DNA from: Sandaracinus amylolyticus
GTDB lineage: Bacteria > Myxococcota_A > Polyangia > Polyangiales > Sandaracinaceae
Assembly (NCBI RefSeq): GCF_021631985.1
Contig: NZ_CP070225.1
Coordinates: forward strand, 2,046,001-2,110,000
DNA length: 64,000 bases
Reading direction: 5' to 3'
Under the pieces are notes generated by a model. That model worked only from the letters and a program-made list of their open reading frames with translations. It did not search any database and was not told the DNA's origin. Each line of letters starts with the position of its first letter. Positions within the stretch are counted from its first letter, which is position 1. Both the position numbers and the translations under genes were made by a program. This document shows, one piece after another, positions 1 through 64,000 of this stretch.

Positions 1-260
1 TCGTGGTCGTGGTGAGCGAGGAGCGCGGGAGCATCTCGCTCTGCTTCAACGGCAACATGGCGCGCGGCCTCGACGCGGGATCGCTGCGGCAGGCGCTGCT
101 CGGTCTCTTCTCGACGCCGGTGCGGAAGAAGACGCGCACCGACGCGACCGCTTCGACGCGGCGTGCGTCGCCCTCGCAAGGTGAGCGCCCGTCGCTCGCG
201 CCGCCCTCGGTGCCCAGCGTTCCCGCGGCGACGGCGCGCAAGGAAGAGAGCGCCCCGTGA
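1..260 (+). CDS. cdaA: Diadenylate cyclase CdaA, C-terminal end (5' truncated by window)
   Basis: Only the last 86 or so codons are present; the gene enters from the left edge, in the frame beginning at base 3. The visible part starts with VVVVSEERGSIS and continues through FNGNMARGLD and LRQALL, which match the C-terminal end of the DisA_N cyclase domain of membrane CdaA proteins. After that comes a Ser/Pro/Arg-rich tail of about 45 residues. The family makes cyclic di-AMP from two ATP. The catalytic DGA and RHR motifs lie upstream of the window and cannot be checked. The next gene, a YbbR protein, starts inside its stop codon (GTGA overlap), the usual cdaA-cdaR arrangement. Confidence 0.8.
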   Translation, partial: VVVVSEERGSISLCFNGNMARGLDAGSLRQALLGLFSTPVRKKTRTDATASTRRASPSQGERPSLAPPSVPSVPAATARKEESAP

Positions 261-1216
261 CCGCGAGCGCTCGGGTGCGGGAGGGCGGGTTCGTCCGGAA
301 CCTGATCTTCGAGAACTTCCCGCTGAAGGTCTTCTCGCTCGTCGCGTCGCTCGCGCTCTTCTCGCTGGTGCGGGGCGCCGAGGACGCGCAGCGATCGCTC
401 TTCGTCGACGTGGTCGCGGTGCTGCCCGACGCGTCGACGGGGCGCATCCTGCTCTCCGACATCCCGGATCGTGTGCGCGTGACGCTGCGGGGATCGCGCT
501 CGCTGCTCAACTCGATCCGGCGCGACGACATCCCGCCGATCCAGGTGACGCTCGATGACACGCGAGCGCGCCTCTACTACTTCGATCCCGAGCGCATCGA
601 GGTGCCGGCGGGCGTGGAGATCACGCAGATCGCGCCCGCGACCATCGCGCTGCAGTGGGCCGATCGCGCGGAGCGCCGGCTTCCGGTGCACCCGACGATC
701 GACGGACGCCCGGCGCCCGGGCTGATGCTCGCGGGTCCGCCCGAGGTGCGCCCGCCGAGCGCGGTGATCACCGGGCCGGCGCCGGAGATCTCGCCGCTCG
801 ATCACGTCACGACCGATCCGATCGCGCTCGCGGGGCTCGAGGCGGGACGTCACGAGCGTCGCGTCGCGCTGATGCACCTGCCGCCGCACGCCGAGTACGA
901 GGGCGACGCGATGGTGACGGTCGTGGTGGACATCGCGCCGCAGGTCGCGGAGCGATCGCTGCCGCGGCTCGAGGTCGCGGTGGTCGGTGGCGAGGTGCGC
1001 GAGCTGCGTCCCGCGCGGGTTCGCGTGCGGGTGCGCGGTGCGCCGCAGGTGCTCGACGGAATGGATGCGCTCGGCGTGGTGCCCTACGTCGACGTGAGCG
1101 AGCTCGAGCCGACGGCGGGCGGGCAGAGCGTGCCGGTGCGGGTGCGAGGGATTCCGGACGGCGTCGAGCTGGTCGACGTGGAGCCGCCCGACGTGCTCGC
1201 GATGCCGAGCCGGTAG
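257..1216 (+). CDS. cdaR: YbbR-domain protein, CdaR-like regulator of diadenylate cyclase
   Basis: This 319-aa protein starts at a GTG that overlaps the cdaA stop by 4 bp, so the two are probably translationally coupled. The N-terminus has a basic stretch, then one membrane segment (about residues 20-38, KVFSLVASLALFSLV). The remainder is beta-rich and divides into YbbR-like repeats with typical phrases such as IPDRVRVTLRG and PPIQVTLDD, and a later copy near PARVRVRVRG. In Firmicutes CdaR binds CdaA and adjusts c-di-AMP synthesis. That role is carried over here from gene order and domain type. Start choice rests on the overlap; no alternative start precedes the membrane segment. Confidence 0.8.
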   Translation: MTASARVREGGFVRNLIFENFPLKVFSLVASLALFSLVRGAEDAQRSLFVDVVAVLPDASTGRILLSDIPDRVRVTLRGSRSLLNSIRRDDIPPIQVTLDDTRARLYYFDPERIEVPAGVEITQIAPATIALQWADRAERRLPVHPTIDGRPAPGLMLAGPPEVRPPSAVITGPAPEISPLDHVTTDPIALAGLEAGRHERRVALMHLPPHAEYEGDAMVTVVVDIAPQVAERSLPRLEVAVVGGEVRELRPARVRVRVRGAPQVLDGMDALGVVPYVDVSELEPTAGGQSVPVRVRGIPDGVELVDVEPPDVLAMPSR

Positions 1217-1265
1217 AGCCGCTGGCCGCTCGCCGAAGGCCGTGATCGTCGACGGCGACGGCCCC

Positions 1266-3017
1266 TCAGCGCGAGAGCGCGGCCTCGATCACACGCCTCG
1301 CCGCCGCGATCCTCGGATCGTCCGGCGTCGTGCCCGCGGCCGAGTCGAGCAGCGCGCGTGCGCCCTCGTCATCGCCGGCGTCCGCGCGTGCGATCGCGAG
1401 CAGCAGCGCGAGACGCACGCTCCACGGGCCTCGCTCTGCGATCTGCTCGAGCCCGGCGCGCGACTCGCGCGGACGTCGGGTGAACGCCATGCGATCGACG
1501 TCGACGAAGCTCGGCGAGCGCGCCGCGATCGCGGCGTTCGGACCGTCGCGACGCACGAACACCATCCCGAGCTCGTCGAACGCGACGAGGGCCCACGCGT
1601 CGGAGGCCGCGAGGTGCTGGCGCAGGTTGGGGCGGCCCTGCTGGTACGCGCGCTCGCGCGGTGAGGTGTGCTTCATGACGACGAGCTGCACACCGGCGTC
1701 GTCGAGCGCGCGATCCCAGCCCGGCTCGCCGTAGCGGATCGACTGGTAGAGACGGAAGTGCGAGTCGGAGTACGCCTCGAACGAGGGGTGGAAGAAGACG
1801 CGCTCGCGCGGCCAGAAGCGCGCGAGGAAGGGGCCCGCCCAGCCGTCCTGCACGTACGCGGGACCCACGATGTGCTGCTGCTCGACCGCGTCGAAGAGCG
1901 GCGCGGGCCACACCGCGGCCGCGGGGCCGATCGCGGGCGGTGCGATCGCAGATCGATCGACGAGCGCGACGATCGCGATCACGACGGCGAGCGCGCTCGG
2001 CACCCGCAGCGACGACGCGAGCGCGGCGAGCGAGGGCGCGACGAAGATCCACGCGAGGTCCGCGAAGCGCGCGTGGCGCATCGAGATCGCGAGGCCGAGC
2101 GCGATCATCGCGACGAGCGGCAGCGGCGCGCGGCGCCACGCCGCGATCACCACGAGCACGCTGGTGATCACGAGCGCCCAGTACGGCCACATCACGCGCA
2201 GCGGCTGATCCCAGGGCGGTCGGAACTCGATCAGGTGCTCGCCGAGATAGGGATCCGACGCCATCTGCAGTGGCACCCCGAGCACCGCGAGGCCGTGCGG
2301 GTGGTAGAGCGCGAGGGTGATCGCGGCGAGCGCGATCGCGCCGAGCGTCGCGACCACGAGCGCGAGCGCGCCTTCGCGTGCGCGCGGCAGCGGCTCGCGA
2401 CCGACGAGGCGCGCGGCGAGTGGCTCGAGCGCGAGGGAGATCGCGAGCACGAGCAGCGCGATCAACGAGAAGATCGCGCCCGCGTGGAGGTGCACCGCGA
2501 TCGACGCGACGAGCCCCGCGATCGCGACGTGCACCAGCGGGCGCGGCGATCGCAGCGCACCGGCGCACGACCACAGCACGATCGCGAGCGCGAGGTTCGA
2601 CGCGAGCAGCGGCCGCTCGACGAAGCGGAACGCCGCGGCCCACGCGCCGAGCGCGCACGCGGCGGCCGCGAGCTCGGGGCTCGCGCCGAGGCGACGCGCA
2701 GCGGCGAGCACGAACGCGGCGGTCGCGACCACGAGCGCGATGCGCAGCAGCAGCGTCCCCGCGAAGCCCGCGCCGTCGTAGGCGAGCGTGAACGCGGTCG
2801 CGGGCAGCCACTGCTGGTTGATCCACGGGTGATCGGGCTCGGCGAACGTCAGCACGTTCGTCGCGGGGATCGCGCCGGTCGTGAGCACCGCGCGGCCGGT
2901 CGCGAGATGGAAGCCGAGATCGGGATCCGCGGACTCGTTCGTCGCGAGCACGGCGACGAGCGCGAGCGCGCCGAGCGTGGCGAGGGTCCCGCGGCGTTCG
3001 CTCATCGCGCCGAGCAT
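1266..3017 (-). CDS. Polytopic membrane protein with soluble C-terminal domain
   Basis: A 583-aa protein with about ten hydrophobic segments between residues 10 and 360, followed by a soluble tail of about 200 residues. The first loop contains DPDLGFHLATGR and WINQQWLP, a pattern seen in GT-C-like or dolichol-mannosyltransferase-like membrane proteins, but I see no diagnostic catalytic motif. The end (residues about 510-583) is Ala-rich and helical with a TPR-like look. The start could be the ATG at 3017 or the one four codons later. It lies between cdaR (convergent, 49 bp away) and glmM (same strand), so it may share glmM's transcript. Function not recognised. Confidence 0.65.
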   Translation of the reverse strand: MLGAMSERRGTLATLGALALVAVLATNESADPDLGFHLATGRAVLTTGAIPATNVLTFAEPDHPWINQQWLPATAFTLAYDGAGFAGTLLLRIALVVATAAFVLAAARRLGASPELAAAACALGAWAAAFRFVERPLLASNLALAIVLWSCAGALRSPRPLVHVAIAGLVASIAVHLHAGAIFSLIALLVLAISLALEPLAARLVGREPLPRAREGALALVVATLGAIALAAITLALYHPHGLAVLGVPLQMASDPYLGEHLIEFRPPWDQPLRVMWPYWALVITSVLVVIAAWRRAPLPLVAMIALGLAISMRHARFADLAWIFVAPSLAALASSLRVPSALAVVIAIVALVDRSAIAPPAIGPAAAVWPAPLFDAVEQQHIVGPAYVQDGWAGPFLARFWPRERVFFHPSFEAYSDSHFRLYQSIRYGEPGWDRALDDAGVQLVVMKHTSPRERAYQQGRPNLRQHLAASDAWALVAFDELGMVFVRRDGPNAAIAARSPSFVDVDRMAFTRRPRESRAGLEQIAERGPWSVRLALLLAIARADAGDDEGARALLDSAAGTTPDDPRIAAARRVIEAALSR

Positions 3018-3067
3018 CGCCGATCTCGAGGCGCGAGCGGGTCACGCTCGCGCCTCGGTGGGTCGCG

Positions 3068-4432
3068 TCACGCGCTCGCGAGCTCGCGCTTCGCTTCGTC
3101 GGCGATGTCGTTCGCGAGCTGCTCGATGCGCTTCTCGTCCTCGCCCTCGATCATCACGCGCAGCTTCGGCTCGGTGCCGCTCCAGCGCACCACGACGCGG
3201 CCGCTCTTGCCGAGCTCGATCTCGGCGCTGCGGATCGCCTTGAGCGTCGCGGGCATCTCCTCGAGCGGGCGGCGCGCCGGGAGCTTCGCGTTCACCAGGA
3301 TCTGGGGGACGCGCGTCATCACCTTCGACGCGAGATCGGCGAGCGGGTGCTGCTCGCGCAGGACCATCGCGAGGAGCTGCAGCGCGGCGACGAGGCCGTC
3401 TCCCGTCGACGCGTGGTCGAGGAAGATCATGTGGCCCGACTGCTCGCCGCCGAAGTTGTAGTCGTTCTTGCGCATCTCCTCGACGACGTAACGATCGCCG
3501 ACCGCGGTGCGCACCATGCGGCCGCCCGCGCTCTCGATCGCGCGCTCGAGGCCGAGGTTCGACATGACCGTCGAGACGAGCGTGCCCTTGCGGAGCGTGC
3601 CCTCGCGGAGCATTCGCGTCGCGCACAGGGCCATGACGACGTCGCCGTCGACCTCCTTGCCCTCCGAGTCGACGACGATGACGCGGTCCGCGTCGCCGTC
3701 GAGCGCGATGCCGAGGTCGGCGTGGTGCTCGCGCACCGCGGCCGCGCAGGCCGCAGCGTGCACGGCGCCGCACTCCTCGTTGATGTTGTAGCCGTCGGGC
3801 TCGACGCCGATCGGGATGACCTTCGCGCCGAGCTCGGCGAACACCGCGGGCGCGACGCGATAGGCCGCGCCGTTCGCGGCGTCGACGACGACCTTGAGCC
3901 CCTCGAGCGTCAGGTCGCGCGGGAAGGTCTGCTTCACGAACGCGACGTAGCGACCGCGCGCGTCGTCGAGGCGCTCGGCGCGGCCGACGTCCTTGCCGGT
4001 CGGGCGGCCCTTCTCGAGCGCGCCGTCCTCGATGAGCCGCTCGAGCTGGGCCTCGGCGTCGTCGGGCAGCTTGAACCCGTCGCTGCCGAAGATCTTGATG
4101 CCGTTGTCCGCGAACGGGTTGTGCGAGGCGCTGATCACGATGCCGGCATCGGCGCGCATGCTCGTGGTGAGGTGCGCGATGGCGGGCGTGGGCATCGGGC
4201 CCGAGAGCATCACGCGGCCGCCCCAGGTGCAGACCCCGGCGGCGAGCGCGGTCTCGAGCAGGTAGCCCGACACGCGCGTGTCCTTGCCGATGATCACGCG
4301 CGGCGGGTGCTTCACGCGCTGGCGCAGCTGGTAGGTGATCCCCGCGCCGATCTTGAAGGCGATCTCGGGCGTCATCGCGCCTTCGTTCGCCATGCCGCGG
4401 ATGCCGTCGGTTCCGAAGAGAGTACGAGCCAT
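3068..4432 (-). CDS. glmM: Phosphoglucosamine mutase
   Basis: GlmM converts glucosamine-6-phosphate to glucosamine-1-phosphate on the way to UDP-GlcNAc for peptidoglycan and LPS. The start is the ATG at 4432 (MARTLFGTDGIRG), giving 454 aa, the usual family length; the 36 extra codons upstream are unlike the family. The phospho-acceptor serine is Ser103 in ISASHNP, the metal loop is LDGDADR, the sugar-binding loop is GGEQSGH, and the phosphate-binding loop near the C-terminus is RWSGTEPKLR. All four landmarks of the alpha-D-phosphohexomutase fold are intact. Its proximity to cdaA-cdaR recalls the cdaA-cdaR-glmM cluster of Firmicutes, but here it is on the opposite strand. Confidence 0.95.
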   Translation of the reverse strand: MARTLFGTDGIRGMANEGAMTPEIAFKIGAGITYQLRQRVKHPPRVIIGKDTRVSGYLLETALAAGVCTWGGRVMLSGPMPTPAIAHLTTSMRADAGIVISASHNPFADNGIKIFGSDGFKLPDDAEAQLERLIEDGALEKGRPTGKDVGRAERLDDARGRYVAFVKQTFPRDLTLEGLKVVVDAANGAAYRVAPAVFAELGAKVIPIGVEPDGYNINEECGAVHAAACAAAVREHHADLGIALDGDADRVIVVDSEGKEVDGDVVMALCATRMLREGTLRKGTLVSTVMSNLGLERAIESAGGRMVRTAVGDRYVVEEMRKNDYNFGGEQSGHMIFLDHASTGDGLVAALQLLAMVLREQHPLADLASKVMTRVPQILVNAKLPARRPLEEMPATLKAIRSAEIELGKSGRVVVRWSGTEPKLRVMIEGEDEKRIEQLANDIADEAKRELASA

Positions 4433-4566
4433 GTTCGCGACCCGTAGCATGGACGCCGGACGCGGGGCTGCGAAGGGTGCCGGTGTGGGCGAACGGCCGA
4501 GCAGGTACGTCGGAGAAGTCACGCGGACGCGCGCGTGCACGTGATGTCTTCGATTGGGGGTATTCG

Positions 4567-4588
4567 GCGAATTCGAACATGAATTCGC
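4567..4588. promoter_or_regulatory. Inverted repeat in an AT-richer island upstream of glmM
   Basis: The arms GCGAATTC and GAATTCGC flank a 6-base centre, in a short AT-richer stretch about 135 bp upstream of the glmM start. The stretch stands out from the very GC-rich surroundings and could hold the glmM promoter or an operator. No clear -35/-10 pair was found. Confidence 0.3.
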
Positions 4589-4634
4589 TCACTCGCAGCA
4601 GTCGGAAAAGGGGGGCGCCCGATCGGAAAAGGGG

Positions 4635-4935
4635 GTCGCCGCGGACGCGAAGAGGGGCTGCGGGGTGCGAGTCGGGGGTCGCGGCGGACGCGAAGAGGGT
4701 CGGCGCGGTGCGAGATGGGGGTCGCGGCGGACGCGAAGAGGGTCGGCGCGGTGCGAGATGGGGGTCGCGGCGGACGCGAAGAGGGTCGGCGCGGTGCGAG
4801 ATGGGGGTCGCGGCGGACGCGAAGAGGGTCTGCGCGGTGCGAGTCGGGGGTCGCGGGGGACACGAAGAGGGTCGGCGCGGAGCGGGACGAGGGTCGCGGC
4901 GGACGCGAAGAGGGTCTGCGCGCTGCGGGACGAGG
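4635..4935. repeat. Minisatellite of seven 43-bp units
   Basis: The unit begins GTCGCGGCGGACGCGAAG and continues with AGGGTCGGCGCGGTGCGA. Copies start at 4635, 4678, 4721, 4764, 4807, 4850 and 4893, exactly 43 bp apart. The three copies starting at 4678, 4721 and 4764 are almost identical, the outer ones more diverged, and degenerate half-units precede 4635. Because 43 is not divisible by three, all six frames stay open and produce repetitive Arg/Gly-rich reading frames; I regard none as a gene. The array fills most of the 579-bp gap between glmM and the next gene. Confidence 0.9.
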
Positions 4936-5011
4936 GGCCCAGTCGCGCGCTGGAATCCCCGACGCGCTTCTTCTTCCGGAGTCCTCGGCGCTCTCGCACG
5001 CGCACCGCGCG

Positions 5012-5376
5012 TCAGGCGCGGCGCGCCTTGAGCGCGAGGGCGAGGGGCGTCAGCACGGCGACCGAGAAGAACCACGGGGAGGGCAGCGTCTCACCGCGGA
5101 ACAGCGGGAACGCGGCGCCGAAGATCGCGACGAGCGCGGGCCAGAGCACGAGCGGGACGCCCATCAGCGCGATGCGCGACGCGCTCGCGCTCACCCAGCG
5201 GTAGTACGCGCGGAGCCCCTCGTCGGGCGCGAGTCGGTCGTAGAGCGCGCCCGCGATGCACACGATCGCCGCCCACACGCGGCCATCGTCGCACCGCTCT
5301 CCGGCCCGACCGAGCCCCACGCGACCACCGCCGCCACGACGCTGAGAAGCAGCCCGACGGCGTTGTAGAAAATCAT
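5012..5376 (-). pseudogene. Small four-helix membrane protein, apparently frameshifted
   Basis: From the ATG at 5376 the frame reads MIFYNAVGLLLSVVAAVVAW, a clear first membrane helix, as far as about GATMAA. After that it turns into Arg/Ser-rich nonsense. The neighbouring frame carries on with VWAAIVCIAGALYDRLAPDE and two more hydrophobic segments (IALMGVPLVLWPALVAIF and WFFSVAVLTPLALAL) to the stop at 5012. Restoring one base near 5275-5278 joins the two into one protein of about 121 aa with four helices. I see no slippery heptamer, so a one-base deletion or an assembly error is likelier than programmed frameshifting. An alternative GTG start at 5320 would give a 102-aa protein without helix 1. 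Function unknown. Confidence 0.6.
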
Positions 5377-5483
5377 GGGCGCAGGGCTACTCGACGCCGC
5401 GCGACGCGTCACTCGCGCGTGGCTTCGAATCGGACCGAGCACCGGAAAACTACGGGCTCGGTCGCAACGGCCGACGACGGTCG

Positions 5484-6719
5484 CTAGAAGCCGCGCATGC
5501 GGGTCGCGGTGTAGACCCGCCCGATGCCGACGACGTAGGCGCCCATCCGCATCGGCATCGAGCGGCTGCGGCTCTGCTCCCACGTGGCCTCGAACGCGGC
5601 GCGCATCACGCGGCGCAGCTCCTCGTTCACGCGCGCTTCGTCCCAGTAGTAGTGCTGGAGGTTCTGCACCCACTCGAAGTAGCTGACGGTGACGCCGCCG
5701 GCGTTCGCGAGGATGTCGGGGATCACGTGCACGCCCTTGGCGAACAGGATCTCGTCGGCGCCCGGCGTGGTCGGGCCGTTTGCGCCCTCGACGATCACCC
5801 GCGCTCGGATGTCGCGGGCGATCTCCTCGGTGATCACGCCGCCCAGCGCGGCGGGCACCAGGATGTCGCAGGGCAGCGTGAGCAGCTCGTCGTTGTCGAC
5901 CTTCTTCGCGGCGTGGAAGCCCGCGAGCGAGCGGTGCTTCGCGACCCACGCGAGCGCGGCCGCGACGTCGATGCCGTTCGGCTCGTAGTAGCCGCCCGAG
6001 ATGTCGGAGATGGCGACGACCCGCGCGCCCTGCTCCGCGAACAGGCGCGCCGCCCAGCCGCCGACGTTGCCGAAGCCCTGCACCACGACGGTCTTGCCGG
6101 CGAGCGACTCGCCGAGGCGCGCCATCAGCTCCTCGGTCACGTAGAGACAGCCGCGCCCGGTCGCCGCCGCGCGCCCGTGCGATCCCCCGAGCTCGATGGG
6201 CTTGCCGGTGACGACCCCCGGCTTGTAGCCGTGGTACTTGCAGTACTGGTCGAGGAACCAGCCCATCTCCTGCGGGCCCGTGTACATGTCCGGCGCCGGG
6301 ATGTCGGTGTGATCGCCGACGATGTCGTTGATCTTGTCGACGAACGCGCGGGTGATGCGCTCCTTCTCGCCGACGCTGAGCTTGCTGGCGTCGACGTGGA
6401 TGCCGCCCTTGCCGCCGCCGAACGGGACGCCCGCGACCGCCGTCTTCCACGTCATCAGCTGCGCGAGCGCGGTGACCTCCTGCGCGTCGACCTCGTGGTG
6501 GTAGCGCAGGCCGCCCTTGAACGGGCCGCGCGCGTTGTCGTGCTGCACGCGATAGCCGACGAACGTGCCGATCGAGCCGTCGTCCATGCGCACGTTCAGC
6601 TCGACGCGCACCTCGCGGAACGGTGTGCGGAGCTGCACCGCGACGTCGCGCCCGAGGTCGAGCACCTTGGCCGCTTGTTCGAAGTACCGATTGGCGTTCT
6701 CGAGCGCATCCGAGCTCAT
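5484..6719 (-). CDS. gdhA: Glutamate dehydrogenase (Glu/Leu/Phe/Val family)
   Basis: A 411-aa protein of the short hexameric type. It catalyses reversible oxidative deamination of glutamate to 2-oxoglutarate and ammonia in the cytosol. Landmarks are the substrate-binding PFKGGLRYHHEV, the active-site lysine segment GVPFGGGKGGI, the loop DIPAPDMYT, and the Rossmann glycine motif GFGNVGGWAARL, followed by GANGPTTPGADEILF and NAGGVTVSYFEW. The start at 6719 overlaps the stop of the upstream sctJ-like gene by 4 bp (ATGA), so it is the last gene of a coupled three-gene unit. Whether it prefers NAD or NADP, and whether it is a glutamate rather than a branched-chain amino acid enzyme, cannot be settled by eye. 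Confidence 0.92.
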   Translation of the reverse strand: MSSDALENANRYFEQAAKVLDLGRDVAVQLRTPFREVRVELNVRMDDGSIGTFVGYRVQHDNARGPFKGGLRYHHEVDAQEVTALAQLMTWKTAVAGVPFGGGKGGIHVDASKLSVGEKERITRAFVDKINDIVGDHTDIPAPDMYTGPQEMGWFLDQYCKYHGYKPGVVTGKPIELGGSHGRAAATGRGCLYVTEELMARLGESLAGKTVVVQGFGNVGGWAARLFAEQGARVVAISDISGGYYEPNGIDVAAALAWVAKHRSLAGFHAAKKVDNDELLTLPCDILVPAALGGVITEEIARDIRARVIVEGANGPTTPGADEILFAKGVHVIPDILANAGGVTVSYFEWVQNLQHYYWDEARVNEELRRVMRAAFEATWEQSRSRSMPMRMGAYVVGIGRVYTATRMRGF

Positions 6720-7519
6720 CCGGTCCCCCTTCCGTGCGCGGCCGCCGTCCCCTCGGCGTCCGACGTTCGAGCGGCGCGGCGATGGCGAACCACCGCGAGC
6801 ACCAGCAGCAGCGCGAGCACGCCGTTGGTGCCCAGCAGCACGCCGAGCACGAGCTTCAGCGTGCCGATCGATCCGCGCGCGACCGCGATCGGACCGAGGC
6901 TCGCGAGGTGCGCGCCCGCGGGCGTCTCGGGCTCGGGCGCGGCGACCCCGACGATCGCGACGTCGCTCGGCTCCATGCCCTGGATCGCGCCTGCGACCAG
7001 GCGCTGGATCGCGGAGTCGTCGTAGGGCGCGTGCGCGCCGCGGTGGCGGATCAGCACCGATGCGCGCGGTCGCGGCGGCGGCGCGTCGAGCGGGAGCTCG
7101 CTGGCGTCGGGCAGCGCGACGTGGACGCGTGCGTCGAGCACTCCGTCGATCGCCTCGATGGTGCGCGCGAGCTCGCCGCCGAGCGCGGCGGTCAGACGGG
7201 CGCGCTCCTCGGTCGCGGTGGGCACCAGGCTCGCGGTGCCGAACACGTCGTGGAGGCCGGGATCGGGCGCGCGCGGGAGCTCCTCGGCGCGCAGGACCGC
7301 GAGCGCGGAGGCGACGTCGTCGCCGGCGACGAGGATCGCGTACGAGCCCTCGCTCGTGCCGGGGCCGCGCGACGGCTCCTTCACCGCGTGGATGCCGTGC
7401 TCGTCGAGCGTGACGAGCACCTCGTTCGCCTGCGCCTCGGGGAGACCGCGCTCGATCTCGGCGCGACACCCCGCGAGCGCGAGCAGCGCCGCGAGCGCGA
7501 AGAGGACGCGGCCGCTCAT
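6716..7519 (-). CDS. sctJ: Orphan SctJ/YscJ-family ring lipoprotein
   Basis: A 267-aa protein. It has a signal peptide with lipobox (LAALLALAGC, Cys18), then the ring-building modules of SctJ/FliF: the first around NEVLVTLDEHGIHAVKE, the second starting ELARTIEAIDGVLDARVHVALP. A C-terminal membrane helix (TLKLVLGVLLGTNGVLALLL) and a short basic tail follow. SctJ forms the periplasmic inner-membrane ring of type III secretion systems. No other secretion gene is visible nearby. It overlaps the upstream kinase-like gene and the downstream gdhA by 4 bp each, which implies co-translation with proteins that are not part of a secretion system. Either the rest of the system is elsewhere in the genome or the ring has another use here. 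Confidence 0.8.
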   Translation of the reverse strand: MSGRVLFALAALLALAGCRAEIERGLPEAQANEVLVTLDEHGIHAVKEPSRGPGTSEGSYAILVAGDDVASALAVLRAEELPRAPDPGLHDVFGTASLVPTATEERARLTAALGGELARTIEAIDGVLDARVHVALPDASELPLDAPPPRPRASVLIRHRGAHAPYDDSAIQRLVAGAIQGMEPSDVAIVGVAAPEPETPAGAHLASLGPIAVARGSIGTLKLVLGVLLGTNGVLALLLVLAVVRHRRAARTSDAEGTAAAHGRGTG

Positions 7520-9576
7520 TGGCTCGCGTCGAACGAGTAGCTCGCGCCCATGCGCGGCGCGCCGAAGCTCGGGAAGCGGATCGCGGCGACGCGCCCCTGC
7601 ACGCAGCGCTGGAACTCGGGGCTTCCGGCGCGGACGCTCGAGCCGAGCACCGCGCCGCTGCCCGCGATCGCCATGTCGATGCGCACCCGGCCGAGCGAGC
7701 GACCGCCGCGCAGCTCCTCGCCGACGCACGGGAAGAACGAGTTGATGCGGCCGTTCATCACGCCCGCGACCTGCGAGGGCGAGAGGCGTCCCTCGCCGCC
7801 GCTGCCGGTCGCGTCGCCGATGTCGACGACCTGGCTCATCGCGTCCTCGTAGGAGGTGCCGGGCGCGCCGGCGCGACCGCCGCGATGACCGCCGCGACGA
7901 CCCGAGCCGCGCGGAGGATCGGGGAGGATGCCGGCGGTGCCCTCGATCTCGACCTGACCGCGCTCGTAGAGATCGGCGAGGTCCGCGTCGGCGATCTGGG
8001 TGTCCTGCTCGGCCTGGCGCGTCAGGAAGAAGATGCCGACGCCCGCCATGATCAGGACGAGCACGCCGCCCGCGATCATGAACTTCACGGCGTTCGAGGT
8101 CTTCTCGACCTTCGCCGCGGTGACGATCGCCTGCTTCTCGTCGGCGGCGGCCTTCTTGAGCCGGTACTGCTCGACGAACTCCACGAAGTCCGGGTGATCG
8201 GCGACCTTGCGCCGCTCGCCGGTGTCCATGTTGAGCAGGCCGTGGTCGCCGAGGACCTCGCCCTTGGCGATCAGCTGCACGAGCTCGCGGCCCGAGAACG
8301 GACCGTGATCGAGCTTGTCCTTCTGGACCATCCAGCGCGCGGCGTCGTTCTCGGTGATCTTGTTGAGCACCGAGCCGAGATCGACCTCGGACGAGCGCAC
8401 CGGCGCAGCGGCCGGGGCGGGCGCGGCGCCCGGGATCCCGTCGACGAACGAGGGGCGGAACTCCTCGTGGATCGAGACGCGCTGGCCGACCTTCGGCGCG
8501 GCCGCGGGGGCGAGCGCTGGGATCGGGCGCGGTGCCGAGCCGGACGACGCGGCGGAGGCCGGGACCGCAGGCTTCGGCGGTGCGACGGGCTTCGGCGGCG
8601 CGGGGGCCTTGAGGGCACCGGCGGGCGGGGTGACGACCTTCGCGCCCGAGCCCGGGGGAGGTGCCTCGGACATCGCGCTGTCGACGTCGACGTCGATGTC
8701 CATGCCGAGCCCGCCGGCATCGCCCTCGGCCGCTTCGGCACCGCCGACGTGCGGCGCGAGCGCGGCGCGCACGTCCTCGGGCGTGGCGAAGCGCGCGGCG
8801 GGATCGCTGGCGAGACAGCGCAGGAGGATCGCGTCGATGTCGGCGCTGCCCTCGGGGTGGGCCTGCGAGGGCGGGACGAAGTCGTCGCCCGCGGTGCGGC
8901 CGGTGAGCATCGTGTAGAGCAGGCCGCCGAGCCCGAAGACGTCGGTGCGGGCGTCCGGTGCGCCGCCGGCGCGGATCTCGGGGGCGAGGAAGGGCTGCTC
9001 GGTCGCGCCGAGCGCAGCGGGGCCGGCGGTGCGGAGGATCGCGCGGGCGATGCCGAGCTCGCTGACCTTCACGCGGCCGTTCTTGGAGATCCAGACGACG
9101 GCGGGGCGCAGCGCGCCGTGCGAGGCGCCCTTCTCGTGCGCGGCGGTGAGCGCCTTGGCGACGTTCGCGATGACGTTGTAGGCGCCGCGGAGCGAGAGGG
9201 ACTGGCCCTCGGCCTTCTTGCGGGCGACGACGACGGTGAGGGGCTGTCCCTGGAGCCACTCGCACGCGACGAAGCGGGCGCCGGTCTTCTCGGCGCCCAT
9301 GCCGTAGGTGGCGACGACGTTGCGGTGGGTGAGGGCGGCGGCGGTCTTGATCTCGGCGCGGAGGACCTCGACCGCCTCGGGCGTCGCGACCAGGCCGGGG
9401 CCGAGGACGCGGAGAGCGATGGGGCGCTGGGTCTTCTGATCGCGGGCCGCGAGGATCGTGCCGAGGGCGTCGTCACCGACGGCTCGCTCGACCTCGAATC
9501 GGCCCCCGACGACCGTGCCCGGCGAGAGCCCGTGGTTGCCGGTAGGCGTGCGGGCGGAAGCCGTCGACGTGGACAT
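7516..9576 (-). CDS. Degenerate kinase-like protein with GYF_2-like, TM and AgmX-type C-terminal domains
   Basis: A 686-aa protein. Residues about 20-275 follow the fold of a bacterial Ser/Thr kinase, but the catalytic residues are changed: the VAIK lysine is Arg56 (PIALRV), the HRD loop reads HGALRP (153-158) and the DFG position reads SELG (172-175). It is therefore probably a pseudokinase. A Pro/Ala-rich linker follows, then a region like GYF_2 (RWMVQKDKLDHGPFSGREL), a single membrane helix near residue 500 (FMIAGGVLVLIMAGVGIFF), and a C-terminal domain with GVMNGRINSFFPCVGEELR and RCVQGRVAAIRFPSF, typical of AgmX/TonB-like endings. It overlaps sctJ by 4 bp. Confidence 0.75.
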   Translation of the reverse strand: MSTSTASARTPTGNHGLSPGTVVGGRFEVERAVGDDALGTILAARDQKTQRPIALRVLGPGLVATPEAVEVLRAEIKTAAALTHRNVVATYGMGAEKTGARFVACEWLQGQPLTVVVARKKAEGQSLSLRGAYNVIANVAKALTAAHEKGASHGALRPAVVWISKNGRVKVSELGIARAILRTAGPAALGATEQPFLAPEIRAGGAPDARTDVFGLGGLLYTMLTGRTAGDDFVPPSQAHPEGSADIDAILLRCLASDPAARFATPEDVRAALAPHVGGAEAAEGDAGGLGMDIDVDVDSAMSEAPPPGSGAKVVTPPAGALKAPAPPKPVAPPKPAVPASAASSGSAPRPIPALAPAAAPKVGQRVSIHEEFRPSFVDGIPGAAPAPAAAPVRSSEVDLGSVLNKITENDAARWMVQKDKLDHGPFSGRELVQLIAKGEVLGDHGLLNMDTGERRKVADHPDFVEFVEQYRLKKAAADEKQAIVTAAKVEKTSNAVKFMIAGGVLVLIMAGVGIFFLTRQAEQDTQIADADLADLYERGQVEIEGTAGILPDPPRGSGRRGGHRGGRAGAPGTSYEDAMSQVVDIGDATGSGGEGRLSPSQVAGVMNGRINSFFPCVGEELRGGRSLGRVRIDMAIAGSGAVLGSSVRAGSPEFQRCVQGRVAAIRFPSFGAPRMGASYSFDASQ

Positions 9577-9711
9577 GCGGGGGTCGAAGCTACCGGAGCC
9601 GGGGGGCGGACGGAAGGGCTTCGGCGTGAGGCGCGTGGGGCTGGGTCCGACGCCCGGGGGTGCTCGCGGGCTGCTTTCATGAGAGGGCGCGAGCGTCGGG
9701 ACGCGGTGGTC

Positions 9712-9749
9712 GCATCGCGGCGTGCGCTTCGCGCCCGCTGCCGCGATGC
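9712..9749. other. Long GC-rich hairpin in a divergent intergenic region
   Basis: The gap from 9577 to 9886 separates two divergent genes and holds no convincing ORF. In it the arms GCATCGCGGC and GCCGCGATGC enclose an inner stem TGCGC/GCGC(C) with a TTC-containing loop. It could be a transcription-blocking structure, a protein-binding palindrome or a decayed repeat. Promoters for both neighbours must lie in this gap, but I could not pick a clear pair of hexamers. Confidence 0.5.
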
Positions 9750-9886
9750 TTCGATCAGTCGGTGGTCGGAGTCGGCGGACCCGGACTCACGCTCGGAAGC
9801 CTTCTCTCGTTCTTCGCGGAACATGCTCGCGCGCGCCCGACGTTGCGCGGCGCCGGACGGGACCGGCGGGGATGGAGGGATCCGAG

Positions 9887-10648
9887 ATGGCGAACGCGAC
9901 GGAGCAACCTCGTGGGAAGGGCGAGCTGATCGGAAGGCTCGTGTGGGGCGCGGCGCTGGTGGCGTCGGTGTCGGTGGCCGTGCTCGGGCTGCGGCACTGG
10001 GTCGACGCGCGCTACCGGCGCGAGGGGATCGTGGTGTCGGGCTCCGCGACCCAGCGCATCACGAGCGATCGCGCGATCTGGTCGGCCTCCGTGCACGCGC
10101 GCGGGGCGACGGTCGCCGAGGCCTACGCGATCCTCGAGCGCGACGTGCCGCGGGTGCGGCAGTTCCTGCTCGACAACCACGTCGCCGAGGGCGACGTGCA
10201 CGTCGATGCCGTCGATACCGACGAGCTCTACGCCTACGACGAGGACGGGAACGTGAGGACCGAGCAGATCGTCGGCTACTCGCTGACCCAGTCGGTGCGC
10301 GTGACCTCGAGCGACGTCGAGCTCGTGGGACGGGTCGCGCGCGACGTGACCCAGCTGATCCAGAGCGGCGCGCTCGTGGTGTCGGGCGCGCCCGAGTACA
10401 TCCACAGCGATCTCGGGGAAATCAAGATCCGGCTCGTCGGTGAGGCGACCGCCGACGCGCGCGCACGCGCGGCGCAGGTCGCGGAGCACAGCGGCGCGAC
10501 GCTCGGTTCGCTGCTCTCGGCGAACGTCGGCGTGGTGCAGGTGAACGCCGCGAACGAGACCAGCGTGTCGTGGGAGGGCGTCTACGATCGCTCGTCGGTC
10601 GAGAAGGACGTGATGGTCGTGGTGCGCACGGTCTTCGAGCTCGAGTGA
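9887..10648 (+). CDS. SIMPL-domain (DUF541) protein
   Basis: A 253-aa protein with an N-terminal basic segment and membrane anchor (LVWGAALVASVSVAVLGL) followed by a SIMPL domain. Family landmarks include IVVSGSATQRITSDRAIWSA, EQIVGYSLTQSVRVTS, and the conserved ARARAAQVAEHSGATLG near the C-terminus. The family is periplasmic or membrane-anchored; some members are linked to stress tolerance, but no enzymatic role is established. The ATG at 9887 is chosen because GGAGG lies 8 bases upstream and because the 55 codons before it look non-coding. The following peptidase gene starts within its stop codon (GTGA), so the two form an operon. Confidence 0.85.
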   Translation: MANATEQPRGKGELIGRLVWGAALVASVSVAVLGLRHWVDARYRREGIVVSGSATQRITSDRAIWSASVHARGATVAEAYAILERDVPRVRQFLLDNHVAEGDVHVDAVDTDELYAYDEDGNVRTEQIVGYSLTQSVRVTSSDVELVGRVARDVTQLIQSGALVVSGAPEYIHSDLGEIKIRLVGEATADARARAAQVAEHSGATLGSLLSANVGVVQVNAANETSVSWEGVYDRSSVEKDVMVVVRTVFELE

Positions 10649-11448
10649 GGACGCGATCGCACGCGATCCTCGGCGCGATGCTCGGGTCGCTGATCGCGCT
10701 CCCGGCGCGCGCGCAGATCGAGGTCGCGAGCACCGCGCTGGCGGGGACGCTCGTGCGCGCGCGCGTCGAGCCGGGCAGCGAGCTCTGGATCGACGGCCGT
10801 GCGGTCCGCGTCTCCGCGCGCGGTGAGGTGCTGCTCGGCGCCGCGGTGGATCACCGGCGCCCGCTGCGCATCGAGGCGCGGGGGCTCGATGGACGTCGGG
10901 TGACGCGCACGCTCGCGATCCGCGCCCGGCAGGATCCGACCGAGCGCGTGATCGGGGTGCCTCGCGAGCTCGTCTCGTTGCGTGGCGCGCTGCGCTCGGC
11001 GCAGGACGCGATCGAGGCGCGGCTGCGCGCGGTGAGGGCGCGCGACGGAGCGATCGCGCACTTCGCGTCGGGGTTCGTCCTGCCCGCGGAGGGTCGGGTC
11101 TCGAGCCCGTTCGCGGTGCATCGTGTGCTCGAGGGCGGGACTCGCGATCGTCACTGGGGCGTCGATCTCGCCGCGAGCGAAGGCGCCGTGGTCCGCGCGC
11201 CCGCTGCGGGCGTGGTGGTGCTCGACGCGCAGGCGCCGCTCTACGGGCGCATCGTCGTGATCGACCACGGGCACGGGCTGACCTCGAGCTTGCTGCACCT
11301 CGCGCGGGTCGACGTCGAGGTCGGCGCGGTGGTGCGGCGCGGCGAGGTGATCGCGCGCGTGGGGCGCACCGGACGCGTGACGGGCGCGCACCTCGACTGG
11401 CGCCTCCACCTGCTCGGCGTGGCGCTCGATCCGCTCTCCGCGCTCTAG
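10645..11448 (+). CDS. Secreted M23 (LytM-type) peptidase
   Basis: A 267-aa protein starting at the GTG that overlaps the SIMPL gene by 4 bp. A signal peptide (HAILGAMLGSLIALPARAQ) precedes a beta-rich region and a short helix. The C-terminal M23 domain has HWGVDLA as the first zinc ligand pair, IDHGHGLTSSLLHL as the central strand, and AHLDWRL as the HxD-type version of the usual HxH motif; the HLDWR spelling is common in proteobacterial members. Family enzymes cut peptidoglycan cross-bridges or act as amidase activators. The stop overlaps the stop of the convergent lipoprotein gene through a CTAG palindrome. Confidence 0.9.
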   Translation: MRTRSHAILGAMLGSLIALPARAQIEVASTALAGTLVRARVEPGSELWIDGRAVRVSARGEVLLGAAVDHRRPLRIEARGLDGRRVTRTLAIRARQDPTERVIGVPRELVSLRGALRSAQDAIEARLRAVRARDGAIAHFASGFVLPAEGRVSSPFAVHRVLEGGTRDRHWGVDLAASEGAVVRAPAAGVVVLDAQAPLYGRIVVIDHGHGLTSSLLHLARVDVEVGAVVRRGEVIARVGRTGRVTGAHLDWRLHLLGVALDPLSAL

Positions 11449-12209
11449 TCGACGCGCGCGGGGAGCGTGCTCGAGGGCGGGACGAACCCGGGCGGGCGAT
11501 CCTCGGGACCCGCCGCGGGGAGCGTGCTCGAGGGCGGGACGAACCCCGGCGCCGGCGCATCACCGCCGCGCGCGGGCAGCGTGATCCCGGGCGCGACCGC
11601 GCCGGGCTGCAGCGGGACCTCGGGCGACTCCGAGCGCACGGTCGTGGGCGCGGCGTCGGCCTGCAGCTCGAGCACGAGCTCGGTCGACACCGTGCGCGGC
11701 GCGGCCTCGATCGGACCGCGCATCGCGCGCGCCTCGAGCAGCCCCGCGATGCACGCGCGCACCGCCTCGGGCGCGCTGCCGCCGACCTCGGCGCGGGTGA
11801 TCCGCCCCGTCGCCATCACGTACGCCCGCACCGGGATCCGCACCGTGCCCGTCATCGCGCGCGCGGTCTGCACGTCGAAGCACTGCGTCGGGGTCCCGAT
11901 CGCGCTCCGGAGCTCTGCGCCGAGATCGCGCTCGGGCGCCTCGCCCGGCGTGGTCTCGGTCCGCGTCTCCGTGACCTCGAGCGGACCTGCGCCCCACGCC
12001 TGCGGCGTGCGCGTCCGCTCCCGGATCGCCGCGGCCTCGCGATCCGGCATCCGCGGGGCGGGCTCGCTCGGCGCGGTGACGACCGCGCTCTCGCTGGTCA
12101 CGCCGGCGCCGCGCTGCGGGCCGCGCGTCGCGCTCTCGCCCCCGTCGTCCCCGCCGCCGCACGCGACCAGCGTGCTGCCGAGGACGAGCGCTGCGATCGC
12201 GCGTCGCAC
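11445..12209 (-). CDS. Proline-rich outer-membrane-type lipoprotein
   Basis: A 254-aa protein beginning at a GTG. The signal peptide ends in a lipobox (LGSTLVACGGGDD, Cys17). The middle section (about 95-185) contains a Cys pair and resembles the AgmX-like C-terminal domain (VRIPVRAYVMATGRITRAEV, AVRACIAGLLEARAMRGP). The C-terminal 60 residues carry a repeat, PGFVPPSSTLPA, twice, and a related PGITLPA. The gene is 7 bp downstream of the helicase gene on the same strand. No enzymatic role can be suggested. Confidence 0.7.
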   Translation of the reverse strand: MRRAIAALVLGSTLVACGGGDDGGESATRGPQRGAGVTSESAVVTAPSEPAPRMPDREAAAIRERTRTPQAWGAGPLEVTETRTETTPGEAPERDLGAELRSAIGTPTQCFDVQTARAMTGTVRIPVRAYVMATGRITRAEVGGSAPEAVRACIAGLLEARAMRGPIEAAPRTVSTELVLELQADAAPTTVRSESPEVPLQPGAVAPGITLPARGGDAPAPGFVPPSSTLPAAGPEDRPPGFVPPSSTLPARVD

Positions 12210-12216
12210 GACGCCC

Positions 12217-14124
12217 TCAGCTCTGCGCCGCGTCGGGGGCGCTGCGCGCCTGCGTCTCCGCGCGCGACACCTCGACGACGAGCTCCTTCTCGTGCGAGCT
12301 CTGCCCGTTCAGCGCGCTCACCACCGCGTCGACGCGCTCGCGCGGGACGCCGACGAACGTGTGGCGATCGCGGATGCGGATGCGCCCGAGATCGTCCTTG
12401 CCGAGGCTCGCGTGGGTCTCGAAGAGCCGGATGATGTCGCCCACCCGCACGCCGTCGCGACGGCCGAGGTTGATGAAGAGCGTGCTCATCGAGGGATCCT
12501 CGCCGCTCGCGTCGGGCTGCGAGAGCGGCTCCTCGATGCGGTCGGGCGGTCCTTCGGCGGGCGCCGGTGCCGCGACGAGCTGTGCGACCGAGACCTCCTG
12601 CGCGGCGGCCGGCGGAACACGCTCCACCTCGCCGGTGCGCTCGCGCCGGCGGCGACGACGGCGGCCCTCGTCGGCCTCGCCCTCGCTGGTCACGGCGATC
12701 TCCACGCCCGGCGTGGTCGCATCGCTCGCCTCGACGACCGGCGCGCTCACCGCGCCACGCGGCGTCCGCGCGCGGCGTGCGGCGGCGGCCTGCTCGTCGA
12801 CCTCGCCCGGCGCGGTGGCCTTCGATCCGAAGAACGCGCGCAGCAGGCCTCCGACGATGCGCTCGGCGTCGTCGTGCACCAGCAGGCGCCGCGCGATCGC
12901 GCGATCGGCCTCGCTCGCCGAGTCGGGGAATGCCTCGCTCAGCATCTCGATCCGATCCAGCTCGGCGCGCGCCTTGAGCTCGCCCGCGCTCGGCAGCGTG
13001 CGCTCGATCGGGAAGATCTTGTACGCGAGGCGCACGTAGTAGAGCGCCCCGAGATCCTGCGGCGTGACCAGCGCGATCGCGGTGCCGGTGCGCCCCGCGC
13101 GGCCGGTTCGACCGGTACGGTGCACGTACGACTCGATCTGCTCGGGGAAGTCGTAGTTGATGACGTGCGTGAGGTGCGAGATGTCGATGCCGCGCGCCGC
13201 GACGTCGGTCGCGACCAGGTAGCGCAGCTCGCCGCGGCGGGTGCGCTCGAGCACCTTCTCGCGCTCGCTCTGGGGCAGATCCCCGTTGAGCCAGTCGGCC
13301 TGGAAGCCCGCCTGCTGCAGCTCCGCCGCGACCTGCTCGGTGGTCGCCTTCGTGTTGCAGAAGATGATCGCGCTCTCGGGATCCTCGACCTCGAGGATGC
13401 GCATCAGATCGCGGCTCTTCCCGAGCCCCGAGAGCAGGTAGACGTAGTGCGAGATCGTGAGCGCGCCGACCGCGTCGCTCGAGAGCGTGATCGGCACCGG
13501 ATCCTTCAGGAACCGCTGCGCGAGCCGCTGGACCGCCTCGTCGAGCGTCGCCGAGAAGAGCATCGTCTGGCGCGACTTCGGGAGCAGATCGACGATCGCG
13601 TTGAGCTCCTTCGCGAAGCCCATCGAGAGCATCTCGTCCGCCTCGTCGAGCACGAGGATGCGCAGATCCTCGCCCCGCAGCGTCCCGCGGCGCAGGTGAT
13701 CGAGGACGCGTCCCGGGGTGCCCGAGACGATCTGCGCGCCTTCCTCGATCTCGCGGACCTGACGCTCCATCGGCGCGCCGCCGTAGACCGCGACCACGCG
13801 GATGCCCTTGTGCTTGCCGAGCTTCTCGATCTCACGCGCGCTCTGCAGCGCGAGCTCGCGCGTCGGCGCGAGGATGAGCGCCTGCTGTCCGCCGTCGGGG
13901 CGCACCCGGCGATCGACCATCGGGAGCCCGAACGCGGCGGTCTTCCCGGTGCCGGTGCGCGCCTGGACGATCAGATCGGATCCGGCGATCGCGGGCTCGA
14001 AGACCGCGTGCTGCACGGGCGTGGGCGAGGTGAAGCCCATCTCGTCGACGGCCTTGCGGACCTCGGGCGTGAGATCGAGCGCGTCGAAGGTGGGAGGCGT
14101 GGGCTGGCTCGAAGCTTCGGTCAT
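12217..14124 (-). CDS. deaD: DEAD-box RNA helicase, DbpA/CsdA type
   Basis: A 635-aa ATP-dependent RNA helicase, probably acting in ribosome assembly or cold adaptation. All motifs are intact: ARTGTGKTAAF (I), PTRELALQ (Ia), TPGRVLDHL (Ib), LDEADEML (II), SATL (III), IIFCNTK (IV), ATDVAARGID (V) and HRTGRTGRAG (VI). After the RecA-like core comes a low-complexity arginine-rich linker (RRRRRRRER near residue 480). A DbpA-type RNA-binding domain follows (STLFINLGRRDGV to FVGVPRERVDAVVSALNG). The start is the ATG at 14124; the longer open frame upstream has no helicase similarity. Confidence 0.95.
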   Translation of the reverse strand: MTEASSQPTPPTFDALDLTPEVRKAVDEMGFTSPTPVQHAVFEPAIAGSDLIVQARTGTGKTAAFGLPMVDRRVRPDGGQQALILAPTRELALQSAREIEKLGKHKGIRVVAVYGGAPMERQVREIEEGAQIVSGTPGRVLDHLRRGTLRGEDLRILVLDEADEMLSMGFAKELNAIVDLLPKSRQTMLFSATLDEAVQRLAQRFLKDPVPITLSSDAVGALTISHYVYLLSGLGKSRDLMRILEVEDPESAIIFCNTKATTEQVAAELQQAGFQADWLNGDLPQSEREKVLERTRRGELRYLVATDVAARGIDISHLTHVINYDFPEQIESYVHRTGRTGRAGRTGTAIALVTPQDLGALYYVRLAYKIFPIERTLPSAGELKARAELDRIEMLSEAFPDSASEADRAIARRLLVHDDAERIVGGLLRAFFGSKATAPGEVDEQAAAARRARTPRGAVSAPVVEASDATTPGVEIAVTSEGEADEGRRRRRRRERTGEVERVPPAAAQEVSVAQLVAAPAPAEGPPDRIEEPLSQPDASGEDPSMSTLFINLGRRDGVRVGDIIRLFETHASLGKDDLGRIRIRDRHTFVGVPRERVDAVVSALNGQSSHEKELVVEVSRAETQARSAPDAAQS

Positions 14125-14144
14125 CAGTGTCACGCAGGCGAGGC

Positions 14145-14630
14145 TCAAGGGCGCGCGTCCTCGTCGAGCGCGCGCCGGGTGTCTTCGTCGAGCGAGGCCA
14201 CGTCGGCCTCGTAACGCAGGAGATGCTCCTCGACGCGATACCGCAGGCGAGCGAGGAGGGCATAGGAGGGAAGGGCGCCGCACGACGCCGCGAGCGCACG
14301 ATAACGCTCGTCCCAGGGTTCGAGGAAGAGGCGGACCGGCTCGGCGGCCGGCTCGCGGACGCGGGCTCCCGCCTCGGAGAGCAGATCCGTGCGGAGCGCG
14401 TCGAGCTCGGTCGGGCAGTGCGCGTCCGCGTCGGGCGCGATTCCGAGCGCCTCGGCCGGCCAGAAGATCTGGGGGACCACCGAGATGACCCCCGCGCCGA
14501 TCACGTAGAGCACGAGCACCACGTAGAGCGCGGTGGCGATCCGGCGCCCGATACGGCTCGGATCGCGCGATCTCGCGGAGCGAGACGCAGGCGCAGTCGA
14601 CGGGGTAGTGGGCTCCGGAGGGCTCGGCAC
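14145..14630 (-). CDS. Hypothetical single-pass membrane protein
   Basis: A 161-aa protein from a GTG start. It has a Ser/Pro/Arg-rich N-terminus of about 30 residues, one membrane helix (IATALYVVLVLYVIGAGVI), and an outside domain of about 110 residues with two cysteines (HCPTELD and ALAASCGALPSY). The spacing suggests a disulfide, but that is inference. It is 20 bp upstream of the helicase gene on the same strand and may be co-transcribed. No family recognised. Confidence 0.55.
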   Translation of the reverse strand: MPSPPEPTTPSTAPASRSARSRDPSRIGRRIATALYVVLVLYVIGAGVISVVPQIFWPAEALGIAPDADAHCPTELDALRTDLLSEAGARVREPAAEPVRLFLEPWDERYRALAASCGALPSYALLARLRYRVEEHLLRYEADVASLDEDTRRALDEDARP

Positions 14631-14732
14631 GATCCTGGGCGAAGTTCGCGGCGATCAGTCGCGAACCAGCAGAATTTCCCGGCAGTCGTAGCTCAGAGCC
14701 ATCCGTGAAACAACGCCGGACGGGCGAGCAGG

Positions 14733-16352
14733 TCAGAGCGGGTAGCGTCGTCCGAAGACGTCCAGCCCGCTCGCGCCCGGGGCCTGGTAGACCACCCACC
14801 ACGCTTGATCCGCGCCGGCGCCGATCACGGCGACCGAAGGACGCGCGCCGGTCGCGGCGACCTCGAAGTCCCCCAGCGTCGGGGGCTGCTCGCGGTTCAG
14901 CGAGGGATCGCCCGACGACGAGAGCACCGCCGCGCGGACGGCGTTGCCGCTGCGGAACGCGACCAGGAAACGATCGCTCGCCGCCGCGACCGCGGGCTCG
15001 AGCTGATCGCCGGCCACGGTGTGATTGACCGTGAACGGGGCATCCGCGGCGACGCCCGCGTCGGAGAAGATCCGGGCGCGGATGCCGCTGCCCATGCCGT
15101 CGCCGTTCGACTCGGCCCACGCGACGAGGAACGTGCCGTCGGCGAGCGCGGCGACCGCGGGCGTGGTGCGCATGCCCGCGGCGTCGGCGACGGGCTGTGC
15201 GGTCGAATCCACCGGCGCGCCGTCGGTGCCGAAGCGCTGCAGGTAGATCTGGTTGAGCGCCGCGAACGCGACGACGAAGCCGCTCGAGGTGGCGGCGATC
15301 GCGGGCGTGGTTCCGCCCGCCTGGCCGGCGCCGACCTCGAACGCATCGGCGCCGCTGGGCGTCGTGCTGCCCATCGCGAACGCGCGGCCCGAGAGGCCCG
15401 TCGCCGAGGTCGCGTCCTGGAACACGACCATCGCGGCGCCGCCCGAGTGGTACGCGATCACCGGCGCGTTCTGGACACCGGCGAGATCGGCGCGCAGCTC
15501 CGGCGTGGCCTGCTGCATCAGCGACGGGCTGTAGAACGCGACGCGCACGTTCGGGTTGCCGGCGGGCAGGTCGACCAGCGAGAGCGCGAAGCGGCCGTCG
15601 GGCGTGACCGCGACGCCGCCGACGTTCTGCGAGCTCGGGAGGACCACTTCGGTGTCGACTGCGAGCCCGCCGGTGAGCGGGCGTCCATTGGGATCGAAGC
15701 TGCGGAAGCGAACGTTGATCCCGGTTCCGCTGTCGCCTTCCCACGCGACGACGACGCGCTGTCCGCTGCGTGCGGCGACGCGCGGCGAGGTCTGATCCGC
15801 GTCGGTCGTGGTGTTGAGCGTCTCGGCGACGGTGCGGCACTCGGTGCACGCGGGCGCGCCGGTCTCGCACTGCTCGTCGGGGCTGAGGATCCCGTCGCCG
15901 CACTCGCCCATGCCGACGATCGGCGCGAGCACGACGGTGACGCCGACGGTCTCGCCGTCCGCGACGCTCGAGGTCGCGCAGCCGGTCGCGATGAAGACGT
16001 TCGTGCGGCCGCTGACCGGGTCCGTGCCCTTGCCGCGCGCGAGCACGACGTAGTCGCCGGGCGGCAGCTCGACCGAGTAGCTCGCGAGATCGTCGCGGGT
16101 GAGGGTCACGTCGACGACCGCGTCGGCGAAGACCTCCTGCACGTCGGGCGGATCGGGATCCACGGTGCCGCTCGCGGGCGTGCACGTGAACGCGTCGGCG
16201 GGGAGCACGTAGAGGCGCAGTGCATTGCCCGCGCCGTAGACGTCGTCGACCAGCCCGAGCGGGTCGCGCAGGGCCACACCGCGACCCGGAGCGGTCTCGG
16301 CGGTGCAGGCGGTGAGCGCGACGAGCGCGAGGCAGACGAAGCAGAGCCTCAT
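14733..16352 (-). CDS. Large secreted lipoprotein with repeated beta-propeller-like units
   Basis: A 539-aa protein. The start at 16352 (MRLCFVCLALVALTACTA) places a lipobox right after the signal peptide; 23 codons upstream in the open frame are discarded. A first domain of about 150 residues contains the surface-associated phrase CGDGILSPDEQCETGAPACTE, a myxobacterial Cys motif. The rest (from about 190) shows repeats of the form RVVVAWEGDS, FVVAFAAL, FLVAWAESNGDGMGSGIRAR and FLVAFRSGN, each about 50-60 residues, consistent with a beta-propeller. Probably an exported surface protein of unknown ligand. Confidence 0.7.
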   Translation of the reverse strand: MRLCFVCLALVALTACTAETAPGRGVALRDPLGLVDDVYGAGNALRLYVLPADAFTCTPASGTVDPDPPDVQEVFADAVVDVTLTRDDLASYSVELPPGDYVVLARGKGTDPVSGRTNVFIATGCATSSVADGETVGVTVVLAPIVGMGECGDGILSPDEQCETGAPACTECRTVAETLNTTTDADQTSPRVAARSGQRVVVAWEGDSGTGINVRFRSFDPNGRPLTGGLAVDTEVVLPSSQNVGGVAVTPDGRFALSLVDLPAGNPNVRVAFYSPSLMQQATPELRADLAGVQNAPVIAYHSGGAAMVVFQDATSATGLSGRAFAMGSTTPSGADAFEVGAGQAGGTTPAIAATSSGFVVAFAALNQIYLQRFGTDGAPVDSTAQPVADAAGMRTTPAVAALADGTFLVAWAESNGDGMGSGIRARIFSDAGVAADAPFTVNHTVAGDQLEPAVAAASDRFLVAFRSGNAVRAAVLSSSGDPSLNREQPPTLGDFEVAATGARPSVAVIGAGADQAWWVVYQAPGASGLDVFGRRYPL

Positions 16353-16383
16353 GGGCGCGGATGGTACACCAGCCGGGAAGGCG

Positions 16384-18366
16384 TCACGCATCGCGGAGCA
16401 CGTCGAGCTCGGCGATCGCACGGCTCGCGCCGTCGATCGCGCGCGCGGTCGCGTCGATCGCGCCGAGGATCGCGGCCGGGGCGTCCGCGAGGCACGCGAG
16501 CGCGGTGTGGTGGCCGATCACGAGGCGCAGCGCGCGCGGGGGCACGCCCTCGATCCAGCGCGCGCCGCCGCGCTCGATCACGCCTTCGTCCTCGCGGGCC
16601 CGCACGCGACCGGGGCGGGCCTCGTGGATCGTGATCGCGAGCGGTGCGGCGGGCTCGATCAGCGCGCGCGCGATCGCCTCGCCGTGACCGGCGATTCGCT
16701 GGAGCTCGGCGGCATCGCGGGGCGCGGGGATGCGCGGGTAGTCGGTGCGCAGCGCCTCGTCGCAGGTCTCGCGATAGGGCTCGGAGGCCATCCACGCGAG
16801 CGCCCACATCGCGAAGGTGCGCGCGTCGAGCACGGCGCCGATCGTGTCCTCGGTGCGGCGGGCGAGATCGACGTCGAGGTTCGGCGCGCCCTCGGGATCG
16901 CAGAGCGGGAACGCGCGCGCTCGGCACGAGGAGCGCGTCGAGAGCCAGCAGTTGTCGGGCAGCACGCGCGCCGCGCCGAAGCACGCCCAGGCGAGCTGTC
17001 CGCGATCCTTGCGCGCGCTCACCAGCGCGAGGCCGGACGTGTCGATCGCGCGCGCGAGCTCGGGCCGCGGGCGATGGCAGAGCGCGGGATGCACCAGCGC
17101 GACGCGCTCGTCGAAGGGACGGTACGCGATGCGCCGCACGTGGGCGTCGGGATCGCGCAGCAGATCGCGGGCGACGATGCGGGCGCGGTCGGGATCCCAG
17201 TGCGGGGTGGCGCGCCTCGGGGCGCCGCGCGCGAACGCGTCGATCGACGCGAAGAGCGCCTCGCGATCGCGCGCGATCACGAGATCGTCGCGGTTCGTCT
17301 GCAGGCCCTCGCGGTGGAACGGCATCCATGCGTCGAGCCCCGGCCAGCTGCGATAGATCGCGGGGGCGCGGCGTCCGCGCGCGAGGCGCCACGGGCCCGC
17401 GACGTCGTGCGCCTCCCAGCGCAAGGCGCCTCGCGAGAGCGTGTCGAGCTTGGCGTCGCGCGTGCCCTCGATGCGCGCGATGCGCAGCGTGGTCGCGCCG
17501 CGTCGCTGGGGCGCGCGCACGCCGATCGTGATCGCGACCGAGGGCCGCACCCCGAACACGTTGTCGTCCGCGCCGCGACCGCGCGCGATCAGGCTCGAGC
17601 CACCCAGATCGATCACGTCGATGCGATCGAGCCAGCGTCCGAGCGCGGCGCGCATCGCGCGGTGGACCGGCCCGTCGAGGAACGACGCGTTGGTCACCAT
17701 CGCGATCACGCCGCCGCGTCGCGCCCGCCGCACCAGCTCCGCGCTCCACCGCACGAAGCGCACGTAGTCGTCGGAGAGCACGCCGATCTTGCGCTCGGCG
17801 AGGGCGACCCCGGCCTCGTCGCGCCGGAAGTCGTCGAGCAGCGTCTCCGTGAAGCGCGCGTCGCGGTTGGCGCTGCGCGCGGCCCACGGTGGGTTGCCGA
17901 TCACGACGCGCACGACGTCGTCGTCCTCGAGCTCGCGCACCGGCGCGAGGGAGGCGAGCGCGTCCCCGCACGCGAGGCGCAGCGGCCATCCGAGCTCGCG
18001 CGCCGTCGCTCCGACGATCGCGTCGGCGCGCGCGATCGCGTCGCGATCCACGTCGAGCCCCACGCACGCGCGAGGTCGGCCGTCGTGCGACGTGCCGTGC
18101 TCGATCAGCGCCGCGAGGAACACGCCGGGTCCGGTCGCGGGATCGACGAGCACCACGTCGTCGCTCGCGATCCCGTCGCGCCGGTCGAGGTGCTCGCGCA
18201 GCGCGAGATCCGCAGCGTGCGCGATGAACCGCGCGATCGCCGCGGGCGTGTGCACCACTCCGCGCGCTCGTGCCGTCTCGCGATCGAGCGCCGCATCGCG
18301 CTCTCTCGCGCTGGCCTCGACGCGCTCGACGAGTCGCAACTGGCCGCGCTCGCGCCCACCGTGCAA
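16384..18366 (-). CDS. Solitary N6-adenine DNA methyltransferase of type ISP/IIG style
   Basis: A 660-aa protein. The methyltransferase domain has the SAM-binding loop DPATGPGVFLAAL and the catalytic IGNPPWAARS (NPPW). Downstream comes a target-recognition region with VRRIAYRPFDERVALVHPAL and a C-terminal helical part with EALRTDYPRIPAPRDAAELQ, both typical of type ISP restriction-modification enzymes. The nuclease and helicase domains that precede this part in full ISP enzymes are missing, as are separate restriction genes nearby. It may be an orphan modifier or a remnant. The longest frame starts with TTG at 18366, 11 bp from the divergent neighbour's start. Confidence 0.75.
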   Translation of the reverse strand: MHGGRERGQLRLVERVEASARERDAALDRETARARGVVHTPAAIARFIAHAADLALREHLDRRDGIASDDVVLVDPATGPGVFLAALIEHGTSHDGRPRACVGLDVDRDAIARADAIVGATARELGWPLRLACGDALASLAPVRELEDDDVVRVVIGNPPWAARSANRDARFTETLLDDFRRDEAGVALAERKIGVLSDDYVRFVRWSAELVRRARRGGVIAMVTNASFLDGPVHRAMRAALGRWLDRIDVIDLGGSSLIARGRGADDNVFGVRPSVAITIGVRAPQRRGATTLRIARIEGTRDAKLDTLSRGALRWEAHDVAGPWRLARGRRAPAIYRSWPGLDAWMPFHREGLQTNRDDLVIARDREALFASIDAFARGAPRRATPHWDPDRARIVARDLLRDPDAHVRRIAYRPFDERVALVHPALCHRPRPELARAIDTSGLALVSARKDRGQLAWACFGAARVLPDNCWLSTRSSCRARAFPLCDPEGAPNLDVDLARRTEDTIGAVLDARTFAMWALAWMASEPYRETCDEALRTDYPRIPAPRDAAELQRIAGHGEAIARALIEPAAPLAITIHEARPGRVRAREDEGVIERGGARWIEGVPPRALRLVIGHHTALACLADAPAAILGAIDATARAIDGASRAIAELDVLRDA

Positions 18367-18377
18367 AGCTCCGCACC

Positions 18378-18935
18378 GTGGAGCATCTGCGGGAGGACGT
18401 CGAGGAGATCCTGTTTCGTCTCGCCGAGCGCGCCGAGCACGAGCCCGTGCTGCGCGCGCGCATCGTGCGCGGCGTGCGGATCGCGATGCGCCTCGCGATC
18501 GCGGAGCAGAAGACGCTCGGTCGGGATCGCGTGCTGCGCGAGCTCAGCGCGACCGCGAACCGCTGGGCCCGCTGGCGCGCTCCACGCCTCGCGCGCGCCC
18601 TCGCGATCGACGTGCAGGACATGGGCGATCTCGGTCGCATCCAGGACTGGGAGGATCGCGTCACGTGCGTCACCGGGCACTGGGTGGTGCGCGAGCGCGA
18701 CGTCGCGGAGAAGCACGAGACCGCGTGCCCGTTCGCGGATCTCGCGACGCACGAGCCGCGCATCTGCACCGAGCTCGTGCACTCGCTCGAGACCGAGACG
18801 TTCCGCGCGCTGAATCCGCGCTACCGCCTGGTGCCGCTGACGCGCCTGCTCTCGAAGGGCGATCGCGCCTGCGTGTTCCGCCACGAGCTGCGGGCGGAAG
18901 TCCACGACGTTTCGGCTTCGTCGCAGACGTCCTGA
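18378..18935 (+). CDS. ATC-hydrolase-like (L-2-amino-thiazoline-4-carboxylate hydrolase family) protein
   Basis: A 185-aa protein from a GTG start. The C-terminal half has a cysteine arrangement seen in the ATC hydrolase/V4R-like group: ACPFADLATHEPRICTELVH, then NPRYRLVPLTRLLSKGDRAC and FRHELR. The N-terminal half is helical and Arg-rich. The family is usually inferred to hydrolyse small ring compounds, but most members are uncharacterised. It is divergent from the methyltransferase gene with only 11 bp between start codons, so its promoter must lie inside that gene. Family assignment is moderate; it could also be a related sensor domain. Confidence 0.5.
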   Translation: MEHLREDVEEILFRLAERAEHEPVLRARIVRGVRIAMRLAIAEQKTLGRDRVLRELSATANRWARWRAPRLARALAIDVQDMGDLGRIQDWEDRVTCVTGHWVVRERDVAEKHETACPFADLATHEPRICTELVHSLETETFRALNPRYRLVPLTRLLSKGDRACVFRHELRAEVHDVSASSQTS

Positions 18936-19012
18936 ACGCGCGGCGAGCATTCGGCGCTCGCCGATCGCGGTCCTTGCGTGCGCCGGACAGGACGGGCATT
19001 CCTTGCGCCGCC

Positions 19013-20287
19013 ATGAGCTCGGGGGACGGCGAAGGCAGAGATCCACGTTCGCGCGCGATCACGCCGGCGGCGGTGCGCGAGGACGACGACGACGCCGACG
19101 AGAGCGTCGTCGAGCGACGGACGATCGGTCGGGTGAGCCTCGAGCCGCCGCGGCTGCCGCTCGATCTCGCGGTCGACGACGAGCTCGATCCGGTGCTCGA
19201 CGCGCTGCGGCCCGACCTCGGCCCGCCCGATCTCGGCGTGCCCGATCTCGATCCACCGCCCGCGACGACACGCAGCACGCTCCGCACGACGACGGTGCGG
19301 GTCGAGACCGCGATCGCGCCCGAGCGTGCGAGCGCGCCGACCCCGCGTCGTCGCGACGATCCCACGACCGGCATCGTGCGCGCCGCGCGTCCTTCGAGCC
19401 CACCGCCGGTGGTGCACGACGACGCGCCCGATCGGCTCGCCCAGCTCGCGTCGGAGATCGCGCGCTCGGGCCCCGATCACCTCGCCGCGCTCGGCCCTCG
19501 TGCGCTGCGCGAAGGGCTCCCGCTGCTGCCGCGCCTCGCCCGCGAATTCCCGGGCCTGCTGTGGCTCGATCTCGCGCACCTTCGACCGCGCACCCGCGCC
19601 GATCAGATCTCGGCGGCGTGCGCGGTGCTCGCCGGGTTCGGCACCGCGTCGGGGCCCCACCTCGCGGCGCTGCTCGCGCCGGGCCACGCGTGGCACGTGC
19701 GGCTGTGCGCGGCGCGCGTCGCGGCCCAGGCGCCCGGCGCCGAGCTGGTCGAGCCGCTGGTGCGCGCGCTCTCCGACGACGACGCGACGATCGCCGACTT
19801 CGCGGCGCTCGCGCTGTGCTCGCACCAGGGCCAGCCGGCGCTCGCGACGATGCTCGGTCGGCTGCGGGTCGCGCTGGTGGATCGCAGCGCGCCGCCGTTC
19901 TGGCGGCGCACCGCCGCGCGCACCTTCGGCCGAATGCGCGAAGCGGCGAGTGTGCCGCTGCTGATCGAGGCGCTCGCCGATGCCGAGCCGATCGCGACCG
20001 CGGCGCGCGATGCGCTGCGTATCCTGACGGCGCGCGATCACGGCGCGTATCGCCTCCCGTGGCGGTTCTGGTGGCGCGGCCAGCGCACGCGGACCCGCGC
20101 GGAGTGGCTGCTCGAAGCGCTCGATCAGGACTCGCCTGCGCTGCGCTCGCGTGCGTTCCACGAGCTCGTGCTGCTCACCGGCGAGGATCTCGGGCGGCGT
20201 CACGCGACGGTCGCGCGCGAGGACGCGCCGGCGCTGCGCGCGTCGTTCGAGCCCTTGCTGGCGGCGACCCGACGCGCGCGCGGATGA
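19013..20287 (+). CDS. HEAT-repeat protein
   Basis: A 424-aa protein starting at the ATG at 19013 (MSSGDGEGRD). The first 150 residues are acidic and then Pro/Arg/Thr-rich, probably disordered. From about residue 185 there are regular pairs of helices of HEAT or PBS-lyase type, for example AWHVRLCAARVAAQAPGAEL, ATIADFAALALCSHQG, RRTAARTFGRMREAASVPLL and EPIATAARDALRIL. Such proteins are scaffolds. The last part (RLPWRFWWRGQRTR) suggests an extra helix or surface patch. The DUF2135-type gene follows 29 bp downstream on the same strand. Confidence 0.75.
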   Translation: MSSGDGEGRDPRSRAITPAAVREDDDDADESVVERRTIGRVSLEPPRLPLDLAVDDELDPVLDALRPDLGPPDLGVPDLDPPPATTRSTLRTTTVRVETAIAPERASAPTPRRRDDPTTGIVRAARPSSPPPVVHDDAPDRLAQLASEIARSGPDHLAALGPRALREGLPLLPRLAREFPGLLWLDLAHLRPRTRADQISAACAVLAGFGTASGPHLAALLAPGHAWHVRLCAARVAAQAPGAELVEPLVRALSDDDATIADFAALALCSHQGQPALATMLGRLRVALVDRSAPPFWRRTAARTFGRMREAASVPLLIEALADAEPIATAARDALRILTARDHGAYRLPWRFWWRGQRTRTRAEWLLEALDQDSPALRSRAFHELVLLTGEDLGRRHATVAREDAPALRASFEPLLAATRRARG

Positions 20288-20316
20288 AGTTCCCGCGCGC
20301 GGCGTAAGATCGCCGC

Positions 20317-21588
20317 GTGGCTCGTACGCCCCCCGAGCGCCGCGCGCGGATCGACGACCGTCTCACCGACCCTCCCGAGCCGAGCGGCGGCCGGCGTCTC
20401 GCGATCGGATGTGGCGTGGCGCTGGTCGCGATCGCGCTGCTCGCGGGCGGGCTCGGGCTGGTGGCGGGCGCGTGGACGCGCTTCGCGCAGCCTGCGCTCG
20501 ACACGTCGGACGACGCACCGATCCCCGCGGATCCCGGGGTGAGCGCGCCGAGTGATCCCGCCGTTCCGCGCCCTTCCGGCGATCCGCTCGCCGAGATGCG
20601 CCGCCGCTACGTGCCGAGCCCGCACGTTCGCGTCGAGGGGATGATCCCCTCCGATCGTGCGCTCGGCCGCACGCCGCTGCCGCAGCCGTGGCAGTCGGGG
20701 CGCAGCGCGGACACCCCGTGGACCGTGCACGGCGCGCTCTATCAGCCCGGTCCTCCGCCCGGCGCGTCGGGACAGCCCGCGCCGCGCATCGGGCACGACG
20801 TCGGCGAGCAGCCCGATCGTCCGCTCACGATCCTCGCGGGCGTGCCCGCCGAAGCGCGGGTGCGCGCCGCGGACGCGAGCGGCGGGCCCGGCGTGACCTC
20901 GTACGCGATTGCGTTCGACGGGTACCGCGGTCATTTCGTCCTGCCCGCGACGGTGCCGACCGAGCTCGGCGTGGTCTCGGCGAGCGGCTCCGACGGCGCG
21001 ACGGTGCGCTTCACGATCGGCGCGCCGATCCGACAGGACGGGACGCTCGCCTCGTCGGGCCAGCCCTTCCGGGTGATCGCGCGCATCGCCGCGATCGACG
21101 ATCAGGGCCGCATGTCGCCGTGGATCACGCGAGAGCTCTCGGTGTTGCCGGTCGGCACCGGCGACGTGGAGGTCGCGCTCACGATGAGCGAAGCGACCGA
21201 TCTCGATCTCTACGTCACCGATCCCACCGGCAACACCGTGTACTTCGGGAACACGACGGGCGTGAGCGGCGGGCACCTCGATCTCGATGCGAACGCGGCC
21301 TGCAGCGGGAACCTCGGCGTCGACAACGAGCACGTCTACTGGCCGACCGGTCGCGCGCCGCGCGGCACGTACTCGGTGCGCGTCGCGCACTACGAGAGCT
21401 GCATCCAGGGCCGTCCCGTCGACTACCGCATCACGGTGCGCAACTGCGGCGAGACCGTCGTGCTCTCGGGTCGCTTCGCGGGCGGCGCGCGCCCCGAGCA
21501 GTGTCTCTCGAACGGGCAGGATCCGAGCTGGTGCCAGGACGTCGTCAGCTTCGTCGTGCCGCCCTGCGCCCCGCCGAACGGGCCGTGA
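20317..21588 (+). CDS. Membrane-anchored protein with DUF2135/YfaP-type domain
   Basis: A 423-aa protein from a GTG start. Residues about 28-53 form one membrane helix (LAIGCGVALVAIALLAGG). A Pro-rich region follows, then a C-terminal domain with the signature of YfaP/DUF2135 proteins: TDLDLYVTDPTGNTVYFGN, GGHLDLDANAACSGNLGVDN, EHVYWPTGRAPRGTYSVRV. These domains are beta-sandwiches in secreted proteins and bear conserved Asp residues that may bind calcium. Four C-terminal Cys residues could make disulfides. The stop abuts the stop of the next, convergent gene. Confidence 0.7.
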   Translation: MARTPPERRARIDDRLTDPPEPSGGRRLAIGCGVALVAIALLAGGLGLVAGAWTRFAQPALDTSDDAPIPADPGVSAPSDPAVPRPSGDPLAEMRRRYVPSPHVRVEGMIPSDRALGRTPLPQPWQSGRSADTPWTVHGALYQPGPPPGASGQPAPRIGHDVGEQPDRPLTILAGVPAEARVRAADASGGPGVTSYAIAFDGYRGHFVLPATVPTELGVVSASGSDGATVRFTIGAPIRQDGTLASSGQPFRVIARIAAIDDQGRMSPWITRELSVLPVGTGDVEVALTMSEATDLDLYVTDPTGNTVYFGNTTGVSGGHLDLDANAACSGNLGVDNEHVYWPTGRAPRGTYSVRVAHYESCIQGRPVDYRITVRNCGETVVLSGRFAGGARPEQCLSNGQDPSWCQDVVSFVVPPCAPPNGP

Positions 21589-22101
21589 TCATCGGGCGCG
21601 CCGCGCGCCGATGGCGATCAGCGTGATCGCGCCGAGCTCGAGCAGCGCGGGCCACGCGCTCTCGAGCCACGTCCAGCCGAGCACGCGCACGAGGTGGCTG
21701 AAGAGCGCGACGCGCACCACGACGAACGCCGCGAGCAGCGCCCATCCGACGAGCATCGTCGCGAGCGCGCGCACGTGCCGGCGCAGCGTGATCGCGAGCA
21801 GCACCAGCACGACGACGAGCACCGCGCCGACGAGCACCGGGAAGATCACGTGGAGACGATCGCGCTGCTCGTAGAGGCCGAGCGTGAACGTCGCGCTGCG
21901 TCCCGCGCGGAACACCAGCGTCTGGAGATCGAGCTGCTTGTTCACCGCGAGCGCCGCGAGCGCGAGCCCGCTCAGCACCACGAAGCGCCGCGCCCCGACC
22001 TCGCGCACCCCACGCGCCGCGTGCAGCGTGACGCCCGCACCGATCGCGTAGGCCAGGGTGATCGCCCAGCCGAGGGGCGTGTCGTCGCCGAGCCAGCTCA
22101 T
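21589..22101 (-). CDS. Hypothetical five-helix membrane protein
   Basis: A 170-aa protein from the ATG at 22101 (MSWLGDDTPLGWAITLAYAI). It has about five hydrophobic segments, including FVVLSGLALAALAVNK, VIFPVLVGAVLVVVLVLLAI, LATMLVGWALLAAFVVV and PALLELGAITLIAIGA. The loop NKQLDLQTLVFRAGR between helices 2 and 3 is the most distinctive part. The stop is immediately next to that of the convergent DUF2135 gene. The start is 57 bp from the divergent SDR gene, so the two promoters share a short region. Family not recognised. Confidence 0.65.
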   Translation of the reverse strand: MSWLGDDTPLGWAITLAYAIGAGVTLHAARGVREVGARRFVVLSGLALAALAVNKQLDLQTLVFRAGRSATFTLGLYEQRDRLHVIFPVLVGAVLVVVLVLLAITLRRHVRALATMLVGWALLAAFVVVRVALFSHLVRVLGWTWLESAWPALLELGAITLIAIGARRAR

Positions 22102-22158
22102 GGGCGCGCGGCGCCGAGCATGGTCGCGGAGCGCGCGCCGCGCTACGAAGGGGCCCGC

Positions 22159-22968
22159 ATGGACGAACTGTTCGGCGGTCGATGGGCGCTGATCACCGGC
22201 GCGAGCTCGGGCCTCGGCGAGGAGCTCGCGCGGCAGCTCGCGGAGCGCGGATGCAACGTCGTGCTCACCGCGCGCTCGCGCGAGAAGCTCGCCGCGCTCG
22301 CCGCGCAGCTCGGTGCGGCGCACGGCATCCAGGCCCGCGTGATCGCCGCCGATCTCGCCGACGAGACCGGGCTCGCCACGCTGCTGCGCGAGATCGACGC
22401 GCTCGGGGTCGCGATCGATCACGTCGTCGCGAACGCCGGGTTCGGCACGTGGGGCGCGTTCGCCGAGCAGACCACGCGCTCGCAGACCGAGATGGTGCGG
22501 CTCAACTGCGAAGCGGTCGTCGGCGTGGTGCACCACCTCGTGCCCGGCATGGTCGCGCGGCGTCGCGGCGGCGTGCTGATGGTCGCGTCGACCGCGGCGT
22601 TCCAGCCCACGCCGATGTTCGCGGTGTACGGCGCGACGAAGGCGTTCGTGCGCAACTTCGGCGAGGCGCTCGCGGAGGAGCTGCGCGGGACGGGCGTGCG
22701 CGTGAGCGTGCTCTGTCCGGGCCCGGTGCCCACGGGGTTCCAGACGCGCGCGCAGATCGAGATCCCCCCCGCGCAGCGCGCCGCGGTGCTGACCCCGCAG
22801 GAGACCGTCGAGCGCGCGCTCGCGGGCTACGCGGCGGGGCGCGTCGTGGTGGTGCCGGGCGCGGTGAATCGCGCCGGTGCGGTGCTCGCGAGCGTGATCC
22901 CGAACCGCGTCGTGGTGCCGCTGGTGCGCCAGATGATGAAGACGCGCCGCACGAGCGAAGGCTCGTGA
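22159..22968 (+). CDS. Short-chain dehydrogenase/reductase (SDR)
   Basis: A 269-aa classical SDR. The cofactor loop is ITGASSGLGEELAR, the NNAG equivalent is VANAGFGTWG, the active-site Ser is in MVASTAAFQPTP, and Tyr/Lys occur as VYGATKAFVRNF (YxxxK). The dinucleotide loop TARSREKL suggests NADPH preference. The C-terminal part (VVVPGAVNRAGAVLASVIPN) resembles DltE/YqjQ-like SDRs. A strong ribosome-binding site, GAAGGGG, precedes the ATG at 22159. The substrate cannot be told. The next lipoprotein gene starts in its stop codon (GTGA). Confidence 0.9.
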   Translation: MDELFGGRWALITGASSGLGEELARQLAERGCNVVLTARSREKLAALAAQLGAAHGIQARVIAADLADETGLATLLREIDALGVAIDHVVANAGFGTWGAFAEQTTRSQTEMVRLNCEAVVGVVHHLVPGMVARRRGGVLMVASTAAFQPTPMFAVYGATKAFVRNFGEALAEELRGTGVRVSVLCPGPVPTGFQTRAQIEIPPAQRAAVLTPQETVERALAGYAAGRVVVVPGAVNRAGAVLASVIPNRVVVPLVRQMMKTRRTSEGS

Positions 22969-23507
22969 TCGCGCGCTCGCTCGCGCTCGTGCTCGCAGCG
23001 GCGGCATGCGTCGGATGCGGCGCGTGGGACGCCGAGGCGCGTGCCCGCGATCGTGCGCGCGACTGGATCGACTGCGAGGACGTCGAGCTGGCGCAGCGCG
23101 CCGAGAGCGCGTGGCGCGCGAGCGGATGCGGTCGTCACGTCGACGTCGCGTGCACCACGTCGGACAACGAGCCCGAGTGCATCCGCGTGCGCTTCGCGGA
23201 CGCGTCGGGTGTCGAGACCACCGCGCCGGTCGAAACGACCGGCGGCGAGAGCGCGCCGAGCACCGACGACACCGCGACGAGCGCGGTGCGCGCATCGCTC
23301 GACGAGCGCCGCGAGGACGTGCTCGCGTGCGCGTCGAGCGAGCGCGTCGTGGTGCGCGTCGAGTGGGACGCGACGGGCGCGATCACGCTCGGCCTCGGCG
23401 GTGATCTCGGAGGCTCCGCCGAAGAAGGCTGCGTGCGCGCCGCGCTCGCCGATCTGCGCGCGCCGAGCGGCGCACCGGGCTCGCTGCTCCACCTCGTGCG
23501 GCGCTGA
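22965..23507 (+). CDS. Small lipoprotein with AgmX-like C-terminal region
   Basis: A 180-aa protein from the GTG overlapping the SDR stop by 4 bp. The signal peptide ends in a lipobox (LAAAACVGCGAWD). A short Cys-containing domain (WIDCEDVE, ASGCGRHVDVACTTSDNEPEC) is followed by a Thr/Glu-rich linker. The C-terminal part has VLACASSERVVVRVEWDATG and GCVRAALADLRAPSG, which resembles the AgmX-like domain of myxobacterial lipoproteins. Function unknown. Confidence 0.65.
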   Translation: MIARSLALVLAAAACVGCGAWDAEARARDRARDWIDCEDVELAQRAESAWRASGCGRHVDVACTTSDNEPECIRVRFADASGVETTAPVETTGGESAPSTDDTATSAVRASLDERREDVLACASSERVVVRVEWDATGAITLGLGGDLGGSAEEGCVRAALADLRAPSGAPGSLLHLVRR

Positions 23508-23551
23508 TCAGCTCCGTTTCCGCTCGTCCTTCGAGATGGGCATCGCCGGCA

Positions 23552-23587
23552 GCGTACCGCACGGCTACGCAGTTTCTTGCGGTATGC
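23552..23587. promoter_or_regulatory. Inverted repeat upstream of the 134-aa protein gene
   Basis: The arms GCGTACCGCA and TGCGGTATGC (one mismatch) are separated by 16 bases, ending 27 bp before the ATG at 23615. This stretch is less GC-rich than its surroundings. It may be an operator or a small hairpin; no regulator can be named. Confidence 0.35.
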
Positions 23588-23614
23588 GCGCGGGTTTGGT
23601 GCGATCGTCGACAC

Positions 23615-24019
23615 ATGGGGGACGACGACGAGATGGCCGTCTTCGTCGTGACCGAAGCCCGCGACGCGGTCGCGGGTGAGCCGGCGCGCGAGGACGTGTG
23701 GTGCGTGCGAGGCTCGTCTCGCGCGTTGATCGCGGAGGAGCTCGCGGTCGGCGCGGGACGGGTCGGTGAGCTCGCGGTGACGCACGGGTTCGGCGTCGAC
23801 GTCTGGGACGTCGGCGATCGACTGCTCGCGCGCGTCGCCGAGGGCTGGCGCGCGAACGACACCGACGAGGGCTCGCGCCGCGAGCGCTTCTTCGTCAGCG
23901 AGGATCGCGGGGTCGCGTGGGCCGAAGTGGGCTCGGCCGACGCGCGCGATCTCGAGCACCGGCGCACCGAGGAACGCCTCGTCGCCCGGCTCGATCGCTG
24001 GCCCGCGAGCTGGTGTTAG
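23615..24019 (+). CDS. Hypothetical acidic protein
   Basis: A 134-aa soluble protein beginning MGDDDEMAVFVVTEARDAVA. It contains a single tryptophan-rich middle (VDVWDVGDRLLARVAEGWRA) and an alternating strand/helix character. There is no signal peptide or membrane helix. The stop codon at 24017-24019 is followed at once by the dispersed hairpin repeat. I do not recognise a family. Confidence 0.55.
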   Translation: MGDDDEMAVFVVTEARDAVAGEPAREDVWCVRGSSRALIAEELAVGAGRVGELAVTHGFGVDVWDVGDRLLARVAEGWRANDTDEGSRRERFFVSEDRGVAWAEVGSADARDLEHRRTEERLVARLDRWPASWC

Positions 24020-24021
24020 CA

Positions 24022-24110
24022 GCCGGAGTGCTCGCCTGCGCAGGTCCCGCACGGGAGCGTGCGAAGCACGCGGACGGGAGGGACCTGAGCGGGCGAGCCG
24101 AGTTTGGACG
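24022..24110 (+). repeat. Dispersed hairpin repeat, copy A
   Basis: An 89-bp element with nested stems: outer GCTCGCC/GGCGAGC, middle CAGGTCCC (24041-24048) with GGGACCTG (24080-24087), and apical GCGTGC-GAA-GCACGC (24057-24071). It starts GCCGGAGTG right after a stop codon and ends GCCGAGTTTGGACG. Related copies occur at 24113, 27911 and 33411; the stem pairs vary together. It sits between convergent genes and may act as a terminator. Confidence 0.85.
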
Positions 24111-24112
24111 CC

Positions 24113-24176
24113 AGCCGGAGTGCTCGCCTGCGCAGGACGGGAGGGACTGAGCGGGCGAGCCGATTTTCAACACTCG
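24113..24176 (+). repeat. Dispersed hairpin repeat, shortened copy A'
   Basis: A 64-bp deletion version of the same element. It keeps the flanks GCCGGAGTGCTCGCCTG and GCGGGCGAGCCGA and the trailing CAACACTCG, but has lost the apical hairpin: CAGGACGGGAGGGACTG joins the two halves. It lies directly behind copy A and ends at the stop codon of the biotin carrier gene on the other strand. Confidence 0.8.
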
Positions 24177-24772
24177 TCAGGCCGGCTCGAGCGCGAGGAT
24201 CGGATCGCCGCCGTTCACGTCGTCGCCGTCCTTCGGGACGATCGCGACGATCTTCGCGCGCTCGGGCACGCTCGCGCCGCCGTACTGCACGCGGTTGAAC
24301 GTCTTCATCACCTCGAGCAGCGCGATCGTGCGGCCCGTCTCGATCACGTCGCCGACCTTCACGAACGGCTCGGCATCGGGGCCCGGCTTCGCGTAGTAGC
24401 GCCCGCTCATCGGCGCGCGGAACGCGAGCCCCGCGCCCGCTGCCCCACGCTGCTCGGCCGCGCTCGCCGACGCGCCCACGACCGCCGCAGGATCGAGCGT
24501 GACGAGCCGCTCGCCGTGCTGCACCGCACGCCGCGCGATGCGACGTCCTTCGGGCAGCGCGACCACCGCGCCCTGCGCGCCCGCCGGCACGATCAGCCGG
24601 AAGCGCGCGCCCAGCACCTCGAGCTCGCCGAGCACCATCCCCGGCGCGAACAGCGCACCTTCCTGCGGCGCCGCGCGGAAGTACCCGGGCCGCGGCGCGA
24701 GCAGCTCGGTGCGCCCGTTCTCGGCGGCGCGTGCGATCAGCGCGAGCTCGCCCACGAAGCGACGACCGTCGA

Positions 24773-24776
<4 letters not shown>
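24177..24776 (-). CDS. Biotin carboxyl carrier subunit of an acyl-CoA carboxylase
   Basis: A 199-aa protein whose C-terminal half is a biotinyl domain with the attachment motif LLEVMKTFN (Lys158). The preceding [19 protein letters not shown] and the following [20 protein letters not shown] complete the barrel. The N-terminal 100 residues form a less typical region ([16 protein letters not shown]) that could dock to the partner subunit. The start at 24776 overlaps the carboxyltransferase gene by 4 bp (ATGA). It is the last gene of a three-gene operon with the two catalytic subunits. Which acyl-CoA is used cannot be told from this subunit. Confidence 0.88.
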
Positions 24777-27840
<3,064 letters not shown>

Positions 27841-27910
27841 GAGGGCGGCACCGTAGCGCAGCGGCGTCGCGCCCGGAAGTACGCGCGATGACGAAGCTCT
27901 CGGGCGCGCG

Positions 27911-28007
27911 GCAGCTGGAGTGCTCGCTCGCGCAGGGCCCGCACGGGAGCGTGCGGAGCACGCGGATGGGAGGGCCCTGTGCGGGCGAGCCGAGTTGTCG
28001 ACACTCG
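27911..28007 (+). repeat. Dispersed hairpin repeat, copy B
   Basis: The same element as copy A, with middle stem CAGGGCCC (27933-27940) and GGGCCCTG (27972-27979), and apical GCGTGC-GGA-GCACGC (27949-27963). The A-to-B changes (T to G on one arm, A to C on the other) keep the pairing. It ends GAGCCGAGTTGTCGACACTCG, just before the stop of the PAP2 gene on the minus strand. Confidence 0.85.
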
Positions 28008-28008
28008 C

Positions 28009-28959
28009 TCAGAACGTGCCCGTTGCCGCGGCGCCGAACGTCGTGCGGACGACGTCCTGCTCGTGCGAGACCGACGCGGTCGGCACGATCGCCCACGCGA
28101 AGTCCGAGCTCTCCTGCGCCGCCTCTTCGACCGGCACGCGCACCCGCTGGGGGACCACGCCGAGCGTGATCAGGTAGCCGCTCACGAAGCCCACCGTCAT
28201 GCCCACCAGCACGTCGGTCACGTAGTGGCTGTCGGAGGCGACGCGGAGCGCGCCGGTCGTGGCCGCGCCCGCCACCGGGATCGCGCAGCCGATGATGTCC
28301 GCGGCGAGGTTCCCGTAGAGCCCACGCGACAGGTGCAGCGCGCACGACGTGCCCGCCGACGTGAACGAGAGCGCGGTGTGACCGCTGAAGAAGCTCGCGT
28401 AGAGATCGTCGTTGTTGCACTGGGGCAGGTCGGGATGATCGGGGCAGATCCGCTGGCCGTACGGGCGCTCGCGCGACGTCGCGTGCTTCGCGATCGCGTC
28501 GATCGAGAGCGACGTGCCGAGCGCGAGGAAATGCGCCGAGGTCGCCTGCCACACGAGGTGCACGTCACCTTGGATCAGCGGCACGAGCACGATGTCGATC
28601 AGCTGCGTGTAGAGCATCGTCCCGACGAGCGTGCCGTCGGAGATGGTGCGGAGCGTCGCCTCGTCGAGATCGATGTCGTCGAGCTCGTCGGGCGGCGGGA
28701 TGACCGGCTCCACCAGCGCGGGGTCGGCCCAGCCGGCGTCGACCTTCCCGTTGCTCCACGGCGCTTCGTAGAGCGCGATCCCGAGCGCCGTCGCCCACAC
28801 CGCGAGCCCTGCGGCGTACGGCGCCACCGGCGAGATCGGAGTTCGGACCCGAGTCTCCTCCGCGGGCTGCGGCGGCTGATCACGCGGGACGTCCTGCGCC
28901 GCGATCCGCGTCGCGGGGACGATCGTCACGCACACCACGATGAGTATCGAGAGACGCAC
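28009..28959 (-). CDS. Secreted or membrane PAP2-family phosphatase
   Basis: A 316-aa protein with the three motifs of the acid phosphatase/PAP2 fold: KHATSRERP (KX6RP), FFSGHTA (SGH) and RVASDSHYVTD (RX5HX3D). Several hydrophobic segments surround them. The N-terminal helix (VRLSILIVVCVTIVPATRI) looks like a signal sequence, which favours the GTG at 28959; the longer frame from 29022 adds an unlikely 21-residue stretch. Family members remove phosphate from lipids or undecaprenyl-PP. The insert CPDHPDLPQCNNDD near the second motif might be disulfide-linked. Confidence 0.82.
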   Translation of the reverse strand: MRLSILIVVCVTIVPATRIAAQDVPRDQPPQPAEETRVRTPISPVAPYAAGLAVWATALGIALYEAPWSNGKVDAGWADPALVEPVIPPPDELDDIDLDEATLRTISDGTLVGTMLYTQLIDIVLVPLIQGDVHLVWQATSAHFLALGTSLSIDAIAKHATSRERPYGQRICPDHPDLPQCNNDDLYASFFSGHTALSFTSAGTSCALHLSRGLYGNLAADIIGCAIPVAGAATTGALRVASDSHYVTDVLVGMTVGFVSGYLITLGVVPQRVRVPVEEAAQESSDFAWAIVPTASVSHEQDVVRTTFGAAATGTF

Positions 28960-29053
28960 GTCGGCTAGATGCGAGCCGCCGGGCGCTCCACAACCCCTCG
29001 TGTTCGGCGCGATCGGATTCACGGTACGCTCTCCTCACGAGGGGAGGTGGAGC

Positions 29054-29461
29054 GTGTCGGTACGCTGGATCTGCGACACCTCGGAGTGGCCGCTCGTCGC
29101 GCTCGACGTGCCACCGGGCGCCGATCCCGAGCAGCTCGTGCAGTCGAGCATCTTCGACGAGGTCGACGCGCTGCTCGAGAAGGGCCAGCGCTTCGCGACG
29201 ATGCACGACGTGCGTCGCGCCGGGAAGATCGACGCCCTGCGGCGCAAGCGCTTCGCCGACTGGGTGAGGTCGCGCGAGGCGCAGATGAAGAAGCTCCTGA
29301 TCGCGCACGCCGCGGTGGTGAGCGGCGAGCTGCAGCGCGGCGCGATCACCGCGCTGCTCTGGATCCGCCCGCCGCCGACGGAGATGCGCGTGTTCACGAG
29401 CACGCACGACGCGAGGTCGTGGCTGCGCGAGCGGATCGCCGCCGATCGCGCCCGGCGCTGA
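29054..29461 (+). CDS. Hypothetical SpoIIAA/STAS-like small protein
   Basis: A 135-aa soluble protein starting at GTG 29054, preceded by GGGGAGG 7 bases upstream. It has alternating strands and helices: RWICDTSEWPLVALDVP, FDEVDALLEKGQRFATMHDV, QMKKLLIAHAAVVSGELQRG, ITALLWIRPPPTEMRVFTS, DARSWLRERIAADRARR. The layout recalls SpoIIAA-like or STAS-type proteins common in myxobacteria, but the similarity is only in pattern. It is divergent from the PAP2 gene. The downstream 320 bp are filled by a minisatellite. Confidence 0.55.
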   Translation: MSVRWICDTSEWPLVALDVPPGADPEQLVQSSIFDEVDALLEKGQRFATMHDVRRAGKIDALRRKRFADWVRSREAQMKKLLIAHAAVVSGELQRGAITALLWIRPPPTEMRVFTSTHDARSWLRERIAADRARR

Positions 29462-29508
29462 CGCGCGACCGCGCGGAGCCGATCCGGTGTGCCAGGAGCT
29501 GACTTCGT

Positions 29509-29720
29509 GATCGCGCGGAGGCGTTCTGGCGGCCGGGATCACGTCCGCGCGATCGCGCGGCGGCGTTCTGGCGCGCTGGACGCGATCGCACGATCGCGCG
29601 GAGGCGTTCTGGCGGCCGGGATCACGTCCGCGCGATCGCGCGGCGCCGTTCTGGCGCGCTGGACGCGCCCGCGGGATCCCGCGGCGTGCTCCGGGCGCGC
29701 TGGACGCGATCGCGCGCCTG
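29509..29720. repeat. Minisatellite of alternating 41/42-bp units
   Basis: Two unit types alternate. Type 1 is GATCGCGCGGAGGCGTTCTG followed by GCGGCCGGGATCACGTCCGC. Type 2 begins GATCGCGCGGCGGCGTTCTG and continues with GCGCGCTGGACGC. Units start at 29509, 29551, 29592, 29634 and 29675, so the higher-order period is 83 bp, with decayed copies to about 29720. The array occupies the gap 29462-29782, which has no gene. The period resembles that of the 43-bp array near glmM, though the sequences differ. Confidence 0.85.
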
Positions 29721-29782
29721 CGCGGCGCTCACGGTGGCACGTCGGAACGCCTCCGCGCGCCCCGCGGAGCCGCGAATCGGCG

Positions 29783-31210
29783 TCAGCAGCCGCAGTCGAG
29801 ATCGCGCGGCGTGATCGCGCGCGTCAGCTCGTAGCCGTCGCCGGTCCAGCGGAGCACTCCGTCGGCCGTGACGAGCTCGATGGATCCGTCGCCGTCGGCG
29901 TCGACGGCCGCGAGCGGCTCGTGCGCGACGTCGGCGCGCGCGGTGCGCAGCTGGAGCGCGCCATCGCGCACGTCGAACGCCGCCCAGGCGCGCCCGCCGA
30001 AAGTCGCGCATTGGTCGCGCACGACGACGGCGATCGTGACCACCGCGCGCGCGCCGGTGGCGTCGCGGAACGTGCGCACGGTGCGCGTGGCGTCGCCGTC
30101 CTCGTCCCACGGCACGCCGCGCGCGACGTCTTCGAAGTCGTCGTGGTCGCGCTGGAGCGCGCGGTGGACGTCGGTCCCGCGGAGCAGCCGTAAGGCCTCG
30201 GCGGCGTGCGCGGGATCGGTCGCGACCTCGGCGAGGATCGTCGGTGCCGGCGCGTCGCTCGCGCGCGCCCAGATCGAGCCGCGACAGTCTCCGCTCGTCG
30301 TGAGCGCGCCGACGAGGAGCGCGCCGCCTTCGCCCATCGGCCACAGCTCGCGCGCGATCACGTCGCGCGGCTGGGCCACGCCGGTCTCGAAGCCGTTCCA
30401 GTGCTGCACCGAGCCGAAGTGCGGGTGCACGCGCCGCACCTCGTGGAGCGCGCCGATCGTCGCGGTGCACGTCGGGCCGGTCGCGCCGTGGAGCTGCAGC
30501 GCGCGGCCGCGCAGCCGGCGGAGCGCGTCGGGCACGCGCTCCTCGACGATCGAGCGCGCCGCGACCATCGGCGGCGTGTCGACCAGCAGGCGGGGCTCGC
30601 CCTCGGACCACGCGGGATCGACGCGCGTCGCGAGCACCACGAAGGGCCCGCCGGCGTCGATCACCGGAGCGAGGGCGAGCGGGTCGCTCGCGCCCACGTC
30701 GGCCTCCGACACGATCGACGAGTCGAGCATCTCCTCGCGCGCGATGCGCAGCGCGTCTCCCTCGCGCACGAGCAGCATCGACTTGGTGCCCACGTCCTCG
30801 TAGGTCGCGGCCGACCAGCGCTGCACGAAGGTCGCGATCACGGTCGTCGCCGACGTCGCGAGGCGCAGCTCGGAGATCTCGACGCGCATCGGGCGCGTGA
30901 ACATGCGACGGCGATCCTCGAGCCAGCCCTCGCGCGCGTAGGTGCGCAGCCGCGGCCCCGAGCGCTTGCTGCCCTCGAAGCGCGTCGCGTAGAGCGTTGC
31001 GTACGCGTCGAAGTCGCCCTCGTTCTGCGCGCGTGCCCACGCGTCGATCAGGGCGCGCGCCTCGCCCTCGTCGATGCTCGGCGCGGGGGCCGGTGCCGTC
31101 GGCGGTGGAGGCGGCGCGACCGGCGGAGGAGGCTCGGGCTCGCGCGCGCCCGACGAGCACGCGACCACGAGCATCAACGAGAGAGAGGACGCGAGCGCGC
31201 GCATCGACAT
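29783..31210 (-). CDS. Large lipoprotein with SnoaL/NTF2-like domain
   Basis: A 475-aa protein with a lipobox (SLMLVVACSSG), a Pro-rich linker (PPPPVAPPPPPTAPAPAP), and an NTF2-like domain (DEGEARALIDAWARAQNEGD to FVQRWSAATYEDVGT, about 45-155). A long C-terminal domain follows with aspartate-rich segments (DADGDGSIELVTADGVLRW) like FG-GAP repeats. It is likely periplasmic or outer-membrane-bound. The N-terminus reads MSMRALASS, so ATG 31210 or the one two codons later could be used. It is 39 bp downstream of the fumarase gene but need not be co-transcribed. Confidence 0.65.
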   Translation of the reverse strand: MSMRALASSLSLMLVVACSSGAREPEPPPPVAPPPPPTAPAPAPSIDEGEARALIDAWARAQNEGDFDAYATLYATRFEGSKRSGPRLRTYAREGWLEDRRRMFTRPMRVEISELRLATSATTVIATFVQRWSAATYEDVGTKSMLLVREGDALRIAREEMLDSSIVSEADVGASDPLALAPVIDAGGPFVVLATRVDPAWSEGEPRLLVDTPPMVAARSIVEERVPDALRRLRGRALQLHGATGPTCTATIGALHEVRRVHPHFGSVQHWNGFETGVAQPRDVIARELWPMGEGGALLVGALTTSGDCRGSIWARASDAPAPTILAEVATDPAHAAEALRLLRGTDVHRALQRDHDDFEDVARGVPWDEDGDATRTVRTFRDATGARAVVTIAVVVRDQCATFGGRAWAAFDVRDGALQLRTARADVAHEPLAAVDADGDGSIELVTADGVLRWTGDGYELTRAITPRDLDCGC

Positions 31211-31249
31211 CGCGCGCGAGGATACGTCGCCCTCTCCCTCGTTTCTTCG

Positions 31250-32914
<1,665 letters not shown>

Positions 32915-32937
32915 GGCGGCGCGAGCATAGCAGCCGC

Positions 32938-33357
32938 TCAGCCCACGTAATCCTCGGCGAATCCGGGCGCGGCCGGGATCACGGTGACCACGTCGATCAG
33001 CACGTCGTCGGGCCCGCGCGTGATGAAGTGGCGCTGCCCCCAGGGCTCGTCGCGCAGCGGGATCAACATCGGCAATCGCATGTCGAGCGCGCGCGTGTGG
33101 ATCGCATCGACGTCGGGCACCTCGACCGTGACGAAGAAGCCCGAGGGGAGGGCGCCGCGCGCGGGCTCGGGGATCGAGGCGTGATCGAACGCGACGAACC
33201 CGATCTGCAGCGTCGGCTCGTCGTGCGACGCGAGGCTCGCGTACCACTCGTTCTCGAAGGTGCGCCGCAGATCGAGCAGCGACGCGAAGAACGCCGCGGA
33301 CGACGCCACGTCGCGCGACGCGATGACGGGATAGAGACCACGGGTGGGCTGGGACAT
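32938..33357 (-). CDS. VOC-family (glyoxalase/dioxygenase-like) protein
   Basis: A 139-aa protein of the vicinal-oxygen-chelate fold, with the paired beta-alpha-beta-beta-beta modules visible as [20 protein letters not shown] and [20 protein letters not shown], ending [15 protein letters not shown] perfect ribosome-binding site (AGGAGA) lies about 9 bases before the ATG at 33357. The metal ligands cannot be pinned down by eye. The gene is downstream of the MerR/GyrI-type regulator gene, with hairpin copy C between them, and may be its target. Confidence 0.8.
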
Positions 33358-33410
33358 CGATCGTTCTCCTTCTGTGCGATGGACGGACGACTCCCTCCGC
33401 GCGCCGCAGC

Positions 33411-33498
33411 CTGTCGAAACTTCGGCTCGCCCGCCGGCCCCTACCGTCCGCGCGCTTCGCGCGCTTCCGTCCGGGACCGGCGGGACGAGCACTCCGGC
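33411..33498 (-). repeat. Dispersed hairpin repeat, copy C (minus orientation)
   Basis: Read on the minus strand it starts GCCGGAGTGCTCGTCCC 6 bp after the MerR stop, has middle stem GCCGGTCCC with GGGGCCGGC (one U-G pair in RNA), apical GCGCGC-GAA-GCGCGC, and ends GGGCGAGCCGAAGTTTCGACAG. Both stems differ in sequence from copies A and B while keeping pairing. Its position after a stop codon matches copies A and B. Confidence 0.82.
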
Positions 33499-33504
33499 AG
33501 GCAC

Positions 33505-34260
33505 TCAGGCGAGCGGGAGGAGCACGTCGGTGACGAGGTCGCCTTCCGCGACCTCGTCGGGATCGTTCACGTAGATCTCGCGGATCGCGCCGCTCTCGAT
33601 GCCGTTCGCGTCGGCCCACGACCAGAGCGCGTCGTGCGCGAGGGCGAGCTCGGAGTAGGGCCCGACGTGCCGCACGAACGCGCAGCGCACCTCGGGCATC
33701 GTGATCCCATCGTCGACGCTGACCGCGATCTCGATCGGGATGGTCGCGTCGTCGATCGATGCGTGGAGGATCGCCATCACCGGATCGCGCGCGCCGGGCA
33801 CGCTCGCCAGCGCCTCGCGGATCAGGCGCGTCGTGTCGGCCTCGAGATCCTCCGCGCTCGTCGTCGCGCGCACGATCGCGACGCAGCGCGCCGGCTCGGT
33901 GCGCACCGCGACCTCGTGCTCCGCGATCGGACCGGCGCGCGTCACGCGCTCGAGCCCGAGGAGCGCCCGCTTCTTCTCGGCGATCTCACGCTCGATGCGC
34001 ACCTTCTCGGCCTCGAGCGTGGCCTGCCTCGCGCGCGGATCGCGCAGCACCTTCGCGATGCTCGCGAGCGGCACCCCGAGCGCGCGCAGCGTCGAGATCG
34101 TCACCGCGTCGCGCACCTGCGCCGGCGCGTAGCTGCGATAGCCGGTGCGCCGATCGATCGCCGCCGGGCGCAGCAGCCCGATCTCGTCGTAGTGGCGCAG
34201 CGCCTTGATCGTGAGGCGCGTCGCGCGGGCGAAGCGCCCGATCGACCAACGTTCCGACAT
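33505..34260 (-). CDS. MerR-family regulator with GyrI-like effector domain
   Basis: A 251-aa protein. The N-terminal MerR domain reads [40 protein letters not shown]; it is followed by the dimer helix, rich in Ala, Arg and Glu. The C-terminal 150 residues form a GyrI-like effector domain ([43 protein letters not shown]). Such regulators sense hydrophobic drugs (BmrR type). The start ATG at 34260 is only about 10 bp from the -10 of a MerR-type promoter, so it is probably autoregulated. The neighbouring VOC gene may be the controlled function. Confidence 0.9.
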
Positions 34261-34270
34261 CGCGACGCAG

Positions 34271-34301
34271 AGCCTGAGGTCTCCCCCGGCAGGAGAGTCA
34301 A
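34271..34301 (-). promoter_or_regulatory. MerR-type promoter with 19-bp spacer
   Basis: On the minus strand the -35 TTGACT (34296-34301) and -10 CAGGCT (34271-34276) are separated by exactly 19 bases, the over-long spacing that MerR proteins correct. The spacer and the end of the -35 contain a dyad of CTCTCC and GGGAGA around TGCCGG. The start codon of the MerR gene is 10 bp downstream, so the transcript has almost no leader. Confidence 0.75.
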
Positions 34302-34346
34302 GGACCCTCGTGACATCGGCGCGCCGAGGGACCAGATCGACGCTGC

Positions 34347-35747
34347 ATGACCCGCGCGACACGCACCGAGAGCGACACGATGGGCACCCTCGAGGTGCCG
34401 GCCGACGCGTACTACGGAGCGCAGACCGCGCGCTCGATCATCAACTTCCCGATCGGCGATCAGCGCATGCCGCGCGAGCTCGTCCGGGGCCTCGCGCTGC
34501 TCAAGAAGGCGAGCGCCGAGGTGAACACCGAGCTCGGCCTGCTCGATCCGAAGCTGCGCGATCTGATCGTGCGCGCCGCGGACGACGTGCTCGCGGGCGC
34601 GCTCGACGATCAGTTCCCGCTCGTCGTCTGGCAGACCGGCTCGGGCACCCAGTCGAACATGAACGTGAACGAGGTGATCGCGGGCCGCGCGAACGAGCTC
34701 GCGACCGGCAAGCGCGGCGGGAAGTCGCCGGTGCACCCGAACGATCACGTGAACCTCTCGCAGTCGTCGAACGACGCGTTCCCCACCGCGATGTCGATCG
34801 CGGCGACCGAGATCGTCGAGTCGCACCTGCTCCCGAAGGTGCGCGGGCTGCGCGAGACCCTCTCGAAGAAGTCGAACGACTTCTCCGATCTCGTGAAGAT
34901 CGGTCGAACCCACCTGATGGACGCGACGCCGCTCACGCTCGGGCAGGAGATCTCGGGGTGGGTCGCGCAGCTCGATCTCGGGATCGACGCGATCGAGCGC
35001 TCGCTGCCCCAGCTGCATCAGCTCGCGGCGGGCGGCACGGCGGTGGGCACCGGGCTCAACGCGCACCCCGAGTACGCGGAGCGCGTCGCGGCGCGGATCG
35101 CCGCGCTCACCGGTCGCGCGTTCACCTCCGCGCCCAACAAGTTCGCTGCGCTCGCGGGGCACGACGCGTTCGTGGGCGCGCACGGCGCGATCAAGCAGCT
35201 CGCGACCGCGTGCATGAAGATCGCGAACGACGTGCGCTGGCTCGCGAGCGGCCCGCGCTCCGGGCTCGGCGAGATCCGCATCCCCGACAACGAGCCCGGC
35301 TCGTCGATCATGCCGGCCAAGGTGAACCCCACGCAGGCCGAAGCGCTGACGATGGTCGCGGTGCAGGTGATGGGGAACGACACGACGCTCGGCTTCGCCG
35401 CGAGCCTCGGCAACTTCGAGCTCAACGTGTTCAAGCCGGTGATCGCGAGCGCGTTCCTCCAGTCGGCGCGCCTGCTCGGCGATGCATGCGCGAGCTTCGA
35501 CGAGCGCTGCGCGCGCGGCATCGAGCCCGATCGCGACGCGATCGCGGAGCACGTGTCGCGCTCGCTGATGCTCGTCACCGCGCTCGCCCCGACGATCGGC
35601 TACGACATGGCCGCGAAGGTCGCGAAGCACGCGCACGCGAACGACACGACCCTGCGCGACGCCGCGATCGCGCTGGGCGCGATGAGCGGCGAACAGTTCG
35701 ACGAGCTGGTGAAGGCCGAAGAGATGGTGCGCCCCACGCGAGGGTGA
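34347..35747 (+). CDS. fumC: Class II fumarate hydratase
   Basis: A 466-aa iron-independent fumarase of the aspartase/fumarase superfamily. Motifs: [30 protein letters not shown], the substrate loop [38 protein letters not shown], and the family signature [13 protein letters not shown]. Full length with no changes at these sites. It is divergent from the MerR gene. With the class I fumarase on the other side of the VOC/MerR pair, this gives a duplicate TCA step by unrelated enzymes. Start ATG at 34347 as [17 protein letters not shown]; the internal ATG at 34380 is a second possibility. Confidence 0.94.
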
Positions 35748-35766
35748 GGCGCACCTCGATCGGTGC

Positions 35767-38352
35767 TCAGCGCGTCAGGAAGATCGGGTTCGTCATCGCG
35801 AACGGGAGTCGACCGGGGTGCACCGGCTCGAGCTCCTCGTCGCCCGCCGCGACGATCACCACCCACGATCCCGTGGCCGCGACGTCGACCTCGATCGTCT
35901 CGTCGAGCACCACGGTCTCGGTGCGATCCGCCGCCGGCGTGATCGGGATCGTCTCGACCGTCACGCCGTCGACGATCACCTCGAGCGAGTCCACGTCGAT
36001 CCACGTCGCCGCGCTCACCACCACGTCGATCGACGCGCGCGCGCCCGCGCCCGTCACCTCGCCGCCCGGCCCGACACCACCCGCCGCCGTCACGTCGAGG
36101 TAGATGCCGCCGCTCACGTACGAACGGCCCGCGGCCGTCGCGTCGCGCACCTGCGTGGGCGTGACCGCGCTCGGATCGTCGCCGCCCATCTCGAGGCACG
36201 TGCGCGGGTACCCGACCGGCGCGCTGTACAGGTGATGGCTGTCCGACGAGCCCACCGCGAAGACACGACGTCCGAAGCGCAGCATCGAGAACCAGTCGCG
36301 CACGACGCCGTCGCGGTTCTGCTCGAAGCTCGTGTCGTTGAGCACCTCGAGGACCGAGATGTCGTCGTCCCACATCTCCGGCTCGTCGACCATGCCGGTG
36401 TCGGGGTCGTAACCGACCGCATTGAAGTAGCCCATCATCGCTCCGCCCGATCGCGGGTGGTTCACGATGAACGTGGGCGAGCCCGGCAGGGCGCGCGCTT
36501 CGTCGAAGACCTCGGGCGGCAGGCGACCCGGCCAGCGCGGCGCGCCGCCGTTGGGCCGCGTGTCGTCGGGCTCGACGGGGAACACGCCGAAGTGGCCCCA
36601 CTGGAACGTCGTGAGCTCTTCGCCCGAGATCCCCAGCACGAACGCGCCGAGCCCGAGCCGCGTCACGACCGGCGCGAACGACGCGATGAACTCGTGATCG
36701 CTGCGCACCGCGAGCTCGAGCCCGTCCGCGACGAGCGCGCTGAGCTTCGCGTCCGCGTCGTCGTCGGCGTCGGGCGAGCGCGTCGTGTGGATGTGGTAGT
36801 CGGCGCAGAGCACGCCGGTCGTGTCCACGCTGCGCACCAGCGTCGCATCGAGGGTCTGCGTCGCATCCGCGGCGACGGTGACCGTGCTGTCGACGAGCTC
36901 GTACTCGTAGCCGCGCGACACCACGACGCGCCACTGCCCCGCGGGCACGCGCACCGTCACGTCACCGCTCGCGCCCGCGAAGAGCACGTCGGCGCGACCC
37001 CCGGGCACCTGCTGCTCGCCCCACGTGCCCGCCGGGCGCGCGATCTCGGCGCCCACCGGGAAGAGCTGCACGCGCGCCGGCAGCGCCGCGTCCGCTTCGT
37101 CACGCGCGTGCACGACGATCGTGCCCATCGCGGCCATCGTCAGCGTCACCTCGTCGGTCCCGCGCGGCGCCGCGAAGGGCCCGGCGATCGGCGTGCCGCG
37201 GCGGTACGCCCAGACCTGCACGTCGACATCGGGCACCGAGAGCTCGAACGCGCCGGTCTCGTCGACGCGGCCGCGCGTGTGGTGCGTCTCGCCGCTCGTC
37301 ACGTGCACCCGAACGTCGGTCGCCGGCGATCCATCGGCCTCGCGCACGGTGCCCTGGATCGTCCGCGACGCCTCGCCGAGCGCCTCGCGCGCGATCGCCT
37401 GCGTCCGATCGAGCGAGCGACCGATCGCGATCGATCCGAGCGGCACCGACACGCGCTCGCAAGCCGCGACTCCCTGCGCGCCGATCGTCGTGACGAGCAC
37501 GCCGCTCTGCTCGATGATCTTGCGCAACGTGCGCCCTTCCGGCGGCTCGTACGCGTACGACGCACCACCGCTGGGATCGTCGAACGCGATGAACGGCGTG
37601 CTCCCCGTGAACCCATCGAAGCCCGAGACCGGCGTCCACGGCGGCATGCGCGAGCCCTGGAAGAAGCCCTGCAGGACGTTCGACACGTTCACGTCGTACG
37701 CGACCGACTCCGCCGCGTGGATCGTGATGCGCACACGATCGCTGTCGGGCGCGAGCTCGTAGTCGATCGCCGCCGGCCATCCGCCCACGTCGCCACGCAC
37801 CAGCCCGCTCAGCAGGTCGCCCGCGAAGTCGATCGGCGCGAGCGGCCCGGTCGCGCGGATCACCGCGGGCTGACCGTCGCTGCCGTCGTTCATCACGGTC
37901 ACGGCCTCGGTGCGCACGAGGTAGGCGCCGAGCCCGAAGAGCACCTCGTTGAAGTCGGCGGGCACCAGCACGTCGCCCTCGCGGCTCGCGACACCGACGA
38001 TCCGACCGCCGAACGGGTCGTAGAGATCCGACGGGCCGGCGTCCTCGATGATCACCGCGACACGATCGTTGGCGAGCACGAAGTCGTTCGCCGCCCACGT
38101 CGCGAGCCCGTAACGATCCTCCGGCAGCTCGCTCTCCTCGATGCGGCCCGCGCGCGCCTGCCCCGCGGTCGCGAGCGGATCGGCGTGCCCGTTCGCATCG
38201 CCGGTCTCGAACGGATCGACCTGTCCGCACGTCGGCGGCGGCCCCGAATCCGTCCCCGCGTCGCCGCCACTCGGCCCGTCGTCACCACACCCGCAGAGCG
38301 TGACCACCAGGAATGTGGCGAAAATGTGACCGGTAAGTAACGGGTAGCGCAT
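35767..38352 (-). CDS. CehA/McbA-family PHP metallohydrolase lipoprotein
   Basis: An 861-aa exported protein. The start at 38352 gives a signal peptide with lipobox (FATFLVVTLCGCGDD). Residues about 40-400 form beta-sandwich-rich modules including a carboxypeptidase regulatory-like part (IQGTVREADGSPATDVRVHV). The PHP domain starts near residue 520: CADYHIHTTRSPDADDD, then AVRSDHEFIASF, IVNHPRSGG and AVGSSDSHHLYS, giving the His/Asp ligands of a metal site. CehA/McbA enzymes hydrolyse phosphoesters or carbamates; the substrate here is unknown. The stop is 19 bp from that of convergent fumC. Confidence 0.8.
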   Translation of the reverse strand: MRYPLLTGHIFATFLVVTLCGCGDDGPSGGDAGTDSGPPPTCGQVDPFETGDANGHADPLATAGQARAGRIEESELPEDRYGLATWAANDFVLANDRVAVIIEDAGPSDLYDPFGGRIVGVASREGDVLVPADFNEVLFGLGAYLVRTEAVTVMNDGSDGQPAVIRATGPLAPIDFAGDLLSGLVRGDVGGWPAAIDYELAPDSDRVRITIHAAESVAYDVNVSNVLQGFFQGSRMPPWTPVSGFDGFTGSTPFIAFDDPSGGASYAYEPPEGRTLRKIIEQSGVLVTTIGAQGVAACERVSVPLGSIAIGRSLDRTQAIAREALGEASRTIQGTVREADGSPATDVRVHVTSGETHHTRGRVDETGAFELSVPDVDVQVWAYRRGTPIAGPFAAPRGTDEVTLTMAAMGTIVVHARDEADAALPARVQLFPVGAEIARPAGTWGEQQVPGGRADVLFAGASGDVTVRVPAGQWRVVVSRGYEYELVDSTVTVAADATQTLDATLVRSVDTTGVLCADYHIHTTRSPDADDDADAKLSALVADGLELAVRSDHEFIASFAPVVTRLGLGAFVLGISGEELTTFQWGHFGVFPVEPDDTRPNGGAPRWPGRLPPEVFDEARALPGSPTFIVNHPRSGGAMMGYFNAVGYDPDTGMVDEPEMWDDDISVLEVLNDTSFEQNRDGVVRDWFSMLRFGRRVFAVGSSDSHHLYSAPVGYPRTCLEMGGDDPSAVTPTQVRDATAAGRSYVSGGIYLDVTAAGGVGPGGEVTGAGARASIDVVVSAATWIDVDSLEVIVDGVTVETIPITPAADRTETVVLDETIEVDVAATGSWVVIVAAGDEELEPVHPGRLPFAMTNPIFLTR

Positions 38353-38487
38353 GGGCCGAAGGATACACACACGCGCAACCGCTTCGGCAAGACACGCTCG
38401 CGTCACCAGAACCCGTCTTGCGATGCGCCCGTCGCGTGGTACGTGCGCGCCGCGCGTCGCACGGCCGACGCCCCACGAGGGAGCGCG

Positions 38488-39636
38488 ATGGCGATCGAGA
38501 TCCGCGAGCACGTCCCCGGTCAGGACCTGAGCGACTTCCTGCGCGTTCCACGCATCGTCTACGCCGGCGATCCGAATTGGGTGCAGCCGCTCGACTTCGA
38601 GATGAAGCAGCGCCTCACGCCCGGGAAGAACCCGTTCTTCCACCGCGGCGAGCTCGCGCTGTTCACCGCGTGGAAGGACGGACGCCTCGTCGGTCGCATC
38701 TCGGCGCAGCTCGATCACGAGCACCTGCGCAAGTACGAGGATCGCACCGGGTTCTTCGGCTTCTTCGACACCGTCGACGACGACGAGGTCGGCAAGGCGC
38801 TCGTCGATGCGGCGTCGAAGTGGGTCGCGCGCCGCGGGATGCGCCGCCTCCGCGGCCCCTTCTCGCTGACGATCAACGAAGAGCTCGGCGTGCTGATCGA
38901 CGGGTTCGACACGCCGCCGGTGCTGATGATGAACCACCACCGGCCCTGGCAGGATCGCGTGGCGCTCGCGTCTGGCCTCGAGAAGGCGAAGGACTTCTAC
39001 GCGTGGCGCTTCGACGTCGGCGAGATCCCGCCGCGCGCGCTGAAGGCGTGGGAGGAGACGAAGGCGCTCCCCGAGGTGCGCCTGCGCTCGGTCGAGCCGA
39101 GCAAGATGGATCGCGAGCTGCGGATCATCCTCGACATCTTCAACGACGCCTGGAAGGACAACTGGGGCTTCGTCCCGGCGACCGCCGAAGAGGCGAAGAA
39201 GATGGGCGAGGAGCTCAAGCTGATCCTCGACAAGGAGCTCGCGTTCATCGCCGAGGTCGACGGCAAGGCGGTCGCGATCTGCGTCGCGCTGCCGAACCTC
39301 AACGAGGTCATCCGCGACTTCGACGGCAAGCTGAACCCGGTCACGCTCGGCAAGCTGATCTGGCGCCTGAAGGTCAAGCGCCCGAAGAGCGCGCGCCTCG
39401 TGATGCTCGGCATCCGGAGCGAGATGCGCCACCAGCGTCGCTACGCGGGCCTCTCGCACGCGCTCTACGTCGAGGTCGCGAAGCGCGGCGAGAAGCTCGG
39501 CTACCAGTGGGGCGAGCTCTCCTGGACGCTCGAGGACAACCGACCCATCAACCTCGGCATCAAGTCGATGGGCGCGCGCATCTACAAGAAGTACCGCGTG
39601 TACGAGAAGGACGTCGCGCCCGGGCAGGGAGGCTGA
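38488..39636 (+). CDS. GNAT-like acyltransferase-fold protein
   Basis: A 382-aa protein starting at the ATG at 38488 (GAGGGAG 6 bases upstream), 15 codons inside the longest frame. It reads like a double GNAT fold: WVQPLDFEMKQRLTPGKNPF, LFTAWKDGRLVGRISAQLDH, GFFGFFDTVDDDEVGKALVD in the first half and AFIAEVDGKAVAICVALPNL, VEVAKRGEKLGYQWGELSWT, LEDNRPINLGIKSMGARIYK in the second. Proteins of this kind are often labelled GNAT or left as hypothetical. No substrate can be inferred. The membrane gene starts 3 bp downstream of its stop. Confidence 0.6.
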   Translation: MAIEIREHVPGQDLSDFLRVPRIVYAGDPNWVQPLDFEMKQRLTPGKNPFFHRGELALFTAWKDGRLVGRISAQLDHEHLRKYEDRTGFFGFFDTVDDDEVGKALVDAASKWVARRGMRRLRGPFSLTINEELGVLIDGFDTPPVLMMNHHRPWQDRVALASGLEKAKDFYAWRFDVGEIPPRALKAWEETKALPEVRLRSVEPSKMDRELRIILDIFNDAWKDNWGFVPATAEEAKKMGEELKLILDKELAFIAEVDGKAVAICVALPNLNEVIRDFDGKLNPVTLGKLIWRLKVKRPKSARLVMLGIRSEMRHQRRYAGLSHALYVEVAKRGEKLGYQWGELSWTLEDNRPINLGIKSMGARIYKKYRVYEKDVAPGQGG

Positions 39637-39639
39637 TCG

Positions 39640-40071
39640 ATGCTCCGCGAGATCTCGCTCGTCCTGCACATCGTCGGCGTGCTGCTGTGGATCGGCGGCA
39701 GCGCGAGCGCTGCCTGGAGCGCGGCACAGCTCGCGCTCGTGTCGTCCGCGGAGCAGCGCAAGGAAGGGCTGCTCGCGGTGCGTCGCGCGTTGCTCGCGAT
39801 CGTGACGCCGGGCCTCCTGCTCGCGTGGGCCGGCGGGCTCACGATGTTCTTCACGGGCCTCGACCTGTACGCGCGCGCCGGGTGGATGCACGGCAAGCTC
39901 ACGATCGGGATCGTCGTCGCCGCGCTGCACGGCGTGCTCGTCGCGCGGGTGCGCAAGGGCGCGAGCGGTGAGCGCGAGGTCTCGCAGGGCTTCTTCGCGG
40001 GCATCGCGATGACCATCGTCGTGCTCGCGGCCGTGGTCGTCGCGCTGGTGGTCTTCCGCCCGGGATCGTGA
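39640..40071 (+). CDS. CopD/HemJ-like four-helix membrane protein
   Basis: A 143-aa protein with four membrane helices. The first carries a conserved-looking His/Trp pattern, VLHIVGVLLWIGGSASA, and the third reads GWMHGKLTIGIVVAALHGVL. This His-x-Lys pattern resembles HemJ (protoporphyrinogen oxidase) and CopD-type proteins, where histidines bind haem or copper. It is 3 bp downstream of the GNAT-like gene, so the two are probably co-transcribed. I cannot tell HemJ from the broader DUF without a profile search. Confidence 0.55.
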   Translation: MLREISLVLHIVGVLLWIGGSASAAWSAAQLALVSSAEQRKEGLLAVRRALLAIVTPGLLLAWAGGLTMFFTGLDLYARAGWMHGKLTIGIVVAALHGVLVARVRKGASGEREVSQGFFAGIAMTIVVLAAVVVALVVFRPGS

Positions 40072-40077
40072 GCGAGC

Positions 40078-40107
40078 GTTCACGGTCGACGCGGCGCGAT
40101 CGTGAAC
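40078..40107. other. Short inverted repeat after the CopD/HemJ-like gene
   Basis: The arms GTTCACG and CGTGAAC with a 16-base GC-rich centre start 7 bp after a stop codon. It could be a weak terminator or an operator for the downstream lipoprotein gene. There is no T-tract. Confidence 0.3.
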
Positions 40108-40191
40108 GTGGTGCCCCGGATGCGCGGTGGGACACGCGCGTTTCGCGAAGCGCGGCATCGTGGCACGCTAGCTGCTGACCGCGAGGCGATC

Positions 40192-40677
40192 ATGATGCGA
40201 CGCGTCCTCCTCATCGCCCTCGTCTGCGCGAGCTTCGCCACGGGCTGCGGTGACCACCGACTGACCGCGAGCGGCTTCGCGCGCTTCGAGAGCGACGATC
40301 TGCGGACGGGCTTCGAGCTCCCGATGAACGTCCGGATCGACGGGGACGGCGCTGCGGGTGGCGTCACGGGCTCGTGCGAGATCGAGCCGGTCGGTGACGA
40401 GGAGTACGCGGTGATCATCGACCTCTTCGGCGGGGGCGGTGACGAGGGCCTCCGCTCGCTCACGCTGCGCGCGCAGAGCGATGGAGCGAGCAGCAGCGTC
40501 GAGGCTCGCGTCGCGTCGGGCACCTACACCGGCGACGCGTCGTGCGTGGTCGAGCTGACCGACGTCGATGGCGACGACGTGATCGTCGACGTCGAGGCGT
40601 GCACGCTCACCTCGGGCACGAGCACCGCGACGCTCGACGCGCACCTCGAGCTCGACGGCTGTGCCGTCGTGCAGTGA
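40192..40677 (+). CDS. Small lipoprotein
   Basis: A 161-aa protein from ATG 40192 (an ATG follows directly at 40195) with a GAGGCG ribosome-binding site. The signal peptide has a lipobox (LVCASFATGCGDH). The mature part is beta-rich and contains three later cysteines (GSCEIEPV, ASCVVELTD, VEACTLTSG) and a last one near the end (DGCAVVQ), possibly making two disulfides. The stop is directly next to that of the convergent comEC gene. No family recognised. Confidence 0.65.
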   Translation: MMRRVLLIALVCASFATGCGDHRLTASGFARFESDDLRTGFELPMNVRIDGDGAAGGVTGSCEIEPVGDEEYAVIIDLFGGGGDEGLRSLTLRAQSDGASSSVEARVASGTYTGDASCVVELTDVDGDDVIVDVEACTLTSGTSTATLDAHLELDGCAVVQ

Positions 40678-43026
40678 TCACTCGAGCCTGATCGTTCTCC
40701 CCGACCACGTCCGCACCTCGATCGCGCCCCCATCGGTCGTCACGATGACGCCGCCGTCGCGATCGGTGCGGACCACGTGCTCCGCGCTCGCCTCGAGCCG
40801 CTCGACCACGTCGGCGTGAGGATGCCCGAACGTGTTGCCGCGCCCCGCGCTCACGACGGCGACGCGGGGCCGCAGCACGTCGAGGAAGGGCGCGGTGCTC
40901 GACGTGCGGGAGCCGTGGTGCGCGACCTTGAGCACGTCGACGCGCGAGAGGAGCCCGCTGCGCGCGAGCGCGCCCTCGCTGTGCTGCTCCGCGTCGCCCG
41001 CGAGCAGGAGCCGTCGCGCGCCGATCGCGATCTCGATGACGAACGAGTTCTCGTTCGCATCCCATCCCGGGTCGAACGAAGGGCAGGGCCAGATCACGCG
41101 CACGCGCGCCGCACCGAACGCGCGAGGCCGCGCGCACAGCACGTCCGGCCTGCGCACCGGGATCCCTCTCGTGCGCGCCGTCGCGAGCATCGTCGAGAGC
41201 TCGCCGTCGGGCACCTCGTCCTCGCTCTGCCCGGTGTCCCAGAGCTCGCCGAGCTCCACGCGCGCCATCAACGCGGCGAGCCCGCCGTAGTGATCCGGAT
41301 GCGGATGCGTGATCACCGCGACGTCGATCCGAGCGCGACGACGCGCCCGCAGCAGCGGCGCGATCGCGGCCTCCCCCGGATCGATTCCCGGCCCGACCAC
41401 GCCTCCCGCGTCGACCAGCATCAGCGAGCCATCCGGCATGTCGATCAGCGCACCGTCTCCCTGACCGACGTCGAGGAACGTCGCGCGCAGCACGCCGCGT
41501 GGCCGCTCGATCGCGCGCAGCCGCGCCTCCGCGCCCGCCATCACGAGGAGCCCGAGCGCGACCACGATCACGCGCGCCCGCATGCTGCGCGCCATCAGCA
41601 ACGCACCACACGCGATGGTCAGCGCGACCCCCTGTGCGACGTCGAGCGGCGGCAGCGCGCGCCCCAGCGGGAACGCCGCGAACGCCTCGCACGACGCGAG
41701 GAACCCACGCGCGACGAGGTCCATCGCCGCCGCGCTCGGCGTCGCGAGCGCGGGCGCGCTCGACGCGATCACCGCGTGCACCGCCGCGATCGGCAGGAGC
41801 ACCGCGCTCGCGATCGGCACCACGATCACGTTCGCGATCACACCGGTGAGCGGCAGCCCCTCGAAGCACCAGATCACGAGGGGCGCGGTCGCGAGGCTCG
41901 CGCGCACGCTCGCGATCACCAGCGCGCGCAGCGGTCGCTCCTCGGCATCGGCGATCGGCGCGAGGATCGCGGCGGTCGCCGCGATCGAGAGGAGGAAGCC
42001 CGGCCGTGCGAGCGTCGCGGGATCGACGACGCCGAACACCAACACCGCGGCGGCCGTGACCGCGACCGCATCGCTGCGACGCCCCGATGCTCGCAGCGCA
42101 TACGCGATCGCGCCGGTGATCGCGGCTCGCCACGCGCTCGGCGCGCCCCCCGCGAGCGGCGCGTAGATCAGCGCGAGCGGCACGCCGATCCCGGCCGCGA
42201 TCCGCGCGACCTCCGCGCGCATCGCGATCGCCGGGACCCACGACAGGGCACGCGCGATCAGCCACACGAGCGCGCCGATCAAGAGCGTCACGTGCATGCC
42301 CGACACCGCGAGCACGTGCGCGAGCCCCGCGCCGCGTACCGCCGCCTCGTCGTCCTCTCCGAGCGCGAGATCGCCGAGGATCAGCGCGCGCGCGACCCCA
42401 CACGCGGGCTCGTCGAGCGTGCGCGCCAGCGCGCTCCTCACGTGCGCGCGCGCCGCGCCGATCCATGCGCGCAGGCCGATCTCGCGCGACGTGCTCGCGG
42501 TGATCGCCCGCGCATCGGCGCGCACCGGATCGACCGTCGGCCATCGTGGATGCGGGCTCGGATTGCGGAAGCCCGGCGTCGCCGCGAGCGCGAACGTGCC
42601 CTCGACACGCGTCCCTTCGGTCCACGCGCGTCCGCGCACCCGGATGCGATCGCCACGTCGCAGCGCGACGTCGCCCTGCGCGTCGTCGATGCGCACGATC
42701 GCGTCGGCACGATCCCCGCGCGCGCGCAGCTCCTCGACCACGCCGCGCACCTCTGCGGTGCCGACCATCACCACGTCCTCGCCCGCCCCGGTCGACACGC
42801 CCGCGCCCGCCGCACACGCCAGCGCCCCGAGCCCCACGCCCACCCACGCACGCGGTCGCGCGTCCGAGCGCCGCGCCAGGAGCGCCAATCCAGTCCCCGC
42901 CGCCAGGGCCACCACCGGCCCGACCCAGCCCGCGTCCAGCCCACCTGTCGCGGCGCTCAGCACCACCCCGAGCACCAGCCCTCCTGCGGTCCACCCGAGC
43001 GCACCCATGCGCGCCGCCCACGTCAC
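40678..43026 (-). CDS. comEC: ComEC/Rec2-family DNA uptake channel protein
   Basis: A 782-aa membrane protein of natural-transformation type. The N-terminal part has membrane helices and a soluble DUF4131-like region. The competence domain contains the signature GLAHVLAVSGMHVTLLIGAL and many helices (about 220-480). The C-terminal metallo-beta-lactamase domain reads ATFLDVGQGDGALIDMPDG, ITHPHPDHYGG, LLLAGDAEQHSE and KVAHHGSRTSS, with the metal ligands intact. The protein carries single-stranded DNA across the inner membrane. The start is GTG 43026; an ATG at 43008 is also possible. It is divergent from the MerR-isc operon. Confidence 0.92.
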   Translation of the reverse strand: MTWAARMGALGWTAGGLVLGVVLSAATGGLDAGWVGPVVALAAGTGLALLARRSDARPRAWVGVGLGALACAAGAGVSTGAGEDVVMVGTAEVRGVVEELRARGDRADAIVRIDDAQGDVALRRGDRIRVRGRAWTEGTRVEGTFALAATPGFRNPSPHPRWPTVDPVRADARAITASTSREIGLRAWIGAARAHVRSALARTLDEPACGVARALILGDLALGEDDEAAVRGAGLAHVLAVSGMHVTLLIGALVWLIARALSWVPAIAMRAEVARIAAGIGVPLALIYAPLAGGAPSAWRAAITGAIAYALRASGRRSDAVAVTAAAVLVFGVVDPATLARPGFLLSIAATAAILAPIADAEERPLRALVIASVRASLATAPLVIWCFEGLPLTGVIANVIVVPIASAVLLPIAAVHAVIASSAPALATPSAAAMDLVARGFLASCEAFAAFPLGRALPPLDVAQGVALTIACGALLMARSMRARVIVVALGLLVMAGAEARLRAIERPRGVLRATFLDVGQGDGALIDMPDGSLMLVDAGGVVGPGIDPGEAAIAPLLRARRRARIDVAVITHPHPDHYGGLAALMARVELGELWDTGQSEDEVPDGELSTMLATARTRGIPVRRPDVLCARPRAFGAARVRVIWPCPSFDPGWDANENSFVIEIAIGARRLLLAGDAEQHSEGALARSGLLSRVDVLKVAHHGSRTSSTAPFLDVLRPRVAVVSAGRGNTFGHPHADVVERLEASAEHVVRTDRDGGVIVTTDGGAIEVRTWSGRTIRLE

Positions 43027-43161
43027 ACCGCGTGCCGGACGAATTCATCAATGATTCCAACATGAGACCCTGACGGTCCGCCCGCCATCCGCCGTCACGT
43101 CCGCCGTCCCGGCGCGCGCCTTGACACTTATTCCGCCGCCCCCTATGCCTCAGCTCGGCTC

Positions 43162-43185
43162 AACCCTCACCCGTACGTGAGGGTT
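43162..43185 (+). promoter_or_regulatory. Operator dyad upstream of the MerR-isc operon
   Basis: A perfect inverted repeat: AACCCTCAC and GTGAGGGTT around CCGTAC, 22 bp before the GTG start of the MerR gene. The size and symmetry fit a MerR-family operator, and a weak promoter with a 19-bp spacer can be drawn across it (CTCAAC at 43160, TCGACT at 43185). A separate TTGACA occurs at 43123-43128. Autoregulation of the whole isc operon by its first gene is a reasonable inference. Confidence 0.6.
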
Positions 43186-43207
43186 CGACTCGAACCCCTC
43201 CCGAACC

Positions 43208-43792
43208 GTGACCACCCGATTCGAGCTACCGCCCGGCAAGAACGTGCGCCGCCTGCCCATCGCGGCGGACGGCCCGTCGTCGCCCGGCTCGAGCGTGTGC
43301 ACGGACGTCGAGCCGCTCCGTGTCGGCGAGCTCGCGAAGCGCACCGGCAAGACCGTGCGCGCGCTGCACCTCTACGAAGAGATCGGCCTGCTCGAGCCCG
43401 CGCGCCGCACCGACGCCGGTTATCGCCTCTACTCGTCGGACTCGGTCACGCGCGTCGAATGGATCACGCGCCTCCAGGACGCCGGTCTCTCGCTCCCCGA
43501 GATCCGCGATCTCCTCGCGAGCTGGGGCTCGAGCGGCTCCGCGCCCGGCGCGATGAAGAAGGTCACCGAGGTCTTCGAGCAGAAGCTCGACGAGACCCGC
43601 GCGCAGATCGCGCGCCTGCGCGAGCTCGAGCGCGAGCTCGTGCGCAGCCTCGACTACCTCGCGACGTGCGACTCGTGCGAGCCGCAGCGCGTCGTGCACG
43701 AGTGTCCGAGCTGCGATCGCCACGACTGCGACACGCACCCGCCGGTGCTGGTCGCCGGCTTCCATCCGACCGCCTCCGACGGCGCGGAGTGA
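43208..43792 (+). CDS. Cys-rich MerR-family regulator heading the isc operon
   Basis: A 194-aa protein from GTG 43208. Residues about 36-105 form a MerR domain ([40 protein letters not shown]) followed by the dimer helix to about 150. The C-terminus carries five cysteines as CDSC (154, 157), CPSC (166, 169) and Cys174, plus several histidines, an arrangement that could bind a metal or an Fe-S cluster. It is 7 bp upstream of iscS and apparently takes the place of IscR. A dyad lies in its promoter. The sensing role is inferred from position and cysteines, not from a known homologue. Confidence 0.85.
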
Positions 43793-43799
43793 CTTCGAC

Positions 43800-45026
43800 A
43801 TGACGCTCAAGCTCCCGATCTACATGGACAACCACGCCACGACGCCCGTCGATCCGCGGGTGCTCGAGGCGATGATGCCGTTCTTCACGACGCACTTCGG
43901 CAACGCCGCCTCGCGCAACCACGCGTTCGGCTGGGCCGCCGAGGAGGCCGTCGAGTACGCCCGCGATCAGGTCGCGAAGCTGATCGGCGCGGGCAGCTCG
44001 AAGGAGATCGTCTTCACCTCGGGCGCCACCGAGAGCGACAACCTCGCGATCAAGGGCGTCGCCCACTTCTACAAGGAGAAGGGCGATCACATCATCACGT
44101 CGCGCACCGAGCACAAAGCGGTGCTCGACACGTGCAAGCGCCTCGAGCGCGAGGGCTTCCGCGTCACGTACCTCGACGTCGATCAGAAGGGCCAGGTCTC
44201 GCCCGACGACGTGAAGAAGGCGCTGACCGACAAGACGATCCTCGTCTCGATCATGCTCTGCAACAACGAGATCGGGACGGTCCAGCCGATCGCCGAGATC
44301 GGCAAGCTCACGCGCGAGCGCGGCATCCTGCTCCACACCGACGCGGTGCAGGGCGCGGGTCGCATGGACTTCGACGTCGACAAGATGAACGTCGATCTCG
44401 CGAGCCTCTCGGCGCACAAGATGTACGGCCCGAAGGGCGTGGGCGCGCTCTACGTTCGCCGCAGCAAGCCGCGCGTGCGCATCGTCGCGGAGATGGACGG
44501 CGGCGGTCACGAGCGCGGCATGCGCTCGGGCACGCTCAACGTCCCGGGGATCGTCGGCATGGGCAAGGCCTCCGAGATCCTCGTGAAGGAGTACGAGAAG
44601 GACCGCGCGCACTCGTTCGGTCTGCGCGAGCGCCTGCGCAAGAAGCTCTTCGACAACATCGAGCAGATCCACCTGAACGGCGCCGACGATCCGTGGCGCC
44701 ACCCGGGCAACCTCAACGTCTCGTTCTCGTTCGTCGAGGGCGAGGCGATGCTGATGGCGATCAAGGACGTCGCCGTGAGCTCGGGCAGTGCGTGCACGAG
44801 CGCGAGCCTCGAGCCGAGCTACGTGCTGCGCGCGCTGGGCGTCGACGAAGAGCTCGCGCACTCGTCGATCCGCTTCGGCCTCGGCCGCTTCAACACCGAA
44901 GAGGAAGTCGACTACGTCGCCGACCTCGTGATTCGCCAGGTGAAGCGCCTGCGCGAGATGTCGCCGCTCTACGAGATGTGGAAGGACGGCGTCGACCTCA
45001 AGACGATCCAGTGGGCCGCCCACTGA
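43800..45026 (+). CDS. iscS: Cysteine desulfurase IscS
   Basis: A 408-aa PLP enzyme that takes sulfur from cysteine for Fe-S cluster assembly. The cofactor lysine is Lys207 in [14 protein letters not shown], the mobile catalytic cysteine is Cys332 in [17 protein letters not shown], and other IscS features are [24 protein letters not shown] and the C-terminal WAAH. The Ser-Ser-Gly-Ser-Ala-Cys loop identifies the NifS/IscS class rather than SufS. It follows the MerR gene by 7 bp and precedes iscU by 10 bp in a colinear isc operon. Confidence 0.97.
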
Positions 45027-45036
45027 GGAGCTCGAC

Positions 45037-45441
45037 ATGGCGTATTCGAACAAGGTCATCGATCACTACGAGAACCCGCGGAACGTCGGGACGCTCGACA
45101 AGGAAGACGACACGGTCGGCACCGGCCTCGTCGGCGCGCCGGCGTGCGGTGACGTGATGCGCCTGCAGCTCAAGGTGAACCCCGAGACGAACGTCATCGA
45201 GGACGCGAAGTTCAAGACGTTCGGCTGCGGCAGCGCGATCGCGTCGAGCTCGCTCGCGACCGAGTGGGTGAAGGGCAAGACCGTCGACGAGGCGATGTCG
45301 CTCAAGAACACCGAGATCGTGAAGGAGCTCAACCTTCCGCCGGTGAAGATCCACTGCTCGGTGCTCGCCGAGGACGCGATCAAGAGCGCGATCGAGGACT
45401 ACCGTCGCAAGCAGGCCGCGAAGAAGGCCGAGCAGAAGTAA
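45037..45441 (+). CDS. iscU: Iron-sulfur scaffold IscU
   Basis: A 134-aa scaffold on which [2Fe-2S] clusters are built. The three ligand cysteines are Cys37 (GAPACGDVM, with Asp39), Cys64 (FGCGSAI) and Cys107 (KIHCSVLAE). The LPPVK sequence recognised by the HscA chaperone is intact at 100-104. The N-terminal YSNKVIDHYENPRNVG is typical. The tail is lysine-rich (RRKQAAKKAEQK). It lies between iscS and iscA. Confidence 0.97.
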   Translation: MAYSNKVIDHYENPRNVGTLDKEDDTVGTGLVGAPACGDVMRLQLKVNPETNVIEDAKFKTFGCGSAIASSSLATEWVKGKTVDEAMSLKNTEIVKELNLPPVKIHCSVLAEDAIKSAIEDYRRKQAAKKAEQK

Positions 45442-45447
45442 GCGAAC

Positions 45448-45834
45448 ATGGAAGCGCACGAGAGCAGCACGCCCGAGACGACCGAGCCGGTGAGCGCACC
45501 GGCGAAGGACATCGATCTCACGCCGAAGGCGGTCGAGATGGCGAAGAAGGCCATCGAGCGCCGCGGCACGCCCACGGCCGCGCTGCGCCTGGGTGTGCGT
45601 GGCGGCGGCTGCTCCGGCGCGAGCTACGTGATCGAGTTCGCGGATCGCATCCGCGATCGTGATCGCGTCTTCGAGTTCGATGGCGGACTGAAGGTCGTGG
45701 TCGACCCGAAGAGCCTCGTGTACCTGCGCGGCTCGGTGCTCGACTACGAGGTGAAGCTGATGAGCCACGGCTTCAAGTTCCAGAACCCGAACGAGAAGAA
45801 GGGCTGCGGCTGCGGCGAGAGCTTCTCGATCTGA
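45448..45834 (+). CDS. iscA: A-type Fe-S carrier IscA
   Basis: A 128-aa A-type carrier protein with the three invariant cysteines Cys55 (RGGGCSGASY) and Cys120/Cys122 (GCGCGESFSI). It has an extra N-terminal extension of about 20 residues (MEAHESSTPETTEPV) compared with the roughly 107-aa E. coli protein. It delivers clusters to apo-proteins. It begins 6 bp after the iscU stop. Confidence 0.95.
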   Translation: MEAHESSTPETTEPVSAPAKDIDLTPKAVEMAKKAIERRGTPTAALRLGVRGGGCSGASYVIEFADRIRDRDRVFEFDGGLKVVVDPKSLVYLRGSVLDYEVKLMSHGFKFQNPNEKKGCGCGESFSI

Positions 45835-45870
45835 GAAGCGCCGCGACGGGTCGCGCCTCCGAGCCGAACG

Positions 45871-46386
45871 ATGAGCACCGACCCGTTCCGCACGCTGGGC
45901 CTTCCGGCGCGCTTCGATCTCGACCCGCAGGAGATCGAGCGTCGATACCGCGAGCTCCAGAAGGCGCTGCACCCCGATCGCTTCGTGGGCGCGAGCGCCC
46001 AGGAGCGCCGCATCAGCCTGAGCAAGGCGGTCGAGGTGAACGAGGCGTACCGCACGCTGCGTGACGACCTCGCGCGGGGGCGCGCGCTGCTCGCGCTGCG
46101 TGGCCACGACGTGAAGGACGGTCAGCCCGCGGACCCCGAGTTCCTGATGGACGTGATGGAGCGACGCGAGGCGCTCTCCGAGGCGCGCAGCGCGCGCGAC
46201 GTGGAGAAGGCCCGCGGGCTCGCGGAGAGGGTGCGGCGCGAGAACGATCGCGCGCGCCAGGAGATCACCACGCTCTTCGAGCGCGAGGCCGAGCCCGCGC
46301 GCATCGCCGACGTGCTCTCGAAGATGCGCTACTACCGCCGCTTCCTCGACGAGGTCGAGGTCATCGAAGAAGAGGCGCTCTCGTGA
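45871..46386 (+). CDS. hscB: J-protein co-chaperone HscB
   Basis: A 171-aa co-chaperone that brings IscU to HscA and stimulates its ATPase. The J-domain starts [20 protein letters not shown] and has the HPD motif at residues 34-36 (KALHPDRF). The C-terminal helical bundle ([20 protein letters not shown] to [12 protein letters not shown]) binds IscU. The stop overlaps the hscA start by 4 bp (GTGA). Confidence 0.95.
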
Positions 46387-48290
46387 GCCTGCTGCAGATC
46401 CACGACCCGGCCGCGAAGCCCACGGCGATCGGGATCGATCTCGGGACGACGAACTCGCTCGTCGCGTACGTGTCGCCGACCGGCGCGCCGGTCGTGATCC
46501 GCGACTGCGACGGGCACGCGCTGGTACCGAGCGTCGTGCACTACACGGGCGAGCGCGTGGTGGTCGTCGGTCATCGCGCGCAGGAGCTCGCGCTCGATCA
46601 TCCGCGCGACACGATCGTGAGCGTGAAGCGCTTCATGGGGCGCGGCGCCGACGATCCCGAGACGCGGCGCATGGGCCCGTATCGCTTCGCGAGCGAGACC
46701 GGCCCGGTGGTGCGCTTCGAGGTCGGCGAGGGCAGGGTGGTCACGCCGATCGAGGTGAGCGCGGAGATCCTGCGCGAGCTGAAGGAGCGCGCCGAGGACG
46801 ATCTCGGCAGCGTTGGCGGCGCGGTGATCACGGTGCCCGCGTACTTCGACGACGCGCAGCGCCAGGCGACCAAGGACGCGGCGAAGCTCGCGGGCCTCGA
46901 GGTGCTGCGGCTCCTCAACGAGCCCACCGCGGCGGCGCTCGCGTACGGCCTCGACAAGAAGCAGAACGGGCGCTTCGCGGTCTACGACCTCGGCGGCGGC
47001 ACGTTCGACGTCACGATCCTCGATCTCGACGACGGCGTGTTCCAGGTGCGCTCGACCGGCGGCGACAGCCAGCTCGGCGGCGACGACATGGATCGCGCGC
47101 TCGCGGAGAAGGTGCTCGCCGCCCTCGGGCGCGACGACACGAGCCCCCACGCGATCCGCTACGCGCTGCACGCCGCGCGCTCGATCAAACACGCGCTCAC
47201 CGATCACGAGACGGTCGAGACCGAGCTCGAGCACGACGGCGCGAAGACGACGTTCCGCATCACGCGCGCGGAATTCGACGCGCTCGTCAAGCCGCTGCTC
47301 GAGCGCACCGGCGTCGCGTGCCGTCGCGCGCTGCGCGATGCCCAGACCGCGCCCGATCAGATCGACGGCGTGATCCTCGTCGGTGGCGCGACGCGCGTGC
47401 CCGCGGTGCGCGCGTACGTCGCGTCGATGTTCGGCAAGGAGCCGCTGGCCGACATCGATCCCGATCTCGTGGTCGCGATGGGCGCGGCGGCGCAGGCCGA
47501 CATGCTCGGCGGCAGCGGCCCGCGCGAGGACGTGCTGCTGCTCGACGTGCTCCCGCTCTCGCTCGGCATCGAGGCGATGGGCGGGGTCGTCGAGCGCATC
47601 CTCCCGCGCAACACCGCGATCCCGTGCGAGGCCGCACAGGTCTTCACGACCTACGCCGAGAACCAGACCGGCTTCGAGATCCACGTGGTGCAGGGTGAGC
47701 GCGAGCTCGCCGAGGACTGTCGCTCGCTCGCGCGCTTCACGCTGAAGGGCATCCCGCCGATGCCTGCGGGCCTGCCGCGCCTCGAGGTGCGCTTCCGCGT
47801 CGATGCGGACGGCATCCTCCACGTGAGCGCGCAGGAGCGCACCACGGGGCTCACGCAGGACGTCGAGGTGAAGCCGAGCTACGGCCTCGACGACGCCGCG
47901 ATCGAGAAGATGCTCATGGAGGCGTACGAGCACGGCGAGGACGACATCGCCGCGCGCACGCTCCGCGAGCAGAAGGTCGAGGCCGAGCGCGTCCTGCACG
48001 CGACCGAGAAGGCGCTCGCCGAAGACGGCGATCTGCTCGAAGCGAGCGAGCGCACCGTCATCGATCGCGCGATGCAGCGTCTTCGTGATGCGGCCGCGAA
48101 GGACGAGCACCGCATCATCGCGGCGCGCATCGAAGAGCTCGACGACGCGACCCACGCGTTCGCGGGTCGCCGCATGGATCGATCGATCAAGAACGCGCTC
48201 GCGGGCCGCGAGCTCGAGACGATCGAGAAGGACACTGCGTCGGCCAAGGGCATCGACGCGCACATGCCTCCCGAAGCGAGAGACGACTGA
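46383..48290 (+). CDS. hscA: Hsp70-type chaperone HscA
   Basis: A 635-aa Hsp70 dedicated to Fe-S cluster transfer. The nucleotide-binding domain has [14 protein letters not shown], the [13 protein letters not shown] stretch, [14 protein letters not shown], and [14 protein letters not shown]. The substrate domain begins about residue 380 ([17 protein letters not shown]) and contains [19 protein letters not shown]; a helical lid follows. It starts at the GTG overlapping hscB by 4 bp. It presumably recognises the LPPVK motif seen in iscU. Confidence 0.95.
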
Positions 48291-48646
48291 TGCCGAAGGT
48301 CCGGTTCCTGAAGGAGAACCTCGAGGTCGAAGTCCCCGAGGGCACCTCGATCCTCGAGGCGGCGAAGAAGATCGGCGCGCCCGAGGGCGATCGCTGCGGC
48401 GGCGTCTGCGCGTGCTCGACCTGCCACGTCTACGTCGTGAAGGGCTTCGACGCGACGTCGGAGATGGAGGACGAGGAGTTCGACATCCTCGACAAGGCCT
48501 TCGACGTGCGGCCGACGTCGCGCCTGGGATGCCAGGCGAAGATCCAGGGCGACGTCGCGGTCGAGATCAGCGACGAGAGCTTCCAGGCCTTCCTCGACGA
48601 GCACCCCGATCAGAAGGCCGCCGCGAAGAAGCTCCGCGAGCGCTGA
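48290..48646 (+). CDS. fdx: ISC-type [2Fe-2S] ferredoxin
   Basis: A 118-aa ferredoxin that supplies electrons for cluster assembly. The cluster ligands are Cys36, Cys42 and Cys45 (RCGGVCACSTCHVYV) and Cys81 (RLGCQAKIQG), the adrenodoxin/Isc pattern C-x5-C-x2-C; Cys40 is an additional cysteine. The C-terminal tail is lysine-rich. It overlaps the hscA stop by 1 base (TGATG). It is the last gene of the operon, and a strong hairpin follows; no iscX was found after it. Confidence 0.93.
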   Translation: MPKVRFLKENLEVEVPEGTSILEAAKKIGAPEGDRCGGVCACSTCHVYVVKGFDATSEMEDEEFDILDKAFDVRPTSRLGCQAKIQGDVAVEISDESFQAFLDEHPDQKAAAKKLRER

Positions 48647-48648
48647 GA

Positions 48649-48678
48649 GGGGAGGCGCGCAGCGCGCGCAGCCTCCCC
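48649..48678. terminator. Hairpin between fdx and ppsR, bidirectional
   Basis: The arms GGGGAGGC and GCCTCCCC enclose an inner GCGC-AG-CGCG stem, 3 bp after the fdx stop and 6 bp before the stop of the convergent gene. There is no T-tract on either strand, but its size and location suit a shared terminator. Confidence 0.65.
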
Positions 48679-48684
48679 GGCGAC

Positions 48685-49524
48685 TCAGAGCGACATCTCT
48701 TGCTGGAACCGCTTCTCCTCGCGGTCCTTGATCGACTCGAGGATGATCGTGGCGGTCTCTTCGATCGCGCGACCGCTGACGTCGATCACCATCCAGTCGG
48801 GATGGCGCGAGAAGATGCTCTCCGCGTACTCGAGCTCGCTGCGCACGTGCTCGCGCAGGCCGTACGCGGTGTCCGCGGGCATGCCGAGCTGGACCAGGCG
48901 CGCCTTGCGGATCTCGAGGAGCTGATCGATGCCGATCGTGAGCCCCACGACGCGCTCGGACGGGATGTCCTCGAGCTCCGCGGGCGTCGACACGCCGAGC
49001 ACCAGCGGCACGTTCGCGACGCGCAGGCCGCGCCCCGCGAGATACGTCGAGAGCGGCGTCTTGCTGGTGCGGCTCACGCCGACGAGCACGAGGTCGGCCT
49101 TGCGCAGGTTGCGCGGCTCCTTGCCGTCGTCGCTCTTCACGGCGAACTCGATCGCCTCGACGCGCCGGAAGTACTCCTCCGAGAGCGGCATCGTCGCCGA
49201 CGGCTGGTTCAGCGGCGAGGCCTCGACGTAGGTCGCGACCTTGTGGATCAGCTGACCGATGACGTCGACGGTCTCGACCTTCTCCTGCTGCGCGATCTCG
49301 TGGAACGACTCGCGTAGCTCGGGCGAGACGAGCGTGAACACGACCATCGCGCCGGCTTCGCCGGCCTTGCGCAGCACCTCGGCGACTGCGTCGCGATCCC
49401 GCACGCGCGTGAAGAGGCGCACGCGGACGCGATGATGAGGGAACTGCAGGAGCGCAGCGCGCACCACGCGCTCGGCGGTCTCGCCGGTGGAGTCGCTGAC
49501 GACGAAGATCTGGTGGCCGTCCAT
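48685..49524 (-). CDS. ppsR: Bifunctional PEP synthase/PPDK regulatory kinase-pyrophosphorylase
   Basis: A 279-aa protein of the DUF299/PPDK regulatory family. These enzymes use ADP to phosphorylate, and Pi to dephosphorylate, PEP synthetase or pyruvate phosphate dikinase. The N-terminus has IFVVSDSTGETAERVVRAAL; the P-loop is VLVGVSRTSKTPLSTYLAG; a conserved end is RAIEETATIILE. The length is that of the family and the ATG at 49524 matches the typical start. It is convergent with the isc operon across a short terminator region. Confidence 0.95.
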   Translation of the reverse strand: MDGHQIFVVSDSTGETAERVVRAALLQFPHHRVRVRLFTRVRDRDAVAEVLRKAGEAGAMVVFTLVSPELRESFHEIAQQEKVETVDVIGQLIHKVATYVEASPLNQPSATMPLSEEYFRRVEAIEFAVKSDDGKEPRNLRKADLVLVGVSRTSKTPLSTYLAGRGLRVANVPLVLGVSTPAELEDIPSERVVGLTIGIDQLLEIRKARLVQLGMPADTAYGLREHVRSELEYAESIFSRHPDWMVIDVSGRAIEETATIILESIKDREEKRFQQEMSL

Positions 49525-49589
49525 CGTGCTCTTTTGTCTACCACGACCGCGCGATTCGCGACACTCGCTGCAGCGTGACGGAACGACGA

Positions 49590-49624
49590 AGCCCGGGCTC
49601 CTCGTGAGAGGAAGCAGCCGGGCT
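49590..49624 (-). terminator. Hairpin downstream of a 49-aa gene
   Basis: On the minus strand AGCCCGGCTGCTTCCTC is followed by a short loop and GAGGAGCCCGGGCT, starting about 33 bp after the stop of the small basic gene. It is a reasonable intrinsic or Rho-assisted terminator; there is no run of T. Confidence 0.55.
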
Positions 49625-49656
49625 CTCGTCATCGCACGGGATCGAGCGGTGGGCGA

Positions 49657-49806
49657 TCAGCTGTTGCTGGGGTGCCCGCCGCGGCCGAGCGGCCGCCCTG
49701 CCATGCGATTCACACGGCGGCGGTTCTTGGCCTTGAGCTTCGACTTCGCGCGCTTGGACCGCGAGCGGTCGCGCTTGCGGGGCTTCCGCGAGATCATCAG
49801 GAACAT
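49657..49806 (-). CDS. Very small basic protein (49 aa)
   Basis: From ATG 49806 the frame reads MFLMISRKPRKRDRSRSKRA, then KSKLKAKNRRRVNRMAGRPL and GRGGHPSNS, ending at 49657. A clear GAGGAG ribosome-binding site lies about 7 bases upstream, and the gene is flanked by hairpins on both sides, giving it its own transcription unit. Nearly half the residues are Lys or Arg, which suggests binding to nucleic acid or ribosome. The rest of the family is unknown to me. Confidence 0.6.
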   Translation of the reverse strand: MFLMISRKPRKRDRSRSKRAKSKLKAKNRRRVNRMAGRPLGRGGHPSNS

Positions 49807-49848
49807 CGTTCGCTCCTCGAAACGTGGGGGCCGGAGGTCTAGACGAGA

Positions 49849-49876
49849 GAGCCCGACGCCGCAAGGCGCCGGGCTC
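49849..49876. terminator. Perfect hairpin terminator after the Cys-rich lipoprotein gene
   Basis: The arms GAGCCCG and CGGGCTC enclose CGCC-GCAA-GGCG with one unpaired base on each side. The GCAA tetraloop adds stability. It lies 25 bp after the stop at 49901 (minus strand). Confidence 0.7.
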
Positions 49877-49900
49877 GCTCAGGTCACATCGCGAAGGCGA

Positions 49901-51484
49901 TCACGCGGGCGGACGGCGGACGCAGAAGCCGTCCGTCGCGCCGGTGGCCACGCGGCACACGCGATCCGCGCCGCAGGTCGTCGCCTGGTTCAGCATCGTG
50001 CACGCGACCGCGCACAGACCGTCGAGCGGGTTCGTGTCGTCCTCGACGCAGACCTCGCCCGCCGTGGTGCACGAGCCGGTCGTGCACGCGTCGATGCAGC
50101 GCCCCGCGTCCGTCTGGACGAGCAAGCCGGTGCAGACCTGGCCCTCGTAGCACTGGTCCGCGCCGGTATCGCCGGTGCGCGAGTTCGCGAAGCAGAACGA
50201 GTCGAGCGCGCGGCAGAAGCCGTACGCCGGGGTCGTGCCCGCGACCGCCTCACAGAACTCGCCCGCCTCGCAGCCGGTCTCGGCAGCAGCGGGATCGCAG
50301 GTCGCGCGGCAGCGGCCGGTCGGATCGGGCTCTTCTGCGGTCGCGGCCGGAAGATCGCACTGCTCGTCGTTCCCGCACACGATCGCCGGATCGGACGCGC
50401 CGGTGCTGTTCGGATCGCAGATTCCGAGGCAGTAGCCCGAGAAGTCGCCGCGGGTCTCGCCGAGCGGAATGCAGGCGCTGCCGGGGTTGCACTGGTCCGA
50501 GGTGGTGCAGCCCTGGATGCAGATCGCGCCGTTGTTGCTGTCAGGCGTCCCGATGCAGATGCCGCGACCGTTGTCGCAGGCGAACGTCTCGGGATCCGTA
50601 CCCGCGCCTTCCGTGTTGCACTGCGTCTCCGCGCAGGTCCCACCCGAGAGGCACACGCCGATGTCCGCCGTGCAGTCCGACGTGCTGTCGCAGGTCGTCC
50701 CGACGGTCTCCGTCGCCGCGTTCGTCCACTCGCAGCGGCCGGTGGTCGCGTTGCAGGTCTGTCCGCCGTCCGGAACGATCCACGTCGCGATGTTGCCCGA
50801 CTCCGCGATCACGATCGTGCCGTTGCACTGCGCGTCGTTGCGGCATGCCTCGAGGCAGAGGTTCGTGAACGCGTCGCAGGTGTAGCCGGCGGGGCAGCCG
50901 CCGTTGGTCTCGGGATCGAAGGTGCAGGTGCCGCGGCACAGACCCGTCGCGTCACCGAACTGCAGCGTCTCGAAGAAGCTGCCGAGGCCCACGCCGATCG
51001 CGGCGAGCGGGTTGTAGCCGATACCCTCGTTGCAGCGCGCGCAGCTGCCGCACGAGTCGGTGGCAGCCGAGAGATCGCACTGCTCGGTGCAGAGCGAGCC
51101 GGTTGCGAAGGTGAGCGGGATGTAGTCCGCGGGGACTGCGGTCGCGCGCTCGGCGAACGTCTCGTTCGTCGCGTCCTCGGGATCCGCCTGCGGGATGGAG
51201 AACGTCGCGCTCGAGAGCTGGGCGCCGCTGCGATCGCGGAACTCCATCACGCAGTCGAGACCTTCCATGCACGCGCCGGCGCGGCAGAGGCCGCCGACGC
51301 GGCCCGTCGTGCCGCACGCGGGCGCTCCGCCGTCGGAGCCGGAATCGCTGCCGACGCTGCCGTCTCCGACGCCGCCGTCGCCGAAGGCGGCATCGATCAC
51401 GATGTCGTCGTCATCGCCACCGCAGCCGACTGATCCGGCGATGGCGACTGCGCCGAGCAGCACGAACCAAGCACTTCTCCTCAT
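49901..51484 (-). CDS. Cysteine-rich extracellular lipoprotein
   Basis: A 527-aa protein from ATG 51484, preceded by GGGAGG. It has a lipobox (LLGAVAIAGSVGCGGDD, with Asp at +4 and +5), a Gly/Asp/Ser linker (FGDGGVGDGSVGSDSGSD), then over 40 cysteines arranged as short disulfide-knot modules such as GGCPAGYTCDAFTNLCLEAC, CDSTSDCTADIGVCLSG and GRCRATCDPAAAETGCEAG. Similar Cys-rich lipoproteins are common in myxobacteria. It is probably anchored on the outer surface; binding partner unknown. Confidence 0.75.
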   Translation of the reverse strand: MRRSAWFVLLGAVAIAGSVGCGGDDDDIVIDAAFGDGGVGDGSVGSDSGSDGGAPACGTTGRVGGLCRAGACMEGLDCVMEFRDRSGAQLSSATFSIPQADPEDATNETFAERATAVPADYIPLTFATGSLCTEQCDLSAATDSCGSCARCNEGIGYNPLAAIGVGLGSFFETLQFGDATGLCRGTCTFDPETNGGCPAGYTCDAFTNLCLEACRNDAQCNGTIVIAESGNIATWIVPDGGQTCNATTGRCEWTNAATETVGTTCDSTSDCTADIGVCLSGGTCAETQCNTEGAGTDPETFACDNGRGICIGTPDSNNGAICIQGCTTSDQCNPGSACIPLGETRGDFSGYCLGICDPNSTGASDPAIVCGNDEQCDLPAATAEEPDPTGRCRATCDPAAAETGCEAGEFCEAVAGTTPAYGFCRALDSFCFANSRTGDTGADQCYEGQVCTGLLVQTDAGRCIDACTTGSCTTAGEVCVEDDTNPLDGLCAVACTMLNQATTCGADRVCRVATGATDGFCVRRPPA

Positions 51485-51803
51485 CACGAACCCTCCCGAA
51501 TCGACGCTGGCCGCGCCCGAGCTACGACCCGCGGATCTGGACGACGAGGCCCTCCCGCCTCTCGTCGAAGAACGCGCGGCATATCGCTGGGCGTACTGCA
51601 GAGTCAAGCCACTCTGCTCCGGTACCGGCACCGGAGCTTCGCCTCGTCGTGAGCAAACCGCTGCGAGCGCACCGGCCGGTCGGAACTCGCCGGATCAGGA
51701 CGCATGCAGCACACACGCCACGCGGAAAAGCCGCGTTTTCGGCGCAGTGCCAGCTTGCGAACGCGACGTTCGCGTCGTTGCGTAAAGATGCTGACGGCGA
51801 TCG
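51485..51803. other. Intergenic region of 319 bp, no gene seen
   Basis: This region separates the lipoprotein start from the next gene's stop. Its middle (51700-51790) is slightly less GC-rich, for example AAAAGCCGCGTTTTCGG. It contains GC-rich inverted repeats, but I see no convincing ORF or RNA gene. Confidence 0.4.
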
Positions 51804-51808
51804 TCAGC
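51790..51808 (-). terminator. Hairpin with T-rich tail at the end of the GspE_N gene
   Basis: GCTGACG-ATCGC-CGTCAGC forms a 7-bp stem (minus strand) overlapping the stop codon at 51804 and is followed by ATCTTTACG. It fits a small intrinsic terminator. Confidence 0.55.
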
Positions 51809-52478
51809 GGCGACCGAGGAGCCGCTTCAGCGCGTCGCCGTACTCGGCGCGCGTGAGGACGCCCTTCTCGATCAGTGCGAGCAGCAGCGCTTCGTGACGC
51901 TGCTCGATGGTCGCTTCCTGCTCGAGACGATGCACCGGCATCGTGCGCGGGATCTCCTCGGGCGGCTCGGTCGCGCGACGTCGACCGGTCGCGACGCGGC
52001 GCGTGGACTCTGGCGCGAGCTCGTCCTCGGGGCGCGCGGCGGGCGCCTCGATGAGGCGCGTGGAGCCCGAGCCGTACTCGCGATCGATCGCGCGTCGGAT
52101 CGACGAGACGGTCGCGACCATCGCGCGCACGCCACGCCCGGTCGCGGCGGCGATGTCGGCGATCGCGCGCTCGTCGAGCGGATTCGCGAACGCGGCGCGC
52201 ACCGACCGACCGCTCGGCTCGAGCGCGACGACGATCGCGAGATGCCGTCGCGCGATCTCCTCGGGCACCAGCCGCACGGCCTCGTGCTCGAGCGTGCCGC
52301 GATCGAGATCGATCACGACCGCTCCTGCCTCGCGCGCCAGCGCGTCCGCGACGACGTCGTCGCCTGCCAGGCCCGCGTCGATCACCGCGGAGATGGCCGA
52401 GCCACCGCGCTTCCGCAGCATCGCGACGTCGCTCGGCGCGACCAGCCCCTCGCGCGCCAGGAGATCCAGGACGTCCAA
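51804..52478 (-). CDS. GspE N-terminal (MshEN-type) domain protein
   Basis: A 224-aa protein starting MDVLDLLAREGLVAPSDVAM. Its first 140 residues match the MshEN/GspE N domain: AREAGAVVIDLDRGTLEHEA, VRLVPEEIARRHLAIVVALE, FANPLDERAIADIAAATGRG. In ATPases of type II secretion and type IV pili this domain binds c-di-GMP or contacts partners. The ATPase part is missing: a linker and a helical C-terminus (EQRHEALLLALIEKGVLTRA) follow. Free-standing versions are common in myxobacteria. It lies next to the tRNA remnant on the chromosomal side. Confidence 0.8.
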   Translation of the reverse strand: MDVLDLLAREGLVAPSDVAMLRKRGGSAISAVIDAGLAGDDVVADALAREAGAVVIDLDRGTLEHEAVRLVPEEIARRHLAIVVALEPSGRSVRAAFANPLDERAIADIAAATGRGVRAMVATVSSIRRAIDREYGSGSTRLIEAPAARPEDELAPESTRRVATGRRRATEPPEEIPRTMPVHRLEQEATIEQRHEALLLALIEKGVLTRAEYGDALKRLLGRR

Positions 52479-52529
52479 CGCTCCCCCTTGCGCTCCGTCC
52501 GTGTCTCGCTGGTCGCAGCACCAGCGAAG

Positions 52530-52574
52530 CGGGCTCTACAGGATTCGAACCTGTGACCTTCGGCTCCGGAGGCC
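52530..52574 (-). tRNA. 3' half of tRNA-Arg(CCG), probable left attachment site
   Basis: On the minus strand CTCCGGA (anticodon loop with CCG) is followed by variable loop AGGTC, a perfect T-arm (ACAGG-TTCGAAT-CCTGT) and acceptor strand AGAGCCC plus discriminator G. The 5' half is absent: the anticodon stem stops pairing after 3 bp on the right side. Such a remnant is expected where an element integrated in the 3' end of a tRNA gene. The intact gene should lie at the other end of the element, outside the window. Confidence 0.8.
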
Positions 52575-52576
52575 CT

Positions 52577-52849
52577 GTGGATTCGGAGCCCTCACCGACG
52601 GTTGCGCGGAGCGTGGACCGGGTCGTGGACCGGGGTCAAGAGCTCGCGCGCGCGGTGCTGCTGACGTCGTCGCCGGACGCAATGGTAGCGCTCGCCGATG
52701 CGGTGCTCGACACCGAGCATGTCCGCCTCGCGCTCGAGGTGCGAGCCGGTGGACCGCACGCTGCGCGCCGGGCGATCGAGCTCGCCGTGCTGGTGCTCTC
52801 CGAGGCGTCCCCTGCGCTCGCCGCCGCGCGCGGCGAGACCCCGCCCTAG
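52577..52849 (+). CDS. Hypothetical short protein next to the attachment site
   Basis: The open frame runs from 52553, but its first codons lie in the tRNA remnant, so a start at GTG 52577 or GTG 52613 is more likely. The body is helical: VVDRGQELARAVLLTSSPDA, MVALADAVLDTEHVRLALEV, RRAIELAVLVLSEASPALAA. No family recognised, and the start is uncertain. Confidence 0.35.
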   Translation: MDSEPSPTVARSVDRVVDRGQELARAVLLTSSPDAMVALADAVLDTEHVRLALEVRAGGPHAARRAIELAVLVLSEASPALAAARGETPP

Positions 52850-52966
52850 CCCCTTCGCGACGCCCAACGGCCCGCGTGGTGCGGACTCGTCGGCGTCGCT
52901 ACCGCCCCGGCCGGTACGCCGGGATCACGTCGTGCGAGCGCCAACCCGCACGCGGGAGGTAGTGCC

Positions 52967-53374
52967 ATGTGTAACGAGCCCACCACCGATCGGCCGAGCG
53001 ACGTCGCGCTCGCCATGCAGATCGCCGCCACCATCGCCGCCGCAGCGCCCCCGGACACCCGCTGCGCGTTCCGCATCGCCTCGGCGATGGGCGTGCCGGC
53101 GGTCGTCCTCCCCGACTGTGACCCGCCGAACGCCTGCTACTTCTCCGAGCTCCCGCATCCGAGCTTCCGCAGGCTCACCGGCTGCGCCGACGCGACTGAG
53201 CTGGTCATCGTCTACGCCGCGCCCGGTGCCGATACCGAGGCGGTGCAGGCCGAGGTGCTCGCCGGCCTCGTGATGCGCGAGGCGCGCCGCGTCGGCCGCT
53301 CGCTCCCCGAGGACGCGATCGACACGGCGGTGTCGCTGATCCTCGCCGCCCTCGAGCGCGAGGTGTCGCGATGA
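52967..53374 (+). CDS. Hypothetical protein, first of a coupled trio
   Basis: A 135-aa protein with a good ribosome-binding site (GGGAGGT) before ATG 52967. It starts MCNEPTTDRPSDVALAMQIA, has a Cys-containing middle (LPDCDPPNACYFSELPHPSF), and ends in a helix (DTAVSLILAALEREVSR). The stop overlaps the next start by 4 bp (ATGA). No function can be given. Confidence 0.55.
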   Translation: MCNEPTTDRPSDVALAMQIAATIAAAAPPDTRCAFRIASAMGVPAVVLPDCDPPNACYFSELPHPSFRRLTGCADATELVIVYAAPGADTEAVQAEVLAGLVMREARRVGRSLPEDAIDTAVSLILAALEREVSR

Positions 53375-53481
53375 TCGCGCAGCTCGCCGCGATGGTCTGC
53401 GCGGAGATGGGCCCCGCCGTCTCCGACGTCTACCGCGTCGCCATCCGACACGGCTGGCTCACCTATAACGGTTATGAGTGA
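53371..53481 (+). CDS. Hypothetical 36-aa protein in the coupled trio
   Basis: A frame from ATG 53371: MIAQLAAMVCAEMGPAVSDV, then YRVAIRHGWLTYNGYE. It overlaps the gene before it by 4 bp and the one after by 8 bp, which supports translation although it is too short for a usual ORF search. Possibly a helix-turn-helix-like fragment, but this is only a guess from the size. Confidence 0.4.
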   Translation: MIAQLAAMVCAEMGPAVSDVYRVAIRHGWLTYNGYE

Positions 53482-53710
53482 GGCTCTGACCTTCCCGACG
53501 AAGGGCTGCGAGACGTGGCAGGGCCTCGATGTGCGCGTCTACGACGGCGCGCCGACGGTCCTCGGGCGCACCGTGTTCGTGCCTGACGTACCCGAGGACG
53601 AGCAGCGTGCGGCGGCGCTTTGGGGCGTGTGCTGGTGGCTCCTGCGCAGCGCCCTCGATCGCGACCCGACCGAAGTGGAGATCGACGCGCTCGCGTCCGC
53701 GCTCAACTGA
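53474..53710 (+). CDS. Hypothetical 78-aa protein, last of the coupled trio
   Basis: A frame from ATG 53474: MSEALTFPTKGCETWQGLDV to DRDPTEVEIDALASALN. A Trp-rich stretch (LWGVCWWLLRSAL) could be a hydrophobic helix. The stop lies in the stem of a perfect hairpin, so transcription of the trio probably ends here. No family recognised. Confidence 0.5.
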   Translation: MSEALTFPTKGCETWQGLDVRVYDGAPTVLGRTVFVPDVPEDEQRAAALWGVCWWLLRSALDRDPTEVEIDALASALN

Positions 53711-53730
53711 GGGGCTCATCCCCTCAGTTG
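53704..53730 (+). terminator. Perfect hairpin terminator of the small trio
   Basis: The arms CAACTGAGGGG and CCCCTCAGTTG enclose the loop CTCAT and are followed by TTGTGATG. An 11-bp perfect stem with the stop codon in its left arm. Both the stem and the following T-containing stretch suit an intrinsic terminator. Confidence 0.8.
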
Positions 53731-53746
53731 TTGTGATGATCACAAC
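53730..53746. promoter_or_regulatory. 17-bp perfect palindrome upstream of a phage lipoprotein gene
   Basis: GTTGTGAT and ATCACAAC mirror around a single G. The centre lies about 68 bp before the ATG at 53806. It resembles the half-site TGTGA of CRP-type operators but has a different spacing, so a phage repressor site is equally possible. Confidence 0.5.
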
Positions 53747-53805
53747 GGACGGCGTTCATCGCCGTGTCTGCGCTGAGACGCGCTACGCTCAGCCTCGGAG
53801 GGGCG

Positions 53806-54252
53806 ATGCGCGGAACACTCGGGCTCGTGGCGCTGGTGTTGGTTGGGTGCGGCGACGGCGGGGCTCGCGTGGTCGAGCCGGACGCCGCGCCGGCCAACAC
53901 AGTCGAGACCTACGTGGGCGAGCTCGTGCGGCGCGTCGACGGTGTCGAGATGACGGTGTCCGATGCGGTCGTGGAAATCGTCCCGACGGCGGATGCGGTG
54001 GTCACGATCGACGGGTGCACGTTCAACGCTCCGTACGCGCCCATCGAGGGCGACCCCCGACGCGTATGGGGTTTCAATCTCGGTGACCGGATCGCCGAGT
54101 GCGAGACCGGAGGCGGCGCTGTAGTATCGGCGTTCGTTCGAGACGCCGATCTCGACCTACAGATCGGCGTGCGGCTGCGTGCGAGAGTGACGATCGAGCG
54201 CCCTGACGACACGACCGTCACCGTCGAGTTTGAGGGCGCGCGCGCTCCCTGA
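53806..54252 (+). CDS. Phage-region lipoprotein
   Basis: A 148-aa protein from ATG 53806 with CGGAGGGG upstream. The signal peptide has a lipobox (LGLVALVLVGCGDGG). The mature part is beta-rich: TVETYVGELVRRVDGVEMTV, VVEIVPTADAVVTIDGCTFN, LDLQIGVRLRARVTIERPDD. Lipoproteins in prophages can act in superinfection exclusion or host surface change; that is a guess. It converges with the tail-like gene, with the stops 1 bp apart. Confidence 0.6.
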   Translation: MRGTLGLVALVLVGCGDGGARVVEPDAAPANTVETYVGELVRRVDGVEMTVSDAVVEIVPTADAVVTIDGCTFNAPYAPIEGDPRRVWGFNLGDRIAECETGGGAVVSAFVRDADLDLQIGVRLRARVTIERPDDTTVTVEFEGARAP

Positions 54253-54253
54253 C

Positions 54254-57052
54254 TCACGGGGCGAACCGACGAGCCGGGACCCCGTCGGCGCCATCGTCGA
54301 TCCGCATGTCCGGTCCCGCGATGAAGGCGTGCCGCTCGCGCTGGCTCGCCGTCGCGACGTTCGCGGAGTCCCACAGCAGCACGTAGTCGTTGCCGCCGGT
54401 GCCGCTCCACGACGACGTCAGCGTCACGCCGATGTCGTTGCCGGCGATGCTGGTGATGGTGCCGTTCCGCTGCGTCGGCGTGTCCGAGTCCCACTCGTGC
54501 AGACGGATCGCGTCACCCACGCGGAAGTAGCTCGCGTCGGTCTTTCCCGCGGGCGCGTAGTACGTCCCGGCGAGCGTCAGCGTCCACGACGTGCCCGAGC
54601 CCGACGCGCTGTTCACTGAGCCGCTCGGCGCGTACGTGGGCAGGTCGACCCCGGTGATCAGCACCGTGAGGCGACCGACGCAGCTGGCGATCTCGGACCA
54701 GTCGCGGCCGACGACGATGGCTCGCGCGCCCCGCATCCCGCGCAGCCCGGTCGGGTCGTTCACGGCGCGCGCGCCGTTGTAGGGCATCGCGTCCGACGAG
54801 ATGAGCACCGAGTCGCCCACGAGCACGTTGAAGTGCCGAAGCGAGACGGGGAACGAGTAGTGTCGGATCGCGCCGCCGAAGAGCGTCAGCACGGGGTTCG
54901 CGATCTGCATCGCGCGCTCGGTGGTGAGGCGCTCGCCCGCGACGTAGAACGACGAGAGCGGGGCGATCTCGAGGACGCGCTCTTTGCGCGCCTCGCTCAT
55001 GCCCTCGACGTTGCGCACGCGGATCGAGCCGCGCGTGTGCTTGCCCTCGATCGGGTCATAGCCGAGCTTGAACTCGACCACGTTGACGTTCCCGTCGCTC
55101 CCGCTCGTGAGCTGGCCGAAGCCGTCGACGTCGAGCAGCGTGCCGCCCGCGTTGCTGAGTACGTGCGAGTCCGGCACAGGTTGCGTGTCGATCGTCAGCG
55201 GGCGCAGAGCGATCTTGAAATCGGCGTCGAGGTAGAAGAACACGCCGTGCAGCATCGCCTCGTGCTCGAGGACATCGTCGAGGCGCACGCCCTCGCGGAA
55301 CGCGTACTGGCGCTCGCCGTAGAGGTGCGGCTGGATGTTGACGATCTCGTCAACCACCGCGGTCCAATCCGCGAGATCATCGTCGAGCACGAACGGCGCG
55401 CCGCCGACGTTGGCCACCTCGGGCGCTGCGGCGACGAGCTCGTCGCGGAAGCCGGCGAACGTCGTCCCCTCGGACGCGGCGGGATACTTGATCGCCGCCG
55501 CGATGGTCTGCGACTGCGTGCCGGCGACGAGCAGTCCGAGCGGGCGCACGCCCTCGCAGACCACGCCGCCCGTCGACGGGTCGACCGTGTCGATCTGGAA
55601 GGCGCGCGCGGGGACGTCCTCGGCTGCACCGAGCTCGGAGATCAGGAGCGTCGCGTTCGCGGTGAGGCCGCTGACGGAGTTCAGGTGCACGCGCGTCGTC
55701 GGGAACGACGCGACGTCCGCGGCGCTCGAGTGCGCCCACCCGGTGGACGGCGCGTTGATCGTGCGCGGCTCACGCCGCATGTCCGCGAGCGGCACGAAGG
55801 GCGGGCGCCAGCCCGCGAAGCCCCACGCGATCTCGCCGAAGAGGCCGGCCGGGAGCGTGAACGCGGCGACGCTCATGTCGTCGCCCCACAACACCGTGTA
55901 GGTCTGGTTCGCGGCCACGCTGTCGAGCGCGACGAGGATGCGGCCCGCGCCAAGCGGATCGACCAGCTCGCCCACGCGGCCGTTGAAGTAGCCGTCGACC
56001 GGTCCACCGCCGAAAAGCTTCGGGTACCGCGCCGGGCTCGGGACGCGCACGTTCAGCTGCCAGGCCGAGGCGTCCGCCGTGTACGAGAAGACGAAGCCCC
56101 AGCCCGCGATCGTCGGGTCGGCGTTCAGCGCCGCGCAGAGCGCCTCGCAGAAGTCCTTGTTCGTGCGGTAGAAGCCGCAGATCTGGATCTTGACGTCGCC
56201 CTCGTAGGCGTCAGCGGACAGGTCCGAGAGGCTGCGCCGCACCCAGATCGTGTAGGCGTACGCGCCGGGGTAGTAGACCCCCGCGACCTGGCGCTTGACG
56301 TCCAGCTCCGCGCCGAGCTCTTGCGCGAGGATCGACCACCGCGAGTCGATGTTGATGATCCACGTGGTGGCCTCGCCGCCTTCGAGCTGCGGGTCGTTCA
56401 GGATGACGCCGCGGAAGATCAGCGTCCCCGTGTCGCCCACATCGAGCTCGTCGGCCCCGTGCGCATAGACCCAGATGCGCCGCCCGATCCACGTGCTCGG
56501 GAAGTCGCGCAGCGCGCGGATCCTCGGCGTGCCGTCGGTCGCCTCCACGGGATGGCGCTGAGCGGTCGTGCGCCACTGCGCGCGCTCGACGATCGCCGTC
56601 GTGCTGTCGCTGATCGACGCGATGCGCACAACCTCGGTGTCGAGGTGGAGATACTCGTCCTCCGCGAGCCCGACGGTGCTGTTGAGCACGGCCGTCGTGT
56701 CGGTGAACGGGTCGGGGCCGAGCGTCGTTGCGAGCCACGCCTGGGGCTGCGGGATCGGAGTGAACATCGACGTTGCTGCGTCGAGGTCGGCGCCCGGCGT
56801 CTCGACGATGCGCAGCGGCGACAGGCCGATGTCGATCTTCGCGCCTGCGAGGTAGGCGCTCTCGGTGAATCCCACGCTCTCGCGGAGGAGGCCGTTGACG
56901 CGGCGCACGCCGAGTTGCCCTGACTCGGTGCACGCGCCGCTCATCTCCTCGCAGGTGACGAACTCGAAGGGCGCGCCCTCGACGACGAGTCTGAACTCGA
57001 CCCCATCGCCGCCGACGCCGGTCGCGATCACGTTCTGCCACGTGCCCATCAC
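54254..57052 (-). CDS. Large phage tail-like (tail hub/baseplate) protein
   Basis: A 932-aa protein. Its style is beta-rich and Trp-rich as in siphophage tail hub proteins: FRLVVEGAPFEFVTCEEMSG, STWIGRRIWVYAHGADEL, GTLIFRGVILNDPQLEGGEA and TWIINIDSRWSILAQELGAE occur in the first third. The last part (GTSWTLTLAGTYYAPAGKTD, FRVGDAIRLHEWDSDTP) looks like a tip domain. The start is GTG 57052 or ATG 57049, overlapping the previous stop. Its position at the end of a long minus-strand operon downstream of terminase fits a structural gene. Assignment is by style, not by a diagnostic motif. Confidence 0.5.
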   Translation of the reverse strand: MMGTWQNVIATGVGGDGVEFRLVVEGAPFEFVTCEEMSGACTESGQLGVRRVNGLLRESVGFTESAYLAGAKIDIGLSPLRIVETPGADLDAATSMFTPIPQPQAWLATTLGPDPFTDTTAVLNSTVGLAEDEYLHLDTEVVRIASISDSTTAIVERAQWRTTAQRHPVEATDGTPRIRALRDFPSTWIGRRIWVYAHGADELDVGDTGTLIFRGVILNDPQLEGGEATTWIINIDSRWSILAQELGAELDVKRQVAGVYYPGAYAYTIWVRRSLSDLSADAYEGDVKIQICGFYRTNKDFCEALCAALNADPTIAGWGFVFSYTADASAWQLNVRVPSPARYPKLFGGGPVDGYFNGRVGELVDPLGAGRILVALDSVAANQTYTVLWGDDMSVAAFTLPAGLFGEIAWGFAGWRPPFVPLADMRREPRTINAPSTGWAHSSAADVASFPTTRVHLNSVSGLTANATLLISELGAAEDVPARAFQIDTVDPSTGGVVCEGVRPLGLLVAGTQSQTIAAAIKYPAASEGTTFAGFRDELVAAAPEVANVGGAPFVLDDDLADWTAVVDEIVNIQPHLYGERQYAFREGVRLDDVLEHEAMLHGVFFYLDADFKIALRPLTIDTQPVPDSHVLSNAGGTLLDVDGFGQLTSGSDGNVNVVEFKLGYDPIEGKHTRGSIRVRNVEGMSEARKERVLEIAPLSSFYVAGERLTTERAMQIANPVLTLFGGAIRHYSFPVSLRHFNVLVGDSVLISSDAMPYNGARAVNDPTGLRGMRGARAIVVGRDWSEIASCVGRLTVLITGVDLPTYAPSGSVNSASGSGTSWTLTLAGTYYAPAGKTDASYFRVGDAIRLHEWDSDTPTQRNGTITSIAGNDIGVTLTSSWSGTGGNDYVLLWDSANVATASQRERHAFIAGPDMRIDDGADGVPARRFAP

Positions 57053-57303
57053 GCCACCCCCGCGCGCAGCGCGCGCCGCGCAGCCTCAAGCCATGCCCTC
57101 GGTGCGACGAGCACCGGCTTCGGGTGCCCGCTGAGGTAGAGCGCGCACCGCTGCGCGCGCTGCGCGTACGCCTCGATCTCGGCGATGCCGATCTGCCGCT
57201 TCTCGAGCGGGGGCTCGACGTCGAAGCCGCCGCGGGCGGTCGTCACGATCACCTCGATCACCACGTCGCCGAGGAGCGCGGCGAACACCCTGTGCGGCCT
57301 CAC
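57049..57303 (-). CDS. Small phage protein (84 aa)
   Basis: Frame from GTG 57303: VRPHRVFAALLGDVVIEVIV, ARGGFDVEPPLEKRQIGIAE, YAQRAQRCALYLSGHPKPVL, then an Ala/Arg-rich helix. Overlaps of 4 bp at the start and 1 to 4 bp at the end with its neighbours support it as a real gene. No family recognised. Confidence 0.5.
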   Translation of the reverse strand: MRPHRVFAALLGDVVIEVIVTTARGGFDVEPPLEKRQIGIAEIEAYAQRAQRCALYLSGHPKPVLVAPRAWLEAARRALRAGVA

Positions 57304-57731
57304 GCTGCCTCCAGCATCGGCGCCGCGAGCGCCTCGAGCGTGCGCGCGTCGATCGGCGCGCTGGTGTTGTGGTGGCCGTAGACGCGCCCTCCGCGCGACG
57401 TCGCGATCGCGCGCGAGAGCTCGTCGTGGGTCGCGATGCGCTGCGCGTTCGGAGGGGCGTGCTCGGCGCGTCGATAGAGCCGCAGCTCGCCGTGCGCGAC
57501 GACGAGGACGCCGAGTCGGCGCTCCACGTCGGCGCGTTGCTGCGCGCGCTCCGCGGCGCTCCACGCGGCGTCGGCGGTGCGTCGGTCCTCGCAGCGCTTC
57601 CGGAAGACCTCGACGAGGTCCTCGCCGGGCTTCGCGTTGAGGATCTGCGCGACCTTCGCGATCGTCCGCTGACGCTCGGCCTCTTTCGCTTTCGCGCGTG
57701 CGCGCTGGCGGGCGCGGGCGTTGATGAACAT
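57300..57731 (-). CDS. Hypothetical phage protein with coiled N-terminus
   Basis: A 143-aa protein from ATG 57731: MFINARARQRARAKAKEAER begins a basic coiled helix (to about residue 75), followed by a mixed C-terminal part (LGVLVVAHGELRLYRRAEHA, IATHDELSRAIATSRGGRVY). The start overlaps the previous gene by 1 base and the end overlaps the next by 4. No match to known tail or head proteins by eye. Confidence 0.5.
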   Translation of the reverse strand: MFINARARQRARAKAKEAERQRTIAKVAQILNAKPGEDLVEVFRKRCEDRRTADAAWSAAERAQQRADVERRLGVLVVAHGELRLYRRAEHAPPNAQRIATHDELSRAIATSRGGRVYGHHNTSAPIDARTLEALAAPMLEAA

Positions 57732-57973
57732 CACGCGGCCTCGTTCTGCGCGAGCACGCGGTACGCCCGACGGAGCCACCCATCAGGCGTGATGAGCGCG
57801 GACGCGTGCGCGCCGTCGTAGATGCGCCGATGCATGCTGCCGATGTCGAGCGCCTCGAGTGCATCGGCGTGCCGAATACGTCGTGCCTCGACGACGTAGC
57901 AGGGCCGCGAGTGCTGGTTCGTGATCGCGACCTCGTGCCGGCCGTCCGAGCACTTCCAGAGCTCGATCCTCAC
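57731..57973 (-). CDS. Small phage protein (80 aa)
   Basis: Frame from GTG 57973: RIELWKCSDGRHEVAITNQH, YVVEARRIRHADALEALDIG, DGAHASALITPDGWLRRAYR. Starts within the previous gene's stop (GTGA overlap) and ends overlapping the following ATG. The mixed strand/helix pattern is typical of small phage accessory proteins. Function not known. Confidence 0.45.
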   Translation of the reverse strand: MRIELWKCSDGRHEVAITNQHSRPCYVVEARRIRHADALEALDIGSMHRRIYDGAHASALITPDGWLRRAYRVLAQNEAA

Positions 57974-58200
57974 GCGAGCACCCGCGGCGTGCTCGACATC
58001 GCGACGGGGTGCACGCGCTCGACGGCGTGGCGCGCGCGGCGATCGATGATCATCGGCAGCTCGGCCGCGGGCTCCGCGAGTCCGAGGGCGCAGAGACGAT
58101 GAGCGGCGTCGCGATCGCACTCGATCGTCGCGCCTGCGGGGTGCAGCACGCCGGTGCGGTCGCGGTAGTCCGCGTGCAGCTCGATGCGGATGCGGGTCAC
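57970..58200 (-). CDS. Small phage protein of the hinge/KOW-like type (76 aa)
   Basis: Frame from GTG 58200: RIRIELHADYRDRTGVLHPA, GATIECDRDAAHRLCALGLA. The order of strand, HPAG turn and helix (with a pattern like x-YxxG-x-I-x-V-x-x-x-x-A-x-x-L) recalls short phage proteins near structural genes, one of which is repeated in the next gene. A link to head-tail joining is inference. Confidence 0.45.
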   Translation of the reverse strand: MTRIRIELHADYRDRTGVLHPAGATIECDRDAAHRLCALGLAEPAAELPMIIDRRARHAVERVHPVAMSSTPRVLA

Positions 58201-58493
58201 GGGCGCGGCCCTCGACGCTGCGCGTCCTGCTCCACGAGCGCAGCGAGCATGGCTTCGCCGTCGCTCGGCTCTCCGAACGGCCAGCCGTTCGCCGATTCGC
58301 GCGACAGGATCGAGCGGTCGAAGGCCGCATCCGGCCGACCGGCGCGCGTCCCGATCGTCAGTGCATCGGTCGTCTGCTCGGCGACGCCTTTCGCGATGAG
58401 CCCCTGCGCCTGTGAGGGCGACACGGTGACCACGCGCGAGGGCCACAGCACGAAGCTGTTGATCGAGACGGTGTCGAGGATCTTGATCCGCAT
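58197..58493 (-). CDS. Small phage protein of the hinge/KOW-like type (98 aa)
   Basis: Starts MRIKILDTVSINSFVLWPSR and continues VVTVSPSQAQGLIAKGVAEQ, the same strand-turn-helix arrangement as the next gene downstream, then a Trp-containing C-terminal tail. Stop overlaps the following GTG by 4 bp. Function unknown; the pair could be structural. Confidence 0.5.
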   Translation of the reverse strand: MRIKILDTVSINSFVLWPSRVVTVSPSQAQGLIAKGVAEQTTDALTIGTRAGRPDAAFDRSILSRESANGWPFGEPSDGEAMLAALVEQDAQRRGPRP

Positions 58494-58496
58494 CGG

Positions 58497-58688
58497 TCAC
58501 TCCGGGTCGAGCGGCTGCTCGGCGTCGACGACGACGGCCATGCCCTGCCTGACGAGCGCGGTGCCGAGGTTGTCGTGGACGACGATCTCGCGCTCCGCGG
58601 CGTTCTGCGCCGACGAGCGCAGCAGGCTTTGCAGGCGCTGCGCGTTGATGGCGCCGGTGAGGAAGTGGTGGTTGATTCGAACTCGCAT
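58497..58688 (-). CDS. Small phage protein (63 aa)
   Basis: Starts MRVRINHHFLTGAINAQRLQ and continues SSAQNAAEREIVVHDNLGTA. There are two helices and one short strand. It lies in the same head-to-tail series, 3 bp before the next start and 12 bp after the larger gene. No function recognised. Confidence 0.45.
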   Translation of the reverse strand: MRVRINHHFLTGAINAQRLQSLLRSSAQNAAEREIVVHDNLGTALVRQGMAVVVDAEQPLDPE

Positions 58689-58700
58689 GTGGTCTCCTGG

Positions 58701-59810
58701 TCAGCGGCGCATCGCGCGGAAGCGCTGCTCCAAAACGTCGGGGTCGCCGTTGATCGAGGCGCGCCACCCCTCCGCATCGCGGCTATTCCCGAGCCCGATG
58801 AGGTGATAACGGTCGAGGGCCTTGCTCGCTGCGCTCCACGCGCGCGCCCATCGAGTGCCTTCGACGACGCCCTCGAGCGCGAGCTCGATCGCCTCGTGCA
58901 GAGCTTCCCTCTCCGCCCCGGTGCGGGCGCCGGGCGCTCCGGCGGCAACGCGCCAGCGCAGCCCCTGCGGGTCGAGACTCGCCTCGATCCAGCGCGACCA
59001 GCACGCGGCGTGACCGAGCTGCGGGACGATCGCGAACCGCACGCCGTCGTTAGACCCGCCGACGTACGCGCCGACCTCGTCGAGTTTTCCGGACCAAAGG
59101 CCGGGGCGATACGTCGAGCACGCCCCGATCGTCAGCGGGTCCCCGCAGTCGTCGACCAGGATGCGTAGCGCCTTGAGCGCCGTCGCCGTGTCGAGGCCCT
59201 GGACGAGCGGGCGATAGCCGACGAAGCGGCGGCCCATCGTCTCCTGCTCGGGCGGGAGATCTTCGGTGACGAGCTCGATCAGCGAGTAGGGGTTGAACGC
59301 GTCGGGGATCGCTCGCGCGTCGCGCCAGCGCTCGACGGCGCCAGGTGCTCCGGCCTCGCTCGCCTCGCGGAGCGCCTCGAGCGCTGCAAAGGTAGCGTCG
59401 TCGACCTCACCGGTCGCGAGGAGCAGCGCGGCATCCGCTGCCCAGGTGAGCGCGCGCGTCGCCTTGCCGGCGCGGAGCCCGGCGTGCGCACGGGGCGCGA
59501 GCATCATCAGCGCGCGCGCGTCGCTCTTCTCGAACGCGGCGGCGAGCTCGCCCCCGATCGCATTCTTCGGATCAATCGCGCGGGCCGCGGCGATCGCGCG
59601 GGTCACGACCCCGTGCAGATCGACGGTGCCGGCCTCGAGCGCGGTGCGCGCGATGTCGTGCTCGGCCTTGATCTCGCTCCACGCGAGCGCGGCGTCGGTG
59701 CCGGCGGAGAGCGTTGCTCGCGCAGCATCATCGCCGCCGATGCGGCGTGCGGCTCGCCACGCGAGCGAGGGCTTGAGGGTCGGAGTCCAGGCGGTATTCG
59801 GCGTGCTCAT
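58701..59810 (-). CDS. Hypothetical 369-aa phage-region protein
   Basis: Frame from ATG 59810. The first 200 residues are mostly Ala-rich helices (RIGGDDAARATLSAGTDAAL, EHDIARTALEAGTVDLHGVV), the rest a mixed domain (YRPLVQGLDTATALKALRIL, VRFAIVPQLGHAACWSRWIE). It is the largest gene between terminase and the tail-like gene, and would be the position of a portal or capsid, yet it resembles neither. The exact role is unknown. Confidence 0.5.
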   Translation of the reverse strand: MSTPNTAWTPTLKPSLAWRAARRIGGDDAARATLSAGTDAALAWSEIKAEHDIARTALEAGTVDLHGVVTRAIAAARAIDPKNAIGGELAAAFEKSDARALMMLAPRAHAGLRAGKATRALTWAADAALLLATGEVDDATFAALEALREASEAGAPGAVERWRDARAIPDAFNPYSLIELVTEDLPPEQETMGRRFVGYRPLVQGLDTATALKALRILVDDCGDPLTIGACSTYRPGLWSGKLDEVGAYVGGSNDGVRFAIVPQLGHAACWSRWIEASLDPQGLRWRVAAGAPGARTGAEREALHEAIELALEGVVEGTRWARAWSAASKALDRYHLIGLGNSRDAEGWRASINGDPDVLEQRFRAMRR

Positions 59811-59836
59811 TCGGCGTTCCTCGGCGTTGGTGGGAG

Positions 59837-60415
59837 TCAGCCCCGCGGGCGGAGCTGACGACGGATCTCGGCTGCGACCTCGGCGTCGCGGACCGCCTCG
59901 GCCTGCGGCGTGCCGCCGAGGTCGGGGCGCCGCTCGCGCACGCGCAGCACGGCGGAGTAGGCGAAGTGGCGGAACGACTCGCTCGCGTGATCGGGGAAGT
60001 GCGCGGCGATCACGCGATCGGCGACCGCGTAGTCGGGGAGCTTCGACGGGTGCACCGCGTGACGCGCCGTGGTCGTGCTCGCCGTGGTCACCGGCGCGAT
60101 GGTCGCGATCGACCGCACCTCGGCGTCGATGTTCGGGCGAACGCGGCGGAGCTCGCGCGTCGCGACCGCGTAGAGCCGGTGCTCGGGCTCGTTGGGGTAC
60201 TTCGCGCGAGCGCGCTCCATGTGCGGCGCGAGCGCAGCGGCCATCCGCTGGTTCGCGAGGAAGTACCCGAGCTGCTTGTCGTTGAGGATCTCGACGCGGC
60301 GGCGCGCGAGGTGCGCGCGCGACTCCTCGGACATCCGAGCGATCGTCGGGTGCTTGTCGACGATGGCGCGCATAAAGCGCGCGGCTTCGATCTCGAGGGC
60401 GGTGCGGTTCGACAT
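59837..60415 (-). CDS. Hypothetical 192-aa phage-region protein
   Basis: Frame from ATG 60415. Helical and basic: MSNRTALEIEAARFMRAIVD, RRRVEILNDKQLGYFLANQR, HLYAVATRELRRVRPNIDAE absent in any family I know, then HPSKLPDYAVADRVIAAHFP. Possibly nucleic-acid binding from the charge. The 138 bp upstream to the HTH gene hold nothing obvious. Confidence 0.45.
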   Translation of the reverse strand: MSNRTALEIEAARFMRAIVDKHPTIARMSEESRAHLARRRVEILNDKQLGYFLANQRMAAALAPHMERARAKYPNEPEHRLYAVATRELRRVRPNIDAEVRSIATIAPVTTASTTTARHAVHPSKLPDYAVADRVIAAHFPDHASESFRHFAYSAVLRVRERRPDLGGTPQAEAVRDAEVAAEIRRQLRPRG

Positions 60416-60553
60416 GCGGGGCTCCGTGTGGGGCCGGCGCGCCGTCGACCACGCCGAAGAGGTCGATGCGCGCCGGGCCCGATCACTTGTCTTGCGCGTC
60501 GATCGCGATGGGGCACGGATGTTGGGTCCGTCGTGTCCGCCCGCGTCCGTCGA

Positions 60554-60760
60554 TCACGCCGCGTCGGGACCGAGCAACCACTCGCGGTCGACCTGCCACG
60601 GGCCCTTCGGCGTGACCTGCCACGCGGGGATCGTCTTGCTCCTGATCAGGCGCCGCACATGGCGCGTCGAGCGCCCGAGCACGCGCGCAGCCTCGGCGAC
60701 GTCGACGCCTGCGCGCGGCTTCCCGTCGGCGCCGATCCACCCTCGTTCGACTTCGGTCAT
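60554..60760 (-). CDS. Small helix-turn-helix (excisionase-like) protein
   Basis: A 68-aa protein from ATG 60760: VDVAEAARVLGRSTRHVRRL is a clear helix-turn-helix, followed by IRSKTIPAWQVTPKGPWQVD and REWLLGPDAA, the wing and end of the MerR/Xis-type small DNA-binding fold. It may regulate the element or act as excisionase-type directionality factor. It has a preceding short leader MTEVERGWIGADGK. Confidence 0.7.
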   Translation of the reverse strand: MTEVERGWIGADGKPRAGVDVAEAARVLGRSTRHVRRLIRSKTIPAWQVTPKGPWQVDREWLLGPDAA

Positions 60761-60779
60761 GAGTTGGTCTCCTCGGCGC

Positions 60780-61184
60780 TCATGGCCGGCCATTGACGGC
60801 GTCGAGCAGCTCTTCCGCGGCCTCGTCCATGTCGGCGAGCGCCTCGATCGCATCGTCGCGCAGCTTGCAGAAGTCGTGGGCGAGCTCCTCGGCGTCGTCG
60901 TCCGAGAGCTGCGCCGCGCTCGCCGCAATGCTGCCCTGCGGTCCCGTCGCAACGGTCAGCCGGTCGCGAATCGAATTGAGCGCAGCTGCGAGCTCGGTCG
61001 GCAGCGCCTCGCCGATCATCGGCCAGAACGTGTCGGCCGCGTCGCGGATGCGCTCGCGCAGCGGGAGCGGGCTTACCGCCATCCCGTCGATCGCGTCGCT
61101 CAACTTCTGCGCGAGATCCTCGGTGTGGTTGCGAAGCGTTTCGGGGTCGTGGTCGTGGTCGGTCATCTCATCTCCGGTGGTCAT
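60780..61184 (-). CDS. Acidic hypothetical phage protein
   Basis: A 134-aa acidic protein; start ATG 61184 overlaps the terminase stop by 4 bp (ATGA), and an ATG at 61166 is the alternative. It contains HDHDPETLRNHTEDLAQKLS, RERIRDAADTFWPMIGEALP, DDDAEELAHDFCKLRDDAIE. Its Asp/Glu-rich helices might mimic or bind DNA-protein complexes; not recognised. Confidence 0.5.
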   Translation of the reverse strand: MTTGDEMTDHDHDPETLRNHTEDLAQKLSDAIDGMAVSPLPLRERIRDAADTFWPMIGEALPTELAAALNSIRDRLTVATGPQGSIAASAAQLSDDDAEELAHDFCKLRDDAIEALADMDEAAEELLDAVNGRP

Positions 61185-62578
61185 GCTGCGAAAACTCCTC
61201 CAAGGCGGTCTGCCGCCGAGCCGTCGCCGGTTCCTCGCGCTCGCCCTCGCGGGCCGCTCGACGTGCGAAGCATCGAGTGCGAGGTCACAAGGCAGTCCAC
61301 CGCGTCGTCGTTCTTCCCGTGGGGGAACGCGGTCACCTCGCGGACGAAGTCGTTCGTCCAGCGCATGCCGCGGGGCACCGCGATCTCGCCGCGCGACCAG
61401 CACGCCGCCGCGGGCTGCGCCCTGCTGAGCTTGTCTTCGCGCGTGGTGATCACGCAAATTCGGCACCGCGCCTCGCGCTCGAGGAGCGGCACCACGCCGG
61501 CCTCGTGGCCACCCGCAGCCCACCCGATCGGCGCGCCCGGGTAGCGTGCGGAGAATGCGGCGAGCTCCGGCGCGAAGCGGTCGATCGAGCACTGCACACG
61601 CAGCACGTCGAGCACGTAGTAGCGGCGCGTCGGCGGGTGGTAGCCGAGCGCGAGGATGCAGCTGAAGTCGGCCGAGGCCTTCAGCGAGTACGCGAGGTCG
61701 ATCGCGATCGCGATCCGCATCTCCTCGGGCTTCGGGATCGTGATGCGATCCACGAGCACGACGTCGCGGAACGACTGCGCCTCGGCCGCGATCGGCTCGC
61801 ACATGTAGAGCGAGGTCCAGTCGCGCGCGCCGATCTCGTCTCGCGTTGCGTGGAGCACCGGGGTCGGGTGCATCTCGGGCCACGTCGACTCGCCGGCATC
61901 GTCGAGCGCGGTGATGCGGATGTGCCGGTAGCCGTTTGCGATGCAGAACGCGGTGAGGTCGCTCGGGTTCCACGGCGTGGAGACGACGAGGTTGATCCAC
62001 GGCACGTCGACGCGCGTGCGGCTCACGCTCTTGTGCGAGTCGATCGTGCGCTCGCGGATGGTCGCGGACTCGGCTGCCGCTCGGTCAGCACAGAAGTCGT
62101 CGGTGCAGATGAGGTCGCAGCGGAACCCGGTCGCCGTGCCGCCACCGAGGCCCGAGGCGAGCACGTAACCGCGCCCGCCGAGCACTCGGAAGAAGCCGGC
62201 GCTCCGCTGCGTCGGGTCGATGGAGCGGCCCGTGTGCTCGGCGACGAGCTGCCGGATGTCGTAGACGTGCGAGCGAGCGAGGCGAGCGGAGTAGCTGCGG
62301 AGGATGGTGCGGAAGCCCTCGTCGGACCGCTGCGAGCACCACGCCGCGAAGCGCTTCGCGATCGTCGACTTGCCGAAGCCGGGCGGCATCGTGACGACGA
62401 TCGAAGAGCACTCGCCAGCGTCGCGGCGATCAGCGGCCTCCTGCAGCTCGTCCACGAGCCCGTCGAGATGTGGCGGCACGGGTCGCCCATCGAGGCGCTC
62501 GTTGAACGCGCGGAACGTCTCGGCGGCGCGCTGGCGCCGCGCGAGCTCGGCGCGAGCGGCGGCTCGACCGACCAGCAT
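61181..62578 (-). CDS. terL: Phage terminase large subunit
   Basis: A 465-aa DNA-packaging motor. The ATPase has Walker A MPPGFGKST (residues 64-72) and a Walker B-like DLICTDDF (155-162). The C-terminal RNase H-like nuclease has the first acidic residue in IAIAIDLAYS (Asp294) and a last one in GKNDDAVDCLV. It starts at ATG 62578, overlapping the TerS stop by 1 base (TGATG). This gene is the best proof of a phage origin. Its presence without a recognisable portal next to it is unusual. Confidence 0.88.
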   Translation of the reverse strand: MLVGRAAARAELARRQRAAETFRAFNERLDGRPVPPHLDGLVDELQEAADRRDAGECSSIVVTMPPGFGKSTIAKRFAAWCSQRSDEGFRTILRSYSARLARSHVYDIRQLVAEHTGRSIDPTQRSAGFFRVLGGRGYVLASGLGGGTATGFRCDLICTDDFCADRAAAESATIRERTIDSHKSVSRTRVDVPWINLVVSTPWNPSDLTAFCIANGYRHIRITALDDAGESTWPEMHPTPVLHATRDEIGARDWTSLYMCEPIAAEAQSFRDVVLVDRITIPKPEEMRIAIAIDLAYSLKASADFSCILALGYHPPTRRYYVLDVLRVQCSIDRFAPELAAFSARYPGAPIGWAAGGHEAGVVPLLEREARCRICVITTREDKLSRAQPAAACWSRGEIAVPRGMRWTNDFVREVTAFPHGKNDDAVDCLVTSHSMLRTSSGPRGRARGTGDGSAADRLGGVFAA

Positions 62579-63156
62579 CACGGCTCCCCCGCGAGCGCGA
62601 GAAGCTCGGCGTCGGTCATCGCACGCAGCACGCGCGCCTCGCCCGCATCGAGGTGCTCGAGCACGCGCTCGCGAACGTCGGCCGGGAGCTGCGAGAGCAG
62701 GAGGGCCCTGGCGCGTGCCCGCTGCGTCTCGCTCGGCGGCGCGCCCGCGGCGATCACCAGCTTCGCAGCCGCCATCACGACGGCCTCGGCGACCGGCTCG
62801 CCGCCCTCGTTGAAGCGCCGGAGGACCGCGCGGGCGGCCTTCACCGCCTCGACGCGTCCCGCCTCGGCCTCGAGCAGTGCCTCGGCCCGCAGTGCCTCGC
62901 GAGCGGCGACGACGGCCGCGGCGAAGCCGGGGTGAGCGCGCAGCCATCGCACCTGGCGCTCGCTCCGATCGACCTTCGCGCCGATCTCGGCGTTGGTGTG
63001 CCCGAGGGCCGCGAGCCTCGCGATCTGCTCCGCGAGACGCGCCTGGGTGGGCGTGAGAGGCGAAACCTTGCCGCCCCGGGGCGGTAAGGTTTCCGACTCG
63101 CCGCCGACGTCGTTCCGGTCCACTGCCGCCCCCTCGGGGCGCCGTGTCGCCGTCAT
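62578..63156 (-). CDS. terS: Terminase small subunit-like protein
   Basis: A 192-aa protein just upstream of terL with a helix-turn-helix: ARLAEQIARLAALGHTNAEI then GAKVDRSERQVRWLRAHPGF. A long helical part (EALLEAEAGRVEAVKAARAV) and a C-terminal tail (MTDAELLALAGEP) follow. TerS proteins bind the packaging site and hand DNA to TerL. Near its N-terminus the coding DNA holds a 32-bp palindrome. It starts at ATG 63156, overlapping the gene upstream by 4 bp (ATGA). Confidence 0.65.
   Translation of the reverse strand: MTATRRPEGAAVDRNDVGGESETLPPRGGKVSPLTPTQARLAEQIARLAALGHTNAEIGAKVDRSERQVRWLRAHPGFAAAVVAAREALRAEALLEAEAGRVEAVKAARAVLRRFNEGGEPVAEAVVMAAAKLVIAAGAPPSETQRARARALLLSQLPADVRERVLEHLDAGEARVLRAMTDAELLALAGEP
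63062..63093. repeat. 32-bp palindrome inside the terS gene
   Basis: The arms GAAACCTTGCCGCCCC and GGGGCGGTAAGGTTTC mirror with a single mismatch (G-T). It encodes SETLPPRGGKVS of TerS. Candidate functions: packaging recognition site, operator, or inserted small repeat. Confidence 0.8.
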
Positions 63157-63428
63157 CGCGACTTCTCCGGGGCGATCGAGGGCGAGGGAGCCTCTCGCAG
63201 ATCCAGATCAGGGGTGCGATCGTGCGAGGGGGAAGTCGCACCGCGGATCGACCCGTCATCTTTTTCCGCCCCCACCCGGGCGGGCACACGCTCGGCTGCG
63301 ACGGCCGCCGACACCGTGTGCCGTGATCCGTGTGCCCCCCTAAGGGGGCGGGCACACGGGCACACGCTCACACGACCGTGTGCCGGGCACACGGTGGGAA
63401 CACGCTGGGCACACGCTGCCGAGAGCAT
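63153..63428 (-). CDS. Small protein gene containing GGGCACACG iterons
   Basis: A frame of 91 aa from ATG 63428 (GTG 63431 also possible): MLSAACAQRVPTVCPAHGRV, SVCPCARPLRGAHG. It overlaps the replicative ATPase gene by 1 to 4 bp (TGATG) and terS by 4 bp (ATGA), so it is coupled on both sides. The first half is encoded by iteron-like repeats, which give a recurring RVP/CPAHG wording. It may be a true protein, or the coding frame may be only passing through a replication origin. Confidence 0.5.
   Translation of the reverse strand: MLSAACAQRVPTVCPAHGRVSVCPCARPLRGAHGSRHTVSAAVAAERVPARVGAEKDDGSIRGATSPSHDRTPDLDLREAPSPSIAPEKSR
63282..63416. repeat. Cluster of GGGCACACG / CGTGTGCCC iterons, candidate replication origin
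   Basis: About nine copies in both orientations within 135 bp, near 63282, 63315, 63329, 63350, 63358, 63377, 63386, 63398 (degenerate) and 63407. They include a perfect 21-bp palindrome ACCGTGTGCC-G-GGCACACGGT (63375-63395) and a larger inverted repeat around CCCCTAAGGGG (63328-63360). Iterons beside a replicative ATPase gene suggest an origin or an operator. Confidence 0.75.
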
Positions 63429-64000
63429 CACGCCGCCCCCTCGTCCGAGTCGTCACCGCGCGCTGCGACTGCCCGGTAGGGCTCGCGCCCTCCGCCGGTG
63501 ATCCGGCCGTGAGCGAGCAACCACGCGATGGCGTCTTGCTTCACCGCGTCGCGACCACGCACCAGGGCGCGGAGTTGTCGTTGACCGACGACGTCGGAGG
63601 GGTGACGCGCGAGGGCGAGCAGGAGAGCCCGGCCCACCTCCTCGACGCGTGCGGCGTGCACCGCGTCTCGGTCGTCGTCCCCATCCCCCTCGTCGTCCGG
63701 CACGTCGACCTCGCTCACGCTGGCGCGGGCGTGATCGATCTCGAGGCGGAACGTGGTGCCCGTGCCGCCGAGCCGGCTCTTGGGCACCAGTGCGTCGATG
63801 GTGGATGGCTTGCCCTTCGGCGTCGTGAGGGCGAGCAGCACGTCGCACTGGTATTCGATCGCGCCGGTCTCCTTCCCCGACGCGAGCGGGTCGGAGTTGG
63901 GCACGCCGCCCCCGCGGTAGCCCGAGCGCGCCATCTCGCTCGTCGCGAGGATGAGCAGCCCGTGTGCGCGAGCGGCGTTGCGCAGCGTGTCGATCACCGC
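63428..64000 (-). CDS. RecA/DnaB-like replicative ATPase (5' end outside window)
   Basis: The C-terminal part of 190 residues is visible. It has GLLILATSEMARSGYRGGGV, then ASGKETGAIEYQCDVLLALT (like the DnaB/AAA_25 strand with a gap before it), and LVPKSRLGGTGTTFRLEIDH. The Walker motifs lie beyond the window. A last acidic linker and winged-helix-like end (AVKQDAIAWLLAHGRITGGG) follow. Such ATPases act as replicative helicases or loaders in phages and satellites. The gene reads through the right edge, so it is incomplete. Confidence 0.7.
   Translation of the reverse strand, partial: AVIDTLRNAARAHGLLILATSEMARSGYRGGGVPNSDPLASGKETGAIEYQCDVLLALTTPKGKPSTIDALVPKSRLGGTGTTFRLEIDHARASVSEVDVPDDEGDGDDDRDAVHAARVEEVGRALLLALARHPSDVVGQRQLRALVRGRDAVKQDAIAWLLAHGRITGGGREPYRAVAARGDDSDEGAA

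Follow-up and report, generated by a model that had tools for sequence, protein, structure and literature searches.

An attP placed inside a gene, through which integration alters the gene's product, is a familiar arrangement among phages of the BPs type. In mycobacteriophage BPs and its relatives, whose immunity depends on integration, the phage protein changed by recombination at an attP within its gene is the repressor, as outlined in PMC4557955. Bacterial integrases that alter themselves have been described for the Myxococcus phages Mx8 and Mx9: the attP of Mx8 lies inside int, which receives a new 3' end upon integration and encodes an enzyme that stays active in an altered form (Tojo 1996, Magrini 1999, as summarized in the review PMC6070905), and a similar principle is stated in the same review for the Mx9 Int (Julien 2003). 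In archaea, the "suicidal" integrases of the SSV type carry the recombination site within their own gene; integration splits this gene, and the divided enzyme has no activity (PMC8371274). A review from 2021 treated self-disrupting recombinases as exclusively archaeal.

The element investigated here was found in a 64-kb window (the whole stretch of DNA that was analysed, bases 2,046,001-2,110,000 of a 10.75-Mb chromosome, C1, in a genome of 10.96 Mb). Its integrase gene is divided by its own attP and carries a tail from a family conserved across a myxobacterial order, and is as such a variant on what Mx8 shows. The two systems share the location of attP inside int, and a tandem repeat spaced 11 bp to the left of the Mx8 core is found in the same place as here, whereas the target tRNA, the element and the tail family differ. 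In the Mx8 Int (genome AF396866), the core reads ...STGLEPVLLG, which is tRNA-antisense-like, followed by a tail of approximately 105 aa. No homology was detectable between this tail and the one studied here (a bits-type score of 33, reached by 334 of 1000 shuffles; profile E 0.11). The integrase of the element thus appears to work like that of Mx8 with a tail not detectably homologous to it. In contrast to the BPs-type phages, the altered protein is the integrase itself, and in contrast to the SSV type, where the catalytic part is cut off, the catalytic domain remains whole and only the C-terminal tail is exchanged; integration does not part the catalytic from the N-terminal portion of this enzyme. 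A literature match for attP within int in Plasmaviridae proved to be a match of words only, and was discarded as false.

Ends of the element and its tRNA target

The first-pass annotation had placed a 3' fragment of tRNA-Arg(CCG) at 52530-52574 and taken it to mark the left end of an integrated element. The fragment is real and is located on the minus strand, and an exact repeat of it is present at the far end of the element; its location was correct, and its length was one base short at the left, the exact repeat unit being 46 bp (52529-52574). The second copy, which has no mismatch (C1:2114355-2114400, window-equivalent 68355-68400), was found beyond the window edge inside an intact tRNA-Arg with anticodon CCG, predicted by ARAGORN at C1:2114355-2114429 on the minus strand. 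No intact tRNA was detected by ARAGORN within the 64-kb window. The annotation's expectation of an intact tRNA-Arg(CCG) at the far end was thereby borne out, with the identical sequence 15,826 bp to the right. This copy-to-copy distance is the length of the element, of which the last 4.4 kb lie, together with the intact tRNA, past the right window edge. When up to three mismatches were allowed, a 31-bp core occurred in only two places in the 10.96-Mb genome, and an identical 46-bp pair in such a position is far beyond chance. In an Rfam search of 50-64 kb, the only matches were sub-threshold, namely a tRNA-Sec overlapping the fragment and a spurious miRNA.

The genes on the two sides of the fragment are of different kinds, chromosome-type and phage-type, just as had been annotated. 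To the left, chromosomal-looking ORFs with IscS/IscU/HscA/ferredoxin-like translations were recognized by eye at 43.8-48.6 kb; to the right are found terminase, a DnaB/RecA-like ATPase, Cro-like and Xis-like genes, and the integrase. The latter, a tyrosine integrase anticipated beyond the right edge, is located beside the intact tRNA (Pfam Phage_integrase, E 2e-13; PHROG integrase, E 5e-41). Just to the right of the tRNA, the first chromosomal gene past the element, as judged by eye, encodes a 795-aa secreted-looking protein with RCC1-like repeats (L003, 17482-19869).

An empty site was found in another member of the genus with a complete genome (G155), in which the joined flanks of the element gave one continuous match (477-base query, 86% identity) carrying an intact tRNA-Arg(CCG). 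At the thresholds used, neither the integrase, the tail nor the terminase had a match in G155. The empty site and the lack of matches to these genes in the same genome thus indicate that the element was inserted at tRNA-Arg(CCG). Integration into the 3' end of the tRNA by a tyrosine recombinase, as originally proposed, is supported by the end repeats, one copy of which lies in an intact tRNA, by the integrase adjoining one end and by the empty site of the relative. The tRNA fragment was thus correctly read as a mark of integration, which on its own is ordinary. The features of the element are collected in Table 1.

Table 1. Features of the element that lie in the window, given in window positions.
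Feature	Position	Strand	Basis or remark
In-window part of the 15,826-bp element	52529..64000	.	Continues to window-equivalent 68354
attL core, 3' half of tRNA-Arg(CCG), a displaced chromosomal piece	52529..52574	-	Exact 46-bp repeat and copy in intact tRNA
Stranded integrase C-terminal tail, 91 codons and stop	52574..52849	+	Continues the integrase frame through the core when the element is circular; homologous tails elsewhere; helical model
Two CGTGGACCG arm-type repeats, tail side of core	52612..52632 (at 52612 and 52624)	+	Inverse copies CGGTCCACG at window-equivalent 68317 and 68327, integrase side
Large protein, 931 aa; probably virion or tail	54254..57049	-	25% identity to a protein of a second prophage on the same chromosome
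Helix-turn-helix protein, 68 aa, excisionase-like; candidate directionality factor	60554..60760	-	PHROG 66, E 4e-5
Terminase large subunit	61181..62578	-	PHROG 38, E 3e-66
Probable terminase small subunit	62578..63156	-	Weak matches and position beside the large subunit
DnaB/RecA-like ATPase	63428..64000	-	Gene start beyond the window, to about 64657

The integrase gene and its attachment site

In the prophage form, the integrase ORF encodes 468 aa (C1:2113017-2114423, plus strand) and abuts the intact tRNA-Arg(CCG). The catalytic domain identified by Pfam spans residues 234-413 of this form and is complete, with the invariant tyrosine of the catalytic motif approximately 40 residues ahead of the core. 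The ORF terminates within the antisense of the tRNA (...NRAGSTGFEPVTFGSGG-RRSIQLS), the seven residues RRSIQLS being encoded by antisense tRNA. When the repeats were joined in silico as by excision, the frame was found to run on through the core to give a protein of 552 aa, and the 91 residues gained correspond to the ORF directly to the right of the fragment. The attP core is thus placed within coding sequence with the codons in frame on both sides, as in the Mx8-type integrase. Judged from the sequence, the attachment site is located inside the integrase gene and the left-end ORF is the displaced C-terminus of the integrase; integration thus swaps the last ~90 residues of the enzyme for 7, leaving the catalytic domain whole, and excision would rebuild the 552-aa gene. 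In tblastn searches against phages, the 552-aa integrase gave no match, and the integrase of a relative matched only weak Gordonia and Microcystis integrases.

Open-frame length had been a candidate line of support for the tail gene and was dropped, as 90-codon open frames are common in this DNA: in a control, 40% of the positions in the element preceded at least 90 open codons (P 0.40). Since long open frames are this common, the evidence for the tail must be comparative. The abundance of such frames in the GC-rich DNA, together with the frequency with which integrases in these genomes, including related ones of the same class, end in tRNA antisense, would also agree with ordinary tRNA-targeting, in which the integrase reads by accident into the tRNA antisense and the left-end ORF is an unrelated small gene or no gene at all. 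We consider this explanation highly improbable in light of the comparison of elements described below.

Four further elements were found with both ends on one contig, in tRNA-Asn(GTT) (G185, 39,980 bp), tRNA-Arg(CCT) (G188, 42,695 bp), tRNA-Thr(CGT) (G022, 5,328 bp) and tRNA-Arg(TCT) (G292, 34,549 bp). Together with the element described here (G000), these five complete elements occupy five different tRNA genes, and in all five the reading frame of the integrase stays open through the core and joins that of the tail from the opposite end. Four of the five tails match the conserved family. The alignment scores of the tail pairs G000/G185 and G185/G188 were reached by none of 1000 shuffles and that of G000/G188 by two of 1000, while the G292 tail matched a 27-row tail profile with an E of 2e-10; for the short tail of G022, no homology to the other tails was detectable by alignment and shuffles. 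The G000 and G185 tails differ at codon positions 1, 2 and 3 in 19, 17 and 32 of 58 cases, respectively, a pattern as would be expected of a conserved protein. Homologous tails at the opposite ends of elements in different tRNA genes, in frame each time, argue against ordinary targeting. Among 13 further tail loci that were checked, both ends were present on one stretch only in G292, and the others reach contig edges or exceed the stretch examined. The direct repeat of G292 is 145 bp long and extends ~100 bp past the tRNA, so that it also covers sequence of the integrase linker and the arm sites; the end of an earlier element may be present on the chromosomal side.

The reconstructed attP contains two copies of CGGTCCACG, 10 bp apart, on the integrase side of the core and two of the inverse, CGTGGACCG, 12 bp apart, on the tail side. 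In 9 of 11 attP sites of different elements, one or both sides bear a tandem spaced by 10-12 bp, of which an inverted copy lies opposite, beyond the core. The motif of the arm repeats differs from element to element, and for each of these nine attP sites the observed arrangement was matched by shuffled flanks in at most 1% of trials (6-base words). By their arrangement, the attP repeats look like arm-type integrase sites. The integrase fold resembles those of the lambda Int and the Tn1549 Int, with arm-binding, core-binding and catalytic parts (Foldseek E about 2e-8), and the arm-type sites flanking the core are a further likeness to these systems; the lambda and Tn1549 Int structures end soon after the catalytic domain, however, whereas the integrase studied here has an extra tail without a PDB match. 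In the model of a full-length relative from a viral contig (L095), the arm-type repeats and the att core fall in the integrase ORF at a stretch modelled as a disordered linker.

Taken together, we consider it very probable that the locus holds a prophage-like element in tRNA-Arg(CCG), with attP inside the integrase gene, whose two products would act as a switch that is set by integration. The tyrosine recombinase would insert the element into the 3' half of tRNA-Arg(CCG), using an attP made up of a tRNA-identical core and flanking arm-type repeats and located in the stretch coding for the linker between the catalytic domain and the helical tail. Crossover at the core, as the sequence shows, leaves the 468-aa ORF at the right end next to the intact tRNA and strands the 91-codon tail beside the fragment at the left. 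The long form, encoded by the circle, would be suited to integration, and the short form, encoded by the prophage, would still be catalytic with its activity changed; integration itself would set the switch, and excision would reset it. The tail exchange likely serves to switch the activity of the integrase, which we infer because of the precedent of Mx8, with attP inside int and a prophage integrase that is altered yet active. Against this reading, the lysogen might produce the stranded tail as a peptide of its own.

Even without the tail, the catalytic domain is whole, and compact integrase-site modules have been proposed for the archaeal suicidal integrases (PMC8371274), both of which would fit a module of site and enzyme that is compact and has no regulatory role, where attP does lie in the gene and the tail serves folding or stability or is dispensable. 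We regard such a module as the less probable case, considering the order-wide conservation of the tail at the protein level and the changed behaviour that the exchange gives to the Mx8 enzyme, as reported in the review (PMC6070905).

Spread and structure of the tail family

When a profile of three tails was searched against the genomes of the class, matches were found in 64 of 317 at E<=0.01. With a 27-tail profile and a sample of 377 genomes of the phylum, matches were confined to the same order at E<=1e-4. A tRNA T-arm motif was located at most 260 nt upstream in 20 of the 29 tail loci with enough upstream DNA, compared to 0.2 expected from shuffles, a count that is favoured by some profile matches taking in core residues, although many begin well past the core. 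Most tail loci have no integrase of the family studied here upstream and thus represent the stranded form.

Uninterrupted forms were encountered in viral contigs, in which integrases were found by an alignment-based search; scans of these contigs with single integrase and terminase proteins gave no matches. An integrase continuing without interruption through a tRNA-like core into ~70-130 more residues is encoded by L088, L089, L090, L092, L095 and L098 (L095, L096 and L097 are the same protein and were counted once), and the cores of L090 and L092 read, by eye, as the 3' half of tRNA-Arg(CCG). In L088, L089, L090, L092 and L098, the tail fell below the acceptance level of the tail profile, so these contigs display the fused architecture and not the same domain. 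The conserved tail itself is fused to an integrase in L095, L084 (in which no T-arm motif was found) and L077, and these fused forms, with the conserved tail and the integrase in one ORF, largely refute ordinary targeting. As different elements read the core in different frames, the tail has repeatedly been kept in frame.

Some of these loci deviate from the general pattern. In L077 (G210:C126), the integrase to which the conserved tail is fused is a tyrosine integrase of another kind, with the motif YDFRHS, which suggests that the tail is exchanged between integrase families. The sequence upstream of the tail resembles the integrase linker in L062 (G164:C155) and a frameshifted integrase C-terminus in L067 (G189:C93); these two could be fused forms that have broken, elements in tandem or errors in the sequence. 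In the IMG/VR contig L091, the integrase is in frame 0 and the adjoining tail in frame 2, which may reflect a frameshift, an error in the sequence or expression by some other mode.

No NCBIfam model, and no convincing one from Pfam, covers the tail family. The tail of the element described here, modelled alone, consists of four to five helices (pLDDT 81), and a PDB fold search with it returned nothing significant. The AlphaFold2 model of the full-length relative L095 comprises a confident catalytic core, a low-confidence linker (residues 399-466) and a helical tail. It is conceivable, if not quite an even prospect, that these proteins constitute an order-wide class of bacterial integrases with a previously undescribed helical tail that integration takes away and excision gives back, so that a DNA rearrangement would serve as the directionality switch, with attP and the arm sites encoded in the linker of the enzyme. 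The arrangement occurs in many elements, with a conserved tail that phages carry attached and prophages carry stranded, and these two natural forms make the control of direction testable. The arrangement also accounts for small left-end ORFs and for integrase endings such as ...RSIQLS in annotations, and the stranded tail can serve as a marker for locating hidden ends of integrated elements.

Gene content and nature of the element

Compared to the gene set of a complete tailed prophage, the terminase is present in the element, and no capsid or portal gene was recognized by Pfam or PHROGs among proteins of which some remain without assignment. Furthermore, a 369-aa protein of the element has no relatives in the class or in the phage collection. 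These observations, together with a length of 15.8 kb, which is small for a tailed phage, would be compatible with a decayed and immobile prophage remnant whose split integrase has no present function. Such decay is the less probable reading, as the 46-bp repeats are identical and the integrase, the terminase, the regulators and the large structural gene are all open; the split-tail architecture is moreover found in many other elements and is hence not a product of decay.

As a whole, the element could represent a small phage that has diverged strongly, a satellite or a remnant. Its small size and the lack of recognized capsid genes fit a satellite of the PICI-like kind, and a larger prophage, whose terminase and tail-like protein are related to those of the element, is co-resident. 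This second prophage, at about 4.0 Mb on the same chromosome (L243/L244, C1:3995000-4034799), carries a terminase with 28% identity to that of the element, a recognizable major head protein and a homologue of the 931-aa protein; should the element be a satellite, this prophage could be its helper. Near the left end of the element, a 162-aa lipoprotein-like ORF (53764-54252) is encoded on the plus strand, opposite to the structural genes, and is by eye a possible cargo (lysogenic conversion) gene.
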